Origin: Streptomyces sp. SCUT-3 | Lineage (GTDB): Bacteria; Actinomycetota; Actinomycetes; Streptomycetales; Streptomycetaceae | Assembly: GCF_014083985.1 (NCBI RefSeq) | Contig: NZ_CP046907.1 | Span: 4,378,501-4,442,500 of the forward strand | Direction of reading: 5' to 3' | Length of the DNA stretch: 64,000 nt | Shown: piece after piece, positions 1-64,000 of the stretch | How the letters are laid out: the number at the start of each line of letters is the position of its first letter | Numbering within the stretch: the stretch's first letter is position 1 | Notes under the pieces: model-generated | What the model was told of the DNA's origin: nothing | The model's input: only the letters and a program-made list of their open reading frames with translations | Database searches by the model: none | Program-made: the position numbers and the translations under genes

Positions 1-40
1 CCGCACGACGCGCCCGCGCCCTGCGGTTAACGTCGCTTCC

Positions 41-1315
41 ATGAACGGGATCGACGGCTACAACGACGCGGCGACCGAACGCTGGGTGCCCGAACCCGAC
101 AAACGGCCGGGCCGCACCGCCTTCCAGCGCGACCGGGCCCGCGTACTGCACTCGGCCGCGCTGCGCCGCCTGGCCGGCAAGACGCAGGTGGTCGCCCCGC
201 TGGAGACCCCGGCGCAGCTGAGCACCAGTCCGCGCACCCGGCTCACCCACTCCCTGGAGTGCGCCCAGGTCGGCCGGGAGCTGGGGGCGGCCCTGGGCTG
301 CGACCCGGACCTGGTGGAGACGGCCTGCCTGGCCCACGACCTCGGCCATCCGCCGTTCGGGCACAACGGCGAGCAGGCCCTGGACGAGGTGGCCCGGCCC
401 TGCGGCGGTTTCGAGGGCAACGCCCAGTCGCTGCGGCTGCTCACCCGCATCGAGCCGAAACGCTTCACCACGACCGCCGACGGCCGCGTCACCGGCGTGG
501 GGCTCAACCTGACCCGCGCCTCCCTGGACGCCGCCACCAAGTACCCCTGGCCCCGCGGCAAGCACCCCGAGGCGCCCGGCTCGCCGAAGTTCGGCGTCTA
601 CGAGGACGACCGCCCGGTCTTCGACTGGATGCGGGAGGGCGCCCCCGGCGACCGCCGCTGCTTCGAGGCCCAGGTCATGGACTGGTCCGACGACGTCGCC
701 TACTCGGTGCACGACCTCGAGGACGGCCTGCACGCCGGGCACCTCGACCCCAATCTCCTCCTCGCCGACCCCGAGCGCGCCGACCTGTTCGAGGTGGCGG
801 CCGCCCGCTACGCGCCCCTGGGAACGTCCGCCGGGGAACTCGCCGAAGCCCTGGACCGGCTGCTCGACCAGCCGTGGTGGCCGCACGGCTACGACGGGTC
901 CGCCGTCGCCCAGGCCAGGCTCAAGGACGCGACCAGCCAGCTGATCGGCCGGTTCTGCCTGGAGGCGGAACGGGCCACCCGGGAGGCCCACGGCCCCGGC
1001 CGCCTCACCCGCTACCGGGCGGAGCTCGTCGTGCCGCGCGCCGTCCGCCTGGAGTGCGCGGTGCTCAAGGCCGTCGCCGACCGCTACGTCATGCAGCGCG
1101 ACGAGCAGGAGGCGCTGCGCCGCCGCCAGCGGGTGGTGATCGCCGAGCTGGCCGAGGCACTGGTGCGCCGCGCCCCCGACGGCCTGGAACCGCAGTTCGG
1201 GGCGCTCCACCGGGCGGCGTCCGACGACGCGGAGCGGCTGCGGGTCGTGGTCGACCAGATCGCCTCCCTCACCGACGCCTCCGCCCTCGCCCTCCACCAC
1301 CGGCTCACGCGGTGA
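41..1315 (+). CDS. dgt: Deoxyguanosinetriphosphate triphosphohydrolase-like HD protein
   Basis: 424 aa. This HD-domain dNTPase family cleaves dGTP or related dNTPs to the nucleoside plus triphosphate in the cytoplasm. Metal ligands are visible: His70 in the TRLTHS segment, His99-Asp100 in [14 protein letters not shown], and a later Asp in [15 protein letters not shown], the usual dGTPase layout. No Shine-Dalgarno sequence precedes the ATG. Instead TAACGT at 28-33 lies 7 nt before the A of the ATG, which would place a transcript start on the start codon, so a leaderless mRNA is likely (inference). Neighbouring dnaG fits the Streptomyces arrangement in which a dGTPase sits near the primase. The family is sure; the exact nucleotide preference is not visible. 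Confidence 0.92.
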
Positions 1316-1446
1316 CGCGGTGACGCGCCGGGGACGCCGTCTTCACCGGGAGCGCCCGGTGGGGGAGGCTCGTTGAGAACGGGGGAGGCTCGTCGAGGAC
1401 GGGAAACGTACCGAGCGGGGGCAGGAGCGACAGCAGGAGGCGTCCA

Positions 1447-2709
1447 GTGGTGGACGAACACCGCACGTTCGTGATCGTCGGAGCCGGCCTGGCGGGAGCC
1501 AGGGCCGCCGAGACCCTCCGTGCGGAGGGGTTCGGAGGCAGGGTGATCCTGGTCGGCGACGAACGCGACCGCCCGTACGAGCGGCCGCCCCTGTCCAAGG
1601 GCTTCCTGACCGGGGCCGCCGACCGTTCCTCGGTCTTCGTGCACGACCCCGCCTGGTACGCGCAGGCCGGGATCGAACTCCACCTGGGCCAGCCGGCGAC
1701 CCGCCTCGACCCCCTCTCGCGGACCGTCGTGCTCGCCGACGGCACCCCGCTGACCTACGACAGGCTGCTCCTGGCCACCGGGGCCGAGCCGCGCCGCCCG
1801 GACGTCCCCGGCACCGGCCTCGCCGGGGTCCACCGGTTGCGCAGGCTCTCCGACGCCGAGCGGCTGCGCGGTGCGCTCGCCGCGCGCGGGCAGGAGAACG
1901 GGCACCTGGTGATCGCCGGTGCGGGCTGGATCGGCCTGGAGGTCGCCGCGGCCGCCAGGGGCTACGGGGTGGAGGTGACGGTCATCGAGCCCGAACCCAC
2001 CCCGCTGCACTCCGCGCTCGGCCCCGAACTGGGCTCCCTCTTCGCCGACCTGCACCGCGAGCACGGCGTCCGGTTCCACTTCGGGGCCCGGGCCGCCGAG
2101 ATCGTCGGACACGACGGGACGGTCTGGGCCGTCCGCACCGACGACGGGGAGGAGCACCCCGCCCACGAGGTCCTCCTCGCGGTCGGGGCGGCACCGCGCA
2201 CCGCCCTGGCGGAGGCTGCCGGGCTGGCCCTGGCCGGCCGGGACGAGGGCGGCGGCATCGCCGTCGACGCGTCCCTGCGCACCTCCGACCCGTACGTCTT
2301 CGCCGTCGGCGACGTCGCTTCGGCCGAGCACCCGCTGTTCGGCCGCAGGCTGCGCACCGAGCACTGGGCCAACGCCAACGACGGAGGGCCGGCCGCCGCC
2401 CGCGCCATGCTGGGCTGGCACGTCTCCTACGATCCGGTCCCCTACTTCTTCTCCGACCAGTACGACCTCGGCATGGAGTTCTGCGGCCACGCGCCGCCCG
2501 GCGCCTACGACCAGGTGGTGTGCCGCGGGGACATGGGAAAGCGCGAGTTCATCGCCTTCTGGCTCTCGCAGGGGCGGGTGCTGGCCGGGATGAACGTCAA
2601 CGTGTGGGAGGTCAACGAGCGGATCCAGCAGCTCGTCCGCTCCGGCGCGCAGGTCGACCCCGACCGGCTCGCCGACCCGGGCGTCCCGCTCGAGTCCCTG
2701 GCCCCGTGA
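1447..2709 (+). CDS. FAD/NAD(P)H-dependent oxidoreductase (ferredoxin reductase type)
   Basis: 420 aa. It has two dinucleotide folds: an FAD-binding IVGAGLAGARAAETL near residue 9, and an NAD(P)H-binding IAGAGWIGLEVA near residue 158. The second FAD signature, FAVGDVAS, lies near residue 283. This order and length match the flavoprotein reductases that pass electrons from NAD(P)H to a 2Fe-2S ferredoxin of P450s or Rieske oxygenases. No oxygenase or ferredoxin gene is adjacent, so the partner is unknown. The GTG start at 1447 follows an AGGAGG-type site about 7 nt upstream. It lies 131 bp after dgt and is probably a separate unit. Confidence 0.88.
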   Translation: MVDEHRTFVIVGAGLAGARAAETLRAEGFGGRVILVGDERDRPYERPPLSKGFLTGAADRSSVFVHDPAWYAQAGIELHLGQPATRLDPLSRTVVLADGTPLTYDRLLLATGAEPRRPDVPGTGLAGVHRLRRLSDAERLRGALAARGQENGHLVIAGAGWIGLEVAAAARGYGVEVTVIEPEPTPLHSALGPELGSLFADLHREHGVRFHFGARAAEIVGHDGTVWAVRTDDGEEHPAHEVLLAVGAAPRTALAEAAGLALAGRDEGGGIAVDASLRTSDPYVFAVGDVASAEHPLFGRRLRTEHWANANDGGPAAARAMLGWHVSYDPVPYFFSDQYDLGMEFCGHAPPGAYDQVVCRGDMGKREFIAFWLSQGRVLAGMNVNVWEVNERIQQLVRSGAQVDPDRLADPGVPLESLAP

Positions 2710-2801
2710 CCGGGGCCCGTGACCGGGGGCCCGTGACCGGGCGGGTCCGCGAGGCCGGGCGCATGGGCGTTCCGGTCCGGCCCGGGCCGTAGACTCGCAG
2801 C

Positions 2802-4763
2802 GTGGCCGGGAAGATCAGGGAAGAGGACATCAAGGCGGTGCGGGACGCGGTCCCCATCGACTCCGTCGTCTCCGAGTACCTCCAGCTGCGCAACGCCGGC
2901 GGCGGCAACCTCAAGGGCCTGTGCCCCTTCCACGACGAGAAGAGCCCCTCCTTCCAGGTCAGCCCCAGCAAGGGCCTGTACCACTGCTTCGGCTGCGGCG
3001 AGGGCGGCGACACCATCGCCTTCGTCATGAAGCTGGAGCACCTCTCCTTCGCCGAGACGGTCGAACGCCTGGCCGCGCAGGCCGGCATCACCCTGCGCTA
3101 CGAGGAGAGCGGCGGCGGCTACACCCCCGGCCACCGGAAGGGGGAGCGCACCCGGCTCGTCGAGGCCCACCAGGCCGCCGCGCAGTTCTACCTGGAGCAG
3201 CTCGACGGCGCGGAGGCCGAGATCGGCCGCCGCTTCCTCGCCGAGCGCGGCTTCGACCAGGCCACCGCCCGGCACTTCGAGGTCGGCTACGCCCCGGCCG
3301 GCTGGGACCACCTGGTGCGCTTCCTGCGCGGCCGCGGCTTCACCGACAAGGAGCTGGTCGTCTCCGGCCTCGCCCAGGAGTCCCGGCGCGGCAGCCCCAT
3401 CGACCGCTTCCGCGGACGCCTGATGTGGCCGATCAAGGACATCACCGGCGAGGTCGTCGGCTTCGGCGCGCGCAGGCTGCGCGAGGACGACCAGGGGCCG
3501 AAGTACCTCAACACCCCCGAGACGCCGATCTTCAAGAAGTCCCAGCACCTGTACGGCATCAACCTGGCCAAGCGCGACATCGCCAAGTCGCTGCGGGTGG
3601 TCGTCGTCGAGGGCTACACCGACGTGATGGCCTGCCACGCCGCCGGCGTCACCACCGCCGTCGCCACCTGCGGGACGTCCTTCGGCGACGACCACATCAA
3701 GGTCCTGCGCCGGCTGCTGATGGACACCTCCGAGCTCAAGGGCGAGGTGATCTTCACCTTCGACGGCGACGCCGCGGGCCAGAAGGCCGCCACCCGCGCC
3801 TACGAGGACGCCGACAAGTTCGCCGCCCAGTCCTACATCGCCGTCGCCCCCGACGGCATGGACCCGTGCGAACTGCGGCTCTCCCAGGGCGACTCGGCGG
3901 TGCGGGCCCTGGTCGACGGCCGGGTCCCGCTGGTGGAGTTCGCCCTGCGCAGCAAGATCGCCGGCTACGACCTGGACAACGCCGCCGGCCGCGCCTCCGC
4001 CTTCGACGCCGCGGCGCCGCTGCTGGCCCGCTTCACCAACCAGACCCAGCGCCACACCTGGGCCGTCGAACTCGGCGCCATGCTCGGCTACATGGACGAG
4101 CGGTGGGTCACCCGCCGCGTCGACCAGTTCGCCCGCTGGGAGCGCGAGCGGCGGCAGCAGCCGGACGGCGGCCGGCGCGGCGGGCCCCGGCAGCACGGCG
4201 GAGCGCCCGGGCCCGGCGGACCCGCCGGGCCGCCCGGACCCGGCGCCGTGCCCGCCGCCCCGCGCGGCCCCCGCGGCCCGCGCCTGGACCTGCGCAACCC
4301 CGCGCACCAGACCGAGCGCGAACTGCTCAAGCTCGCCCTGCAGTTCCCCGAGCTGGTCTCCCCGGCCTTCGACGCCTACGGCGAGGACGAGTTCACCGCC
4401 GCGCCCTACGCCGCGGTGCGCCGCATCATCGCCGACGCCGGGGGGGCGGAGTCCGCCCCGGCGGGCGACTACCTGGCACGCGTCTCCGAGGCCGCGCCCG
4501 ACGAGGCGGCACGCACCCTGATCCGCGAGCTCGCCGTCGAACCGCTGCGCACCCGCCGCCCGGTGGACGAGCTGTACGCCGGGGCCCAGTTGGTCCAGGT
4601 GCGCAGCCGGGCCGTCGCCCGCCGCATCGCGGAGGTCAACTCCCAGTTGCGCCGCCTGGGTTCGCACGGCGACCCCGAGCAGGTGGCGGCCCTGCAGGGC
4701 GAGCTGTGGGCACTGGAGCAGTACGGCCGGGCGCTGCGCGAACAGGGCGCCGCGGCCCTCTGA
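2802..4763 (+). CDS. dnaG: DNA primase
   Basis: 653 aa, slightly longer than usual because of a Gly/Pro-rich linker near residues 450-485. The enzyme makes the RNA primers for replication and works with the DnaB helicase. The N-terminal zinc-binding domain shows the CHC2 pattern: CPFH near residue 41 and HCFGC near residue 63. The catalytic core follows, with the TOPRIM acidic motifs [10 protein letters not shown] and TFDGDAAG near residues 266-330. The C-terminal part, about 490-653, is the helicase-binding domain. TAGACT at 2790-2795 ends 6 nt before the GTG start, so leaderless expression is possible. The sigma factor gene follows, an arrangement reminiscent of the macromolecular synthesis operon. 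Confidence 0.96.
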
Positions 4764-5121
4764 CCGGTCCCGTCGGCGGCCCGGGGCCCACGGCTGCCCG
4801 GGGCCCGCGGCGGCGCCGGCTCCGCGGCCCGGCCCTCCCGCGGCGGCCGGGCGTTGCGCCGGAAGGCGGCCGGGAACCGCCAGAAAGTGGCCGCACGCCT
4901 CTCGTGGACGGAGTGTGTCGTACCCCACACTGGGGGCGGTACCTGAGTCCTCGGAGCGCGGAGTCCCACGAACCCCCGCAGGCTCGCGGGCGGCACACCG
5001 GACGGAGGTACGGCCCGGTCGCGCCCGTTCCCGCCGCGGCGCACCCCGTGCCGGCCCCGCCGGTGCCGCCGGTACGCCTCCCGCTCCTGCCGCGAACGCG
5101 CTCACCGTGGAGGTCGTGTCC
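4764..5121. other. Intergenic region dnaG to sigma factor
   Basis: 358 bases without a gene. The first 100 bases hold two copies of a GCCCGGGGCCC element (about 4780 and 4798) able to form a dnaG terminator. An inverted repeat AGTGTG/CACACT sits at 4912-4931 with an 8-base spacer and could be a promoter or operator for the sigma gene. The reading frame of the sigma gene stays open upstream to 4915, but that stretch is Arg/Pro-rich and unlike sigma factors, so I treat it as untranslated. Confidence 0.45.
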
Positions 5122-6162
5122 GTGCAGACCCTCGTCAAGGAGCCCGCGGCCCCCGCCGGGGCCGTCCCCGCAGCGCCGCGCAACCCGGCCGGTGCCGCGC
5201 CCGCCCACCGCCCCCGGGGCCGGCAGGAGCCCGCCGTCCCCGACGCCTCCTCCGACCTGTTCCGCCAGTACCTGCGCGAGATCGGCCGCATCCCCCTGCT
5301 GAGCGCGGAGGAGGAGGTCGAACTGGCCCGCAGGGTCGAGGCGGGGCTGCTCGCGGAGGAGAAGCTCACCACTCTTGCGGACCCCGCCCGTGCCGACTTT
5401 GAACTCGTCCGCGACCTGGACCGGCTGGTCGTCCTCGGCCGGGCCGCCAAGCACCGCCTGATCGAGGCGAACCTGCGGCTGGTCGTCTCCGTCGCCAAGC
5501 GGTACGTCGGCCACGGGCTCGCCATGCCGGACCTCGTCCAGGAGGGCAACATCGGCCTGATGCGGGCGGTCGAGAAGTTCGACTACGCCCGCGGCTTCAA
5601 GTTCTCCACCTACGCCACCTGGTGGATCCGCCAGTCGGTGAGCCGGGCCCTGGCCGACCAGGCCCGCACCATCCGGGTGCCGATCCACGTCGTGGAGCTG
5701 ATCAACCGGGTCGTGCGCCTCCGGCGGACCGTCCTGCAGGAGCACGGCCGCGAGCCGTCCGCCGCCGAGCTCGGCGTGCTGCTGGACCTGCCCGAGAGCC
5801 GCGTCCGCGAGCTCCTGCGCCTGGCCCAGGACCCGGTCTCCCTCCAGGCGCCCGTGGGCGAGACGGAGGACGTGGCGTTCGGCGACCTCATCGAGGACTC
5901 GGACGCCGTCTCCCCGGCGGATTCCGCGGCCTTCCTGCTCCTGCGCGAGCACCTGGAGGCCGTCCTGTCCACCCTCGGCGAGCGGGAGCGCAAGGTCGTC
6001 CAGCTGCGCTACGGGCTCGTCGACGGGCGCTCCCGGACCCTGGAGGAGATCGGGCAGGTCTTCGGCGTCACCCGGGAACGCATACGGCAGATCGAGTTCA
6101 GGAGCCTGAGCAGGCTGCGCGAGCACACCTTCGCCGCACAGCTCCGCTGCTACCTCGACTGA
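5122..6162 (+). CDS. hrdA: Principal-family (sigma-70 group 2) sigma factor, HrdA-like
   Basis: About 346 aa. It directs RNA polymerase to promoters. Region 1.2 ([16 protein letters not shown]), region 2.1-2.4 ([18 protein letters not shown]), region 3, and the region 4.2 helix-turn-helix ([11 protein letters not shown]) are all present. There is no long region 1.1, so it is a group 2 factor rather than HrdB. The wording (AEEKL after region 1.2, [19 protein letters not shown]) matches my memory of Streptomyces HrdA, which also lies beside dnaG. The GTG at 5122 is chosen because GGAGG at 5109-5113 precedes it by 8 bases. GTG 5116 and 5107 are alternatives. Confidence 0.87.
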
Positions 6163-6277
6163 TCCGCGGCGCGGCCCCCCGGGCCTTCGGGAACGGGCCG
6201 CGGGCGCGGTCCGCGGCCCGGCCGGCCGCCCACCCGCTCATCAGGCCACCTGCTCGCCTGGTCACCTGGTCATCCGC

Positions 6278-7738
6278 TCACCCGGTCCCGAACGCCCCCG
6301 GGTGGGTCTGGTCCCGGATCGCCGCGTACTGCTGCCGCACCGCCTGACCGATCGCCAGTTCCTCGCCCGGCTCCAGCAGCTGCACCGCCGACGACCGCCA
6401 CTGCGGGGGCTCGGCCCCGCCCGACAGGGCCCACGCGGCCTGCCGCGCGGCGCCCAGTGCCGTGTAGTCGGCCGGCTGCGGCAGCGCCACGGGGGCGCCG
6501 AGGAGGACGGGGGCCATGGCCCGCACCGCGGGCAGTTCGGCGGCCTGCCCCAGCAGGAACACCCGGCGGACCTGCACGCCGCGCCCGCGCAGCACGTCGA
6601 GGGCGTCGGCCAGCCCGCACAGCATCCCCTCGAAGGCGGCCCGGGCGAGGTGCTCGCGCTTCATGCTCTCGCGCCGCAGCCCGGCCAGGGTGCCCGCGGT
6701 GTGCGGCAGCTGCGGTGTGCGTTCGCCCTCCAGGTAGGGCAGCAGGACGAGGCCGTACGAGCCCGGGGTCGACTGCAGGGCGGCCTCGGACAGGCCCGCC
6801 AGGTCCGTCCCCAGCAGGTCGGCGGTGGCGCGCAGCACCCTGGTGGCGTTGAGGGTGTGCACCACCGGCATGTGATGGCCGGTGGCGTCGGCGAACGAGG
6901 TGATCATGCCGCCGGGGTCGGTCAGCGCCTCGCCGTGCACGGCGAAGACCGTGCCCGAGGCGCCCAGCGACACCACCGCGTCGCCGATGCCCAGGTGGAG
7001 CCCCAGGGCCGCGGCCATGTTGTCGCCGGTCCCGGCGGAGATCAGCAGGCCCTCCGGGGTGCGGCCGGCCGGTTCGGCGGGCCCGAGGACGTCCGGCAGC
7101 GAGACCCGGTGGCCGAGGGCGAGCTCGACCAGGTCGTGCCGGTACTGCTCCGCGGCCGCCGACCAGTAGCCGGTCCCGGAGGCGTCGCCCCGGTCGGTGG
7201 TGCGGCGCGCGGGGCGCCCCATCAGCTGCCACACCAGCCAGTCGTGCGGGAGCAGCACCTCTGCCGTGCGGCCCGCGGCGGCCGGGTCGTTCTGCGCCAT
7301 CCAGCGCAGCTTGGAGACCGTGTGGGCGGCCTGCGGGACGGCGCCCACCGCCCGGGCCCAGGCCCCCGGGCCGCCGAGGGCCTCGGTGAGGTCGGCCGCC
7401 GCCCCGGTGGACCGCTTGTCGTTCCACAGCATCGCCGGGCGGACGGGGACGCCCTCCGCGTCCTGGGCGATCATGCCGTGCTGCTGGGCGGCGACGCCGA
7501 TCGCCTCGACGCCCTCGAGCAGGCCCCCGGCGGCCGCCTCGCCGAGCGAGTACAGCCAGGCCTGCGGGTCCGTCTCGGAGCGGCCGACGGCGGGCCCGGC
7601 CGGTTCGCCGGGCGCGGGCCGCAGCGGGAGTTCGGGGTGCGGGGCGTGACCCTCGCGGATCACCGCACCTGTGTCGGCGTCGCAGACGACGATCTTCGTG
7701 AACTGCGACGAGCTGTCGATTCCGGCGACTGTCCCCAT
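6278..7738 (-). CDS. xylB: Xylulokinase (FGGY carbohydrate kinase)
   Basis: 486 aa, the usual length. It phosphorylates D-xylulose at C5 with ATP to feed the pentose phosphate pathway. The N-terminal phosphate-binding motif GIDSSSQFTK is near residue 6. AAQQHGMI and LWNDKR carry the substrate-binding residues typical of XylB, and SLGASGTVFAV is in the second actin-like domain. No xylA isomerase or sugar transporter is adjacent, so the gene stands alone. The ATG at 7738 starts right at the family-conserved N-terminus. A less specific FGGY kinase cannot be excluded, but xylulose is the best fit. Confidence 0.88.
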   Translation of the reverse strand: MGTVAGIDSSSQFTKIVVCDADTGAVIREGHAPHPELPLRPAPGEPAGPAVGRSETDPQAWLYSLGEAAAGGLLEGVEAIGVAAQQHGMIAQDAEGVPVRPAMLWNDKRSTGAAADLTEALGGPGAWARAVGAVPQAAHTVSKLRWMAQNDPAAAGRTAEVLLPHDWLVWQLMGRPARRTTDRGDASGTGYWSAAAEQYRHDLVELALGHRVSLPDVLGPAEPAGRTPEGLLISAGTGDNMAAALGLHLGIGDAVVSLGASGTVFAVHGEALTDPGGMITSFADATGHHMPVVHTLNATRVLRATADLLGTDLAGLSEAALQSTPGSYGLVLLPYLEGERTPQLPHTAGTLAGLRRESMKREHLARAAFEGMLCGLADALDVLRGRGVQVRRVFLLGQAAELPAVRAMAPVLLGAPVALPQPADYTALGAARQAAWALSGGAEPPQWRSSAVQLLEPGEELAIGQAVRQQYAAIRDQTHPGAFGTG

Positions 7739-7808
7739 GGATGCAGATCATGCCGCATCCGGCGGGCGGGGGTCCCGCAGGACCCGTACCCGCCGGACGG
7801 CGGTCCGG

Positions 7809-8141
7809 TCAGGGCGTGCCGGTGCCGGTGCTCGTGCCCGCGCCGTTCCCGGTCCCGGTTCCCCAGTCGTCGTGCGGGGCAGCCTTGTCCCGCAGCGCGC
7901 GCACCTTGTCGGTGACCGCTCCGGGAAGGCGGTTCCCGGCCCGGTCGACCACCGTGTCGGCAGCCTTCACCGCGGCGGCCCGGCTGTTGTCCGCGGCGCT
8001 GTGGGCCGCGTTCTGCACGGCGGGGTTGCCGGCCACCCGTTGTGCGAGCTTGCAGAGCTTGTCGTACTGTTCCCGGCCTGCACGCGTGCCGAACACGTAG
8101 CCGACCGCAGCTCCGGCGACGAACATGAGCCGCTTGGCCAT
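7809..8141 (-). CDS. YtxH-like small membrane protein
   Basis: 110 aa. The N-terminus MAKRLMFVAGAAVGYVFGTRAG is a short glycine-rich membrane segment followed by RAG, the hallmark of YtxH-domain proteins. The rest is an amphipathic Ala-rich helix and a Gly/Thr-rich tail. In Streptomyces such proteins are abundant and of unknown role. The start at 8141 is preceded by a GGGAAAGGGTGG-type ribosome site. The ORF stays open upstream, but that part is Arg/Pro/Gly-rich and unlikely to be coding. It lies 70 bp upstream of xylB on the same strand, so weak co-transcription is possible. Confidence 0.72.
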   Translation of the reverse strand: MAKRLMFVAGAAVGYVFGTRAGREQYDKLCKLAQRVAGNPAVQNAAHSAADNSRAAAVKAADTVVDRAGNRLPGAVTDKVRALRDKAAPHDDWGTGTGNGAGTSTGTGTP

Positions 8142-8304
8142 GGCTCCACCCTTTCCCTCGCGACGTCCACGGGCCGGCGGGGGCGGCCCCGCCGGCGGTC
8201 CGTACTGCGGTTCGCGCCTACCCGTGCGCCCCGGCGGCGAACCCTGCGGCCCCCGCGACGCCGCGCGACGCCCCGGAAGGCCCGCGACGCCCCGGGAGAA
8301 CCGG

Positions 8305-8336
8305 TTGGCGGAGCACCCCCCTGCTTGCGCTAATGT
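8305..8336 (+). promoter_or_regulatory. Candidate promoter of the tRNA-Asn pair
   Basis: TAATGT at 8331-8336 is a good -10 element 58 bases before the first tRNA-Asn. The nearest -35-like sequence is TTGGCG at 8305-8310, with a long 20-base gap, so only the -10 is persuasive. Confidence 0.35.
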
Positions 8337-8394
8337 ATGTGTCGCAGCGAGCGCACACCGCCCCAATGCCGGGACCGGGTGCACTCCGAAGCAT

Positions 8395-8467
8395 TCCTGC
8401 GTAGCTCAATTGGCAGAGCAGCCGGCTGTTAACCGGCAGGTTACTGGTTCGAGTCCAGTCGCAGGAG
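8395..8467 (+). tRNA. tRNA-Asn (GTT), copy 1
   Basis: 73 nt. Acceptor arms TCCTGCG (8395-8401) and CGCAGGA (8460-8466) pair fully, with G8467 as discriminator. The D-arm TAGCTCAATTGGCAGAGCA is canonical. The anticodon loop is CTGTTAA with anticodon GTT, and the T-loop is GGTTCGAGTCC. CCA is not encoded. The 58 nt between the acceptor arms are identical to copy 2. Confidence 0.96.
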
Positions 8468-8472
8468 CTCGG

Positions 8473-8545
8473 TCCCCTGTAGCTCAATTGGCAGAGCAGC
8501 CGGCTGTTAACCGGCAGGTTACTGGTTCGAGTCCAGTCGGGGGAG
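8473..8545 (+). tRNA. tRNA-Asn (GTT), copy 2
   Basis: 73 nt plus an encoded CCA at 8546-8548. Acceptor arms are TCCCCTG (8473-8479) and CGGGGGA (8538-8544) with one T-G pair, and the anticodon is GTT. Only 5 bases separate it from copy 1, so both must come from one transcript. The body is identical to copy 1 while the acceptor stem differs. Confidence 0.96.
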
Positions 8546-8555
8546 CCATACGGAG

Positions 8556-8577
8556 GAGGACCCCCGCGGGGGTCCTC
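8556..8577 (+). terminator. Rho-independent terminator after the tRNA-Asn pair
   Basis: GAGGACCCCCG (8556-8566) is followed directly by its complement CGGGGGTCCTC (8567-8577) and then TTTC. The stem is G+C-rich with a short T run, placed right behind the second tRNA. Confidence 0.85.
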
Positions 8578-8715
8578 TTTCGCGTGCGCCCCGTTCCCCG
8601 CGCGGGGTGTCGGGAGCTTTCCCGGGGGTACGTTCGGACCCGCGGGCACGGCAGATCGTATGAGCGGCTATGCTGCGGCAAGCAGTGCGTTCGACGAAGC
8701 CTGACGTGCTGTTAC

Positions 8716-8789
8716 GGGGCGGTAGCTCAGCCGGTTAGAGCAGCGGACTCATAATCCGTCGGTCGTGGGTTCGAGTCCCACCCGCCCCA
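8716..8789 (+). tRNA. tRNA with CAT anticodon (Met elongator or Ile2)
   Basis: 74 nt plus an encoded CCA at 8790-8792. Acceptor arms GGGGCGG (8716-8722) and CCGCCCC (8782-8788) pair perfectly, with A8789 as discriminator. The anticodon loop is CTCATAA with anticodon CAT, and the T-arm GTGGGTTCGAGTCCCAC is perfect. Initiator features are absent: the first acceptor base is paired, and no run of three G-C pairs adjoins the anticodon loop. It is therefore elongator Met or the lysidine-modified Ile2, which I cannot separate by eye. TATGCT at 8669-8674 may be its -10. Confidence 0.92.
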
Positions 8790-8803
8790 CCAGTCCCCCG
8801 GAC

Positions 8804-8831
8804 CGCTGCCGGGGCATTCGCCCCGACAGCG
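8804..8831 (+). terminator. Hairpin terminator after the CAT tRNA
   Basis: 12-base arms CGCTGCCGGGGC and GCCCCGACAGCG pair with one C-A mismatch around an ATTC loop, 15 bases after the tRNA. There is no T run, which is usual in this G+C range. Confidence 0.6.
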
Positions 8832-8954
8832 ACAACGAGGGGACCCGGCGCGGGTCACGCATCCCCTCCGAACCTCCCCGCGCCTCCCTTGCGCCGACGG
8901 GCTCTCCCGGTCGCGGTGCGTGCGCGCCGGCCGTTCCCGGCCCCGCCGGGCGGT

Positions 8955-9445
8955 TCAGCAGTTGTAGGAGTGCAGAACGCGGTCGAATCGCCCGGCGAGC
9001 AGGTCCTGGCGGTTGCTGATCCAGCCCAGCTCACCGTCGCCCTGGTCGCCGGGTCCCGGGATCTGCCATTCGAGGATGTCCCACCTCGAGGCGCACTCCA
9101 GAACCAGCGACCAGCGTCTCGCCCTGGAACACCACGTCGACGAGGGCGTGCCCCCGGGAGGAGCCGAACAGGGAGACGTACGCCCCGACGGTGAGCCTCC
9201 CCTGGGGGATGTCCCGCGGGTCCGCCACCCCGAAGTCCAGGGTCACGCTCCCGCCCGCGACCACTCCTGTGCGGTTCCCGGAGAACAGGCACAGGTGGTG
9301 CCTGACGTCCGTCCCGGAAACCCGTCCCGGAAACCCGTACCGGGTCGACGGAGAAATCGGCGGAGAGACCCGGGGAGCCCACGCTCGCACACGTCCTGAC
9401 GGTTGGTCGGAAAACCCGCGCCGAGGGATTGACGCCGGTGATCAC
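8955..9445 (-). pseudogene. Unrecognised gene disrupted by two tandem-duplication frameshifts
   Basis: No single frame covers this gene, but three fragments join smoothly. The first frame reads to SVDPVRVSGT. It is displaced by a perfect 13-bp tandem duplication at 9309-9334. The second frame (DVRHHLCLFSGNRTGVVAGG onwards) runs to VDVVFQGETLV and is displaced by a perfect 7-bp tandem duplication at 9103-9116. The third frame (LECASRWDILEWQIPGPG onwards) ends RVLHSYNC and a TGA at 8955-8957. Removing one copy of each repeat gives one continuous protein of about 157 aa from the GTG at 9445. The restored product has no signal peptide that I can see, and I do not recognise its family. The true start is uncertain. 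Confidence 0.7.
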
Positions 9446-9488
9446 GCGCCCCAGGGCGCCGGTCCGACAACCGGGGAGGCACCCGGGA

Positions 9489-9528
9489 GGCCCCGGGCCC
9501 CGGCCGTCCCCGGCCGGGGCCCGGGGCC
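9489..9528 (-). terminator. Terminator hairpin after the DUF779 gene
   Basis: A perfect 17-bp G+C stem (arms 9489-9505 and 9512-9528) with a 6-base loop, 24 bases past the DUF779 stop codon. It separates the aldehyde operon from the pseudogene. Confidence 0.65.
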
Positions 9529-9551
9529 CGGGGACAGCCGGGGACGGCCGG

Positions 9552-10003
9552 TCAGGCGTCCGGGTCCGCTCCCGTGGGGAGCGGCGGGCCGTCCTCCAGC
9601 GCCTGCGCCTCCTCGTCGGTCAGCAGCCGGGAGCGGAGCAGGAACCGCACGCCCTCGGGCGCCTCCAGGGAGAACCCGCCGCCCCGGCCCGGGACGACGT
9701 CCACGGTCAGGTGGGTGTGCTTCCAGTACGCGTACTGGTCGGCGCTCATCCAGAACGGCGTGCCGCCCGCCACCCGGCCGAGCAGCACGTCCGACGCCCC
9801 CACCCTGAACTCGCCGCGCGGGTAGCACATGGGCGAGCTGCCGTCGCAGCACCCGCCGGACTGATGGAACATCAGCGGCCCGTGCCGGTCCGCCAGGCGG
9901 CGCAGCAGGTCCTCCGCGGCCGGCGTCAGCCCCACGCGGCCGGGCGCCGCGTCCCGGCCGGTCGCGTCCCCCTCGGTCCCGTCCCGGCCGGTCGCGCCGT
10001 CCA

Positions 10004-10004
<1 letters not shown>
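9552..10004 (-). CDS. DUF779 domain protein
   Basis: 150 aa. The conserved core HQSGGCCDGSSPMCYP, with its cysteine cluster, and the later DQYAYWKHTHLTVDVVPGRGGGFSLE identify DUF779. Proteins of this family are nearly always encoded beside an ExaC/AcoD-type aldehyde dehydrogenase. Their biochemical role is not established, though the Cys/His cluster suggests metal binding. The ATG overlaps the aldehyde dehydrogenase stop by one base (TGATG), so translation is probably coupled and the two proteins made together. The N-terminal 25 residues are Gly/Asp/Arg-rich and poorly conserved, and a later start is conceivable. Confidence 0.85.
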
Positions 10005-11521
<1,517 letters not shown>

Positions 11522-11701
11522 GGTGCGGCTCCTCGGTGAGGGTACGGGTGCGGTGCGCCGCGGCGGCCCCGCCGCCGCGACACACCGCACTGTGGCTCCC
11601 GGAGGTTGGCGAAAGGTTGGCGCACCGCCCGGCGCGCCCCGTGGTTCACCCGTGCGACGCGGTTCGTCCCCGTGCGGCGGTGCACCGCGGCCCGTCGCGT
11701 T

Positions 11702-13018
11702 TCAGTCGTGCGACGCGGTGCTCAGCCGGCCCGCGGCCACCGCGCGGCGCGCGTCGTGCGGGCCCAGCAGCCGCAGCGCGTGCTCGTGGACCTCCGCGTC
11801 GTGCGGGACGCGCTCCCCGTAGCACAGGGCGAGTTCCGCGCTGGTGCCGGACAGCACGGCCTCCCGCACGCCGACCTCCAGCCGCTCGCGCCACTCGGCG
11901 ATCCCCGGCGCCTCCGACTGCGGCAGCAGGGGGCCGCGGTGGAGCCGCACCGCGGTCGCGGCGTCGCCCCGCTCCAGCGCCCGCAGCACCTCGACGGCGT
12001 CGCAGGACACCGGCACCGTCAACGCGTACCTGCGCGGTGCGATGCCGCCGCCGAGGGCGCGCCGCAGGTGCGAGACCTCCGCCTTGAACGTGGAGGCGGT
12101 GACCGGACGGTCCCCGTACAGGGCCTCGCGGAGCCGTTCGGGCCAGAACCCGTCCGGCTCCAGGGCGAGCAGCGCCAGGATCTCCCGCTGGCGCGGCCGC
12201 AGCCGCAACGGCTCCCCGCCGTGCAGCACCTCCTCGTGGCCCAGGCAGGACAGCCGCAGCGGGGAGGCGGCCGGGACCGCGGGGGAGGCGCCGGGGCCCG
12301 CCCCCGGCGGGCCGCCGTGACCGCCGTGACCGCCGTGACCGGTGCGGCCGGTGCGGCCGCCGGCCTCCTGCCGTTCGGCGCGCAGCCGGGCCTCGATCGT
12401 GGAGACCGCGGTCCGCACGGCCCCCATGGCCAGCGGGTGCGAGCGGTCCCACGTGGTCGACAGGTCCAGCACGCCCAGGATCCGGCCCTCCGGGCTGCGG
12501 ATCGGGGCGCAGTAGCAGACCCAGCCGTGCAGCGCCGCCACCAGGTGCTCGGCGGAGAACACCGAGCAGGGGCGTCCGGTGAGCAGGGCCAGGGAGAGGG
12601 CGTTGGTGCCCATGGCCCGCTCGTCCCAGCGCCCGCCCGGCGCGAAGTTGACCCGCTCGGCGCGCCGCCGCATCACGCGCCCCCCGCAGGTCCACAGGAT
12701 GGTGCCGGTCTCGTCGGTGACCGCGGCGACGAAACCCGCGTCGTCCGCGATGCTGCGCAGCTCGTCGGCCAGTTCGTGGACCGGGCGGCGCAGGGGGGAG
12801 CCGGACCAGCGGGAGTCCACCCGGCCGTCGTCGGCCACCGGCGCGCTGTCTCGCGCCGGGTCCACGGTGCCCAGGGACCGCAGCCAGGACCGGGTGACCT
12901 CGTCGCGCAGCGGCGGGCCGCCGCCGGACGCGCGGGCCGCGGGCAGCCCGGGCACCCAGCGCGCCCATTCGCGTTCCAGGTCCGTCCTTCGCCGCCGGAG
13001 TGCGTTCCGCTCTGACAT
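11702..13018 (-). CDS. GAF-domain transcriptional regulator of the aldehyde dehydrogenase operon
   Basis: 438 aa. The N-terminal half resembles the sensor part of AcoR-type regulators: an SWLRS motif near residue 48, then a GAF domain about residues 85-240 (VTDETGTILWTCGG, NFAPGGRWDERAMGTNA, VVAALHGWVCYCAPIRS). AcoR proteins normally continue with a sigma-54 AAA+ domain. Here that is missing and replaced by a Gly/His-rich linker (GHGGHGGHGG) and a C-terminal winged-helix-like region (LRLRPRQREILALLALEPDGF, VTASTFKAEVSHLRRAL). That fits actinobacteria, which lack sigma-54. Its position 180 bp upstream of the dehydrogenase on the same strand suggests it controls that gene. The start MSERNALRR at 13018 is conserved-looking. 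The ORF remains open upstream only as a shadow of the next gene. Confidence 0.8.
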   Translation of the reverse strand: MSERNALRRRRTDLEREWARWVPGLPAARASGGGPPLRDEVTRSWLRSLGTVDPARDSAPVADDGRVDSRWSGSPLRRPVHELADELRSIADDAGFVAAVTDETGTILWTCGGRVMRRRAERVNFAPGGRWDERAMGTNALSLALLTGRPCSVFSAEHLVAALHGWVCYCAPIRSPEGRILGVLDLSTTWDRSHPLAMGAVRTAVSTIEARLRAERQEAGGRTGRTGHGGHGGHGGPPGAGPGASPAVPAASPLRLSCLGHEEVLHGGEPLRLRPRQREILALLALEPDGFWPERLREALYGDRPVTASTFKAEVSHLRRALGGGIAPRRYALTVPVSCDAVEVLRALERGDAATAVRLHRGPLLPQSEAPGIAEWRERLEVGVREAVLSGTSAELALCYGERVPHDAEVHEHALRLLGPHDARRAVAAGRLSTASHD

Positions 13019-13212
13019 TGGCTTCCCGAGGCCGTTCCGAACATCTCCGCCCTTGCCGCCCCGCCCCCGCCGCCCGGCGCGGCCACCCGGTCGAACGCCT
13101 GGTCGGAGCGGGTGGAACGGCACGGGCGACGTCGGCGAGTCTAGCGTTGTGTGCCGCAGGTCACACCAGTGCCGCAGGCGGTTCCCGCGGGAGCGGAGCC
13201 GGCGGCGGTCGT

Positions 13213-15882
13213 TCAGCCGGGCAGGGAAGTGCTCCGCACCTCCTTGCCCTCCCCCGCGCTGGCGATGTGGCGGCCGTCGGGATAGAAGACGACTGCGTTG
13301 ACCGCCCGGGGATGGAGGACCTGGGACCTCTGCGCTCCGTCCCGGCAGTCCCAGATCCGCACCGCCCGGTCCTCGCCGCCCGTGGCGACCAGGGTTCCGT
13401 CCGGAGCGAACGCCACACTCCTGATTCCCCGCGCGTGGCGCACCGAGAAGCGCTGCGCCCAGGCTTCCGTGTCCCAGACCTGGGCCGTCCTGTCCTCGCT
13501 GCAGGAGGCGAGGGAACGGCCGTCGGGCGAGAAGGCGACGCCGAGGACGAAGTGCTTGTGGCGGATCTCCAGCCGGGGCTCCCAGGCGGCCGTGTCCCAC
13601 ACGCGCGCCGTCCGGTCCTCGCTCCCGCTGAGGAGGAGGGCGCCGTCCGGGCTGAACGCCAGCCCCTTCACCGCGAGCCTGTGCTTCACCCGCGCGACCG
13701 GCTCGCCCGTCTCCGTGTCCCACAGTTGCACGGTGCCGTCCGCACAGCCGGTCGCCAGGTGCCGGCTGTCGGGACTGAACGCCACCGCGTTGACGAAGTG
13801 CCCGTGCGGGAACCGGAAGACGGGCTCGTCGGCGTCCATGGCCCACACGCGGGCCTGGTTGTCCGTACTGCCGGCGGCCAGGTGGCGGCTGTCGGGACTG
13901 AACGCCACCGCGCCGACGGAGCAGCTCCACCCCTTCGAGCTCTTCTCCCACACCTTCCGGCCGGTCGCCGCGTTCCACACCCGCAGCCACCTGCGCGACC
14001 CGGTGGCGAGCAGTCCGCCGCCCGGGTGAACGTCCAGGGCGAGGACCCACTGGTCCACGCCGATCGTCGGCAGCGGACAGGGGCCCTCTCCGGCCGCCGG
14101 GGCGGAGGCGGCGGTGGGGGCGCCGGGCCGCGGGGGCGCGCCGACCGACGGGCGCGGGCCCCCGGCCGGCCAGGACGTGCCCGCCGGCCGGGGCGCGCCG
14201 ACTCCCCAGGAGCCTGCGGAAGGCCGTTCCCGTCCGCACCGGGCGATCCGCTCGCGCGCTCGTGCCGCCGAGCCGTCGGGGTCGGTCCACGAGGGGTCGA
14301 GCGCGCGGATCCGATCGGCGGTGCGCACGGCGGCCTCGTCGTCCCCGGCGTCGGCCTGCCGCCGCAGCAGGTCCTGCAGGCGGCGGGCCTCCGCCCGGTC
14401 CTCCGCCCGCCTCAGCCGTGCGTGCGCCTCGGCGTGGCCGGGATCGGTGCCGAGCACGGCCCGGTAGTGCTCCTGCGCGGTGTCGAGGTCCCCCGCCTCC
14501 TCGGCCCGGACGCCCTGCGCGTAGTCACTCTGCAGCCGGACGTGCTCGAGCATGTTCCGGACGTCGGCGTCCCCCGGCAGCCGCCGGGCCGCGGCGGTCA
14601 GCTGCAGCACCGCCGCCTCCCAGTCCCGGTCGTGCTGTGCCTGCCAGAACGCGGCGGAGGCCTCCTCCCGTACCTGCCGCGCCGTCTTCTCCGGCTCTCC
14701 GCCGGGGGTTCCCTGCTCCCCGGCGGGAACCTTTGTCGCCGCCTCCGCCTCCGCCTTCGGTGTCTCCTCCGGCTCCTCGGGGGGTGTGGAGCCTCGCAGG
14801 TCGAACAGCCGGGCGTCCCCGCTCCTCTGGTACAGGATCGGGGTGAAGCACTCCAGGCTGTCGTCCTTGTACACGCGCAGCGCGACCCGGCCCGCGCGGA
14901 CCGCCTCGTCGACGGACCGGTTGGCCGCCAGCGCCTGGTAGAAGGCGTAGGAGAACAGGACGGCCGCGTGGTCGGTCACGGCGAACTGCATGGCGACCAC
15001 CGCCGGCACCGTGTGCTCCAGCACCGCTGCCGCGCTGGAGAACAGGTCCTCGGAGCTGCCCGTGCCGGTCTCGCAGCTGTTGAGCACGACCAGACGCGGA
15101 CGGGGGCGGGCCAGGCTGATCAGGGCGCCCAGCGCCTCGGCGTGCAGCGGGTCCTCGCGGCCCCGCTCGTCGGCGAAGATGATCATTCCCTCGCGCCGCT
15201 GCTCGTCGAACTTCCCGTGGCCGACGAAGTGCAGCACGTGGCAGCCGGACAGCAGCGCCGCCGTGAGGTCCTGTTTCGTCTGGCCCTGCACCCAGGTCAG
15301 CCGCACCAGCCCCTCCTCGACGAGCGGGGTGAGCGCGGCCTGCAGGCTCTCCTTCTCCTTCTCGGCGTCCAGCGTCCCCAAGGAGCCGGGCAGGGCGACC
15401 ATGCCCAGGATGTGCAGCGGCGGGGCGACCCGCAGCGGGGCGACGGGCTCCAGCACCTCCACGTGGCGCACCAGCGGCTGGCTCAGGCTCAGGTAGCCGC
15501 CCATTTTGGAGTTGTGCAGCAGCTCCCAGGGCAGGGCCGCCAGTTCCGGTGAGCGGATGCGGAAGACCAGCCGCAGGACCTCGTCCTGCTCCTCGGCCTT
15601 CTGCCGGCTGGACAGGTACAGCCCCGGGATCGAGTTGCGGAACACCGCGTCGAAGAGCTTCTTCCCCACCTCCCGGGCCGGCCGCTCCAGCTCGGTCTGG
15701 GCCGCGCGGGAACGGACTGCCGACCCCAGTACCGAGGCCTGCAGCATCGGCATGCTCTGCAGGATCTCGTCGGCGTCCAGTTCGGTGGACGTGCTGTCCT
15801 CACCGGCGGGGGAGGAGACATCGACCCGGTACCGGTCCGGCCCCCCGCTGATCTCCACGACGAAGTCGCTGGTGTGCGCCAT
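13213..15882 (-). CDS. CHAT protease-TPR-WD40 multidomain protein
   Basis: 889 aa. Residues about 75-365 form a caspase-like CHAT domain. His222 in HFVGHG and Cys270 in LVVLNSCETG are the expected catalytic dyad, and PALPWELL-type wording (ELAALPWELL, 114-122) is typical of the family. Residues 405-535 contain Ala-rich TPR-like helices. After a Pro/Gly linker (550-600), seven WD40 blades run from 605 to 889, with repeat endings near 636, 680, 721, 762, 803 and 844 (for example ARVWDTA, AQVWDTE). The propeller and helices probably sense or bind a partner that releases protease activity (inference from CHAT conflict systems). It lies 78 bp downstream of the two-TM gene on the same strand, so they are probably co-transcribed. 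The start at 15882 gives the natural N-terminus. Confidence 0.88.
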   Translation of the reverse strand: MAHTSDFVVEISGGPDRYRVDVSSPAGEDSTSTELDADEILQSMPMLQASVLGSAVRSRAAQTELERPAREVGKKLFDAVFRNSIPGLYLSSRQKAEEQDEVLRLVFRIRSPELAALPWELLHNSKMGGYLSLSQPLVRHVEVLEPVAPLRVAPPLHILGMVALPGSLGTLDAEKEKESLQAALTPLVEEGLVRLTWVQGQTKQDLTAALLSGCHVLHFVGHGKFDEQRREGMIIFADERGREDPLHAEALGALISLARPRPRLVVLNSCETGTGSSEDLFSSAAAVLEHTVPAVVAMQFAVTDHAAVLFSYAFYQALAANRSVDEAVRAGRVALRVYKDDSLECFTPILYQRSGDARLFDLRGSTPPEEPEETPKAEAEAATKVPAGEQGTPGGEPEKTARQVREEASAAFWQAQHDRDWEAAVLQLTAAARRLPGDADVRNMLEHVRLQSDYAQGVRAEEAGDLDTAQEHYRAVLGTDPGHAEAHARLRRAEDRAEARRLQDLLRRQADAGDDEAAVRTADRIRALDPSWTDPDGSAARARERIARCGRERPSAGSWGVGAPRPAGTSWPAGGPRPSVGAPPRPGAPTAASAPAAGEGPCPLPTIGVDQWVLALDVHPGGGLLATGSRRWLRVWNAATGRKVWEKSSKGWSCSVGAVAFSPDSRHLAAGSTDNQARVWAMDADEPVFRFPHGHFVNAVAFSPDSRHLATGCADGTVQLWDTETGEPVARVKHRLAVKGLAFSPDGALLLSGSEDRTARVWDTAAWEPRLEIRHKHFVLGVAFSPDGRSLASCSEDRTAQVWDTEAWAQRFSVRHARGIRSVAFAPDGTLVATGGEDRAVRIWDCRDGAQRSQVLHPRAVNAVVFYPDGRHIASAGEGKEVRSTSLPG

Positions 15883-15960
15883 GGGTTGTCCCGCCCTTCG
15901 GGTGGGGTGGTCACGGGACGGCGGCTGTCGCGCGCCCCGGACCCCGCGGCAGCCGCTGTG

Positions 15961-16752
15961 TCACGATCCGGGCGCTGCCGCCGTGGCTGCGGAGGAGGAG
16001 TTGTCCAGGACGGGACCGGACTTCTCCATGTCCATTGCCCAGTTGATGAACGCCTCGAGGTCGACGTCCAAATGCTCTTCCTCGGCCATTGCCACGATGC
16101 TCAGGAATTCTTCGGTCCAGAGGACAATGGGTTTATTGTCCACGACGGCGCAGATGATGAACCCGTGCTGGCCGTTTTCCGTCTCGTAATTACTGTAACC
16201 CCCGTTTTCGAAATCCTCCCTGGTCTTGCAGTTGGACTTCGGAAGTTCGCTCACGTCGGTCACCCCGAGGAGGTCGGTGACGTAGGAGTTCATGGACGGA
16301 CTGTCGGGAAAAGAGATGTAATCGACGTACTCCGGGGCGTCCGGGCTCCTGTCGCACTCGGCGCCTTCGACCGCTCCTCGAGGAAGGTCGCTCATCGGCC
16401 GGCAGTCGTCCACGAAGTTCTGGGGGATGTGCTGTCCGATCTCACCCAGGCTGTTCGTGGGTGAACTCGGAGGAGGAGAGGATGTCGGCGCCTGCGTCGG
16501 CGTCGAGGCGGTGGGGGAGGGCGTGGGGGTGGACCCGGTCACCGGACCGTCCCCGCCCTCTTCCTCGGTGACCGCGAACAGTACGACGCTCGTCAGCACC
16601 AGGACGGTTCCGGCGCCCGCGGCGAAGAGCCGGGGGATTCGTTGCATCCTCGGTACGGAGAATTCCCGGATCGAGACTCCGCCGCCGATGAACGCCAGGA
16701 CCAGGAGTAAGGCGCCGATGGCGAACAGGAGGATTTTCAGTGCGGTGGGCAT
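15961..16752 (-). CDS. Two-TM protein with extracytoplasmic cysteine-bearing domain; TTA codon
   Basis: 263 aa. The first membrane helix is about residues 7-26 (ILLFAIGALLLVLAFIGGGV) and the second 43-62. A Pro/Thr/Ser-rich linker runs 70-100, then an outer domain spans about 103-263 with four cysteines (117, 133, 175, 201), enough for two disulfides. The outer domain resembles those at the C-termini of actinobacterial Ser/Thr kinases, but I cannot assign a family. Codon 15 is TTA (complement of 16708-16710), so translation should depend on the bldA leucyl tRNA. The outer-domain segment also uses AAT, AAA, AGT, TCT and TTT codons, giving a lower G+C than neighbouring genes and suggesting transfer. 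It precedes the CHAT gene and is divergent from the trypco1 gene. A sensor or membrane anchor role is inference. Confidence 0.8.
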   Translation of the reverse strand: MPTALKILLFAIGALLLVLAFIGGGVSIREFSVPRMQRIPRLFAAGAGTVLVLTSVVLFAVTEEEGGDGPVTGSTPTPSPTASTPTQAPTSSPPPSSPTNSLGEIGQHIPQNFVDDCRPMSDLPRGAVEGAECDRSPDAPEYVDYISFPDSPSMNSYVTDLLGVTDVSELPKSNCKTREDFENGGYSNYETENGQHGFIICAVVDNKPIVLWTEEFLSIVAMAEEEHLDVDLEAFINWAMDMEKSGPVLDNSSSAATAAAPGS

Positions 16753-16893
16753 GATCGTGGATCCCTTCGATCGATCCGGAATCGGCCCATGCTGTGTCGC
16801 GGCGGGTCGGCGGCCTTCGTCGGTCCGTCGGACCGGTGTCGAACGGCGGTGCCGGGTGGTGGTGCCGTGGCACCGTTGCGCGCCGATGAGGTC

Positions 16894-16922
16894 TGTATAC
16901 CCTTCGGTAAACAGGGCATACA
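16894..16922. promoter_or_regulatory. 29-bp near-palindrome, candidate bidirectional promoter/operator
   Basis: TGTATACCC (16894-16902) and GGGCATACA (16914-16922) are 9-base inverted arms with one mismatch and an 11-base spacer. The outer hexamers lie 17 bases apart, the spacing of -35/-10 elements, on both strands. Rightward, CATACA ends 7 bases before the ATG of the trypco1 gene. Leftward, TATACA points at the two-TM gene. A nested imperfect GTATACC/GGTAAAC inverted repeat (16895-16912) could be a repressor site. Confidence 0.45.
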
Positions 16923-16929
16923 CGCACAT

Positions 16930-17280
16930 ATGAGGACGGTTGAGTTCCCGTTGGAGGACGGCGGCGCCGTGCTGGTGCGGCTTCAGGAGGAGCCCTGGCC
17001 CGACTCGGTGGTGACGCGGGGGGTGTCCGGGGCGGCCGCGGTCGAGCAGGCCGAGCGCACCTTCGAGTCGGCCATGGACACGGTGCGCGATGTGGCCCGC
17101 AGTGTCGCCGCCCGGGTCCGGGGCTTCCCCGGTGGCCCGGACGAGCTCGTCGTCGAGTTCGGGGTGGAGATGAGCGCGAAGGCCGGCGCGGTGGTCACCG
17201 CGGTGGGCGCCTCGGCGCAGTTGAAGGTCAGCCTGAAGTGGCAGGCACCCCCGAAGCAGCAGGCGCCGCAGCAGTTGTAG
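16930..17280 (+). CDS. Trypco1-type (CU044_2847 family) small protein
   Basis: 116 aa. The pattern matches the CU044_2847/trypsin-co-occurring domain 1 family: an N-terminal strand pair (VEFPLEDGGAVLVRL), a helical middle, PDELVVEFGVEMSAKAGAVV, and a final LKVSLKW. The family was described computationally next to trypsin-like, CHAT and other effector proteins in predicted conflict or cell-death systems. It has no known enzymatic residues and is thought to be an adaptor or regulator. Here it is divergent from the two-TM/CHAT pair, a context that supports the assignment. The ATG at 16930 has only a weak upstream purine stretch, and the candidate -10 at 16917-16922 would give a leaderless transcript. 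Confidence 0.8.
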   Translation: MRTVEFPLEDGGAVLVRLQEEPWPDSVVTRGVSGAAAVEQAERTFESAMDTVRDVARSVAARVRGFPGGPDELVVEFGVEMSAKAGAVVTAVGASAQLKVSLKWQAPPKQQAPQQL

Positions 17281-17370
17281 GGCCGGTGCGGCGGCCGTTC
17301 CGTGTGCGGGCCGGTCCCCGTACGGAGTAATCGGGGAATGGCGCGGGGGACCGGGGAAAGGGAGCGGAGC

Positions 17371-17787
17371 ATGAGCACTGGCGAGCGCACGCTGTACACC
17401 ACGACCGCGGTCTCCCTGCGTGATCCGGACCGGGTGCGGGTCGGCGAGGAGGGGCACAGGGAGCTGTTCGTGGTCGGGCCCGACGCTTCCGAGACCCTCT
17501 TCGACGAGCCGGCCTGGAACCCCGAGCAGATGTACGCGGCGGCCGTGGCCTCCTGTCTCCACCAGGCGCTCGCCCTGGTCGCGAGCGAGGTCGGGGTCGA
17601 CACGCACGGCAGCCGGGTGAAGGCCGTGGTCTCCCTGGAGCACACCGGTCCGCTGCGGTACTCCTTCTCCACCACCGTCTCGGTCGACCTGCCGGGAGTG
17701 GAGCCGCGCCGGCGGGACGAGGTGATCGCCGAGGCGCTGCGGTCCTGTCCGATGGGACAGGGGATGGAGGTCAAGGCCACCCCCTGA
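17371..17787 (+). CDS. Organic hydroperoxide resistance protein (Ohr/OsmC family)
   Basis: 138 aa. Ohr proteins reduce organic hydroperoxides using two redox cysteines. Both are visible: Cys in AASCLHQAL near residue 56 and Cys in RSCPMGQG near residue 128. The overall Ohr topology (YTTTAVSLRDPDRVRV at the N-terminus, NPEQMYAAAVASC) fits. GGGAAAGGGAGCGG precedes the ATG at 17371. The nearby MarR gene (17901-18383) faces it tail to tail. OhrR regulators are MarR proteins, but that gene's own divergent neighbour is a more likely target. Confidence 0.88.
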   Translation: MSTGERTLYTTTAVSLRDPDRVRVGEEGHRELFVVGPDASETLFDEPAWNPEQMYAAAVASCLHQALALVASEVGVDTHGSRVKAVVSLEHTGPLRYSFSTTVSVDLPGVEPRRRDEVIAEALRSCPMGQGMEVKATP

Positions 17788-17900
17788 GCCGCGCCCCGCG
17801 GGGCGGGCCCCGCGCGGCAGGCCGCCGGACGGGGTGCCGCAGGCCGTCCTTTTTCCGAGGGGGCCCGCGCGGTCGCTCCCTCGTGGCCGGTCCTTCGCGG

Positions 17901-18383
17901 TCAGTCCTTCACGTCCCCGTCCCGGCCGCCCTCGCTCTCGTCCCCGTCCGCGTTCTCCGCGTTCTCGCCCAGCATGCGGCGCAGCAGGTCGCGCAGGGTG
18001 GCGCGCTCCTGCTCGGTCAGCCGGGCCAGCGGTTCGCGGGCGAAGTCCAGGGAGGCGCGCAGCCGCTCCTCGGTCCTCCTGCCCTCCTCGGTGACCGCGG
18101 CGAGCTTGACCCGCCGGTCGGAGGGGTCCGGGCGGCGCTCCACCAGGTCGCGGGCCTCCAGCCGGTCGACTATTCCGGTGATGTTGGAGGGCTCGCACTT
18201 GAGCCGTACCGCGACCTTGCGCATGGGCATGGGCCGGTGGGACAGGAGGGACAGCACGCGGGCCTGGGCGCCGGTGAGGTTGTGGGCGCAGGCCGCCTCC
18301 TCGTACTCCTCGTGGTAGCGGGTGACGACCGAGGCGATCAGGTCGACGACCTCGAGGGTGAGGGGATCGGCGTGCTGTGACAT
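17901..18383 (-). CDS. MarR family transcriptional regulator
   Basis: 160 aa. It has a winged helix-turn-helix with LTGAQARVLSLLSHRPMPMRKVAVRL, the recognition helix EPSNITGIVDRLEARDLVER, and the wing RRPDPSDRRVKLAAVTEEG. No N-terminal cysteine corresponding to the OhrR redox switch is seen, although Cys at about 32 and 63 occur elsewhere. It is divergent from the zinc-free oxidoreductase at 18494, which it probably represses. TACCCT at 18390-18395 (reverse strand) ends 6 bases before its ATG, so a leaderless autoregulated transcript is plausible. The C-terminus is an acidic, disordered Glu/Asp/Gly tail. Confidence 0.9.
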   Translation of the reverse strand: MSQHADPLTLEVVDLIASVVTRYHEEYEEAACAHNLTGAQARVLSLLSHRPMPMRKVAVRLKCEPSNITGIVDRLEARDLVERRPDPSDRRVKLAAVTEEGRRTEERLRASLDFAREPLARLTEQERATLRDLLRRMLGENAENADGDESEGGRDGDVKD

Positions 18384-18404
18384 GACTCAAGGGTACGCAG
18401 CCGT

Positions 18405-18425
18405 TTGACAACCTCGAACATCGAG
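18405..18425. promoter_or_regulatory. MarR/oxidoreductase divergent control site
   Basis: TTGACA at 18405-18410 is a consensus -35 for the rightward oxidoreductase. Overlapping it is the inverted repeat CTCGA-ACA-TCGAG (18413-18425). A MarR dimer on this repeat would block both the rightward promoter and the leftward marR promoter. Confidence 0.5.
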
Positions 18426-18493
18426 CGCATGGTTACTTAAGAATGTGAAACATTGCCATGGTGAAACTGTGGCGCAAGGAGGCACCCGCACCC

Positions 18494-19513
18494 ATGTCAG
18501 CACTTCCCCCCACCAGCCGCGAATGGCACCTGGTCGCACGCCCCCAGGGCTGGCCGACCCCCGACGACTTCGCCCTGCGCGAGGCGCCGGTCGCCGAACC
18601 GGGGCCCGGGCAGGTGCTGGTGCGCAACCTGTACGTGTCCGTGGACCCGTACATGCGCGGCAGGATGAACGACGTCAAGTCCTACGTGCCGCCGTTCCGG
18701 CTGGACCGGCCGATGGACGGGGCCGCGGTCGGCCGGGTCGTCGCCTCCGGGGACGACTCGTTCGCGGTCGGCGACCACGTGCTGCACCCCCTCGGCTGGC
18801 GCGAGCACGCGCTGGTGAAGGCCGAGCACGCCACCCGGGTCGACCCGGACCTGGCCCCGCTGAGCACCTACCTCGGCGTGCTCGGGATGCCCGGGCTGAC
18901 CGCCTACGCCGGACTGCTGCGCGTTGCGGACTTCAAGGAGGGCGACGCGGTCTTCGTCTCCGGCGCGGCCGGGGCCGTCGGCAGCGAGGTCGGCCAGATC
19001 GCCAGGCTCAAGGGCGCCTCGCGCGTCGTCGGCAGCGCCGGGTCGGCCGAGAAGGTCAGGATCCTCACCGAGGAGTACGGCTTCGACGCCGCCTTCAACT
19101 ACAAGGACGGCCCGGTCGCCGAGCAGTTGAGGAAGGCCGCCCCCGACGGCATCGACGTCTACTTCGACAACGTCGGCGGCGAGCACCTCGAGGCCGCGAT
19201 CGACTCCCTGAACGTGCACGGCCGCGTCGCCGTGTGCGGCATGATCGCCCAGTACAACGCCACCGAGCCCACTCCGGCCCCGCGCAACCTCGCCCTGGTC
19301 ATCGGCAAGCGGCTGCGCATCCAGGGCCTGCTGGTCGGCGACCACTACGACCTGCAGCAGCAGTTCGTCGAGGAGGTCTCGGCCTGGATCCGCTCCGGCA
19401 AGCTGAAGTACGACGAGACGGTCGTCGAGGGCATCGAGAACAACGTGGAGGCGTTCCTGGGCATGCTCCGCGGCGAGAACACCGGCAAGATGGTCGTCTC
19501 CCTGCCCGAGTGA
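18494..19513 (+). CDS. NADP-dependent MDR oxidoreductase (CurA/PTGR type)
   Basis: 339 aa. It belongs to the zinc-independent medium-chain dehydrogenase/reductase branch that reduces enone double bonds with NADPH (prostaglandin/leukotriene B4 reductase and curcumin reductase relatives). N-terminal YVSVDPYMRGRM, LGMPGLTAYAGLL, the nucleotide loop SGAAGAVGSEVGQIARLKG and the late DVYFDNVGGEHLEAAI are family hallmarks. No zinc-ligand cysteines are present. The ATG at 18494 is preferred because AAGGAGG lies at 18476-18482; the in-frame ATG at 18458 lacks a ribosome site. It is divergent from marR and probably induced by electrophiles. Confidence 0.92.
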   Translation: MSALPPTSREWHLVARPQGWPTPDDFALREAPVAEPGPGQVLVRNLYVSVDPYMRGRMNDVKSYVPPFRLDRPMDGAAVGRVVASGDDSFAVGDHVLHPLGWREHALVKAEHATRVDPDLAPLSTYLGVLGMPGLTAYAGLLRVADFKEGDAVFVSGAAGAVGSEVGQIARLKGASRVVGSAGSAEKVRILTEEYGFDAAFNYKDGPVAEQLRKAAPDGIDVYFDNVGGEHLEAAIDSLNVHGRVAVCGMIAQYNATEPTPAPRNLALVIGKRLRIQGLLVGDHYDLQQQFVEEVSAWIRSGKLKYDETVVEGIENNVEAFLGMLRGENTGKMVVSLPE

Positions 19514-20069
19514 CCCCCTCCTCCCCGGCGTCCGGCGCGGTCGTACGGCTGAATGCGGACGCCGGGGTCACGCTTTCGTGTGAACCGGGCAACCGTGCCG
19601 CAGAGGTGGGCCGGGGCCCGCGCGGGGGCCCCGGAGGCGGGCCGACGGCCCTGCGCGCCCCCGTGGCCGCCGTTCCCGTCGGCCCCGCCTGCGGCGGGTG
19701 CCACCGGGGGAGTACGGGGTCGCGCGTTCGTTCCCAGCCGACGAGCGGGTGATATCCGGGCCGGCCCGACGGTACGTCACTCTCCCGGTACCGGCGCGCG
19801 GTAGCGTTTTCCCGAGCCGGACGGGCGCGGGTGTGCTTCGTTCGGCTCCGGCGGACCGAAGGGTGTGCGGTTGTACACAGGACGGTGACACGGCGTCACT
19901 TTCCGTCCCTTTAATGGTGTTTGTTCCCGATAGTGTTTACTGAATGTCACCTGGGGAACTGGTACGACAACGACATCTGGGGCAGGATGACAGTCGTCGT
20001 GCGGACCGAAGGGCACCGGACGCGAGGCCGCTGGGGAAGGCGAACCTCGTCCACAGCCTGGAGGTCCCG
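19514..20069. other. 556-base intergenic region
   Basis: I found no convincing gene. The right half (about 19860-19960) is markedly richer in A+T than its surroundings and contains GTTGTACACAGG and an inverted repeat GTGAC/GTCAC near 19888-19902, likely promoter territory for the DUF3145 gene. The 13-mer GCGGACCGAAGGG occurs at 19851-19863 and again at 20001-20013. The DUF3145 frame is open back to 19944, but residues there look random. Confidence 0.4.
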
Positions 20070-20564
20070 GTGACGACACGTGGAGTTCTGTATGTGCACT
20101 CCGCACCGCGCGCGCTGTGCCCGCACGTCGAGTGGGCCGTCGCGGGCGTACTCGGTGTGCGCGTGAGCCTCGACTGGACCCGCCAGCCGGCCTCCCCCGG
20201 CACCTGGCGGGCCGAGCTCTCCTGGCAGGGGGAGCCCGGTACGGCATCGAAGCTGGCCTCCTCACTGCGGGGCTGGCACCTGCTGCGCTTCGAGGTGACC
20301 GCGGAGCCGGTCACCGGCACGGAGGGCGAGCGGTACAGCAGCACTCCCGGGCTCGGCATCTTCCACGCGGTCACCGGCGTGCACGGCGACATCCTCGTCC
20401 CCGAGGACCGGCTGCGCGCCGCGCTGCAGCGCGCGCACCACGGCGAGACCGACCTCGAGGCGGAGGTCGCCCGCCTGCTCGGCAAGCCCTGGGACGACGA
20501 GCTGGAGCCCTTCCGCCACGCCGGCGAGGGCGCCCCGGTGCGCTGGCTGCACCAGGTCGTCTGA
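20070..20564 (+). CDS. DUF3145 domain protein
   Basis: 164 aa. TTRGVLYVHSAPRALCPHVEWAVAGVLG is the conserved opening of DUF3145, a family confined to actinobacteria and present in nearly all of them. WHLLRFEVTAEPVTGTEGERYSSTPGLGIFHA and the end PFRHAGEGAPVRWLHQVV also match. The function is unknown. The GTG at 20070 is chosen because the family begins at this MTTRG and GGAGG lies 6-10 bases upstream. The product is soluble, with no signal peptide or membrane segment. Confidence 0.82.
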   Translation: MTTRGVLYVHSAPRALCPHVEWAVAGVLGVRVSLDWTRQPASPGTWRAELSWQGEPGTASKLASSLRGWHLLRFEVTAEPVTGTEGERYSSTPGLGIFHAVTGVHGDILVPEDRLRAALQRAHHGETDLEAEVARLLGKPWDDELEPFRHAGEGAPVRWLHQVV

Positions 20565-20763
20565 GCCGCCCAGCCCGCCCCCGGGGGCGCACCGTCGTCC
20601 TCACCGTCCCCACCGTCCTGACGCACGGCCGGGTCCGCACGGACACGGCGGGCCGGCCGGGTACCGAAGGAACGGGCGGAAGTACTTAAGCACGTCGGAT
20701 TCCCCGTCGGTCCCGTCCCCCTAGCGTGGTGGCCACACGAGAGCACAGTCACCGGGGAGAGAC

Positions 20764-21132
20764 ATGAGCGACACGAACGAGCTGGTCCAGCGCTACATCG
20801 CCGCGTGGAACGAGACCGACGCCGCCGTGCGGCGGGCCGTTCTGGCGGAGGTCTTCGCCGAGGACGCGGTGTACGTCGACCCGTTGGTCTCCGTCCGGGG
20901 CAGGGACGGGCTCGACGCCGCCATCGCGGCGGTCCAGGGGCAGTTCGGCGGGCTGGTCTTCAGCCTCGGCGGCGCCGTCGACGCCCACCACGACGTCGCG
21001 CGGTTCACCTGGCACCTGGGGCCCGAGGGCGCCGAGCCGGTCGTCGTCGGCTTCGACGTCGCGGTGATCGGTGAGGACGGGCGGATCAGCCAGGTGCTCG
21101 GCTTCCTCGACAAGGTGCCGGCCGGAATCTGA
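20764..21132 (+). CDS. SnoaL-like / NTF2-fold polyketide cyclase family protein
   Basis: 122 aa. DTNELVQRYIAAWNETDAAVRRAVLAEVFAEDAVYVDP is the usual start of a SnoaL-like NTF2-fold domain, ending with QVLGFLDKVPAGI. Such proteins are cone-shaped barrels, some isomerases or cyclases, many of unknown substrate. GGGGAGAG precedes the ATG. A TAGCGT -10 element near 20723-20728 may be its promoter. It probably forms a two-gene unit with the DUF1330 gene 63 bp downstream. No polyketide genes are nearby, so a biosynthetic role is doubtful. Confidence 0.8.
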   Translation: MSDTNELVQRYIAAWNETDAAVRRAVLAEVFAEDAVYVDPLVSVRGRDGLDAAIAAVQGQFGGLVFSLGGAVDAHHDVARFTWHLGPEGAEPVVVGFDVAVIGEDGRISQVLGFLDKVPAGI

Positions 21133-21195
21133 ACGCCCCGGGGCGGACCGCCCGGCCGGTCCGCCCCGATCGTCCGCGGAACACAGGGAGGAACC

Positions 21196-21543
21196 ATGAC
21201 CGCCTATGTCATAGCCCGCCTGCGGGAGGCGGCTCCGCACCCGGAGATCGCCGAGTACATCGAGCGGATCTCCGGCACCTTCGAGCCCCACGGCGGGCGC
21301 TTCCTCGTGCACGCCGCGCAGCACGAGGTGAAGGAGGGCAGCTGGCCCGGGCACGTCGTGATGATCGGCTTCCCCGGGACCGCCGAGGCGCGGGCCTGGT
21401 GGGACTCGCCCGCGTACCGGGAGATCGCACCGCTGCGCTCGCGGCACATCGAGGGCGACATCATCCTGGTCGAGGGCGTCCCCGAGGGCTACGACCCGAG
21501 GTCCACCGCGAAGGCGATGCGGGAGGCGTCGCCCGCCGGGTGA
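21196..21543 (+). CDS. DUF1330 domain protein
   Basis: 115 aa. AYVIARLREAAPHPEIAEYIERISGTFEPHGGRFLVHAA and VVMIGFPGTAEARAWWDSPAYREIAPLRSR are typical of the DUF1330 dimeric alpha-beta barrel family, whose function is unknown but whose fold is shared with small monooxygenases and isomerases. A GGGAGGAACC site precedes the ATG. It follows the SnoaL-like gene at 63 bp and is likely co-transcribed. Confidence 0.82.
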   Translation: MTAYVIARLREAAPHPEIAEYIERISGTFEPHGGRFLVHAAQHEVKEGSWPGHVVMIGFPGTAEARAWWDSPAYREIAPLRSRHIEGDIILVEGVPEGYDPRSTAKAMREASPAG

Positions 21544-21748
21544 CCCCCGGGGGGCGGGCCGTCGTGCACGGGCGACCGCGCGGCCGGAGCGGACGAGGAA
21601 CACCCGGCGGCGGGCCACGGGCTCTTCACCGGGCCGCAGGTACCGGCCCGGTGCCGGACTCCCGGGGGGCAGGCCGGTCCGTCGGGCCGGTCCGTCAGGC
21701 GGGGACGTCGTGGTTGAGGCCGAAGACGCGTGCACCGGTTTCCGTGTC

Positions 21749-24514
21749 TCACAACCCCAGCCGGTCGGCGGAATCCCTGAGCTCGCTCCGGGAGGCGACG
21801 CCGAGCTTCGGATAGGCCTTGTAGAGGTGGTGGCCGACCGTCCGGTGGCTGAGGAAGAGCTGCGCGGCGATGTCGCGGTTGGACAGGCCCTGCGCGGCGA
21901 GCCGGGCGATCTGCAGTTCCTGCGGGGTCAGGCCGACGGCCCCGCCCCCGGCGGGTCCGGGGCCCCCGCCCCGGGCTCCGGTCGCGGCGAGCTCGTTGCG
22001 GGCGCGTTCGGCCCACGGCCGCATGCCGAGCCGGTCGAAGACCTCCAGCGCGTCGTTCAGCGACCCGCGCGCCTCGGCCTTCCGCCGGGCCCTGCGCAGC
22101 CACTCGCCGTGGAGCAGTGCCGTCCTGGCGTACTCCACCGCGCGGCCGTCCCGGTCGTGCAGTTCGAGGGCCGCCGTGTAGAACGCCTCGGCCCGGTCGC
22201 CGTCCGCGAGGAGCCCGCGGCAGCGCAGCACGAGCGCGTCGGCCCACGGCTGCCGGACCGCCCCGGCCCACCGCTCGAAGCGGGCCAGAGGCTCGGCGGC
22301 GCGTTCCGGCGCCCCCACCCGTACGGCCGACTCCACCAGGTCGGGAGTGGAACGGACGGCGCAGATGTGATGACGCATCGGCTCGCGGGTCAGGCGCTCG
22401 AAACGGGTGAGCGCCGCCTCGGCGCGGCCGAGGCCCAGGTCCAGCAGGCCGAGCGACCAGTGCGCCCACGGCGCGCCGGGGGAGACGGTCCCGGCGGTGG
22501 CCCCTGCCAGCCCCTCCTCGGCGTTGCGCCGGCAGGCCTCCTCCTCCCCCCTGGCCGCGTCGAGGTGGGCGAGCACGCTGCCGAACTGGCTGATCCACTG
22601 CTGCTGGCCGGTGGCGCGGGCGAGTCCCAGGGCCTCGGTCGCCGTGGCGAGCGCGTCCAGGTGCCGTCCGGTGAACACCTCTCCCTCGGCCACGAAGAAC
22701 AGCACCGTCGGCAACCGCCCGGCGCCGCCCCGGGCGCGGTGCTCGGCGGCGAGCGCGGTCGCCAGCCCGTGGGCGTCGGCGTCCTGGCCCAGGGCGAGCG
22801 CCGCCCCGCAGAGGATCGTCAGCACCTGCTCCGGGATCCGGCCCCGCCGCCGCACCTCCGCGAGGGTGTCGCCCAGCGGCGGCGGCCGCTCGGAACGGCC
22901 CCGGTCGAGGTGGCCGAGGCGGCTGAGGCGGCCGAGGTGGGCCAGGTAGGGCCCCACCGGCGCGAGCGGGTCCGCAGCGTCCAGCGGCAGCGCGGCCAGC
23001 CGGTCCAGGGTGGCCGCGAGCTGCCGCTCCCCCAGGTACCACGCGGTGTGAACGGCCTGGATCAGCAGGAGGGCGGCCCGGCCCGGGTCGGTGTCGCGGA
23101 CGAGCCCGGCCCCGTCGACCAGCAACCGGTGGGCGGGGGAGTAGGAGCCCTGCCAGAAGTCCGCGAGCGCCCGCACCTGGGCGACCCGCGCGTTCACCGC
23201 CGGGTCCTCGCCCGGCCGCCGGGCCGCGCGGCCCCCCAGGACCCGGGCACGCTCCAGGTCGCCCGCCTCCAGCGCCGCCTCCGCCGCCAGGGCCTCGCGG
23301 CGGGCCCCGGCGGCGGGCTCGGCGCTCAGGCGGGCGGCCCGTTCGTACGCCGCTGCGGCCGCCTCGTGGCCGCTGCGTTCCCGGGCGCGGGCGGCGGTGC
23401 GTTCCAGCGCGGCGGCGGCCTCCTCGTCGGCTCCGGTGGCGGCGGCCGCCAGGTGCCAGGCCCGGCGGTCGGCGTGCCCCGGCGAGTCGAGGGCGGCGGC
23501 GAGCGCGCGGTGGACGGCGAGGCGCTGCCCGAGCGGCGCGCGCTGGTGGACGGCGGCGCGGACCAGAGGATGACGGAACCGGATCGTGGTGCCGTCGGCG
23601 TCGCCGCGGACCACCAGGCCCGCCCGCTCGGCGGGGGACAGGTCCTCGACGGCCGCCCCCAGCGCGGCGGCGGCACGCAGGATCACGGCGAGCTCGCCGG
23701 TCTCGTCGGCCGCCGCCACCAGCAGCAGGCTCTGGCAGGCCTCCGGCAACCGGCTGACCTGGCCGTGGAAGGCCAACTGGAGACGGCTGGTGAGGGGGAG
23801 CGCCCCTGGCGGGGACACGCCGCCGCCCTCGGCGGCCAGGGCGACCGGCAGCTCCAGCAGGGCCAGCGGGTTGCCGCCGGCCTCGGCGAGCAGGCGGCGG
23901 CGCACGGCGGGCGCGAGCGGATGCCGGTCGATCAGGGCCGCGGCCGCCTCCGGTCCCAGCCCGGGCAGGCGCAACTCCGGAAGACCGGGGGAAGGGAAGG
24001 AACCCTCGCCGTCCCGGGCGGCGAAGAGCATGACCACGCCCTCGGCGTGCAGGCGCCGGGCGGCGAACAGCAACGCGTCCCGCGACGCCCGGTCGAGCCA
24101 CTGCGCGTCGTCGACGAGGCACAGCAGCCCCGCCCCCTCCGCGTGCTCCGCCAGCAGGGAGAGCACCGCCAGCCCTACCAGCATCGGCTCGGGGCCGGCC
24201 GCGGGCCCGAGCCCGAACGCCGCCTCGAGGGCCTCGCGCTGCGGGCCGGGCAGAGCGGCAAGGGCCCCGAGCGCGGGGCGCAGCAACAACTGCAGCCCCG
24301 CGAACGGCAGCTCCGCCTCGAACTCGGCCCCCGCGCCGCGGACCAGCCGCATGCCCCCGGCCGCCGCGGCGGCGTGGTCGAGCAACGCCGTCTTGCCGAT
24401 ACCCGGCTCGCCGCGCAGCACCAGCGACGAGCTGGTGCCCGCCCGGGCGCCCGCCAGCAGCTCGGCGATCGCGTCCTCTTCGGGCTTCCTCCCGTGCAGT
24501 TCCCCCGCGCACAT
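21749..24514 (-). CDS. LuxR-family ATPase regulator (LAL type)
   Basis: 921 aa, the usual size of large ATP-binding LuxR regulators. The N-terminal NTPase shows Walker A GEPGIGKTALLDHA near residue 36 and Walker B GLLCLVDDAQWLD near residue 130. A long Ala-rich middle of helical TPR-like repeats (about 400-830) follows. The C-terminal helix-turn-helix LTPQELQIARLAAQGLSNRDIAAQLFLSHRTV ends near residue 910. Such proteins activate pathway genes in response to maltose-like or polyketide signals. The divergent gene at 24568, 53 bp away, and the SnoaL/DUF1330 pair are candidate targets, but nothing in the sequence proves this. Confidence 0.92.
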   Translation of the reverse strand: MCAGELHGRKPEEDAIAELLAGARAGTSSSLVLRGEPGIGKTALLDHAAAAAGGMRLVRGAGAEFEAELPFAGLQLLLRPALGALAALPGPQREALEAAFGLGPAAGPEPMLVGLAVLSLLAEHAEGAGLLCLVDDAQWLDRASRDALLFAARRLHAEGVVMLFAARDGEGSFPSPGLPELRLPGLGPEAAAALIDRHPLAPAVRRRLLAEAGGNPLALLELPVALAAEGGGVSPPGALPLTSRLQLAFHGQVSRLPEACQSLLLVAAADETGELAVILRAAAALGAAVEDLSPAERAGLVVRGDADGTTIRFRHPLVRAAVHQRAPLGQRLAVHRALAAALDSPGHADRRAWHLAAAATGADEEAAAALERTAARARERSGHEAAAAAYERAARLSAEPAAGARREALAAEAALEAGDLERARVLGGRAARRPGEDPAVNARVAQVRALADFWQGSYSPAHRLLVDGAGLVRDTDPGRAALLLIQAVHTAWYLGERQLAATLDRLAALPLDAADPLAPVGPYLAHLGRLSRLGHLDRGRSERPPPLGDTLAEVRRRGRIPEQVLTILCGAALALGQDADAHGLATALAAEHRARGGAGRLPTVLFFVAEGEVFTGRHLDALATATEALGLARATGQQQWISQFGSVLAHLDAARGEEEACRRNAEEGLAGATAGTVSPGAPWAHWSLGLLDLGLGRAEAALTRFERLTREPMRHHICAVRSTPDLVESAVRVGAPERAAEPLARFERWAGAVRQPWADALVLRCRGLLADGDRAEAFYTAALELHDRDGRAVEYARTALLHGEWLRRARRKAEARGSLNDALEVFDRLGMRPWAERARNELAATGARGGGPGPAGGGAVGLTPQELQIARLAAQGLSNRDIAAQLFLSHRTVGHHLYKAYPKLGVASRSELRDSADRLGL

Positions 24515-24567
24515 GGCCCCATCCTGACATCCGCCGGGATCCCCGCCGGTCTTCTAGGGTGGGAACC

Positions 24568-25452
24568 ATGGCTTCCGAACCTCTGCGCACGGCAGTCCTC
24601 GGCACCGGCATCATGGGCGCCGCGATGGCCCGCAACCTGTGCCGGGCCGCCGGGACCCGCGTCCGCGTCTGGAACCGCACCCGGGGCAGGGCCGAACCGC
24701 TGGCCGGTGACGGCGCCCTGGTCGCGGTGGACCCGGCCGAGGCCGTGGAGGGCGCCGACGTGGTGCTCACCGTCCTCCACGACGGCCCCGCCCTCCTGGA
24801 CGTCGTGCGACAGGCCGCCCCCGCGCTCCGCCCCGGCACCGTGTGGCTGCAGGCGACCACCGCAGGGCTGGAGGTGCTCCCGGAGATCGCCGAATTCGCC
24901 CGCGAGCACCGCCTGCTCCTCGTCGACGCCCCCGTCCTGGGCACCCGGCAGCCTGCCGAGCTGGGCAGGCTGACCGTTCTCGCGGCGGGACCGCAGGAGG
25001 CGCGCGAACGGTCGCAGAAGGTCTTCGACGTGATCGGCGAACGCACCCTGTGGCTCGGCGAGGACGCCGCCGGCGGCGCGGCCACCCGGCTCAAACTCGT
25101 CTGCAACAGCTGGGTGCTGGCCCTCAACAACGCCACCGGCGAGACACTGGCCCTGGCGGAGGGGCTCGGGGTCGACCCGCAGGCATTCCTGGACGCGGTG
25201 GCAGGAGGCCCGCTGGACAACGGCTACCTGCGCACCAAGGCGGCGGCGATCCTCTCCGGCGCACTGGAGCCGCCGAGCTTCGCCGTCGCCACCGCCGCCA
25301 AGGACGCCCGGCTGATCGTCGAGGCCGCACGCGGCTGCGACATCCGGCTGGACCTGGCCGAGGCCGGGGCCGAGCGCCTGCGCCGCACCGAGCGGCAGGG
25401 CCGCGGGGGCCAGGACATGGCGGCCGCCTACTACGCCGGTTTCGAGTCCTGA
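24568..25452 (+). CDS. Beta-hydroxyacid dehydrogenase family oxidoreductase
   Basis: 294 aa. The N-terminal Rossmann motif AVLGTGIMGAAMARNL and the NADP-favouring VWNRTRGRAE are seen. The substrate signature DAPVLGTRQPAELGRLTVLAAG and the catalytic-lysine segment LKLVCNSWVLALNNATGETLALAEGLG place it among 3-hydroxyisobutyrate dehydrogenase-like enzymes (6-phosphogluconate dehydrogenase superfamily). The exact substrate is unknown. ATG 24568 is preferred over GTG 24559. TAGGGT at 24555-24560 ends 7 bases before the ATG, so the mRNA may be leaderless. It is divergent from the LAL regulator. Confidence 0.87.
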   Translation: MASEPLRTAVLGTGIMGAAMARNLCRAAGTRVRVWNRTRGRAEPLAGDGALVAVDPAEAVEGADVVLTVLHDGPALLDVVRQAAPALRPGTVWLQATTAGLEVLPEIAEFAREHRLLLVDAPVLGTRQPAELGRLTVLAAGPQEARERSQKVFDVIGERTLWLGEDAAGGAATRLKLVCNSWVLALNNATGETLALAEGLGVDPQAFLDAVAGGPLDNGYLRTKAAAILSGALEPPSFAVATAAKDARLIVEAARGCDIRLDLAEAGAERLRRTERQGRGGQDMAAAYYAGFES

Positions 25453-25546
25453 CCGCCCCCGGCAATCACCGTCTCCCCGCAGCCGCCGGACGGCATACTG
25501 TGCCCGGCACACACGTGCCCGTCTGCCGTGTTCCTTGGGGGGAATC

Positions 25547-27076
25547 GTGCGAGGAAGGAACTTCGCCTCCGCTGCGCTGACCGTGGCGGGCGGGGCGGTG
25601 GTCGGACTGGCCGTCATGTACCACCTGCTCGGCTGGACCGTACTGGTCATCGAGAGCGGGGGCGGTTGCGGAGGGCGCTACTCGCCCTGCCCGCGGGGGA
25701 TCGGGACCGCCATCCTCCTCGCCTTCGCCTTCACCGTCGCGGGAGCCCTCCTGCTGCAGAAGGCGCGGGAGGCGACCGAGCGGCTGCTGAGGGGGCACCG
25801 GTTCACCGCTGTCGTCCTGGCCGGTGCCGTACTGGCGGTCTGGCCCGGGTGGCTGGGGTACCAGTGGTTGCGCGGCCCGCACGCGGAGCTCGTGTGGCAG
25901 GCTGCGGCCGACCGTCCGTCGTCGGTGCGCGGTGTCGGGAACTGGGGGGTGGACGGCGCGGTGGTGCGGGGGCGCACCGACGGTCTGACCTCCTACGCGG
26001 TCGGGGACGGTGCGGAGCGCTGGAACCTTCCGGCCCCGGCGCGGGAGTCGGTGTGCAGGATGAGCCGGGGTACCGCGGACGGCACGGGCCTGGTGGGTTC
26101 CGGCCGTCACGGCAAGCCGTGCGCGACGGTGACCGCCGTGGACCTGGAGACTGGCCGGGCCCTGTGGACCGAGCGGGCCGGGAAGGGCGATCCGCACCGG
26201 AACTACGACGCCGCCGCGGGGCTGGCCGTGGCCGGCGGCCTCGCCGTGGTCGCCGAGACCGGGGCCGGGACGGAAGCGGTCACCGCCCTCTCGCTCGAGG
26301 ACGGTTCCCGCGCCTGGAGCCGGAAGGCGGGCAGGGGCTGCTCGGTCTCCGGAGTCCATGCCTCCGACAGCCGGGTTCTGGTCGTCAGCAGCTGCTTCGA
26401 CGGCCACGACTACGCCACCGACCAGGACGACGAGAGGACGGCGGACGCCGCCGCCCTCGACCCGCGCACCGGCAAGCAGCAGTGGAGGGCCGTGCTGCCG
26501 GTGGAGAGCACGCTGGAGAACCTCTCCCTCCTCTCCGCCGACCCCGCCGTCCTCCTCGTGGACGAGGAGGACGAGCGCGGCACCGCCGCGGTGCTCGCCC
26601 TCGACGACTCCGGCCGCACGACGGCCACGATCCCCTTGGCCGGCCGCACCGAAAGCCTTTCCGCCCTTCCCGAGTGGACCACCGGCTTTCCGGCCAGGCC
26701 CGTCCTCCGGGCCGTGGTGCACGACGGCCTGTTCGCCACGGCCGTGACCGCGCCGGGCGACGACGAACCGTACGGGGTCGCCGCCTACCTCCTGGCGGAC
26801 GGGCGCCGGGTCTGGGGCACGGAGTTCGAGGAGCCGGTCAGGTCCCTGGCCGTCCGGGGGGACGAGCTGGCCCTGGTCACTGGTCATGAATACGGGGACC
26901 GCTCCTTGCTGCACATCCTGGAGGGGAGGACCGGCATCCGGCGGGACGAGGGCGTGGTCCTGCGCGGCGCGAAGCTCGAGGGTGGTGCCGAGCACCTGCC
27001 GGCCGGCAAGGGGATGCACGTCTTCGTCAACTCCGACGGCACCGGCGACCACAGGCCGGCGCTCGCCCTGCGCTGA
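25547..27076 (+). CDS. Membrane-anchored PQQ-like beta-propeller protein
   Basis: About 509 aa. Three hydrophobic segments lie in the first 110 residues (around 5-25, 45-63 and 80-100). The rest is an extracytoplasmic propeller with PQQ-type repeat endings such as TAVDLETGRALWTERAG, TALSLEDGSRAWSRKAG and AALDPRTGKQQWRAVLP. Without tryptophan-docking residues that I can assign, it probably binds proteins or ligands rather than acting as a quinoprotein dehydrogenase. The GTG at 25547 is preferred because GGGGGGA lies just upstream; TTG 25535 would add four residues. Cysteine pairs (near 47/51, 162/181 and 268/285) could form disulfides. Confidence 0.8.
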   Translation: MRGRNFASAALTVAGGAVVGLAVMYHLLGWTVLVIESGGGCGGRYSPCPRGIGTAILLAFAFTVAGALLLQKAREATERLLRGHRFTAVVLAGAVLAVWPGWLGYQWLRGPHAELVWQAAADRPSSVRGVGNWGVDGAVVRGRTDGLTSYAVGDGAERWNLPAPARESVCRMSRGTADGTGLVGSGRHGKPCATVTAVDLETGRALWTERAGKGDPHRNYDAAAGLAVAGGLAVVAETGAGTEAVTALSLEDGSRAWSRKAGRGCSVSGVHASDSRVLVVSSCFDGHDYATDQDDERTADAAALDPRTGKQQWRAVLPVESTLENLSLLSADPAVLLVDEEDERGTAAVLALDDSGRTTATIPLAGRTESLSALPEWTTGFPARPVLRAVVHDGLFATAVTAPGDDEPYGVAAYLLADGRRVWGTEFEEPVRSLAVRGDELALVTGHEYGDRSLLHILEGRTGIRRDEGVVLRGAKLEGGAEHLPAGKGMHVFVNSDGTGDHRPALALR

Positions 27077-27078
27077 CA

Positions 27079-27131
27079 CGCGGCGAGGGGCCCGCAGGAC
27101 CGGTACGTGGTCCTGCGGGCCCCTCGCCGCG
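27079..27131. terminator. Bidirectional terminator
   Basis: Perfect 23-bp stem (arms 27079-27101 and 27109-27131) with a 7-base loop, between two convergent genes: the propeller gene ending at 27076 and the carboxyltransferase gene ending at 27148. Confidence 0.9.
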
Positions 27132-27147
27132 TTCGCGGGTGCGGTGA

Positions 27148-28596
27148 CTACAGCGGGATGTTGCCGTGCGCGCCGCGACGGGCGGGCGCCTCGACGATGG
27201 CCCGGGCGATCGCCGAGCGGCTGACGTCGGGCTCGACGACCTCGTCCACCACGCCCAGCTCCATGGCCTTCGTCAGCCCGCCGGCCACGATCTCGTGCTC
27301 CGCGGCGAGCTCCAGCTCGACCTGCGCCTTCAGCTCGTCCGGCACCTCGGCCAGCTTGCGGCGGTGCAGGATGCGCACGGCGGCGACCGCGCCCATGACT
27401 GCGACGGTGGCCGACGGCCAGGCGAACACCTTGGTGGCGCCCAGCGAGCGGGCGTTCATCGCGATGTACGCGCCGCCGTAGGACTTGCGGGTCACCAGGG
27501 TGACGCGCGGCACCACGCACTCTCCGAAGGCGTGCAGCAGTTTCGCGCCGCGGCGCACCACGCCGTCCCACTCCTGCCCGACGCCCGGCAGGTACCCGGG
27601 CACGTCGACCAGGACGACCAGCGGGACGCCGAACGCGTCGCACATCCGCACGAAGCGCGCGGCCTTCTCCGCCGAGGCGGAGTCCAGGCAGCCGCCCAGC
27701 CGCAGCGGGTTGTTGGCGACCACGCCGACGGTGCGGCCGCCCATGCGGCCGAGCGTGGTGGTGATGTTCGGCGCCCACTTGGGGTGCAGTTCCAGGCCGG
27801 GGGAGTCCAGCACCCGGTCCACCAGCGGGTGGACGTCGTAGGCGCGCTTGACCGACTCCGGCAGCAGCTCGCCCAGCGGCCGGTCCTCCACCGCGTCCAC
27901 GTCCAGCTCGCCCTGGGCGCCGAGCAGGGACGCCAGCTCCCGGCCCCGCTGCAGGGCGTCGGCCTCGGAGTCGGCCAGCACGTGGACCACTCCGGAGCGG
28001 CGGCCGTGCGGCTCGGGGCCGCCCAGGCGCGCCATGTCGACGTTCTCGCCCGTCACCGAGCGCACCACGTCCGGGCCGGTGACGAAGATGCGGCCCTCGG
28101 GGGCCAGGACCACCACGTCGGTCAGCGCCGGCCCGTAGGCCGCGCCGCCCGCGGCCGCGCCCAGCACCACGGAGATCTGGGGGATCTTCCCCGACGCCTG
28201 GATCATCGCGTGGAAGATCCGGCCGACGGCGTGCAGCGAGCCCACACCCTCCTGGAGGCGGGCGCCCCCGGAGTGGTAGATGCCGATGATCGGCGCGCCC
28301 TCGGCGACCGCGCGCTCGTAGGCGCGCACCACCACGTCGCAGCCGTCGACGCCCATGGCGCCGCCCTGCACGGTCGGGTCGGAGGCGAAGACGACGGTCT
28401 TCGTGCCGTCGACGGTGCCGATCGCGGCGAGCATCCCCGAGGTGTCGTACTCGGAGATCTCCTGGTAGCTGCCCGGGTCGAGCAGCGCCTGCATGCGCAG
28501 CCGCGGGTTGCGCGGGTCCTCGTCGCGGGCCGGCCTGGCCGGCTTGGCGGCTCCGGCGGGTGCGGCCGCGGGGGCGGCGGGTTCGGTGACGGTCAT
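27148..28596 (-). CDS. Acyl-CoA carboxylase carboxyltransferase (beta) subunit
   Basis: 482 aa. It transfers carboxyl from biotin to acetyl- or propionyl-CoA, supplying malonyl- or methylmalonyl-CoA. Both halves of the crotonase-type carboxyltransferase are present: the acyl-CoA oxyanion loop IYHSGGARLQEGVGSLHAVGRIF and SVVLGAAAGGAAYGPALTD in the first, and RKSYGGAYIAMNARSLGA in the second. It follows fabF by 36 bp in the fab cluster, so it likely feeds the FAS II pathway. Biotinylated alpha and epsilon subunits are not in the window. Specificity (acetyl or propionyl) cannot be told by eye. The N-terminal 25 residues are an Ala/Pro tail. Confidence 0.9.
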   Translation of the reverse strand: MTVTEPAAPAAAPAGAAKPARPARDEDPRNPRLRMQALLDPGSYQEISEYDTSGMLAAIGTVDGTKTVVFASDPTVQGGAMGVDGCDVVVRAYERAVAEGAPIIGIYHSGGARLQEGVGSLHAVGRIFHAMIQASGKIPQISVVLGAAAGGAAYGPALTDVVVLAPEGRIFVTGPDVVRSVTGENVDMARLGGPEPHGRRSGVVHVLADSEADALQRGRELASLLGAQGELDVDAVEDRPLGELLPESVKRAYDVHPLVDRVLDSPGLELHPKWAPNITTTLGRMGGRTVGVVANNPLRLGGCLDSASAEKAARFVRMCDAFGVPLVVLVDVPGYLPGVGQEWDGVVRRGAKLLHAFGECVVPRVTLVTRKSYGGAYIAMNARSLGATKVFAWPSATVAVMGAVAAVRILHRRKLAEVPDELKAQVELELAAEHEIVAGGLTKAMELGVVDEVVEPDVSRSAIARAIVEAPARRGAHGNIPL

Positions 28597-28632
28597 GGGA
28601 CGGGATGGCCCTCTCTGCGGTGGAGGTCCGGG

Positions 28633-29895
<1,263 letters not shown>

Positions 29896-30026
29896 TGGAA
29901 TGTTGTCTCCACGTCTAGATGGTGTTCGGTCGTTTCGCCGCCCCCGGCCGGGGGCGTGCACCGCCCGGAAGGGAGGCACACGCCGCCCGGCCGGACGGCT
30001 ACAGGCGCATCAGCCCGATGCGTACC

Positions 30027-30275
30027 TCAGACCTGGGCCTTGAGGATGTAATCGGCAGCGTCGCCCACGGTCTTGAGGTTCTTGACGTCGTCGTCCGGGA
30101 TCTTCACGCCGAAGCGCTCCTCGGCGGCGACGACGACCTCGACCATGGACAGCGAGTCGACGTCCAGGTCGTCGGTGAAGGACTTGTCCAGCTGGACGTC
30201 CTCGACGGGGATGCCGGCGATCTCGTTGACGATCTCGGCGAGACCGGTGACGATCTCGTCCTGGGTGGCGGCCAT
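30027..30275 (-). CDS. acpP: Acyl carrier protein of fatty acid synthesis
   Basis: 82 aa. The phosphopantetheine attachment site DLDVDSLSMVEVVVAAEE has the modifiable Ser in DSLS near residue 41. The acidic helical composition and length are typical of FAS ACP. AAGGAGAGCGCC precedes the ATG at 30275. It lies 68 bp after fabH and 131 bp before fabF. Confidence 0.97.
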   Translation of the reverse strand: MAATQDEIVTGLAEIVNEIAGIPVEDVQLDKSFTDDLDVDSLSMVEVVVAAEERFGVKIPDDDVKNLKTVGDAADYILKAQV

Positions 30276-30343
30276 GCGGCGCTCTCCTTCGGTGTTGTGT
30301 GGTGACGGCGGGCCACACGGGGGCGTGACCCGCGGGGGACTTG

Positions 30344-31357
30344 CTAGGGGAGGGTAACCACGGTCGCGGCGTAGACCAGACCCGCCCCGAAGCCGATGAC
30401 GAGCGCGGTGTCGCCGCTCTTCGCCTGGCCGGTGGCCAGCAGCCGTTCCATCGCCAGGGGGATGGAGGCCGCCGAGGTGTTGCCGGTGGTCTCGATGTCG
30501 CGGGCGACCGCGACGTGCTCCGGCAGCTTCAGCGCCTTGATCATCGAGTCGATGATCCGCATGTTCGCCTGGTGGGGGATGAACACGTCCAGGTCGGCGG
30601 CGGTGATCCCGGCGGCGTCCAGCGCCTGCTGGGCCACCTTGGCCATCTCCCACACCGCCCAGCGGAAGACCGTCTGGCCCTCCTGGGTGATCGCGGGGAA
30701 CCGGATCTCCTCCTCGGCGGACCGGTCGCGGTAGACGTCCCAGGGCAGCGTCTGCTTGATCACCCCGGCCTTGTCGCCCTCCGAGCCCCACACGGTGGGG
30801 CCCATCCCGGGCTCCGCGGACGGGCCGACGACGACCGCGCCGGCGCCGTCGCCGAACAGGAAGGCGGTCGCCCGGTCCTGCAGGTCCGTCAGGTCCGACA
30901 GCCGCTCGACACCGATGACCAGCACGTACTTCGCGCTGCCCTCGACGACCATGCCCTTGGCCAGGGTCAGCCCGTAGGTGAAGCCCGCGCAGCCCGCCGA
31001 GATGTCGAACGCGGCCGGCTTCCCCGCGCCGACCCGGTGCGCGATCTCGGTGGCGATCGCCGGGGTCTGCTTGAAGTGCGAGACCGTCGAGACGATCACG
31101 CCCTCGATCTCGTCCGGGGAGATGCCCGCGTCGGCGATCGCCTTGCCCGCCGCGATCACGGACATCTCCGCGACCGTCTCCTCCGGCCCGGCCCAGTGCC
31201 TGGTGGCGATGCCGGAACGCGAGCGGATCCAATCGTCGCTGGAGTCGATGTGCTCGAGGATCACCTCGTTCGGCACCACACGGGAGGGGCGGTAGCCGCC
31301 CACGCCGAGGATGCGCGCGTACGGGGCGCCCTTGCTGGGCTTGATCCTGGCAGTCAT
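30344..31357 (-). CDS. fabH: Beta-ketoacyl-ACP synthase III
   Basis: 337 aa. It starts fatty acid synthesis by condensing acyl-CoA with malonyl-ACP; in Streptomyces it accepts branched primers. The catalytic Cys is in FDISAGCAGFTYGL near residue 122, His in FIPHQANMRIID near 257, and Asn in ETTGNTSAASIPL near 288. The ATG at 31357 (MTARIKPSK) is preceded by GAAGGGACC. FabD ends 68 bp upstream. Confidence 0.97.
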   Translation of the reverse strand: MTARIKPSKGAPYARILGVGGYRPSRVVPNEVILEHIDSSDDWIRSRSGIATRHWAGPEETVAEMSVIAAGKAIADAGISPDEIEGVIVSTVSHFKQTPAIATEIAHRVGAGKPAAFDISAGCAGFTYGLTLAKGMVVEGSAKYVLVIGVERLSDLTDLQDRATAFLFGDGAGAVVVGPSAEPGMGPTVWGSEGDKAGVIKQTLPWDVYRDRSAEEEIRFPAITQEGQTVFRWAVWEMAKVAQQALDAAGITAADLDVFIPHQANMRIIDSMIKALKLPEHVAVARDIETTGNTSAASIPLAMERLLATGQAKSGDTALVIGFGAGLVYAATVVTLP

Positions 31358-31425
31358 TGAGGTGTTCGGTCCCTTCGGGAGAGCGGCTCGCTGTCGGGCT
31401 CGGGCGGCCTGCGCCGCGCCGGTTG

Positions 31426-32613
31426 CTACAGGGACGCCTCGGGGTGCAGGCGCAGCAGGGGCTGGCCGGGCGAGACCGGGTCGCCGTCCTCGACGAGCCA
31501 CTCGACGACGGTGCCGCCGTGCGCGGCGACGACCGTCTGGCGGTCCCGGTTGTTGGCCACCACGGCGATCTCGGCGCCCGGGACGAGCACGTCCCCCGGC
31601 TTCACGCCGCCGGTGCTGACCGTGCCCTTGAAGGGGGCCACCGCGAGCCGCCAGGTCGGCGAGTGCTCCAGCGGGTTGTCCTCGTGGTTGCCGTGCTCGG
31701 CGACCAGGGCGCGCGCCTTGTCCAGGTCGTCGGGGGTCTTCAGGGCGACGGTCTGCACGCCCGGCAGCGCCCGCTTGGCCAGGCCGGTCAGGGTGCCGGC
31801 CGGGGTCATCTCGATGATCCCGGTGACGCCGAGCTCCTTGAAGGTCTCCATGCACAGGTCCCAGCGGACCGGGTTGGACACCTGGGAGACCAGCCGCCGG
31901 ACGATCTCCCGGCCGCTGTGCACGACCCGGCCGTCCTGGTTGGAGACGTAGCGGGTGCGCGGGTCCCGCACGGTCACGCCCGGCACCAGGGCCTCGAGCG
32001 TGGAGACCGCCGGGGCCATGTGGTGCGTGTGGAACGCGCCGGCCACCTTCAGCGGCATCACGCGGGCCTTCTCCGGCCGGTCCTCGGCCAGCGCGGCCAA
32101 CTGCTCGACGGTGCCGGCCGCGACGATCTGGCCCGCGCCGTTCATGTTCGCGGGCGTCAGGCCGTGCTCCTCGAGCTTGGCCACCACCGCCTCCGGGTCG
32201 CCGCCGAGGACCGCGGACATGCCGGTCTCGGTGACGGCGGCGGCCTTCGCCATCGCCAGGCCCCGCTGGCGCACCAGCACCATCGCGGACTCGGCGCTCA
32301 TCACGCCGGCGCCGGCCGCCGCGGTGATCTCGCCGACGCTGTGGCCGGCGGCGGCGCCCACCAGGCGCTGGCCGTCCGAGGGATGCGGGAAGAGCGACAG
32401 GGCCGACACCAGGCCGGCGGCCACCAGCAGCGGCTGGGCCACCGCGGTGTCGCGGATCTCATCCGCGTCGCCCTTGGTGCCGTAGTGGACCAGGTCGAGG
32501 CCGGCCACCGCGGACCACCAGTGGAGGCGGTCGGCGACGCCGGGCAGTTCGAGCCAAGGACTGAGGAAGCCGGGCGTCTGGGAGCCCTGGCCGGGAGCGA
32601 CGAGTACGAGCAC
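31426..32613 (-). CDS. fabD: Malonyl-CoA:ACP transacylase with C-terminal biotinyl/lipoyl-like domain
   Basis: 395 aa. The transacylase core has APGQGSQ (oxyanion), GHSVGEITA with the catalytic Ser near residue 98, and GAFHTHHM with the catalytic His near 204; it ends around residue 310-320. Streptomyces FabD as I remember it (the S. coelicolor structure) is about 316 aa. Here about 75 more residues follow, patterned like a biotinyl/lipoyl carrier domain: GTVSTGGVKPGDVLVPGAEI, then TVVAAHGGTVVEWLVEDGD and PVSPGQPLLRL. The acceptor MKM is replaced by NNRDRQ, so it cannot be biotinylated in the normal way. GTG 32613 is chosen because GGAGAG lies 9 bases upstream and MLVLVAPGQG is the family start. 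Confidence 0.92.
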   Translation of the reverse strand: MLVLVAPGQGSQTPGFLSPWLELPGVADRLHWWSAVAGLDLVHYGTKGDADEIRDTAVAQPLLVAAGLVSALSLFPHPSDGQRLVGAAAGHSVGEITAAAGAGVMSAESAMVLVRQRGLAMAKAAAVTETGMSAVLGGDPEAVVAKLEEHGLTPANMNGAGQIVAAGTVEQLAALAEDRPEKARVMPLKVAGAFHTHHMAPAVSTLEALVPGVTVRDPRTRYVSNQDGRVVHSGREIVRRLVSQVSNPVRWDLCMETFKELGVTGIIEMTPAGTLTGLAKRALPGVQTVALKTPDDLDKARALVAEHGNHEDNPLEHSPTWRLAVAPFKGTVSTGGVKPGDVLVPGAEIAVVANNRDRQTVVAAHGGTVVEWLVEDGDPVSPGQPLLRLHPEASL

Positions 32614-32679
32614 GGTCACAACTCTCCACGGCGCGGGTGATCCGTGCCCGTGGGGACAGGGACCAAGAACCACTCGGCG

Positions 32680-32700
32680 TTTTGTGGGTGTCCCACAAAA
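32680..32700. promoter_or_regulatory. Perfect 21-bp inverted repeat, probable FasR operator
   Basis: TTTTGTGGG (32680-32688), TGT, CCCACAAAA (32692-32700): 9-base arms match perfectly, in A+T-rich flanks unusual for this genome. It lies directly after the fasR stop and 67 bp upstream of fabD. FasR of S. coelicolor is known to bind and activate the fabDHPF promoter, which makes this its probable site. A terminator is less likely because no T run follows in the direction of fasR. Confidence 0.65.
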
Positions 32701-32702
32701 AC

Positions 32703-33920
32703 TCAGCGCCGCTGTTCTGCGTCCGCGAGACGTCCCAGGATGAGCGCCGTCCGCAGGGTGAACGCGGAACGGACGTCGGAGGGTGACCATCCGGTGACGT
32801 CCGTCACACGTCTGAGCCGATAGCGCACGGTATTCGGGTGCACGAACAGCATGCGCGCCGCGCCTTCCAGGGAGGACGCCTGCTCCAGGTAGACACTCAG
32901 CGTTTCCAGCAGGGCCGACCCGGCTTCTTCCAGCGGTCTGTAGATCTCCTCCACCAACTGCCTCCGGGCGCCCGGGTCACCGGCCATCGCGCGCTCGGGC
33001 AGCAGGTCGTCCGCGAGCACCGGACGGGGCACGTCCGGCCACGCCGCGCACGCCTTCAGACCGGCCGCCGCGGCCTGCGCCGACCGCGTCGCCGACACCA
33101 GGTCCGGCACGACCGGGCCCACCACCACCGGCCCCGGCGCGTACGGGCCGATCAGCGCCTTCGCGATGCGGATCGGGTCCCCCGGACCGCCGGCCACCAC
33201 CACCAGCCGCTCGCCCAGGACCCCGGTCAGCACCTGGAGCCTGGCGTGCCGGGCGGCCCGGCGGATCGCGTCCACCGTCAGCTCGTTGTCCCCGTCCGGC
33301 GCGGTGCCCAGCACCACCACCACCCGGTCCGGCGACCTCCAGCCCAGCGCCGCGGCGCGCGAGAGCATCCCCTCCTCCGCCTCGCCCGACAGGATCGCGT
33401 TGACCACCAGGGACTCCAGCCGGGCGTCCCACGCGCCGCGCGCCTCCGCGGCCTGCGCGTACACCTGCGCGGTGGCGAAGGCGATCTCGCGCGAGTAGAC
33501 CAGCAGCGCCTCGCGCAGCGCAGACTCGTCCCCCGGCGCGGCCACCTCGTCGATCGCCGACTCCATCACCTCGATGGTGGTGCGCACCATCTCCACGGTC
33601 TGGCGCAGCGTCACCGCCCGGGTCAGCTCGCGCGGCGCGGTGCCGAACACGTCCGTGCTGATCGCCTGCGGCGCCTCGGGGTGGCGGAACCACTCGGTGA
33701 ACGCGGCGATGCCCGCCTGCGCCACCAGGCCGATCCACGACCGGTTCTCCGGGGGCATGGCCCGGTACCACGGCAGCGCCTCGTCCATCCGCGCGATGGC
33801 CGCGGCGGCGAGGCGGCCCGCGGACTTCTCCAGGCGGCGCAGGGTGGTGGGGCAGGGATGTCCGCTGCGGTCGTTGCGGTCATTGCGGGAGGCATCAGGC
33901 ACGTGACAAGCCTGCCTCAT
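32703..33920 (-). CDS. fasR: Fatty acid biosynthesis regulator FasR (CdaR/PucR type)
   Basis: 405 aa as annotated. The conserved part RLEKSAGRLAAAAIARMDEALPWYRAMPPENRSWIGLVAQAG is as I recall it for FasR of Streptomyces. The C-terminal PucR-type helix-turn-helix is SLEGAARMLFVHPNTVRYRLRRVTDVTGWSP. FasR activates the downstream fab operon. The first 25 residues (HVPDASRNDRNDRSG) look poorly conserved and no ribosome site is clear, so the true start may be GTG 33902 or later. The cluster order fasR-fabD-fabH-acpP-fabF supports the name. Confidence 0.9.
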   Translation of the reverse strand: MRQACHVPDASRNDRNDRSGHPCPTTLRRLEKSAGRLAAAAIARMDEALPWYRAMPPENRSWIGLVAQAGIAAFTEWFRHPEAPQAISTDVFGTAPRELTRAVTLRQTVEMVRTTIEVMESAIDEVAAPGDESALREALLVYSREIAFATAQVYAQAAEARGAWDARLESLVVNAILSGEAEEGMLSRAAALGWRSPDRVVVVLGTAPDGDNELTVDAIRRAARHARLQVLTGVLGERLVVVAGGPGDPIRIAKALIGPYAPGPVVVGPVVPDLVSATRSAQAAAAGLKACAAWPDVPRPVLADDLLPERAMAGDPGARRQLVEEIYRPLEEAGSALLETLSVYLEQASSLEGAARMLFVHPNTVRYRLRRVTDVTGWSPSDVRSAFTLRTALILGRLADAEQRR

Positions 33921-34082
33921 CGCGGGCAGTGCTCGTCACCGGCCTCGTCACCGGCCCTGTCAGTCGTCTCCTCACCGGTCCTGCCGCGGGCCCGGCGGTG
34001 CGGCGGGCGCGGTCGGCGGTGCGGGCGGGCCCGGCGGGTGCGCGGGACCGGCGGCGGCCGCGGCGGCCGTAGGCTGGCGGGC

Positions 34083-34799
34083 GTGATCGACATCAGGCGG
34101 GCGGACACCCGGTACCGGGGCGGTGACCGGCAGGCCGGCATCGACACCCGGCACGCCTTCTCCTTCTCCGGGCACTACGACCCGGACAACACCGGGTTCG
34201 GCCTGCTGACGGCCGTCAACGACGAGCGGCTCGAACCCGGCGCCGGGTTCGGCGAACACCGGCACCGCGACACCGAGATCGTCACCTGGATGGTCGAGGG
34301 CGCACTGGAGCACCGCGACTCCACCGGCGCCGCCGGCACGCTGCGGCCCGGCCAGGTGCAGAGCACCGGCTCCGGCGCCGGGATCCTGCACACCGAGCGC
34401 AACGCGCACACCGGCCCCACCCGCTTCCTGCAGATGTGGCTGCACCCGGACCGCCACGGCGGCCCGCCCCGCCACGACCGCGCCGACGTGACACTCCCGC
34501 AGGACGGCGGCCTGGTCCCGGTGGCCTCCGGCCGCGGGCACGCCGGCGCGGTCGCGCTCCGCCAGGCGGACGCCGTGCTGCACGCCGCCCGGCTCGGGGA
34601 GGGTGGCACGGCGGCTCTGCCGCGGGCGCCCTTCGTGTACGTGCACGTGGTGCGCGGCGCGCTGCGACTGGGCGAGGAACCGCTGGGGGAGGGGGACTCG
34701 GCGCGGATCACCGGCTGCCGGGACCTGGAGGTCGCCGGCGCGGAGGGCGGCGGGGAAGCCCTGGTGTGGGAGATGCACGCCGAGCCCTCGTACGGCTGA
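34083..34799 (+). CDS. Pirin family protein
   Basis: 238 aa. It is a bicupin. The N-terminal metal site is formed by GEHRHRDTEIVTWMVEGALEHRDS and GSGAGILHTERN (His ligands of the pirin signature), and a second cupin domain without clear ligands follows. Bacterial pirins include quercetinases and redox-linked regulators; the substrate here is unknown. TAGGCT at 34070-34075 lies 7 bases before the GTG, and there is no ribosome site, so the mRNA may be leaderless. It is divergent from fasR. Confidence 0.9.
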   Translation: MIDIRRADTRYRGGDRQAGIDTRHAFSFSGHYDPDNTGFGLLTAVNDERLEPGAGFGEHRHRDTEIVTWMVEGALEHRDSTGAAGTLRPGQVQSTGSGAGILHTERNAHTGPTRFLQMWLHPDRHGGPPRHDRADVTLPQDGGLVPVASGRGHAGAVALRQADAVLHAARLGEGGTAALPRAPFVYVHVVRGALRLGEEPLGEGDSARITGCRDLEVAGAEGGGEALVWEMHAEPSYG

Positions 34800-34842
34800 C
34801 CGGGCCCGGTCCCGGCCGGGGACGGCCTCGCGCAGGCCGGGG

Positions 34843-35661
34843 TCAGCGGCCCTTCAGCTCGGCGAGGACCGCGTCCGTCAGCGCCGGCCACACCTCGACC
34901 GCCCACGGGCCGAAGGGCCGGTCCGTCAGGCACACGCAGGCCGCGCCCGCGTCCGGGTCCACCCACAGGAAGGTGCCCGACTGCCCGAAGTGGCCGAAGG
35001 TGCGGGGGGAGGAGGACGCCCCCGTCCAGTGGGGGGACTTGCCGTCCCGGATCTCGAACCCGAGCCCCCAGTCGTTGGGCTTCTGGTTCCCGTAGCCGGG
35101 CAGTACCCCGTTCAGCCCCGGCATGACCACCGAGGTCGCCTCCGCCAGGGTCGAGGCGTCCAGCAGCCGGGGCGCCTGCAGCTCGGCGGCGAACCGGACC
35201 AGGTCGTCCACCGTGGAGACCCCGGCCGCGGCGGGGGAGCCCGGCAGCTGCGTGGCGTTCATCCCCAGCGGTTCGAGCACCGCCTGCCGCAGGTACTCGG
35301 CGAACGGCATCCCGGCCGCCGCGGCGACCGTCTGCGCCAGCTGCTCGAAACCGGCGTTGGAGTACACCCTGCGGGTGCCCGGGGCTGCCATGGAGCGGGG
35401 CTCGTCGAACGCCAGGCCCGAGGAGTGGCACAGCAGGTGACGCACCGTCGAGCCCTCCGGGCCCGCCGGGTCGTCCAGCTCGACCGCGCCCTCCTCCACG
35501 GCGATCAGGGAGGCGTACGCGGTGAGCAGCTTGGTCACCGACGCCAGCGGGAAGGGGCGCCCGGTCGGGCCGTGCGCCCCGGCCACCGTTCCGTCGCGGC
35601 GCACCACGGCCGCCGCCGCCGTGTCGACCGGCCAGTTCTCGATCACCCGCAGAGACTCCAT
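34843..35661 (-). CDS. Serine hydrolase, beta-lactamase/DD-peptidase fold (class C type)
   Basis: 272 aa. The SxxK motif is SVTK near residue 42, the Tyr motif is VYSNAGF near 108, and the third motif is HFGQSG near 237, the usual pattern for EstB/class C-like serine hydrolases. No signal peptide is visible, so it is probably cytoplasmic and more likely an esterase or amidase than a wall enzyme. The ATG at 35661 begins MESLRVIENWPV. The gene is convergent with pirin and divergent from the MerR unit. Confidence 0.87.
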   Translation of the reverse strand: MESLRVIENWPVDTAAAAVVRRDGTVAGAHGPTGRPFPLASVTKLLTAYASLIAVEEGAVELDDPAGPEGSTVRHLLCHSSGLAFDEPRSMAAPGTRRVYSNAGFEQLAQTVAAAAGMPFAEYLRQAVLEPLGMNATQLPGSPAAAGVSTVDDLVRFAAELQAPRLLDASTLAEATSVVMPGLNGVLPGYGNQKPNDWGLGFEIRDGKSPHWTGASSSPRTFGHFGQSGTFLWVDPDAGAACVCLTDRPFGPWAVEVWPALTDAVLAELKGR

Positions 35662-35710
35662 GCCTGCGACTGTAACGGTGCCCGCCCGTCCCTCGTTCCC
35701 CGGCCTGCGC

Positions 35711-35741
35711 TTGCCTGGAGTGCACTCCAACTCTCTAGCGT
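35711..35741 (+). promoter_or_regulatory. MerR-type promoter with 19-bp spacer and palindromic operator
   Basis: The -35 TTGCCT (35711-35716) and -10 TAGCGT (35736-35741) are 19 bases apart, the stretched spacing that MerR regulators correct. Within it lies the perfect 14-base palindrome TGGAGTGCACTCCA (35716-35729). The merR and aldo/keto reductase genes follow. Confidence 0.8.
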
Positions 35742-35799
35742 GGTGACGACCGCGAGGACGGCAGGACCCGCCACGGCGGCAGGACCCGGGAGGTGCGGC

Positions 35800-36270
35800 A
35801 TGACCGCAGTGCAGGCCGGGAACGGCCACGGACCGGACGGCGCCACGGCGCTTCCGTGCACGCAGCCGCGACCGCGCCCGCGGCCGGCGGACCGCGACCG
35901 CTACACGATCGGCGAGGTCTCCGAGCACACGGGGCTGAGCGCGCACACCCTGCGCTGGTACGAGCGCATCGGCCTGATGCCGCACGTCGACCGCTCGCAC
36001 GGCGGACGGCGCCACTACAGCGACCGCGACCTGGACCGGCTCGACTTCGTCGGCAAACTGCGGCTGACCGGGATGCCGGTGGCGGACATGGTCCGATACG
36101 CCGAGCTGGTGCGCGAGGGCGAGCACACCTTCGCCGAACGGCAGGACCTGCTGCGCGCGCACCGCGAGAACGTGCGCTCCCGGATCGCCGAACTGCGGAC
36201 GACGCTCGCCGTCCTCGACTTCAAGATCGACTCGTACGCTGACGCCCGGAGGGCGTCGGAGAGGAACTGA
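35800..36270 (+). CDS. MerR family transcriptional regulator
   Basis: 156 aa. The N-terminal helix-turn-helix and wing are YTIGEVSEHTGLSAHTLRWYERIGLMPHVDRSHGGRRHY, then a helical dimer region. No cysteine cluster for metal or Fe-S binding is present, so it resembles AdhR-like regulators answering to aldehydes or electrophiles. The first 33 residues are a Pro/Arg-rich extension. GGGAGG precedes the ATG at 35800. The reductase gene starts 6 bases after its stop, and the palindromic 19-bp-spacer promoter upstream implies autoregulation of the pair. Confidence 0.92.
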   Translation: MTAVQAGNGHGPDGATALPCTQPRPRPRPADRDRYTIGEVSEHTGLSAHTLRWYERIGLMPHVDRSHGGRRHYSDRDLDRLDFVGKLRLTGMPVADMVRYAELVREGEHTFAERQDLLRAHRENVRSRIAELRTTLAVLDFKIDSYADARRASERN

Positions 36271-36276
36271 TCCCCC

Positions 36277-37347
36277 ATGAACGGCGAGAACACGCAGAAC
36301 ACGCAGAACACGGGGAGCGGGCGGGGCTCGGAGGGCGGCGCAGGGAGGATCCCGGCCGTCGAGCTCGGCACGGGCGGCCCGGAGGTGGGCGTCCAGGGGC
36401 TGGGCTGCATGGGGATGAGCGAGTTCTACGGGGACACCGACGTCCCCGAGGCGCGTGCCACCCTGGAGGCCGCCCTGGAGGCGGGGGTGACCCTGTTCGA
36501 CACCGCGGACATGTACGGCCGCGGCGCCAACGAGGAGTTCCTCGCCCCCTTCGTCCGGGCCCACCGCGACGAGATCACCCTGGCCACCAAGTTCGCGATC
36601 GTCCGCGGCGAGGACGGTGCCGTGCGCGGCGTCCGCAACGACCCCGCCCACATCCGCCGGGCCGTCGAGGGCAGCCTGCGGCGCCTGGGGACCGACGTCA
36701 TCGACCTCTACTACATGCACCGGCGCGACCCCGCGGTCCCCCTCGAGGAGTCGGTGGGCGCGATGGCCGAACTGGTGAGGCAGGGAAAGGTGCGGCACCT
36801 GGGCCTGTCCGAGGTGACCGGCGCCGAGCTGCGCGAGGCGCACGCCGTCCACCCGATCGCGGCCCTGCAGTCCGAATGGTCGCTGTTCAGCCGGGACGTG
36901 GAGCGCAGCGCGGTCCCGGCCGCCGCCGAACTGGGCGTGGCCCTCGTCCCCTACTCCCCGCTCGGCCGGGGCTTCCTGACCGGCTCCTTCACCGACGCGT
37001 CCCAGGACCTGGGGGAGACCGACTACCGCAGGCAGCACCCCCGCTTCACCGGGGACAACGCCCGCGCCAACGCGGCCCTGCTGGAACCGGTGCACAGGAT
37101 CGCCGGGGCCCACGGCGCCACCGCGGCCCAGGTCGCGCTGGCCTGGGTGCACCGGCGGGCCGAGGTGCACGGCCTGACCGTGGTGCCGATCCCCGGCACC
37201 CGCAAGCGCTCCCGGCTCGCGGAGAACCTCGCCGCGATCCGCCTGGAGCTGACCGCGGACGACCTCACGGCCCTGGACGCCGTCGCGGAGAGCGTCGCGG
37301 GGAACCGCTACCCGGACATGAGCGGCACCTCGGCAGCCCGCGAATGA
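36277..37347 (+). CDS. Aldo/keto reductase
   Basis: 356 aa. The TIM-barrel AKR catalytic tetrad is visible: Asp in LFDTADMYG, Tyr in the same motif, Lys in LATKF, and His in YYMHRRDP. The NADPH signature VPIPGTRKRSRLAENLAAI is near the C-terminus. It reduces aldehydes or ketones with NADPH. The N-terminal 28 residues (Asn/Thr/Gly-rich) are an unusual extension. It is co-transcribed with merR, fitting a carbonyl-stress response. Confidence 0.93.
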   Translation: MNGENTQNTQNTGSGRGSEGGAGRIPAVELGTGGPEVGVQGLGCMGMSEFYGDTDVPEARATLEAALEAGVTLFDTADMYGRGANEEFLAPFVRAHRDEITLATKFAIVRGEDGAVRGVRNDPAHIRRAVEGSLRRLGTDVIDLYYMHRRDPAVPLEESVGAMAELVRQGKVRHLGLSEVTGAELREAHAVHPIAALQSEWSLFSRDVERSAVPAAAELGVALVPYSPLGRGFLTGSFTDASQDLGETDYRRQHPRFTGDNARANAALLEPVHRIAGAHGATAAQVALAWVHRRAEVHGLTVVPIPGTRKRSRLAENLAAIRLELTADDLTALDAVAESVAGNRYPDMSGTSAARE

Positions 37348-37437
37348 CGCAGTGACCGCCCCGCGGGCGGCCGGCCCGGGCCGGGCACCCGGTGCGGGCC
37401 GGGGCACCGGCACCGGGCCGGGTCGGCGCGGGGGGTG

Positions 37438-38397
37438 TCAGAGCTCGGCCAGCAGCTGCGCCTTCTTCGTCGTGAACTCCTCGTCGGTGAGCAGCCCGGC
37501 GCCGCGCAGCTCGCCGAGGTGGCGGATCCGGTCGGCGATGTCGGCGGCGTCGCTCCTGTACCGGGCGCTGCCGGCCGCGGCGGGGAGGCCGGGCCCGCCG
37601 GCCCGGGCCGCGGACGCCGCGGGGTGCGAGGAGAGCGCGGCGTGCGCGGCGTGCGCGGAGTACGCGGAGTACGCGGAGGGTGCGGGCGCCGCGCCGCCCG
37701 CGGCCCGGGACGCGGCCAGGACCGCTGCGGCGAAGGGCAGCGAATCGTGCACCGCTCCGTGAACGAGCCCGAGGACCACCGCCGCGGGGTCCTCGGCCGG
37801 GTCGGCCGGCTGGCCGCCCTCGCGCAGCAGGAGGCGCAGGTGCCCCCCGGTGCCCCTCGGCGGGCGCCATTCCACGCCGGCCAGCCGCTCCACCGGGAAC
37901 GTCTGGTCCCCGGCCTTCCACTTCGCCGCGGAGGCCCCGGTCAGGGACCAGCGGAAGAACACCTCCCGGCCGTCGAAGGACGCCCTGCCGTCCCTGCCGC
38001 CGAACTGCAGCGGGACGGGGGGAGCGGGCAGCAGGAAACCACCGTTCCGCCCCCGCCCGGAGCCGGAGGCCGCTTCCCGCACCAGGCGGGCGCAGCGCTC
38101 GGCGAGCCCCTCCCGGTCGGCCGGCAGCACCAGCCGGTACGGGTCGGCCGAGTCCCTCAGCTGCCCGTCCGCCGCGTCCGTCAGCGGGTCCGTGCCCGGC
38201 CGCGGCCGGGCACGCAGGACCACCGTGCCGCGCCTGCCGCGGCCCGTCTCCACCGACGCCACGGCCTCGTACGGCAGCCGGCGTTCCCCCAGCACCTGAA
38301 GCAGTCTCGGCGTCCGCACACCCCGCTCGTAGCGGATGTGCACGGCATCCGTCCCGAACTCCCAGGTGGCGTGGACCCCCGTCAACACCTCGCCCAT
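37438..38397 (-). CDS. DUF4429/SHOCT domain protein
   Basis: 319 aa. Two DUF4429-like PH-type beta domains are seen (GEVLTGVHATWEFGTDAVHIRYERG near the start, and GRASFDGREVFFRW near residue 140). The C-terminal SHOCT motif is IADRIRHLGELRGAGLLTDEEFTTKKAQLLAEL. Between them is an Ala/Ser/Tyr-rich stretch (SAYSAYSAHAAHAA). These proteins are common in Streptomyces and of unknown function. It stands alone, convergent with the aldo/keto reductase. Confidence 0.85.
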   Translation of the reverse strand: MGEVLTGVHATWEFGTDAVHIRYERGVRTPRLLQVLGERRLPYEAVASVETGRGRRGTVVLRARPRPGTDPLTDAADGQLRDSADPYRLVLPADREGLAERCARLVREAASGSGRGRNGGFLLPAPPVPLQFGGRDGRASFDGREVFFRWSLTGASAAKWKAGDQTFPVERLAGVEWRPPRGTGGHLRLLLREGGQPADPAEDPAAVVLGLVHGAVHDSLPFAAAVLAASRAAGGAAPAPSAYSAYSAHAAHAALSSHPAASAARAGGPGLPAAAGSARYRSDAADIADRIRHLGELRGAGLLTDEEFTTKKAQLLAEL

Positions 38398-38479
38398 GGC
38401 CTCACATCGTAGGTGCGGGAGTCCCCGGGGGACCCCGGCGTGCGCAGGCCCGTCCGGAAGCGGCCAGTTCCGGTTGCGG

Positions 38480-39745
38480 TCAGGAACGGACCCTGGCGCC
38501 GGCGCCCCCCGCGGTGCGGTCGTTCCCCGCCGTGCACTCCACGGTCCCGTAGCGGCCCAGTGCTATCCGGGCGAAGTTCTCCAGGCTGCCGGTGCCCGGC
38601 GCGAAGTAACCGGAGTGCCCCCGGGCCCGTTCCGAGCCGACCACCCGTGCGCCGAAGGCGGGGGAGACCGGGTCGCCGCCGTGGCCCAGGCCGGCGAACT
38701 CCAGGTGCGGGACGTTCCCGATCCAGTCGTCCCGGTCCCGGGCCGCCCACACCCGGGCGCCGGTGCGCAGCTGCGCCGCGTTGTCCACCCGCATTCCCGG
38801 GCTGCCGGAGACCGCGATGTCGGTGACCCGACCGTCCAGCCGCGGCGCGGCGACCCCGCACACCACCGACCCGTAGCTGTGGCAGAACAGGGAGACCGGG
38901 GAACGGCCGGGGAGCGCGCCCAGCAGGCGCTCCAGCCGGACGGCGCCGCCGGCGGCCAGGGTGCCGGTGGCCGCGTCCACCCCCACGCCGAGGGGCGTGG
39001 TGTAGTCGGCCCAGGCGATGACCGCCACCTTCGCGCCGGGCTCGAGCCGCCGGGCCTCCCGGTAGAGGGAGCCGGCCATGCCCGAGGGGGCGGAGTACCG
39101 CCTGCGGGTGCGCTCGAAGGTGTCCAGGTCGGTGTCGGAGCCGGGGACGACCACCGAGACCCGGCGGGCGGTGGACAGGTCGCCGAAGACCTCGGCGGCC
39201 CGGCCGCGTCCGGCCGGGTCGAAGGCGAGGACCTGACGGCCGCCCTGCAGCAGGGACGCGTACCGGTGTGCGCGTCGTCCGGCCTCGTGCCGGCCCTGCA
39301 CGGTCAGCCGGGGGTCGCGCGCCCTCTCGCGGGCATCGGCCAGGGCCCGGGAGATCGCCGTCCGGTTGGCCCGGTAGCGCAGCCGCACCGGTGCGCCGTC
39401 GAGGTTGCCCACGACCAGGGGGTGGCGGTCGGCGAGCCGGACGGACTGCCGGGAACCGATGGCGGAGAAGAAACGGGCGATCGCCGTCGGAGCGGAGTCC
39501 GTGCGCGGCAGTTTGCGGGAGCCGACCGAACCGTGCAGCCAGGCGGCCAGGGCCGCCTTCCGCGGGTCGGGCGGACGTGCGTGCCGCTGGGAGGCGGTCC
39601 AGCCGCTGGTGGCCAGCAGGACGAAGACGATCAGCACGGCCAGCGCGGCTCTGCCCGGCGGGGCCGCGTCCTGCGCGAATGCGCGCAGCCAGTACCAACC
39701 GATTGCGTGGGGGGAGGAGCCGAATCGCTCGTCGAGAGGAGTCAC
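38480..39745 (-). CDS. Membrane-anchored or secreted alpha/beta hydrolase (DUF1023 type), paralog 1
   Basis: 421 aa. One hydrophobic segment near residues 32-48 (ALAVLIVFVLLATSG) serves as signal anchor. VVVPGSDTDLDTFERT, VAVIAWADYTTPLGVG, the nucleophile motif LFCHSYGSVVCG and the late RARGHSGYFAPGTGSLENFA define the DUF1023 hydrolase family, which has a Ser-Asp-His triad. The substrate is unknown. A close paralog lies at 41088-42374 on the same strand, with an acyltransferase between. Confidence 0.87.
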   Translation of the reverse strand: MTPLDERFGSSPHAIGWYWLRAFAQDAAPPGRAALAVLIVFVLLATSGWTASQRHARPPDPRKAALAAWLHGSVGSRKLPRTDSAPTAIARFFSAIGSRQSVRLADRHPLVVGNLDGAPVRLRYRANRTAISRALADARERARDPRLTVQGRHEAGRRAHRYASLLQGGRQVLAFDPAGRGRAAEVFGDLSTARRVSVVVPGSDTDLDTFERTRRRYSAPSGMAGSLYREARRLEPGAKVAVIAWADYTTPLGVGVDAATGTLAAGGAVRLERLLGALPGRSPVSLFCHSYGSVVCGVAAPRLDGRVTDIAVSGSPGMRVDNAAQLRTGARVWAARDRDDWIGNVPHLEFAGLGHGGDPVSPAFGARVVGSERARGHSGYFAPGTGSLENFARIALGRYGTVECTAGNDRTAGGAGARVRS

Positions 39746-39829
39746 CGGGGGTCACCCTAGGAGATCCCGTGGCCTGTCCGTGATCAAAGTGACGCAGGTC
39801 ACGGAGGAAACAGGTTTGAACGGCGAGGG

Positions 39830-41101
39830 TCATACGACGACGAATGCGTACACAGCGAATCCCGAGGTCAGGGCCGCGACGACCGCCCGGGCCCGCCGCG
39901 GCACGCCCGTCCACGGGGCCTCGAAACGCCGCACCCGTGAACCGACGGCGACCAGCACCCCGGCGAATACCGGCAGCCAGCACAGCCGTGCCGCAACCCA
40001 CCCGAGGGAATCGGGGGGAGCGGTCAGGCCGGGGACCGTGCCGAGGAGCCCGCCGGGGACGGCGACCGCCAGCATCGCGCTCTGGTGCCAGCACAGGACC
40101 GTCATCGCGGACAGGTTCAGCACCACGACCGGAGCCCACAGCCCGGGACGGCGCAGCCACCGGCCGATCCGGTCCCGCAGGAGGACCGCCGCGCCGCACT
40201 GCGCTCCGGCGAGGGCGATCACCAGCAGGGACGGGGGATGGGAGTTGGCGCGCGCAGCCCCCGGCACCCCCACCATGCTCGCGGGATAGCCGAAGGCCAC
40301 CAGCAGTACGGCGAACATGGCGACGCCGCCCGTCAGCAGCACCCATCCGCCCCGCCGGCCGATGCGGCCCCCGCCCCAGGCCACCCCCAGCTGGTAGGCG
40401 AACAACCAGCCGGGCACGAGGTTGACCAGCCCGGTCCAGGAGGGCACGGACTGTGCCCACGGACCGTAGCGGAGCAGGTCCACCACAGCGACGCACAGCA
40501 GCAGCGGGGCCGCGGTCCAGCCGCCCAGCCGGTCCGCCGCGGCCGCGCAGCAGGGGGTCAGGGCCGTCAGGACCAGGTAGATCCCGACGAACCACAGGGG
40601 CTGGACGACCAGCACCGCGGCCGTCCGCAGCGTGCCCGCGGGCACCCCGGCCGCATGGAGCACAGGCAGCAGCACCGCCCACGCCGCGGTGACTGCCAGA
40701 ACCGGCCGGCCGAGCCGGGCGACCCGGGCGCGCAGCCAGACGGACACCGGGACACCGCGCCCGGCGGCCCGGCGCAGCGACAGCACCGACGCGGCACCGC
40801 CCACGAGGAAGAAGATCCCGAGCATCTGCAGGAACCAGGAGGCCGGGGCGAGGAAGGGCATCGCGGACAGTGGACTGGCGTTGCGCAGGGAGCCGTCGGG
40901 GGCGAGGACGAGACCGCCCAGCAGCCAGTGGCCGGCGGGTACGGAGAGCAGGGCCAGGGCCCGCAGCCCGTCGAGCGCACGGTCGCGGTCGGGCGGAGTG
41001 CGCGCGTCGGTCCGTGCCGCCGCGTCGCCGAGCCGTCCGCGCAGCCCGCCGCGGGGGAGAGGACGGGGGCCGGGCGTGTTCCGGTGGTCAGGGGAGGTCA
41101 C
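39830..41101 (-). CDS. Membrane acyltransferase (acyltransferase 3 family)
   Basis: 423 aa. After a charged N-terminus, RALDGLRALALLSVPAGHWLLGG is the start of an acyltransferase 3 domain with its conserved His. About ten hydrophobic segments follow (for example PASWFLQMLGIFFLVGGAASVL and LLLTGGVAMFAVLLVAFGY). Such enzymes acylate exported sugars, lipids or peptides. The GTG at 41101 overlaps the upstream hydrolase end by 14 bases, so translation is probably coupled and the two work on the same product (inference). Confidence 0.85.
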   Translation of the reverse strand: MTSPDHRNTPGPRPLPRGGLRGRLGDAAARTDARTPPDRDRALDGLRALALLSVPAGHWLLGGLVLAPDGSLRNASPLSAMPFLAPASWFLQMLGIFFLVGGAASVLSLRRAAGRGVPVSVWLRARVARLGRPVLAVTAAWAVLLPVLHAAGVPAGTLRTAAVLVVQPLWFVGIYLVLTALTPCCAAAADRLGGWTAAPLLLCVAVVDLLRYGPWAQSVPSWTGLVNLVPGWLFAYQLGVAWGGGRIGRRGGWVLLTGGVAMFAVLLVAFGYPASMVGVPGAARANSHPPSLLVIALAGAQCGAAVLLRDRIGRWLRRPGLWAPVVVLNLSAMTVLCWHQSAMLAVAVPGGLLGTVPGLTAPPDSLGWVAARLCWLPVFAGVLVAVGSRVRRFEAPWTGVPRRARAVVAALTSGFAVYAFVVV

Positions 41102-42374
41102 GGCGGCACTCCGGATCGGTGTCGGCGCAGGCCACGTCGGACCAGCGGCCCAGGACGAGCGCGGTGAGGCTGGCCAGGGAGCCCGTGCCCGGGGCGAAGT
41201 AGCCGCTGTGCCCGCGGGCCCCGGCGGTGGACAGCCGCCGCGCGCCGAACGCCGGGTCGACGGGGTCGGTCCCGTGGCCCAGCCCGGCGAGGCTGACGTG
41301 GGGCACGTGCCGGATCCAGTCGTCGGGGGCGCGGCCGGCCCAGACGCGGGCGTCGGTGCGCAGCTCCTCGGCGGAGCCGGCGCCCGCGCCGGGACTGGCG
41401 AGGAGGACCAGGTCCGACGCCTCGTCCGGGGCGAGCGAGGACGCGGCCAGGCCGCACACCACCGAGCCGTAGCTGTGGCACAGCAGGGCCGGAGGCGCGG
41501 CCGGGGCGGTGGAGGCCGCCAGCCCCTCCAGGAACCGGTCCAGCCGGGGCGCACCCGCCCGGGCGAGGCGGGAGGAGGCCGCGTCCGGGCCCACCCCCAC
41601 CGGGGTGGTGTAGCCGGCCCAGACGACCACGGCGACCGGGACGCCCGGGGCCGTGCGGGCCGCCCGCCGGTACAGCGCCGCGGCCGCGGCAGCCGGCGTG
41701 CCGCCCTTGGTGCCCGGCCGGTCGTAGGTCGTCAGGTCGGTGTCCGACCCGGGGACGAGGACGGCGACGCGGCGCGCCTTCCCGAGGTCTCCGAGGACCT
41801 CGGCGACGGTGCCGCGCCCGCGGGGGTCGAAGGAGAGGATCTGCCGGCCGGGCCGGGCGAGCGCGAGATAGCGGGCGGCCTGCCCGGGCCGGCCGGCCGC
41901 CCGGGCGGCCCGCCCGGCGGCCTCCAGGGCCGCGCGGTTGGCCGCGTACCGCAGGGGAACGGGCGCACCGTCGAGGTTGCCGACGGTCGAGGGGTGCCGG
42001 GCGGCGAGGGCCCGCCGCCGGTCCGCGTCCAGTCCGGCGAAGAAGCGGGCGACCTCGCGGGCGGAGGCGGACGCGGGGTCGGGCAGCCGGCCGGAGGAGG
42101 TGTCCGCCCGCCAGGCGGCGGCGCCGGGGGCCGGGCCGGTGACGGGGGTCTGTGCGGACGCGGCGCTCCAGCCGACCGTGGTGCACACGGCGGACAGCAC
42201 GAGCCCGAGGGCGACCGCGGTGCGCCGCAGCCTCGCCCCCCGCCGCCTCTCGCGCGCCCCCGTCCGGATCCGGCGGCGCGGGAGCCTGCTTCGGCCGTCG
42301 GCGGTGTGCGGGCGGAGTGCGGTCCCGGTGGCGGCGGTCGGCCGGTGCGGGGCCTCGGTGGGGGCGGTCGGCAT
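41088..42374 (-). CDS. Secreted alpha/beta hydrolase (DUF1023 type), paralog 2
   Basis: 428 aa. An Arg-rich n-region and hydrophobic RRTAVALGLVLSAVCTTVGWSAASAQT near residues 50-75 form a signal peptide with an ASA cleavage site. VAVLVPGSDTDLTTYDRPG, VVVWAGYTTPVGVG, LLCHSYGSVVCGLAA and RGHSGYFAPGTGSL match paralog 1 closely. The ATG at 42374 has GAGGGAAG just upstream. The n-region is long for a signal peptide and an internal start is possible. It overlaps the acyltransferase gene. Confidence 0.87.
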   Translation of the reverse strand: MPTAPTEAPHRPTAATGTALRPHTADGRSRLPRRRIRTGARERRRGARLRRTAVALGLVLSAVCTTVGWSAASAQTPVTGPAPGAAAWRADTSSGRLPDPASASAREVARFFAGLDADRRRALAARHPSTVGNLDGAPVPLRYAANRAALEAAGRAARAAGRPGQAARYLALARPGRQILSFDPRGRGTVAEVLGDLGKARRVAVLVPGSDTDLTTYDRPGTKGGTPAAAAAALYRRAARTAPGVPVAVVVWAGYTTPVGVGPDAASSRLARAGAPRLDRFLEGLAASTAPAAPPALLCHSYGSVVCGLAASSLAPDEASDLVLLASPGAGAGSAEELRTDARVWAGRAPDDWIRHVPHVSLAGLGHGTDPVDPAFGARRLSTAGARGHSGYFAPGTGSLASLTALVLGRWSDVACADTDPECRRDLP

Positions 42375-42541
42375 CTTCCCTCGTTCCCTCGTCGGTGGGG
42401 CGGCGGAGGGAAAGGTAGGAAGGAGACGCACTGCGGCACGTCACACCGGGGAGCCAACTCCCCGGTGATACCGGAGTACGAGGTGACGCCGGAATGCGGG
42501 TCGGCGTCGGGATGCGGGTCGGCGCCCTGCCCGTGCCGTGG

Positions 42542-43234
42542 CTAGCGCCCCGCCCGTTCGCCGTCCCCGGGACGCACCAGGCCGCTCTCGTAGGCGCAGA
42601 TCACCGCCTGCGCCCGGTCCCGCAGGCCGAGCTTGGCCAGGATGCGGCCGATGTGCGTCTTCACGGTCTGCTCGGCCACGACCAGGGCGGAGGCGATCTC
42701 GGTGTTGGACAGCCCGCGGGCGACGAGTCCGAGCACCTCGGTCTCACGGGGGGTCAGGCCGTTGAGCCGGGTGGAGCGTTCGCGCCGCGGCACCGGGCGC
42801 TGCCGGGCGAACTCCTCGATCAGACGCCGGGTCACGGAGGGGGCGAGCAGTGCGTCGCCGGCCGCGGCGACGCGTACCGCCGAGATCAGGTCGGCCGGAG
42901 GGGCGTCCTTGAGCAGGAAGCCGCTGGCCCCGGCCCGCAGCGCCTCGTAGACGTAGTCGTCGATGTCGAAGGTGGTCAGCATCAGCACCTTCGGGCGGTG
43001 GGTGACGTGCGGCGGCGGGTCGAGGAGCCGGCGGGCGGCCTCCAGGCCGTCCATCTCCGGCATGCGGACGTCCATCAGCACCACGTCAGGAAGGGTGTGC
43101 CCGCACACCTCGACCGCCCGCAGGCCGTCGGGCGCCTCGCCGACGACGTCGATGTCCGGCTGGGCGGCCAGCAGCGCGGCGAACCCCGCCCGCACCATGG
43201 CCTGGTCGTCCACGACGATCACGCGGATGGTCAT
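42542..43234 (-). CDS. NarL/LuxR-type response regulator
   Basis: 230 aa. Receiver domain: RVIVVDDQAMVRAGFAALL, phospho-acceptor Asp in DVVLMDVRMPEMDG near residue 53, and Lys in SGFLLKDAPP. The C-terminal helix-turn-helix is LTPRETEVLGLVARGLSNTEIASALVVAEQTVKTHIGRIL. The ATG overlaps the kinase stop by 4 bases (ATGA), so it is the partner of the kinase just upstream. The targets are unknown; autoregulation or the neighbouring hydrolase operon are candidates. Confidence 0.95.
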   Translation of the reverse strand: MTIRVIVVDDQAMVRAGFAALLAAQPDIDVVGEAPDGLRAVEVCGHTLPDVVLMDVRMPEMDGLEAARRLLDPPPHVTHRPKVLMLTTFDIDDYVYEALRAGASGFLLKDAPPADLISAVRVAAAGDALLAPSVTRRLIEEFARQRPVPRRERSTRLNGLTPRETEVLGLVARGLSNTEIASALVVAEQTVKTHIGRILAKLGLRDRAQAVICAYESGLVRPGDGERAGR

Positions 43235-44634
43235 GAGGTGCTGACGTCCTCCCTGCCGGCGCCTTCGCCGGCTCCTGTAGCAGTGCCGTCGGCGCCTCCC
43301 GCGCCGTCGGTCCCCGGGTGCGCGGCGAGCGGCAGCGCCGCGGCTACCCGGAAGCCGCCCTCCGGCGTCGGACCCGTTTGCAGGGTCCCGCCGAGCAGCC
43401 GGACGCGCTCGCGCATGCCGACGAGCCCGTGCCCGGTCCCTTCCGCCCGCGGCTCCAGCGGTTCCCCGGGGGCGCCGGCGGCGTCGTTGACGACCTCGAT
43501 CCGCAGTTCCCGCTCGCCCGCCGGGCCGCGGGACGCGAGGCCGACCGTGACGAGGGCCCGGGCTCCCGGCGCGTGGCGGACCACGTTCGCCAGGGCCTCC
43601 TGCACGATCCGGTAGGCCGACAGGTCCACTGCAGGCGGAAGCCCCCGCACCTGTGCGCCCTCGAACGACAGCGTGGTCGGGACCCCGGCCCGGGAGACGG
43701 CGTCCACCAGGGGGAAGAGGCGGTCCACCCCCGGCTGCGGGGTGCGCTCGCCGCCGTTGTCCTCGCTGCGCAGCACCCCCAGCAGCCGCCGCATCTCGGT
43801 CAGCGACTCCCGGGCCGACGCGCCGATCGCGGTGAACTCCTCCAGCGCCTCCTCGGGGAGCCCCTCGATCCGGTACGGCGCGCTGTCCGCCCGGACGGTG
43901 ATCACCGACATGTGGTGGGCGACCACGTCGTGCAGCTCGCGGGCGATGCGCGTGCGCTCCTCCAGCAGGGTGCGCCGGGCGCGCTCGGCCTCGCTGATGC
44001 CCACCTGCTCGGTCAGCCGGCGCCGCGCCTCGCCCCGCTCCCGCAGCGCGCCCCCCAGCAGGAGGAGCACGCCGCCGAGGACGAAGACCAGCACGCTCGT
44101 GCTCGTGCCGGACCGGCCGGGGGCGATCAGGTCGAGTCCGAACCCCGCGGCCCCGGTCGTCAGCCAGACGGCGGTCAGGGTGCGCGCCCGTTCGCGCAGT
44201 GACAGGGCGGTCAGCAGGGCCAGGTAGCCGATGACCCCGGGAGGGGTCCACGGCCAGGCGCTCACGGAGTCCGAGGAGAGGAGGGAGGCGACGGCGCCGG
44301 CCAGATGGGCCGGGGCGACGATCCACCAGGCCTGCAGGGGCCGGGCGACGGCCAGGAGCAGCGGGGCGGTCTGCGCGGTGGCGAGCATGCCGGCCACCCC
44401 TCCGCCGACACCGTGGTCGTTCCCGAGGACCACCACGGTGACGGGCAGCAGCGAGGCGACCAGGGCCACCGCGACGACGTACGGCAGTGCGCGCTGCCAC
44501 GGCGCGGACGCGCCGGACAGCAGGGGAGCGGTGTCGGAGGAGGGCCGGGCGAGACTGCGCGCGAGGTCGCGGACGAGCGCGTACGGGCGCCGCGGGGGCG
44601 TACGCGGACCGCTCTCGGCATTCGGAGTGTTCAC
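43231..44634 (-). CDS. Two-component sensor histidine kinase (HPK7/DesK type)
   Basis: 467 aa. About five hydrophobic segments in residues 45-205 form the membrane sensor. The HisKA_3 box ERTRIARELHDVVAHHMSVI carries the phospho-His near residue 236, followed by an HATPase domain with VQEALANVVRHAPGA (N-box) and GTGHGLVGMRERVRLLGG (G-box). The C-terminus is a Gly/Ala tail. The GTG at 44634 is preferred; the longer ORF upstream is Arg/Pro-rich. TACGCT about 8 bases before it may be a -10. Confidence 0.93.
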   Translation of the reverse strand: MNTPNAESGPRTPPRRPYALVRDLARSLARPSSDTAPLLSGASAPWQRALPYVVAVALVASLLPVTVVVLGNDHGVGGGVAGMLATAQTAPLLLAVARPLQAWWIVAPAHLAGAVASLLSSDSVSAWPWTPPGVIGYLALLTALSLRERARTLTAVWLTTGAAGFGLDLIAPGRSGTSTSVLVFVLGGVLLLLGGALRERGEARRRLTEQVGISEAERARRTLLEERTRIARELHDVVAHHMSVITVRADSAPYRIEGLPEEALEEFTAIGASARESLTEMRRLLGVLRSEDNGGERTPQPGVDRLFPLVDAVSRAGVPTTLSFEGAQVRGLPPAVDLSAYRIVQEALANVVRHAPGARALVTVGLASRGPAGERELRIEVVNDAAGAPGEPLEPRAEGTGHGLVGMRERVRLLGGTLQTGPTPEGGFRVAAALPLAAHPGTDGAGGADGTATGAGEGAGREDVSTS

Positions 44635-44683
44635 CGTCGCCCAGCGTAGACGGCGGGTGCCGCGGGGGGAGTCGTACCAGGGT

Positions 44684-44695
44684 CGGGAACTCCCG
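44684..44695. promoter_or_regulatory. Inverted repeat upstream of the two-component operon
   Basis: CGGGA-AC-TCCCG (44684-44695), flanked by GTACC on both sides (44674 and 44699), lies 50 bases before the kinase start. It is a reasonable autoregulatory operator for a NarL-type regulator, but I know no matching consensus. Confidence 0.35.
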
Positions 44696-44933
44696 TAGTA
44701 CCGGGGTATGACGAGCCGCGCCGGTGCCGGCGAGGACCGGGTACCGGTGATGCGCGCGGACTCCGGCCGTACCCGCGGAGGCACGGCGGCCGGGCGTCAC
44801 CCTTCCGGCCCCAGGTGCCTCCCCGTACGGGTGAAGTGCGGGCCGCGCCCCTTGCTCCGGCTCTCCGGGGGCCGCAACGCTTGCCGGGCCGCCGGCTCAC
44901 GGGGGGCCGGCCCGCACGGGGGAGCCGTCGCCG

Positions 44934-45344
44934 ATGCGCCACGTCCTGACCATGACTCTGACCATGACCTCGGCCCTGGGCCTGGCCGCCCCGGCCCAGG
45001 TCCCGGCGTCCGCCGCCCCGGCCGCGCCCGCGGCCCGCCCGGCCGCCGCGGCCGAGCCGCACCAGGGGCGCTGCGCCCGCGGTGAACTGTGCCTGTGGAC
45101 CGGGGAGAACCACACCGGCCACCGGTACGCGTACGACCTGTCCACCGCCGACGTGGAGAGCTGCGTCCCGCTGCCGGGCCGGGCCGTCGCGAAGTCTCTC
45201 GCCAACCGCACGGGCCGCCCGGTCACCACCTACCAGTCGCGCGAGTGCGCCACCGAGGGCGACTTCGAGACCTATCCCGGCTCGGGCAACTGGACTCCCG
45301 AATCGCCCTACGCGGTGCGCGCGTTCCAGATCCAGCAGCACTGA
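44934..45344 (+). CDS. Secreted peptidase inhibitor I36-like protein
   Basis: 136 aa. A Sec signal peptide (MRHVLTMTLTMTSALGLAAPAQVPASAAP) is followed by an Ala/Pro stretch and a small beta domain with CARGELCLWTGENHTGHRYAYDLS, typical of the peptidase inhibitor I36 (SMPI-like) and beta/gamma-crystallin-like proteins of Streptomyces. Four cysteines could form two disulfides. GGGGGAG precedes the ATG. Inhibition of a metalloprotease is known for the founding member only; here it is inference. Confidence 0.82.
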   Translation: MRHVLTMTLTMTSALGLAAPAQVPASAAPAAPAARPAAAAEPHQGRCARGELCLWTGENHTGHRYAYDLSTADVESCVPLPGRAVAKSLANRTGRPVTTYQSRECATEGDFETYPGSGNWTPESPYAVRAFQIQQH

Positions 45345-45434
45345 CCGGCCGTCACGTCGGTACGCATGGATGTCCGGAGCCGGGGCAGTCGGAACTCACC
45401 GGCGCGAGCCGGTACACAAGCTCTGGAGGAGGAC

Positions 45435-45707
45435 ATGATGTCGGGTTTCGGGAACAGTGCGGGCAGATCGGGTTCCAACGCCGGGACGCTGGGCATCGCC
45501 TCGCTGGTGTGCGGGATCCTCGGGCTCTTCTTCCTGGGTATCGTCCTCGGTCCGCTGGCGATCGTCCTCGGATACCTGGGGCAGGGGAAGAGCTACCGCA
45601 ACACCGGCGCGATGCCCGCCTTCATCGGCATGATCCTCGGCATCGTTGTCACGGTGCTGTCCGTGGTCTGGCTGGCCACCTCCGCCGGCACCGGCCTGGT
45701 CGCCTGA
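45435..45707 (+). CDS. DUF4190 small membrane protein
   Basis: 90 aa. Two strongly hydrophobic segments, GTLGIASLVCGILGLFFLGIVLGPLAIVLGY and FIGMILGIVVTVLSVVWLAT, flank the short loop GQGKSYRNTGA, as in DUF4190 proteins. The function is unknown. GGAGGAGG at 45425-45432 precedes tandem ATGs at 45435 and 45438. Confidence 0.85.
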   Translation: MMSGFGNSAGRSGSNAGTLGIASLVCGILGLFFLGIVLGPLAIVLGYLGQGKSYRNTGAMPAFIGMILGIVVTVLSVVWLATSAGTGLVA

Positions 45708-45777
45708 ACCGCCGCCCCGGCGCGGTGACACCGCGCACCGGCGGAGCACGACGGCAACGACAACGGCAACCGCAACC

Positions 45778-45840
45778 GCAACGGACGGGGCGGGGGCGGC
45801 AGCACCGGAAAGATGCTGCCGCCCCCGCCCCGTCCGTTGC
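45778..45840. terminator. Bidirectional terminator, 27-bp perfect stem
   Basis: Arms 45778-45804 and 45814-45840 pair perfectly around the 9-base loop CCGGAAAGA. It sits between the convergent DUF4190 and aceE genes. Just before it (45753-45777) lies a run of CAACGGCAACCGCAA-like repeats. Confidence 0.9.
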
Positions 45841-45887
45841 GGCGGGCGGTCCGGCCGGCCGCGTCACCGCGGCCGGCCGGACCGCTC

Positions 45888-48620
45888 TCAGGCGTCGCCG
45901 CCCGCGGCGCCCGGGTCGGCCGCGGCCACGTCCAGCAGTTGGTAGCGGTCGATGGCCTGCTTGAGCACCGAGCGGTCGACCTTGCCCTCGCGGGCGAGCT
46001 CGGTGAGCACGGCCAGGACGACCGACTGCGCGTCGATGTGGAAGAAGCGGCGGGCCGCACCGCGGGTGTCGGCGAAGCCGAACCCGTCGGCGCCCAGCGA
46101 CTGCCACGTCCCCGGGACCCAGCGGGAGATCTGGTCCGGAACGGCGCGCATCCAGTCCGAGACCGCCACGAACGGGCCCTCGGCGCCGGAGAGCTTGCTC
46201 GTCACGTACGGGACGCGCTGCTCCTCCTCGGGGTGGAGGAGGTTGTGCTCCTCGCACGCCACCGCCTCGCGGCGCAGCTCGTTCCAGGAGGTGGCGGACC
46301 ACACGTCGGCCCGCACGTCCCACTCCTCGGCGAGGATCCGCTGGGCCTCGAGCGCCCACGGCACGGCCACGCCGGAGGCGAGGACCTGCGCGGGGACCGA
46401 GCCGGACTCGCCGGCGCGCAGCCGGTACAGGCCCTTGAGGATGCCGTCGACGTCGACGCCCTCGGGCTCGGCGGGCTGCTGGATCGGCTCGTTGTAGACG
46501 GTCAGGTAGTAGAAGACGTCCTCGGAGTCCGGGCCGTACATCCGGCGCAGGCCGTCCTTGACGATGTGCGCGATCTCGTAGGCGTACGCCGGGTCGTAGG
46601 AGACCGCCGCCGGGTTGGTCGAGGCGAGCAGCTGCGAGTGGCCGTCGGCGTGCTGCAGGCCCTCGCCGGTCAGCGTGGTGCGGCCGGCGGTCGCACCGAG
46701 GACGAAGCCGCGCGAGAGCTGGTCGGCCATCTGCCAGAACTGGTCGCCGGTGCGCTGGAACCCGAACATCGAGTAGAAGACGTAGACCGGGATCAGCGGC
46801 TCGCCGTGCGTGGCGTAGGCGGAGCCGGCGGCGATCAGCGAGGCGGTGCAGCCGGCCTCGGAGATGCCGTCGTGCAGCAGCTGGCCGGTCGGCGACTCCT
46901 TGTAGGCCAGCAGCAGCTCGCGGTCGACGGACTCGTACGTCTGGCCCAGCGGGTTGTAGATCTTCGCCGACGGGAAGAACGCGTCCATGCCGAACGTGCG
47001 GTACTCGTCGGGGGCGATCAGCACGAAGCGCTTGCCGATCTCCTTGTCCCGCATGAGCTCCTTGAGGATGCGGACGAACGCCATGGTGGTGGCGATCGAC
47101 TGCTGCCCGGTGCCCTTCTTCGCCGTGGCGTAGGCCTTGTCCCCGGGCAGTTCCAGTGCCTTGGACCGCACGACCCGGGTCGGCACGTAGCCGCCCAGGG
47201 AGCTGCGGCGGTCGTGCATGTACTGGATCTCCTCGGAGTCCTTGCCCGGGTGGTAGTACGGGGGCAGTCCGGACTCGAGTTCGCGGTCGGCGATCGGGAT
47301 GTGGAGCCGGTCGCGGAAGCGCTTGAGGTCCTCGACCGTGAGCTTCTTCATCTGGTGGGTCGCGTTGCGGCCCTCGAAGTTCGGGCCGAGGGTCCAGCCC
47401 TTGACGGTCTGCGCCAGGATCACGGTCGGCTGGCCCTTGTGGGCCTTGGCCGCCGCGTACGCCGCGTAGATCTTGCGGTGGTCGTGGCCGCCGCGCCCCA
47501 GGTGCAGGATCTGGTCGTCGGTGAGGCCCTCGACCATGCGGCGCAGGCGGTGGTCGTCGCCGAAGAAGTGCTTGCGGATGTAGGCGCCGGTCTCGGTGGC
47601 GTAGGTCTGGAACTGCCCGTCGGGGGTGGTGTTGAGCTTGTTGACGAGCACGCCGTCGCGGTCCTGGGCGAGCAGCGGGTCCCAGCTGCGGTCCCAGACC
47701 AGCTTGATCACGTTCCAGCCGGCACCGCGGAAGACCGACTCCAGCTCCTGGATGATCTTGCCGTTGCCGCGGACCGGGCCGTCGAGGCGCTGCAGGTTGC
47801 AGTTGACCACGAAGGTGAGGTTGTCCAGGCCCTCGCGGGCGGCGATGCTCAGCTGGCCGGTGGACTCCGGCTCGTCCATCTCGCCGTCGCCGAGGAACGC
47901 CCACACGTGCGACTTGGAGGTGTCGGCGATGCCGCGGGCCTCCATGTAGCGGTTCATGCGGGCCTGGTAGATGGCGCCGATGGGGCCCAGGCCCATGGAG
48001 ACGGTGGGGAACTCCCAGAAGTCCGGCATGGACCGCGGGTGCGGGTAGCTGGACAGGCCCTCGGGGGCCTTGGACTTCTCCTGGCGGAACCCGTCGAGCT
48101 GCTTCTCGCTCAGCCGGTCCAGCAGGAACGCGCGGGCGTAGATGCCGGGCGAGGCATGGCCCTGGAAGAAGATCTGGTCGCCGCCGTCGCCCTCGTCCTT
48201 GCCGCGGAAGAAGTGGTTGAAGCCGACGTCGTACAGCGACGCCGACGAGGCGAAGGTCGCGATGTGGCCGCCGACGCCGATTCCGGGGCGCTGGGCGCGC
48301 GAGACCATGACGGCCGCGTTCCAGCGGGTGGCGTTGAGGATCTTGCGCTCGATCTCCTCGTTGCCGGGGAAGAACGGCTCGTCCTTGGTGGCGATGGTGT
48401 TGACGTAGTCCGTGCTGCGCATCTCGGGCACGGCCACGCGCTTCTCGCGGGCACGCTCGATCAGGCGGAGCATCAGGTAGCGGGCGCGTTCGCGACCCCG
48501 CTCACTGATGGCCGCGTCGAGCGAGTCGAGCCATTCCGCCGTCTCCTCGGGATCAAAGTCCGGGACCTGGCTGGGAAGGCCGCCAATGATGATCGGGTTG
48601 CGATCGGATCCGGAAGCCAC
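45888..48620 (-). CDS. aceE: Pyruvate dehydrogenase E1 component (homodimeric)
   Basis: 910 aa. It is the thiamine-diphosphate enzyme that decarboxylates pyruvate and passes the acetyl group to the lipoyl E2. The TPP motif is [10 protein letters not shown] running to [13 protein letters not shown] near residues 240-290. The N-terminal [18 protein letters not shown] and the core [30 protein letters not shown] are standard for AceE. In actinobacteria it works with DlaT and Lpd in a mixed PDH/ODH complex; those partners are not in the window. The GTG at 48620 has AAGGA 7 bases upstream. The long ORFs on the opposite strand are shadows. Confidence 0.97.
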
Positions 48621-49144
48621 GCTGTTCCTTCACTCTCGGTCTTGCTCTGCTGTGTCGCGCCGCCTCCATCGTGTACCGCTCATGGAGAATCCGTCATCTC
48701 TACTGTGCGGTAACCGCCACGTGGTGAGATGGCGGCCCTTTTCGGGCCTGTGGATCGGTCCGACGGGTGGCCCGCAAGTGCCTGTGGGCGACTGTGGTCC
48801 AAATCGCAACTGTACGCCCGTGCCGTCACCGGTCGGACACCAGTTCCGAGGTGCGGAACCCCGGCGGCGGAGGGGGCGGAGGGGGTGCACCGGGGCCTGC
48901 GGCCGTTCGGGTCCGTTCCGCAGGGGTGTGAGGGACACTGGAGGGGTAGGGGAAAATCCCGCCGCAACCCGGGCGAATCCCTGTGGCGCCGGTCACCGGG
49001 AGATGCGCGACTTGCGGTGAGAAGTCGACGTTTGGGCGGGATGCGGGGTCAGGTACTTGCGCGAACCGCCCGTCACGTGTGGACTACGGCCATCGCCCCG
49101 CACACGCGCGGGACCGATGACATCCACAGGACAGGAGGCACACG
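48621..49144. promoter_or_regulatory. Divergent control region between aceE and DUF3052
   Basis: 524 bases without a convincing gene. On the aceE side a CACGTG (48718-48723) and a GCGGT-A-ACCGC inverted repeat (48707-48717) precede a TAGAGA-type -10 near 48699-48704 (reverse strand), a plausible promoter about 80 bases from the start. The remaining bases near 48780-49080 show no strong element. GGTACTTG near 49050 may belong to the DUF3052 promoter. Confidence 0.4.
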
Positions 49145-49585
49145 GTGAGCGCGACCGCGGACCACGCGGAGGAGCGGACCAACCCGGCCGGCAGGTTGGG
49201 TTTCCAGCCCGGACAGGTGGTCCAGGAGCTCGGTTACGACGACGACGTCGACCAGGAGCTCCGTGACGCCATCGAGGAGCTCACGGGCGAGGAGCTCGTC
49301 GACGAGGACTACGACGACGTCCCGGACGCCGTGGTGCTGTGGTTCAGGGAGGACGACGGCGACCTGACGGACGCGCTCGTCGACGCCCTGGGGCCCATCG
49401 ACGACGGTGCGCCGATCTGGCTCATGACCCCGAAGACGGGTCGGGACGGCCACGTCGAGCCCAGTGAGATCAACGAGGCCGCGCAGACCGCGGGCCTGGC
49501 CCAGACCAGCAGCGTCAACGCGGGCAAGGACTGGTCGGGCACCCGGCTGGTGACCCCGAAGACGGCACGCGCCGGAAAGCGCTGA
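49145..49585 (+). CDS. DUF3052 domain protein
   Basis: 146 aa, acidic. GRLGFQPGQVVQELGYDDDVDQELRDAIEELTGEELVDEDYDDVPDAVVLWFRE and IWLMTPKTGRDGHVEPSEINEAAQTAGLAQTSS are the conserved DUF3052 segments. The family is found almost throughout the actinobacteria, next to aceE in Streptomyces as here. Mycobacterial members are reported to affect drug sensitivity, but the molecular role is unsettled. The GTG at 49145 follows CAGGAGG by 6 bases. Confidence 0.9.
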   Translation: MSATADHAEERTNPAGRLGFQPGQVVQELGYDDDVDQELRDAIEELTGEELVDEDYDDVPDAVVLWFREDDGDLTDALVDALGPIDDGAPIWLMTPKTGRDGHVEPSEINEAAQTAGLAQTSSVNAGKDWSGTRLVTPKTARAGKR

Positions 49586-49600
49586 ACCAGCTGCCGGGCG

Positions 49601-49635
49601 GCGGGCCCCGCCGGTCACCGACCGGCGGGGCCCGC
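49601..49635 (+). terminator. Terminator after the DUF3052 gene
   Basis: Perfect 15-bp G+C stem (49601-49615 with 49621-49635) and a CACCG loop, 16 bases past the stop codon. Confidence 0.8.
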
Positions 49636-49780
49636 GGCCGTCCGCCGTCCCGCCGCGGCCGTCCGGGCTTTCCCGGCTTCTTTCCGGCCCCGGCGCCGTT
49701 CGGGGCGGCCGCAGTGAAAGACTGGCCGCACCGCGTGCCGAGCCGGCGCGCGGACAGGCGACACGAAAGGGACGGCACAC

Positions 49781-50239
49781 ATGGCGATCGAGGTCGGCAC
49801 CGAGGCTCCGGACTTCGGGCTGAAGAACCAGAACGGCGAGACCGTCCGGCTGTCCGACTTCCGGGGCTCCAAGAACGTGGTCCTGCTCTTCTACCCCTTC
49901 GCCTTCACCGGCGTGTGCACCGGGGAGCTGTGCGCCCTGCGCGACGAGCTGCCGACCTTCGTCAACGACGACGTCCAGCTGCTCGCCGTCTCCAACGACT
50001 CGCCCTTCGCGCTGCGCGTCTTCGCCGAGCAGGAGGGCCTGGAGTACCCGCTGCTGTCGGACTTCTGGCCGCACGGAGAGGTCTCCCGCGCCTACGGCGT
50101 CTTCGACGAGGACAGGGGCTGCGCGGTGCGCGGGACCTTCGTCATCGACAAGGAGGGCGTCGTGCGCTGGACCGTCGTCAACGGCCTGCCGGACGCCCGC
50201 GACCTCAACGAGTACGCCAAGGCCCTGCAGGCGCTGTAG
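49781..50239 (+). CDS. ahpE: 1-Cys peroxiredoxin AhpE type
   Basis: 152 aa. The peroxidatic Cys is in [19 protein letters not shown] near residue 46, in the PxxxTxxC frame (PFAFTGVC), and the Arg near 117 ([10 protein letters not shown]) completes the site. A second cysteine three residues on (GELC) is not the usual resolving Cys. The length and [19 protein letters not shown] fit AhpE, which reduces peroxides with mycoredoxin or thiols as partner. CGAAAGGGACGG precedes the ATG. It is flanked by terminators, so it is a separate unit before the ter cluster. Confidence 0.92.
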
Positions 50240-50358
50240 GGGCGACGCGCCGCCGGTGGACCGGCCGGGCCGGGGAACCCCGGACTAGGATCGGCGCGTT
50301 GACCTGATGGCACTGCACGAGGGGGGCACACGATGCTCCTCGGACCTTGGGAGAACTC

Positions 50359-50934
50359 GTGGGAGTCAGCCTCAGCAAGGGTGGAAACGTCTCGCTGACC
50401 AAGGAGGCGCCGAACCTCACGGCCGTCGTCGTGGGTCTGGGATGGGACGTGCGCACCACCACCGGCACGGACTTCGACCTCGACGCGAGCGCCCTGCTCA
50501 CGAACGAGGGGGGGAAGGTGTCGTCCGACGCGAACTTCGTGTTCTTCAACAACCTCACCAGCCCGGACGGCTCGGTGGAGCACACCGGGGACAACCTCAC
50601 CGGTGAGGGCGAGGGCGACGACGAGCAGATCAAGGTGAACCTGGCCGGGGTCCCGGCCGACGTCGCCAAGATCGTCTTTCCGGTCTCGATCTACGAGGCG
50701 GAGGCCCGTCAGCAGAGCTTCGGCCAGGTGCGCAACGCGTTCATCCGGGTGGTGAACCAGGCCGACGGCAACGAGCTGGCGCGCTACGACCTGACGGAGG
50801 ACGCCTCCACCGAGACCGCCATGGTCTTCGGCGAGCTGTACCGCCACGGTGCGGAGTGGAAGTTCCGGGCCATCGGCCAGGGATACGCCTCCGGCCTGCG
50901 CGGCATCGCCCAGGACTTCGGCGTCAACGTCTGA
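50359..50934 (+). CDS. terD: TerD family stress protein, paralog 1
   Basis: 191 aa, the standard TerD length. [63 protein letters not shown] and the C-terminal [31 protein letters not shown] are diagnostic. The conserved Asp residues ([15 protein letters not shown] with following DD) bind calcium in characterised TerD. The GTG at 50359 gives the conserved N-terminus and follows TTGGGAGAA. It is the first gene of the ter cluster. Confidence 0.95.
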
Positions 50935-50948
50935 GGCCGTTTGCACGG

Positions 50949-50995
50949 CCCGCCGGGCCCCGCCCCGCCGTGAGGCCGGGGCGGGGCCCGGCGGG
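50949..50995 (+). terminator. Hairpin between the two terD genes
   Basis: Perfect 19-bp G+C stem (50949-50967 with 50977-50995) and a 9-base loop, 14 bases past the first terD stop. It may end or attenuate transcription, allowing the two paralogs to be expressed at different levels. Confidence 0.75.
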
Positions 50996-51092
50996 ATCCG
51001 GGGCGGCGGGCCCGCCCCGGCGACGGCCGCACGCCGGGGGGCGGACGCCCGTCCGGCTGCGGAGTATCGGAACAGGGGAGGATGCGGCAGCC

Positions 51093-51668
51093 ATGAGCGT
51101 CACGCTCGGCAAGGGGGGAAACGTCTCCCTCTCGAAGACGGCCCCGGGACTTCGGCAGGTGATGGTCGGCCTGGGGTGGGACGCGAGGTCCACCACCGGC
51201 GCCCCGTTCGACCTCGACGCGAGCGCCCTGATGTGCTCCGGAGGACGGGTGCTCGGCGACGACTACTTCGTCTTCTACAACAACCTCACCAGCCCCGACG
51301 GCTCGGTGGAGCACACCGGGGACAACCTCACCGGTGAGGGCGACGGCGACGACGAGTCGCTGCTGGTGGACCTGGACCTGGTCCCCGAACGGGTCGACAA
51401 GATCGTCTTTCCGGTCTCCATCCACGAGGCCGAGGAGCGCCGGCAGAGCTTCGGCCAGGTGAGCAACGCATTCATCCGGGTGGTGAACCAGGCGGACGGC
51501 AACGAGCTGGCGCGCTACGACCTGACCGAGGACGCCTCCACCGAGACCGCGATGATCTTCGGTGAGATCTATCGCTATCGAGGGGAATGGAAGTTCCGGG
51601 CGGTGGGGCAGGGGTATGCATCCGGACTCCGGGGTATCGCCCTAGACTTCGGAGTCAACGTTTCGTAA
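51093..51668 (+). CDS. terD: TerD family stress protein, paralog 2
   Basis: 191 aa, strongly similar to paralog 1 with the same calcium-binding acidic motifs ([22 protein letters not shown]). A 62-base stretch within the [18 protein letters not shown] coding region is nearly identical between them. Differences cluster in the N-terminal 20 residues and in [23 protein letters not shown] precedes the ATG. The DUF475 gene follows at 45 bp and is probably co-transcribed. Confidence 0.95.
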
Positions 51669-51713
51669 AAACACGCGTGTCCTGCGCGGGAGACCGCCGC
51701 ACAGAGATTGGGA

Positions 51714-52859
51714 ATGTCAGTGCTCCTACGGACTTTCGGGTGGTCGTTCGCCGTCACGGTGCTCGGTCTAGCCTTCGCTTTCTGGGCCTGGGGGTGGCAG
51801 GGATTCGCGATCGTGGCGATCCTGTCCGTCCTCGAGATCTCCCTCTCCTTCGACAACGCCGTGGTCAACGCGAGCGTGCTGAAGAAGATGAACGCCTTCT
51901 GGCAGAAGATCTTCCTCACCATCGGCATCCTGATCGCCGTCTTCGGCATGCGGCTGGTCTTCCCCGTCGTCATCGTCGCGGTCACCGCCCAGCTGGGGCC
52001 GATCGAGGCAGTCCAGCTGGCCATCGACGACAAGGCGAGGTACGAGGAGCTCGTCACCGCCGCCCACCCGGCGATCGCCTCCTTCGGCGGCATGTTCCTG
52101 CTGATGATCTTCCTCGACTTCATCTTCGAGGAGCGCGAGCACAAGTGGCTCGCCTGGCTCGAGCGGCCGCTGGCCAAGCTCGGCCGCCTCGACGTGCTGT
52201 CGATAGTCATCGCCCTGATCACCCTGCTGGTCGCCGCCACCACGGTGGCCACCAACGTGCCCGGCTCCGGTGACAAGTCGGGCACCGTGCTGCTCTCCGG
52301 CGTCGCCGGCCTGCTGACCTACCTGGTCGTGGGCGGCCTGTCGGACTTCTTCGAGGGCCGCCTGGAGGAGGACGAGGCAGCCGCGGACGAGGCCGCGGAG
52401 AAGCAGGCCGCGGAGGCGGCGAAGACCGGCCGCAAGCCGCAGTCGGCCGTCGGCCTGGCCGGAAAGGCCGCGTTCTTCCTCTTCCTCTACCTCGAGGTGC
52501 TCGACGCCTCCTTCTCCTTCGACGGCGTCATCGGCGCCTTCGCCATCACCAACGACATCTTCGAGATGGCGCTGGGCCTGGGCATCGGCGCGATGTACGT
52601 GCGTTCGCTGACGGTCTACCTGGTCCGCCAGGGCACCCTGGACGACTACGTCTACCTCGAGCACGGCGCGCACTACGCGATCGGCGCCCTGGCCGTCCTC
52701 CTGCTGGTCTCCATCCAGTTCCACATCAACGAGGTGATCACCGGCCTGATCGGCGTCCTGCTGATCGGCGCGTCGTTCTGGTCGTCGGTGGTACGCAACC
52801 GCCGACTGGGGGAAAACTCCTCGTCGAAGGGCACGGCGGAAGTGTCGTCCGGAGTGTGA
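51714..52859 (+). CDS. DUF475/TerC-like integral membrane protein
   Basis: 381 aa with about nine membrane segments. LEISLSFDNAVVNASVL and the second-half LEVLDASFSFDGVIGAFAITNDIFEMALGLGIGAMYVRS are the paired acidic SFDNA/SFDGV motifs of the TerC/DUF475 superfamily, thought to bind metals within the membrane. A charged, Ala/Glu-rich cytoplasmic loop (about 225-250) separates the halves. It is the membrane partner of the TerD proteins in Ter systems. The start is ATG 51714 or GTG 51720; no strong ribosome site decides. Confidence 0.9.
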   Translation: MSVLLRTFGWSFAVTVLGLAFAFWAWGWQGFAIVAILSVLEISLSFDNAVVNASVLKKMNAFWQKIFLTIGILIAVFGMRLVFPVVIVAVTAQLGPIEAVQLAIDDKARYEELVTAAHPAIASFGGMFLLMIFLDFIFEEREHKWLAWLERPLAKLGRLDVLSIVIALITLLVAATTVATNVPGSGDKSGTVLLSGVAGLLTYLVVGGLSDFFEGRLEEDEAAADEAAEKQAAEAAKTGRKPQSAVGLAGKAAFFLFLYLEVLDASFSFDGVIGAFAITNDIFEMALGLGIGAMYVRSLTVYLVRQGTLDDYVYLEHGAHYAIGALAVLLLVSIQFHINEVITGLIGVLLIGASFWSSVVRNRRLGENSSSKGTAEVSSGV

Positions 52860-52990
52860 GGCAGCGGCGCCGCAGGCGGCGCGCAGCACGCTCCTGACGG
52901 GGGCGGCGGCAACGGCAGGAACCGTTGCGGCCGCCCCCGAGGCATGCCGCCGGGCGGCGACGGACGAGGTACGAGGGGTGGGACTCTCCC

Positions 52991-53725
52991 ATGCGGGACA
53001 TGCAGCACTACCTGCGCAGGCTGCGGACGGCCCAGGTCGACAGCAACGCGCCCTACAGGGTCACGCTGACCAGGCGCACGCCGCTGGTCTCGCTGGACGA
53101 ACAGGGCGCGGCCTCCGGCACACTGCGGGTCAACCTGGCCTGGTCGATGCGCTCGACCGACTTCGGGCAGCGCAGCCGCGGCCTGAAGGACGTGCTGCGC
53201 GACCCGGGCAGCCTGTTCCGGCCCGAGATCGTGCACGCGCAGGGCCCCGCCGTGGTCAACATCGACCTCGACCTGGCCTGCATGTACGAACTGGCCGACG
53301 GCTCCAAGGGAGTGGTCCAGCCGCTGGGCGACTTCTTCGGGGACATCAACCAGCCCCCGTACGTAGAGCTGAGCGGCGACGACCGGTTCGGCGGCTCCTC
53401 GGGCGAGACGCTCTACATCAACCTCGACAAGAAGGACGAGATCAAGCGGCTCCTGATCTTCGTCTACATCTACGACGGCACGCCCGCCTTCGACCGCACG
53501 CAGGGCAAACTCACCCTGTACCCCAACAGCGGTCCCCGGGTGGAGATCGACCTGGACGAGCGGGCCCCCCAGGCCCGGTCCTGCGCGGTGGTGCTCATCG
53601 AGAACATCAAGGGCGAACTGCTCGTCCGGCGCGAGGTGAAGTACGTCTACGGCTTCCAGTCCGAACTGGACCGGCTCTACGGCTGGGGCCTGCAGTGGGC
53701 CCGGGGCTACAAGAGCAAGATCTGA
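52991..53725 (+). CDS. TerD-superfamily protein (variant)
   Basis: 244 aa. It is similar in outline to TerD but longer and divergent: TLRVNLAWSMRS, VVNIDLDLACMYELADGSKGVVQPLG, FGGSSGETLYINLDKKDEIKRLLIFVYIYDG, and the end YGWGLQWARGYKSKI. This is the Ter-associated family often annotated as tellurium resistance protein in Streptomyces. The acidic NIDLDLAC pattern parallels the metal site of TerD. The ATG at 52991 is preferred. It lies 131 bp after the DUF475 gene. Confidence 0.82.
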   Translation: MRDMQHYLRRLRTAQVDSNAPYRVTLTRRTPLVSLDEQGAASGTLRVNLAWSMRSTDFGQRSRGLKDVLRDPGSLFRPEIVHAQGPAVVNIDLDLACMYELADGSKGVVQPLGDFFGDINQPPYVELSGDDRFGGSSGETLYINLDKKDEIKRLLIFVYIYDGTPAFDRTQGKLTLYPNSGPRVEIDLDERAPQARSCAVVLIENIKGELLVRREVKYVYGFQSELDRLYGWGLQWARGYKSKI

Positions 53726-53751
53726 CGCCGGGCCCCTCCGGCGGGAGCGGC

Positions 53752-53770
53752 CCGGCCCCGGCGGGGCCGG
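53752..53770. terminator. Hairpin between convergent ter genes
   Basis: CCGGCCCCG (53752-53760) and CGGGGCCGG (53762-53770) form a compact G+C stem in the 68-base gap between the two convergent genes. Confidence 0.55.
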
Positions 53771-53793
53771 ACCGCCCCGCCGGGGGCCGGGGC

Positions 53794-55083
53794 TCAGTGC
53801 CGGGCGGTCTGGAACTGCGGCCCCTGGGGCGGCAGGGCGAAACCGCCCGGCCGCCCGTGGTGCGCGTGCTGCCCGTGGTGTGCGGGCGGTGCGTGGTGCC
53901 CGTGCTGCGCGGGCGGCGGTACCTGCGGGGGAGGCGGATAGCCGTACCCGTGGCCCTGCGGGTGCTGCGGCGGGGGACAGCCGTAGCCGCCGTGCTGCGG
54001 GGGCGCGGCGGGTGCGGGCGGGGCCTGCGGGGGGTAGCCGTAGCCGCCGCCCTGCCCGGGACCCGCTGCCGCGGGAGCCGGGGCGACAGGGGCCGCCGGC
54101 GGATAGCCGTAGCCCCCGTGCTGCGGCGGCGCGACGGGCGCGGGGGGCATCACGGCCCCGGGGGGCATCACGGTTCCGGGGGGCATCACGGTTCCGGGGG
54201 GCACTGTGGCACCGGGAGGCATCACGATCCCGGGGGGCACCGTGGCGCCGGGGGAGTGGGCCACGGTCGCGTCCTGGTCCTGCGGCTCCGGCCAGGCGGG
54301 CGCGGGCGGCACGGACGACACCGGCGGTGCGGGCGGGAGGGGCGGCATCGGCGGCGCCTCCCCGGGGGCCGGGGAGGGCGCGTGCGGGACGTCCCCGCCC
54401 GCTCCGGCCCCGGCGTCGGCGCCCGGGTCGAGGTCTCCGGGCCCGTCGTCCCCGGGCCCGTCGTCCCCGGTCCGGACGGCCTCGGCTCCGTCGTCCCCGG
54501 TCCGGTCGTCCCCGGCTCCGTCGTCCCCGTGCTCGGCGTTCCCTTCCACGGCGACGCCGAACTCGGTGGCCAGGCCGATCAGGCCGCTGGTGTAGCCCTG
54601 GCCCAGGGCCCGGAACTTCCAGGTGTCGCCGCGCCGGTACAGCTCGCCGCACATCAGCGCCGTCTCGTCCCCGGTGTCCGGCACCACCTCGAAGAGCGCG
54701 ACGGGCTCGGAGCCGTCCCCGGCGGAGGCGTCGTGGATCAGCAGCCGCAGGTCGGACACCCCGGCGAAGGTCCCCGCCTCGGCGGACGCCGCGACGACCA
54801 CCCGGTCCACCCCGGCGTCCAGTTCGGACAGGTCGATCTCGACGCCGTCGCTGAGCCCGTCGGGGGTCTGCGACTTGGAGCAGTGACGGGCCAGCCCGGA
54901 GGGGTGCAGCGGCTGGTTGTAGAAGACGAAGTCCTCGTCGGAGCGCACACGGCCGTCGGCTCCCAGGAGCAGCGCCGAGGCGTCGACGTCCGGTACGCCG
55001 GTACCGGGACTCCAGTGCAGTTCGGCGCGGACCGAGGCCGCCGAGAGCGGGATGTTGGACCCCTTCACCATCGCGTGCGTCAT
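53794..55083 (-). CDS. TerD domain protein with long Pro/Gly/His-rich tail
   Basis: 429 aa. Residues 1-175 are a TerD domain ([83 protein letters not shown]). Residues about 180-225 are an acidic GDDG repeat. From 230 the tail is disordered with collagen-like repeats ([17 protein letters not shown]), repeated GGYGYPP elements, and a final His cluster ([17 protein letters not shown]). The tail could mediate phase separation, protein contacts or metal binding (inference). It faces the other ter genes and is divergent from the HpcH gene. Confidence 0.9.
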
Positions 55084-55279
55084 GGCCGCAATCCTGCCCT
55101 CCCGGGCCCGCGCGGGACAATGCGGGTGCACCTGTGCACTGTTTCAGCCATGTGGGGGAAGCAGTTCGGTCACCGGATCTTCATGGTCCCGGGAACAAAA
55201 TGTCGGTCTTCATACGTACGATAATCGGCCAGTTGCCGGGCGATGCCGCCCCTACCAGGCCTCATCACTCGGGAGTCGC

Positions 55280-56461
55280 ATGCGTCATTTCGGGCACCTG
55301 GACGAGCAGGTGCAGGAGGCTCTGTTCCACCGCAGGCCCGCGGAGTTCGACTCCGCGTCCCCCGCGGCCGTCCTGTCCGTGGCACTCGGAGCCACCCTCT
55401 ACAGCCCCGCGAACCGGCCCCGGCTCGCCGACGACGTCCTCAAACAGGCGGCCCAGGGCGTGGTCTCCATGGTCCTGTGCCTGGAGGACTCCATCGACGA
55501 CGCCGAGGTGGAGCAGGCCGAGGCGAACCTCGTCGGGCAGTTCGCCGACCTCGGCCGGCGCGCCGGCCAGTGGGGCGGCCGGGGGGCCTGCCTGCCCCTC
55601 CTCTTCATCAGGGTCCGCACCCCCGGGCAGATCACCGACCTCACCGCTCGCCTCGGCGGCGACCTGCGCCTGCTGTCCGGGTTCGTCCTGCCGAAGTTCA
55701 CCGAGGGCAGCGGGATCCCGTTCCTGGAGGCGCTCACCGCCGCCCAGGAGGAGCACGGGCAGCGCCTGCTCGCCATGCCGGTCCTGGAGTCCCCCGAGCT
55801 GCTGCACCTGGAGACCCGCCAGGAGACGCTGGCCGGCATCGCCCGCACCGTCGACAAGTACCGCGAGAACGTGCTCGCCCTCCGTCTGGGCGTCACCGAC
55901 TTCTGCTCCGCCTACGGCCTGCGCCGCGCCCCCGACATGACCGCCTACGACGTGCAGATCGTGGCCGGCGTCATAGCCGACGTGGTGAACGTACTCGGAC
56001 GCGCGGACGGCACCGGCTTCACCGTGACGGGGCCGGTCTGGGAGTACTTCCGGGTCCAGGAGCGGATGTTCAAGCCCCAGCTGCGGCGCACCCCCTTCAC
56101 GCCGAAGGCGGAGAAGCTGCGGGCCGCACTCATCGAGCACGACATGGACGGCCTGCTGCGGGAGATCGAACTCGACCGCGCCAACGGGCTGCTGGGCAAG
56201 ACCTGCATACACCCCAGCCACGTGCCCGCCGTGCACGCACTGTCGGTGGTCTCGCACGAGGAGTACTGCGACGCCGCCGACATCCTGGACGGGGACCGCA
56301 GCGGGGGCGGCGTCCTGCGCTCCGCCTACACGAACAAGATGAACGAGGTGAAGCCGCACCGGGCCTGGGCCGAGCGCACCCTGCGGCGGGCCGAGGTGTT
56401 CGGCGTGGCGCGGGAGGGCGTGACGTTCGTGGAACTGCTGGCGGCCGCGCTGCCGTCCTGA
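55280..56461 (+). CDS. HpcH/HpaI aldolase/citrate lyase-like enzyme of the Ter biosynthetic arm
   Basis: 393 aa. LGATLYSPANRPRLADDVLKQAAQGVVSMVLCLEDSIDDAEVEQAE holds the metal-ligand Glu-Asp of the citrate lyase beta superfamily, with LPKFTEGSGIPFLEAL and RLGVTDFCSAYGLRRAPD downstream. The family probably makes or breaks a C-C bond of a CoA or oxo-acid substrate. It starts a three-gene run with the PRTase fusion and HAD genes, which Anantharaman, Iyer and Aravind predicted to make a nucleoside-like metabolite in Ter systems. ATG 55280 follows GGGAG; the upstream frame is not coding. CGTACGATAAT near 55219-55229 may be part of its promoter. Confidence 0.87.
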   Translation: MRHFGHLDEQVQEALFHRRPAEFDSASPAAVLSVALGATLYSPANRPRLADDVLKQAAQGVVSMVLCLEDSIDDAEVEQAEANLVGQFADLGRRAGQWGGRGACLPLLFIRVRTPGQITDLTARLGGDLRLLSGFVLPKFTEGSGIPFLEALTAAQEEHGQRLLAMPVLESPELLHLETRQETLAGIARTVDKYRENVLALRLGVTDFCSAYGLRRAPDMTAYDVQIVAGVIADVVNVLGRADGTGFTVTGPVWEYFRVQERMFKPQLRRTPFTPKAEKLRAALIEHDMDGLLREIELDRANGLLGKTCIHPSHVPAVHALSVVSHEEYCDAADILDGDRSGGGVLRSAYTNKMNEVKPHRAWAERTLRRAEVFGVAREGVTFVELLAAALPS

Positions 56462-56578
56462 CCCCGGCCCGCCGCGCACCCCGGAGGGCCCCGCGTACCC
56501 CGGAGGGCCCCGCGCACCCGTACGCCCCGCACCTTCCGCACGCCCCGCACGACCGAAGACAGGGAAGAGAAGCACCGC

Positions 56579-59233
56579 ATGACATCAGCAGCACCGCAGA
56601 CCTGGTCGGGCCGGTGGGTCGCCGACCGCCTCGGGGTCGGCCTCGTCCCCGCGGACGGCCCGGCGGACGCACCCGCGGGCACACCCGCGGACGCGTCCGC
56701 GGGCGGCCCGGGAGGCGGTTCTGCGGGCGGCCCGGCCCCGGCCCCGGCCCTCGCTGAACTGCTGGGGCTCGCCCTGCGCCGCAACCCCCGGCGGGCCCAC
56801 CTGCTGGTCTCCAACGTGCTGGGCAAGCACGTCCCCCAGTTGCCCGCGACGGTGCACGGCGCGGGTGTCCGGCTGGGCGAGCGGGTCCGGGAGCTGCTCG
56901 GGGAGGAGGACGCCGCGCGCGCCGTCGTCCTCGGTTACGCGGAGACCGCGACCGGGCTCGGCCACAGCGTCGCCGACGGACTCGCCCTCGCCCCGTACCT
57001 GCACTCGACCCGCCGGCCCGTCGCGGGGGTGCGCCCGGTGGGCGGCTTCGAGGAGGAGCACAGCCACGCCACCTCCCACCTGCTGCTGCCCGAGGACCCG
57101 CGCCTGCTGGCCGGGGACGGCCCGCTGGTGCTCGTCGACGACGAGTTCTCCACCGGCAACACGGTGCTCAACACCGTCACCGCGCTCCACGCGCGCCACC
57201 CGCGCGATCACTACGTGATCGTCGCCCTGGTGGACATGCGGTCGCGGGCCGACCGGGCCCGGCTGGAGGAGTTCGCCGCCGGGCTCGGCGCCCGCACGGA
57301 CGTCGTCTCCCTCGCCGGGGGAACGGTCCTGCTGCCGCCGGACGTCCTGGCCCGCGGCCAGGCGCTGGTGGCCGAGCACGAGACGGCCTCGGCGGCCGCC
57401 GCCCCCGCATCACCGGCGGCTTCCGCATCACCCGCTGCCGCCGCCCCGGCCCCCGCCGAGCGCGTCGACCTCGGCTGGCCCGAGGGCCTGCCCGACGGGG
57501 GCCGCCACGGCTTCACCCCCGCCCACCGCGCCCGCCTCGAGGCCGCCCTGCCCGCCATGGCAGCCCGCCTCGCCGCCCGCCTCGGCCTCCCGGCCCCGGC
57601 CCTCCCGCTCCCCGCCGTTCCCGGCGGTCTCCCCGCCGCGCCCGGCCCCGGCGCGCGCCGGGTGCTGGTCCTCGGCAGCGAGGAGCTGATGTACGCGCCG
57701 CTGCGCCTGGCCGGCGCCCTGCAGGACGCCCTGGGCGGGGCGGCCGAGGTCCGCTTCTCCACCACCACCCGCTCGCCCGTCCTGCCCGTCGACGACCCCG
57801 GGTACGCGATCCGCACCCGCATCTCCTTCCCCGCCCACGACGACCCCGCCGACGGCCCCGGCGAGCGCTACGCCTACAACGTCGCGGCCGGCACCGACCC
57901 CGCCCGCGCCTTCGACGCCGTCGTGGCGGTCGTCGACTCCGCCGGGGACACCCCCGCCCTGCACGCGCCCGGCGGCCTCCTCGCCCGCCTGGGCGAGGAG
58001 ACCGGCCGCGTCCTGCTGGCCGTCGTGCCCTCGTACACCCCCGACGGACAGGCCCGGCCCGTGCACCGTCCCGCATCCCACGACCTTCCCGAGCCGCTGC
58101 GCGGACCGGCGTTCTCCTCGTACGCGGCCGACGAGGTCGGCTGGCTGCTCAAGGACCTCTCCGACGTCACTCTCGAGGCGCCCACCGAGGAGCGGGAGGA
58201 GGCGATCCAGAGCGGCGGCGCCCACTACGCCGAGTCGCTGCCGGTCGAGTACCAGCCCACCGCCGAGTACCGGGCGCTCTTCCGCAGTGCCCTGGACGCC
58301 TCCGCCGCCCGCATCGCCCGCGCCGTCGGAACGGTCACCGAGACCCTGCTCGCCGAGCGCGGCCCCGGCGCCGTCCTGGTCTCCCTGGCCCGCGCCGGAA
58401 CGCCCGTCGGCGTGCTGATGCGCCGCTGGGCGCTGGCCGCGCACGGCACCGCCCTGCCCCACTACGCCGTCTCCATAGTCCGCGGCCGGGGCATCGACAC
58501 CAACGCCCTGCGCTGGCTGGCCGACCACCACGACCCGGCCGACGTCGTCTTCGTCGACGGCTGGACCGGCAAGGGGGCCATCGCCCGTGAACTGGCCGCC
58601 GCCGTCACCGCCGGCGACGTCCCGGCCGGCTTCGACCCGCGGCTGGCCGTGCTCGCCGACCCCGGCCGCTGCGTGGACACCTACGGCACCCGCGACGACT
58701 TCCTCGTCCCGTCCGCCTGCCTGAACTCCACCGTCTCCGGCCTGGTCTCCCGCACGGTGCTGCGCGCCGACCTGACCGGGCCGGGCGACTACCACGGCGC
58801 CAAGTTCTACCGGGAGCTGGCGGACTCCGACGTCTCGGGCGTCTTCCTCGACGCCGTCACCGCCCGGTTCGAGGAGGTCGCCGACGCCGTCGCCGGCGAC
58901 GTCAAGGAGCTGCGGGCGCAGGACCGCACCCCCACCTGGGAGGGCTGGGCCGCCGTCGAGCGGATCAGCGAGGAGTACGGCATCGGCGACGTCAACCTCG
59001 TCAAGCCGGGGGTGGGCGAGACCACCCGGGTGCTGCTGCGCCGCGTCCCGTGGCGGGTCCTCGCCCGGCGCGGCGCGGGCGCCGACCTGGACCACGTGCG
59101 GCTGCTCGCCGGACAGCGCGGCGCGCCCGTCGAGGAGGTCGACGACCTGCCCTACTCCTGCGTGGGGCTGATCCACCCCCGCTTCACCCGGGGGGCCACC
59201 GGTACCGGCGGAACGGCGGTGGCCGCGCGATGA
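56579..59233 (+). CDS. Fused double phosphoribosyltransferase (PRTase-TRSP + StiP-like PRTase-PELOTA)
   Basis: 884 aa. After an Ala/Gly/Pro insert (25-57), the first PRTase (about 60-260) has the PRPP loop VDDEFSTGNT at 186-195. A linker at 262-290 leads to a TRSP domain, with the literal TRSP motif at 397-400. A second unit, usually a separate StiP-like PRTase gene, covers about 525-780 with VSLARAGTPVGVLMRRW and VVFVDGWTGKGAI. The C-terminus (about 800-884) resembles the PELOTA RNA-binding domain. In many genomes these are two adjacent genes; here one chain carries all. GGGAAGAG precedes the ATG, and the HAD gene overlaps its stop by 4 bases. Confidence 0.85.
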   Translation: MTSAAPQTWSGRWVADRLGVGLVPADGPADAPAGTPADASAGGPGGGSAGGPAPAPALAELLGLALRRNPRRAHLLVSNVLGKHVPQLPATVHGAGVRLGERVRELLGEEDAARAVVLGYAETATGLGHSVADGLALAPYLHSTRRPVAGVRPVGGFEEEHSHATSHLLLPEDPRLLAGDGPLVLVDDEFSTGNTVLNTVTALHARHPRDHYVIVALVDMRSRADRARLEEFAAGLGARTDVVSLAGGTVLLPPDVLARGQALVAEHETASAAAAPASPAASASPAAAAPAPAERVDLGWPEGLPDGGRHGFTPAHRARLEAALPAMAARLAARLGLPAPALPLPAVPGGLPAAPGPGARRVLVLGSEELMYAPLRLAGALQDALGGAAEVRFSTTTRSPVLPVDDPGYAIRTRISFPAHDDPADGPGERYAYNVAAGTDPARAFDAVVAVVDSAGDTPALHAPGGLLARLGEETGRVLLAVVPSYTPDGQARPVHRPASHDLPEPLRGPAFSSYAADEVGWLLKDLSDVTLEAPTEEREEAIQSGGAHYAESLPVEYQPTAEYRALFRSALDASAARIARAVGTVTETLLAERGPGAVLVSLARAGTPVGVLMRRWALAAHGTALPHYAVSIVRGRGIDTNALRWLADHHDPADVVFVDGWTGKGAIARELAAAVTAGDVPAGFDPRLAVLADPGRCVDTYGTRDDFLVPSACLNSTVSGLVSRTVLRADLTGPGDYHGAKFYRELADSDVSGVFLDAVTARFEEVADAVAGDVKELRAQDRTPTWEGWAAVERISEEYGIGDVNLVKPGVGETTRVLLRRVPWRVLARRGAGADLDHVRLLAGQRGAPVEEVDDLPYSCVGLIHPRFTRGATGTGGTAVAAR

Positions 59234-60162
59234 CCGCCGCCCCGACTCCCGCCGCCGGTCCGGCAGTGCCGGCCCCCGCGGCCGGCCGCGCGCCCCTCCT
59301 GGCCGCCAGCGACCTGGACCGCACCCTGATCTACTCGGCCGCCGCCCTGGCCCTGGACGTCCCCGACGAGCAGGCGCCGCGCCTGCTGTGCGTGGAGGTC
59401 TACAACAGCGCGCCGCTGTCCTACGTGACCGAGACCGCCGCCGGCCTGGTCCGCGAACTCGCCGACGCGGCCGTCTTCGTCCCCGCCACCACCCGCACCC
59501 GCGAGCAGTACCGGCGCATCCGCCTGCCGGGCCCCGTCCCGCCGTACGCCATCTGCGCCAACGGCGGCCACCTGCTCGTCGACGGCGCCACCGACCACGA
59601 CTGGCACGCCGAGGTCCGCCGCCGGCTCGACGACGGCTGCGCCCCGCTGGCCGAGGTCCGCGCCCACCTGGCACGCACGGCCGACCCGGCCTGGCTGCTC
59701 AAGGACCGCGTGGCCGAGGACCTGTTCGCCTACCTGGTCGTGGAACGCTCCCTGCTGCCGGACGGCTGGGTCGACGAGCTCGCCGCCTGGGCGGGCGAGC
59801 GGGGCTGGACCGTCTCCCTGCAGGGCCGCAAGGTCTACGCGGTGCCCGGGCCGCTGACCAAGAGCGCGGCGCTGGCGGAGGTCGTGCGGCGCACCGGCGC
59901 CGGCGAGGTGCTCGCCGCCGGCGACTCGCTGCTCGACGCCGAACTGCTGCTGGCCGCGGACACCGCCTGGCGGCCCGGCCACGGGGAACTCGCCGACACC
60001 GGGTGGACGGGGCCGGGAGTCACCGCACTGGAGACGGCCGGCGTCGCGGCGGGCGAGGAGATCCTGCGCCTGATGCTCGCCCGCGCCCGAGCCCGAGCGG
60101 GCGCGCCTCCGCGGCCGGGGACCGCCCGCGGTGTTTCCGGTGCACCGGCCCCCCGCCCCTGA
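59230..60162 (+). CDS. HAD-family phosphatase of the Ter biosynthetic arm
   Basis: 310 aa. The nucleophile motif is ASDLDRTLIYS (Asp28 and Asp30), with Thr in PATTRTREQYRRI, Lys later (LQGRKVYAVPGPLTKSAAL), and motif IV VLAAGDSLLDAELL, the layout of Cof-type HAD phosphatases. The ATG overlaps the PRTase stop (ATGA), so translation is coupled. It probably dephosphorylates the product of the PRTases (inference). The first 20 residues and last 30 are low-complexity. Confidence 0.88.
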   Translation: MTAAPTPAAGPAVPAPAAGRAPLLAASDLDRTLIYSAAALALDVPDEQAPRLLCVEVYNSAPLSYVTETAAGLVRELADAAVFVPATTRTREQYRRIRLPGPVPPYAICANGGHLLVDGATDHDWHAEVRRRLDDGCAPLAEVRAHLARTADPAWLLKDRVAEDLFAYLVVERSLLPDGWVDELAAWAGERGWTVSLQGRKVYAVPGPLTKSAALAEVVRRTGAGEVLAAGDSLLDAELLLAADTAWRPGHGELADTGWTGPGVTALETAGVAAGEEILRLMLARARARAGAPPRPGTARGVSGAPAPRP

Positions 60163-60207
60163 AAGGCTGGCCCCGTTGGTGGACGACGACACAACGAGGT
60201 GGCAGCC

Positions 60208-60870
60208 ATGACCGAGTCCAGGATCCTCGCCGTGGACCTTCCCGCGGGCCTGCGGCAGTACGTGCCGGCCCAGAACCCGCAGCCGGACCCGGTGGAACAG
60301 GAGCTGATCGACCGCACCCGGGAACTGGGCGGCGTGGCCGGCATGCAGGTCTCGCCCGCGCAGGCGGCACTGCTGCGCTTCCTGGTGGGCCTTACGGGCG
60401 CCCGGAACGTCGTGGAGATCGGCACGTTCACCGGCTACTCGACACTGGCGATGGCCCGGGCCCTGCCCGACGGCGGGCGGCTGACCGCCTGCGACGTCTC
60501 GCGGGAGTGGACGGCGCTGGGGCAGGAGGCGTGGGCGAAGGCGGGGGTGGCGGACCGCATCGACCTCAGGATCGCCCCGGCCCTGGAGACCCTGCGCGCG
60601 ATGCCCGCCGAGCCCCGCGTCGACATGGCCTTCCTCGACGCGGACAAGGAGGGCTACATCGCCTACTGGGAGGAGCTGGTGCCCCGGATGCGGCCGGGCG
60701 GCCTGCTGGTCGTGGACAACACCCTCTTCCACGGCGAGGTGGGCGACCCCGGCGCCACGGGCGCGGCCGCCCACATCCGGGCGTTCAACGACCACGTCCG
60801 GGCCGACCGGCGCACCGAGTCCGTGCTGCTGGCCCTCGAGGACGGCGTCACGCTGGCCCGCCGGCTCTGA
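60208..60870 (+). CDS. SAM-dependent O-methyltransferase (CCoAOMT-like family 3)
   Basis: 220 aa. MQVSPAQAALLRFLVGLTGARNVVEIGTFTGYSTLAMARAL holds SAM motif I, ACDVSREWTALGQEAWAKAG the acidic motif II, and MAFLDADKEGYIAYWEELVPRMRPGGLLVVDNTLFHGEV the metal-binding Asp and Asn. These enzymes methylate catechol-like hydroxyls using a divalent cation. ATG 60208 is chosen because GAGGTGG lies 5 bases upstream. It is 45 bp behind the HAD gene but belongs to a widespread family not tied to Ter systems, so the link is uncertain. Confidence 0.92.
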   Translation: MTESRILAVDLPAGLRQYVPAQNPQPDPVEQELIDRTRELGGVAGMQVSPAQAALLRFLVGLTGARNVVEIGTFTGYSTLAMARALPDGGRLTACDVSREWTALGQEAWAKAGVADRIDLRIAPALETLRAMPAEPRVDMAFLDADKEGYIAYWEELVPRMRPGGLLVVDNTLFHGEVGDPGATGAAAHIRAFNDHVRADRRTESVLLALEDGVTLARRL

Positions 60871-60903
60871 GGGCCTCCCCGGCCCGGGACGCCGGCCCGG
60901 GCC

Positions 60904-60934
60904 ACCGGGACGGGACCCTACGGCCCGTCCCGGT
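60904..60934. terminator. Bidirectional terminator
   Basis: Perfect 11-bp stem ACCGGGACGGG (60904-60914) and CCCGTCCCGGT (60924-60934), between the convergent methyltransferase and FmdB-like genes. Confidence 0.75.
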
Positions 60935-60985
60935 CACCGGCGCGGCCAGGTCCGGCCCTCCGGGGGCCGGTGCCGTGCGGGCCGG

Positions 60986-61213
60986 TCAGCCGCAGCAGCC
61001 CCCGCCGCAGCACCCGCCGCCCCCGCCGCCGGCGGCGGACTGCGGTGCGGGGGCGCCGCCGGAGGCGGTGCCGGTGACGGCGACGGTGGACAGCAGTTTC
61101 ACGGTGTCGCCGTGGCCCTCGGGACACACGGCCGGGTCGGAGGACTCGGCCATCGGGCGGCTGAGCTCGAAAGTGGTCCCGCAGGCGCGGCAGCGGTAGT
61201 CGTAGCGAGGCAT
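60986..61213 (-). CDS. FmdB-like zinc ribbon protein
   Basis: 75 aa. PRYDYRCRACGTTFELSRPM with CxxC, then the second half VCPEGHGDTVKLLS, is the FmdB regulatory zinc-ribbon pattern, though the second knuckle has CPEGH rather than CPxC. The tail GGGGGGCCGGGCCG adds four cysteines in a glycine-rich string. The function is unknown; such proteins are common and small. The start at 61213 is the only reasonable ATG. Confidence 0.85.
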   Translation of the reverse strand: MPRYDYRCRACGTTFELSRPMAESSDPAVCPEGHGDTVKLLSTVAVTGTASGGAPAPQSAAGGGGGGCCGGGCCG

Positions 61214-61306
61214 GCCGGAAGGATAACCGCGAGGAGGGCCTCGCCTCCTGCCCGCGGCGTCCTGCCCGCGGCATCCTGTTCGACGCGGCTGTCAGTGCCC
61301 CGGCGG

Positions 61307-62557
61307 TCAGTGCCCCGGCTGTCCCCCGCGCTCCTCCCGGATGAGCCGGACGACCCGCTCGGCGGTGTCGCGCACCGCCGCGGTCTCGGTGAGGAAGTGC
61401 CAGTAGTCCGGGTGACGGCCGTTCAGGCCGTCGATCGCGCGCTCGAGCCGGGCGACCGCGTCGTCCAGGGGCCGGGCGTGCCGGGGGTCGGGGGTGCTGC
61501 GGCCCGTCATGGCCAGCCGCTGGGCGTCCCGCAGGGCGAACCGGGTGCGGTCGATCTCCGGCTGCCGGTCGCGGGCGACGTCGTCCAGCAGCCGCAGCCG
61601 TTCCTGCACGGCGGAGACCGCCTCGTCCACCTCGTTGAGCAGGGCACGTGCCGTGCTCGTCCGGGAGGTGGCGTCCGCCCACGCCTGCGCGTCGTGCGCG
61701 CGCCGGGCCTCGGCGAGCCTGTCCTCCGCCTGCCGCAGCGCCTCGGCGGCCCGGGCGGGCAGCGGCTGCAGGTCCTGCCAGCAGGCCGCGCTGAATCGGC
61801 GCCGCAGCTCGCTCAGCACCGGCCCGACCTGCCCGGCGCGGGTGGCCAGCGCTTCGGCGCGGGTGGCCAGGGAGCGCAGCCTCCGGTCGATCTCCCGGGC
61901 GCGCTCGGGCAGCCGCTCGGCCTCGCTGCGCAGTGCCTCGGCGCTGCGCAGCACGTCGTCGGCGCGCTGCAGGGTGGCCCGGACGCCGTGCGTGCCGGCG
62001 CCCTCGTTGAGGCGTGAGAGTTCCGGGCCCAGCCGTGCCAGGCGGGCGGCCAGGTCGTCGGCGCGGAACCCGGCGGCCCGGACGTCGTCGAGCGCCCGGG
62101 TGGCGGCGAGCAGCGCCTGCCGGGCCCGCTCCACGGCGGGCAGGAGCCGGGCGAGCTGCGTCTCCGCCCGTTCCAGCAGCGGGGCGGACGACTGCGCGAA
62201 GCGGTCCAGGGCGCCCTTGACCCGCACCAGTTCGTCCCGGGCGGCGAGCAGTTCGACGCGGGCCCGCGACGCGGCGGCGGGGGAGAGGTCGTCGCGGTCG
62301 AGGTCGCACGCGTCGACGGCGGCTATGTAGCCGGCGCTGGCGGTGTCCACGGCCTGCCCCAGGGCCGCGAACTCCGCCGCGGCGCGCTGCGCGTCCGGGG
62401 AGTCGTCGACCGCGGCCAGGGTCTCCACGGAGATCCTCAGGTCGCGCTGGGCGGAGTCGAGCTCGTAGAACGCGTGCGCGGCCGCGTCCTTGGCCTCCTG
62501 CGCGTCCGCCCGCAGGCCGTCCCCGCCGCGCCGCCACCACGAACGTGCCGTCGTCAC
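61307..62557 (-). CDS. Uncharacterised helical (coiled-coil) protein
   Basis: 416 aa. It is almost entirely Ala/Arg/Glu-rich helix with heptad-like runs (ARVELLAARDELVRVKGALDRF, LQRADDVLRSAEALRSEAERL, ALRQAEDRLAEARRAHDAQ). No signal peptide, membrane segment or enzymatic motif is visible. One tryptophan-rich piece begins the protein (SWWRRGGDGL), and a better-folded end reads LNGRHPDYWHFLTETAAVRDTAERVVRLIREERG. I do not recognise the family. A structural or scaffold role is a guess. The GTG at 62557 is preferred (GGGGAAG upstream); the frame is open to 62632. It is divergent from the ABC lipoprotein. Confidence 0.72.
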   Translation of the reverse strand: MTTARSWWRRGGDGLRADAQEAKDAAAHAFYELDSAQRDLRISVETLAAVDDSPDAQRAAAEFAALGQAVDTASAGYIAAVDACDLDRDDLSPAAASRARVELLAARDELVRVKGALDRFAQSSAPLLERAETQLARLLPAVERARQALLAATRALDDVRAAGFRADDLAARLARLGPELSRLNEGAGTHGVRATLQRADDVLRSAEALRSEAERLPERAREIDRRLRSLATRAEALATRAGQVGPVLSELRRRFSAACWQDLQPLPARAAEALRQAEDRLAEARRAHDAQAWADATSRTSTARALLNEVDEAVSAVQERLRLLDDVARDRQPEIDRTRFALRDAQRLAMTGRSTPDPRHARPLDDAVARLERAIDGLNGRHPDYWHFLTETAAVRDTAERVVRLIREERGGQPGH

Positions 62558-62694
62558 TTCCCCGCTCCCGCAGTCCCCGCTCCGGCCGTGCCGGCTTGCC
62601 GCTCCATCCTCCCACCCGCCGGCCGCGGGCACACGGGGCCGTGCGCGAGGGCGGGGGAGGGGCTGTGGCCCGCGGTGCGCACACAGTGTTTAAT

Positions 62695-62711
62695 TGCGAT
62701 TTGATTGCAAC
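62695..62711. promoter_or_regulatory. A+T-rich promoter region with inverted repeat
   Basis: TTGCGAT-TTG-ATTGCAA (62695-62711; one mismatch in 7-base arms) lies within an A+T-rich stretch (62689-62729), striking in this genome, 29 bases before the lipoprotein start. It probably holds the promoter and an operator. Confidence 0.5.
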
Positions 62712-62739
62712 AACTTTGGATCTTCAATTGGGGTGGGCG

Positions 62740-64000
62740 ATGACTGCCAGGACCGGACGGGGGCTCGCGGCGACCGCGGCGGCCGGCGCGATACTGGCCG
62801 CGACGGCGGCCTGCTCGGTGCCGAGCAGCGGCGGCGGGAACAGCGGCGGCAGCGGGGACGGCGGGAGCGGCGGGAGCGGCGCCGGGGACGGTACCTCCCT
62901 CGTCGTCGGAATCGCCCAGGAACCCGAGACCCTCAACCCGCTCCTCGGCTACGGCAAGGACGGCAACTCCAAGATCTTCGACGGCCTGCTCACCCACGAC
63001 GCCGGAATGAAGCTGCGGCCCGCCCTCGCCGAGGAACTTCCCGACGTCTCCGACGACGGCCGCACCTACACCTACCGGCTGCGCGAGGGCGTCGAGTTCA
63101 GCGACGGCGAGGAACTCACCGCCGAGGACGTCGTCTTCACCTACGAGACCATCCTCGACGAGGGCACCAACAACCCCTCCAAGGGCGAACTCGACGCCGT
63201 CGCCGACGTCCGGGCGAAGGACGACCGCACCGTCGTCTTCCGCCTGAAGTACCCCTACGCGCCCTTCGCCGAGCGCACCGTCCTGCCGATCGTCCCCGAG
63301 CACGCCGCGGGCAAGGGGGACGTCAACACCGGCCCGTTCAACACCGCCCCGATCGGCACCGGCCCCTACGTGCTCACCGGCTGGAGCCGCGGCGAGAAGC
63401 TCACCCTGAAGGCCAACCCCGACCACTGGGGCGGCGCGCCGAAGGTCGAGCGGCTCACCATGGCCGTCGTCGAGGACGACGACGTCCGCGCCACCCGGCT
63501 GCGCTCCGGCGACCTCGACGCCGCCGTCCTCCCCCGGCCCTCGCGGCCGGATTCGAGGACGACGAGGGCCGCAGGCGGATCGACGCCCGCACCGCCGACT
63601 ACCGCGCCGTCACCCTGCCCACCGGCAACAAGGTCACCGGCGACACCGCCGTCCGCCGCGCCCTGGACACCGCCGTCGACCGCGACGCCATGGTCGACGG
63701 AATCCTCGACGGCGCCGGCCGGGCCGCCCACGGCCCGATCCCGGTCCACAGCCCCTGGTTCGCCGAGGGCACCGAGCGCCCCCACGACCCGGCGAAGGCC
63801 CGGAAGATCCTCGACGAGGCCGGCTGGAAGCCCGGCGAGGACGGCATCCGCACCAAGGACGGCCGCCGCGCCTCCTTCACCCTCTGGTACTTCTCCGGCG
63901 ACAAGCTCCGCCAGGACCACGCCCTCGCATACGCCTCCGACGCAAAGAAGATCGGCATCGAGGTGAAGGTGCAGGCCGGCACCCGCGAGACCGTCCGCGC
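62740..64000 (+). pseudogene. Peptide ABC transporter substrate-binding lipoprotein, frameshifted, runs off the window
   Basis: The reading frame starts at 62740 with a lipoprotein signal (AAGAILAATAAC, Cys near residue 25) and a Gly/Ser linker. A family 5 solute-binding domain follows: VVGIAQEPETLNPLL, YRLREGVEFSDGEELTAEDVVFTYETIL and GTGPYVLTGWSRGEKLTLKANPDHWGG. After DLDAAVLP the frame turns to Arg/Thr/Pro-rich nonsense. The proper sequence (AAGFEDDEGRRRIDARTADYRAVTLPTGNK, then SPWFAEGTERPHDPAKARKILDEAGWKPG) continues in another frame. One missing C in the five-C run at 63531-63535 explains it. Either the gene is broken or the assembly lacks a base. Its transporter genes are presumably beyond the window. 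Confidence 0.8.

Follow-up and report, generated by a model that had tools for sequence, protein, structure and literature searches.

Two phosphoribosyltransferases (PRTases) making a nucleotide have already been proposed for the Ter system in passages of PMC5512222, and those of PMC7824862 give a fuller model that comprises synthesis, sensing by TerB and TerD, and a response by TerC. The Klebsiella biosynthetic cluster is predicted, in passages of PMC8115787, to make a nucleoside-like metabolite; the same passages call its link with the TerC complex unclear and state that terZ-F suffices to make E. coli MG1655 resistant to tellurite. All three papers credit Anantharaman et al. 2012 for the proposal, and in their Ter passages the product is a prediction only. 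No enzyme activity of either PRTase is reported in the passages of the Ter literature.

The closest described systems share much of the gene content of our locus, which lies in a 64,000-nucleotide stretch of DNA (the window), presumably of a Streptomyces-like actinomycete. In proteobacterial ter clusters, the Klebsiella pair of genes encodes the same four domains as the window fusion. Among the best 80 of 566 proteobacterial candidates, found by a scan led by a Rhizobium sequence, all 80 loci carry a HAD homologue and 74 a homologue of the C-C lyase. Every one of the 80 keeps the PRTase genes apart; in 75 these flank the HAD gene, and 57 include an ATP-grasp gene. By contrast, the window cluster has both PRTase units in one chain and the HAD gene downstream, and no ATP-grasp gene adjoins. 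The Tsukamurella plasmid (L080) has the same order as the window, that is, TerD genes, DUF475, C-C lyase, PRTase_2-TRSP, StiP-PELOTA, and a HAD-like gene, but its two PRTase genes are separate, with a 4-base overlap. Acinetobacter phage ME3, described in passages of PMC7824862, shares PRTase_2, StiP-PELOTA, HAD, and a TerD-like gene, although these are separate genes and neither the TRSP motif nor a Pfam TRSP match was found. Outside the Ter systems, the PRTase_2 half shares its predicted fold with APRT but differs from it by the HSHA motif and the TRSP domain. Similarly, the StiP half shares its predicted fold with the type I PRTases PyrR and HGPRT, differing from them by the one-acid PRPP-like loop DGWTGKG and the attached PELOTA domain.

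In the window, an intact ORF with an ATG start and a TGA stop encodes the fused protein of 884 amino acids (Table 1). An earlier note on this DNA had read it as two Ter PRTase units, known elsewhere as separate genes, within a single chain. The Pfam-A scan bears this out, with all four domains above the curated cut-offs: PRTase_2 (PF15609, E 2.2e-67), TRSP (E 5.2e-35), StiP (PF11202, E 6.3e-103), and PELOTA_1 (E 9e-34). The units are indeed separate genes on the Tsukamurella, Rhizobium, and Klebsiella plasmids, in phage ME3, and in the 80 proteobacterial loci. The Ala/Pro linkers of the same note do exist, but not where the halves meet. The combined fraction of Ala and Pro is 0.40 at residues 1–60, 0.47 at 249–305, and 0.52 at 321–362, corresponding to the N-terminus, the interval between PRTase_2 and TRSP, and a stretch inside the TRSP match, while it is 0.27 at the joint of TRSP and StiP and 0.21 in the StiP domain itself. 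Therefore, these linkers are no sign of the fusion. Scans of the window locus for promoters and terminators found nothing.

Table 1. Features of the fused gene and its neighbours in the window (residue numbers of the fused protein in brackets).
Feature	Position	Strand	Basis or remark
TerD protein	50347..50934	+	Pfam
TerD protein	51093..51668	+	Pfam
DUF475/TerC-like membrane protein	51708..52859	+	Pfam
TerD protein, long low-complexity tail, divergent from lyase gene	53794..55131	-	ORF, Pfam
C-C_Bond_Lyase (PF15617), CitE-like TIM barrel	55052..56461	+	Pfam, E 3.2e-121
PRTase_2-TRSP-StiP-PELOTA fusion, 884 aa	56579..59233	+	ORF, Pfam-A
PRTase_2 domain (61-248), type I PRTase fold, APRT-like	56759..57322	+	Pfam, AF2, Foldseek, VIA
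EEEHSHA motif of PRTase_2 (158-164)	57050..57070	+	putative flexible catalytic loop
PRPP loop of PRTase_2, DDEFSTGNT (187-195)	57137..57163	+	motif, alignment
TRSP domain (306-467), TRSP signature at 397-400	57494..57979	+	Pfam, motif
Joint between halves (468-512), not Ala/Pro-rich	57980..58114	+	composition
StiP domain (513-760), predicted type I PRTase fold, PyrR/HGPRT-like	58115..58858	+	Pfam, AF2, Foldseek, VIA
SLARAGTPVG of StiP (602-611), PPi-loop-like	58382..58411	+	motif, alignments; putative role
PRPP-loop-like DGWTGKG of StiP (660-666)	58556..58576	+	conservation in 198 sequences
PELOTA_1 domain (787-866), L7Ae/L30e-like fold	58937..59176	+	Pfam, L7Ae-family profile matches, L30e structure rows
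HAD-superfamily-IIB-like protein	59230..60162	+	NCBIfam match below cut-off, E 4.4e-4

The first half can be firmly assigned as a type I PRTase. The AlphaFold2 model of PRTase_2-TRSP, built with 36 relatives (pLDDT 75.6), matched APRT among PDB structures (Foldseek, E 2.3e-7), and VIA-align superimposed the PRTase_2 part on APRT 5zc7_A with Z 14.9 and rmsd 3.0 over 172 aligned positions. In the profile search of PDB sequences, the first half matched PRTases and PRPP synthases only, if weakly (best E 0.0084, UMP synthase). Its PRPP loop contains two acids, and D-D-E, G, and T are invariant in 37 sequences.

For StiP, the model of StiP-PELOTA built with 37 relatives was confident (pLDDT 88.3, pTM 0.89), and its best Foldseek matches in the PDB were PyrR and HGPRT, with E from 1.2e-4 (PyrR). 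VIA-align gave Z 9.9 and rmsd 3.8 over 146 aligned positions for PyrR 1ufr_C; the top row was a capsule multienzyme (tied Z 10.1, rmsd 4.8, 220 aligned), and low-TM rows of PLP enzymes were mixed among the PRTase rows of Foldseek. The PELOTA part matched ribosomal L30e-type rows in VIA-align. In the profile search of PDB sequences, the second half matched L7Ae-family proteins only, via PELOTA (best E 0.0029), and no PRTase. We also compared both halves by hhalign with single PRTase sequences of the window genome, at the seven of its 11 PRTase loci that had been found by a motif pattern. StiP reached at most 1.1% probability with any of the seven, the 22 controls reaching up to 0.6%; PRTase_2 reached 61.6% with the PyrR-like L240 and 2.0–13.1% with the six others, its controls reaching up to 2.9%. 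Since the profile comparison of StiP with these PRTases was no better than that of the controls, its assignment as a predicted type I PRTase rests on the fold of the model and the layout of the motifs.

These motifs are well kept. D660, W662, T663, G664, K665, and G666 of the StiP loop are each conserved at 99–100% in 198 sequences, and the PRPP-loop motifs of both halves are retained in all 69 fused copies that we classified. The looser motifs are missing from a few of these copies (HSHA from one, SLxRAGxPxG from one, and HYxxSxxRxxGxD from three); the latter two are less constrained than the loops, as split copies in family f90 often depart from both. The second PRTase fold, on which the earlier note staked its reading, is present in the model, and the claim of two PRPP-type sites in one chain agrees with the two predicted folds and both loop motifs. 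The StiP loop has one acid, however, and lacks the second acidic residue of the two-acid PRPP loop, so its activity is not assured. Some PRTases also have one acid in the PRPP loop, and hence this feature does not exclude a PRTase.

The PRTase fold is also used for regulation, as in PyrR and PurR. Accordingly, one half of the window protein might be the catalyst and the other a sensor of PRPP or nucleotides, StiP-PELOTA being an RNA-binding regulator. The absent second acid, the RNA-binding PRTase PyrR among the nearest folds of StiP, and the L7Ae-like domain that follows it would all suit such a role. On the other hand, the nearly complete conservation of the StiP loop is what is expected of an active site, and the equal dosage provided by a fused form would suit two enzymes better than an enzyme and a regulator. 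We therefore consider the sensor role rather unlikely and retain the reading of two transferases.

Pfam and RefSeq name PF11202 a cysteine protease, and one column (C245) is indeed at least 90% Cys in an alignment of 38 sequences, nearly all of them proteobacterial. However, the window protein has Ala in this column, as do 110 of 198 sequences, 79 having Cys. The whole window chain contains just three Cys residues, at 698, 714, and 861. The best Cys column of the 198 aligned domains is 73% Cys and the next one 58%, and none is invariant among the 38 aligned sequences (the window protein and 37 proteobacterial relatives). Because Cys columns do not exceed 73% in these relatives, the name is probably wrong. 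The 50 Foldseek rows listed for StiP include no protease, a list that does not exclude a family outside it, and the best matches are PRTases. As for the literature, in the passages of PMC12111023 the phrase "cysteine protease" occurs in an annotation list and merely repeats the annotation, while PMC10318531, which surveys papain-like proteinases, makes no mention of "PF11202" in its main text and has "tellurite" in a reference title only. We reject the protease identity as very improbable, given the best Foldseek matches and the lack of a conserved catalytic Cys. Demonstrating a PRTase-like StiP with no conserved Cys would correct a database name that points readers to proteolysis.

To describe the distribution of the fused and split forms, we called a locus fused when the best PRTase_2 and StiP matches lay in one stop-free frame; the length of the open frame as a proxy of fusion was wrong for several genomes and was discarded. 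Loci with incomplete pairs (L018, L019, L020, L077, L085, L115, and L152) were excluded. The 119 classified records with both domains comprise 69 fused and 50 split ones, the latter including the Klebsiella, Rhizobium, and Tsukamurella plasmids and one phage. As the sample is weighted to the best-scoring matches, supplemented by genera and families chosen by hand rather than at random, these counts are not population rates. Of 249 genomes in the window's family, 238 contained StiP, as did 20 of 396 genomes drawn from the phylum. In the tree, a Tsukamurella plasmid sequence neighbours an f3 genome, and from its position we infer that the sampled class is Actinomycetes.

In the window's own family, 59 records are fused and 26 split. 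The form varies by genus: all fused in g2 (42/42) and g243 (5/5), mostly fused in g239 (5/6), rarely in g249 (1/10), and never in g238 (0/3), g241 (0/4), and g247 (0/3); the window's genus is represented by the window genome alone. The sixth g239 genome, G457, has its StiP match in two frames; it is counted as split among the 119 records and was excluded from the tree and from the overlap, alignment, and motif counts. Outside the family, fused copies occur in f99 (4/4), f3g5 (3/3), and f90 (1/12), and none among the best 80 of 566 proteobacterial candidates. Hence the question of whether fusion is simply the common form in all relatives has a divided answer: it is common among the actinomycetes that we sampled, but none of these proteobacterial loci has it. 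Fusion is the ordinary architecture in the window's relatives and not special to the window genome. None of the titles and abstract openings listed by the literature searches mentions it.

The fused reading could in principle be an artefact of a frame error in sequencing, and such errors are possible in single genomes unlike their sister (e.g., L086 and L146). For the window this is hardly credible, as its genome is one contig with 99.08% completeness and the fused form recurs in all sampled members of g2, g243, and f99.

The fusion has been made or undone several times. On a tree of the concatenated PRTase_2 and StiP domains, built by a quick method from 89 rows (41 of them fused, 48 split; leaving out f18, the phage, Rhizobium, Klebsiella, G457, and, from g2, 28 of its 42 genomes), the state changes 11 times, and at least eight changes are forced by well-supported (starred) branches. 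Dropping 16 rows that were alone in their genus, long-branched, or unlike their sisters leaves five changes, and a strict subset of 44 rows (genera with at least three agreeing rows plus the outgroup) leaves three. As differences of single genomes could be sequence errors, three changes is the safe floor. A single origin, with all fused rows held together, was rejected on the quick tree (AU p 2.2e-66). The direction of the changes is not settled: 14 joinings are needed if the tree is rooted on the split outgroup and the genes never part, and 19 partings if the root is fused and joining never happens.

The junctions of split loci suggest how this could have occurred. Among 45 split actinomycete loci, 26 have the stop of PRTase_2-TRSP overlapping a possible StiP start as ATGA, and five more show GTGA or TTGA in the frame of StiP. 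In the remaining 14 the genes overlap otherwise or sit a short distance apart, except for L088, where the distance is several hundred bases. Moreover, several split loci have a StiP frame without stops that reaches far back across the first gene. Given these overlaps, with StiP starts being putative, and the upstream-open frame, a frame shift near the joint could fuse the genes. Since relatives switch between the fused form and separate adjacent genes, the two halves probably do not need to be covalently linked. Reading the fusion as evidence of substrate hand-over, as the earlier note had suggested, is not supported. Natural fused and split sisters make it testable whether linkage matters.

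The neighbours place the fused gene among the Ter biosynthetic genes, as that note had supposed. Both PRTases occur in the window with a C-C lyase gene, which probably starts near 55280, and a HAD-like gene close to TerD, the composition of a Ter module. The HAD-like gene has no Pfam match, its family being suggested by the NCBIfam match below the cut-off, and its ATG overlaps the TGA of the fusion as ATGA at 59230–59233. Among 38 actinomycete loci of at least 9 kb, homologues of the lyase and HAD accompany the pair in all 38, TerD in 26, and DUF475 in 23. TerD is absent from the fetched flanks of the other 12, all of family f90; sensing by a neighbouring TerD is therefore not universal. An ATP-grasp homologue was found in one of the 38, and we do not count ATPgrasp_Ter as a member of the actinomycete cluster. 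The window genome has three ATP-grasp matches elsewhere, one over the cut-off, but the profile also gives matches in 13 of 14 control genomes. Given the rarity of the gene in these clusters, the actinomycete pathway may lack the ATP-grasp step or may use an unlinked enzyme.

We regard it as fairly probable that the window protein serves the Ter biosynthetic module as a bifunctional enzyme. In the scheme we propose, PRTase_2-TRSP, being APRT-like, would use PRPP to phosphoribosylate a small base-like acceptor, and StiP-PELOTA, combining a PyrR/HGPRT-like and an L7Ae-like domain, would be a second PRPP-dependent transferase of the same pathway. The upstream C-C lyase would make or trim the acceptor, the product of the overlapping HAD gene would remove phosphate, and TerD proteins would bind the pathway product. 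Frame shifts may have repeatedly joined, or parted, the adjacent and often overlapping genes, with fusion mainly fixing equal dosage of the two activities. What the analysis shows are the domains, predicted folds, intact motifs, gene order, and fused/split distribution; that either half is catalytic, on which substrates, in what order and to what product, as well as TerD sensing and the frame-shift route, is predicted. In particular, the scheme draws on the four domains, the PRTase-like models, the PRPP motifs of the fused copies, the constant presence of lyase and HAD, and the ATGA overlaps, as well as on the proposal in passages of PMC5512222; the fusion fits this one-pathway nucleotide proposal without proving it. 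What tells against the scheme is the missing second acid of the StiP loop, the hhalign result at the level of the controls, and the PLP-enzyme and capsule-multienzyme rows. The same holds for the ATP-grasp gene, present in 57 of the best 80 of 566 proteobacterial candidates and absent from 37 of 38 actinomycete loci, for the flanks without TerD, and for the Ter literature passages, which report no activity of either half.

The PELOTA domain allows another reading, in which StiP-PELOTA acts on RNA held by PELOTA, by phosphoribose transfer or base exchange, PRTase_2 being responsible for making or recycling the base nucleotide. In its favour, a PELOTA/L7Ae-like domain is joined to the predicted PRTase fold in fused and split forms alike; yet we found no RNA substrate or precedent in the PRTase-like StiP fold, and we regard this reading as quite improbable. 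We hold the corresponding view of the whole chain, as a free-base PRTase (PRTase_2, making or recycling a modified nucleotide) combined with an RNA-directed PRTase (StiP, on RNA held by PELOTA), to be similarly doubtful. If it were true, the signal of the Ter system would carry two ribosyl groups or be linked to RNA and not be a plain nucleoside. With two transferases of one pathway as the preferred reading, a single soluble chain carrying both would be a convenient protein for finding the Ter product. The Ter pathway is known but uncharacterised. The more useful results are that the two genes have repeatedly changed between fused and split and that StiP is probably misnamed. Of 72,556 plasmid records, 2,566 also contain matches to the window protein, and the viral scan yielded two loci.

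The neighbourhood of the fused PRTase_2-TRSP-StiP-PELOTA gene holds several further proteins (see the table). The coiled-coil-like protein is a conserved Ter neighbour: its homologues lie close to the same cluster in 14 of the 44 loci, and these loci span families f1, f3, f89, and f99. The O-methyltransferase gene begins 36 bases past the HAD-like ORF, and homologues in the cluster neighbourhood were found at 4/44 loci, every one of them from the family of the window itself. For the protein encoded at 52994-53725, TerD is the only match, and it falls below the threshold; homologues were seen at 13 of the 44 Ter loci, and in Klebsiella the homologous stretch is the C-terminal portion of the terA ORF. 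The tail of the TerD protein at 53794-55131 is rich in proline, glycine, and histidine, and is built from repeated motifs.

Features of the window and of locus L114
Feature	Location	Strand	Remark
Protein with sub-threshold TerD match	window 52994-53725	+	E 0.031
TerD protein with long low-complexity tail	window 53794-55131	-	
O-methyltransferase (PF01596)	window 60199-60870	+	Pfam match
Coiled-coil-like protein, 441 aa	window 61307-62632	-	Pfam search: no family above cut-off
Divergent PRTase_2/StiP pair	L114 7757-9831	-	f18, outside the window's class

TerD was not found in the fetched flanks of any of the 12 clusters from the actinomycete family f90 (L084, L086-L096). These clusters retain the lyase, both PRTases, and the HAD protein, and in most of them two StiP motifs are altered. 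Perhaps this pathway is used there independently of Ter.

In the divergent pair of L114, StiP has WTSGG in place of WTGKG, the PELOTA match is under the cut-off, and PRTase_2 carries the TRSP motif, yet has no Pfam TRSP match. At another sampled locus, L153, the StiP match is spread across two frames, possibly because the gene has decayed or was misassembled; the completeness of this genome (G457) is 76%.
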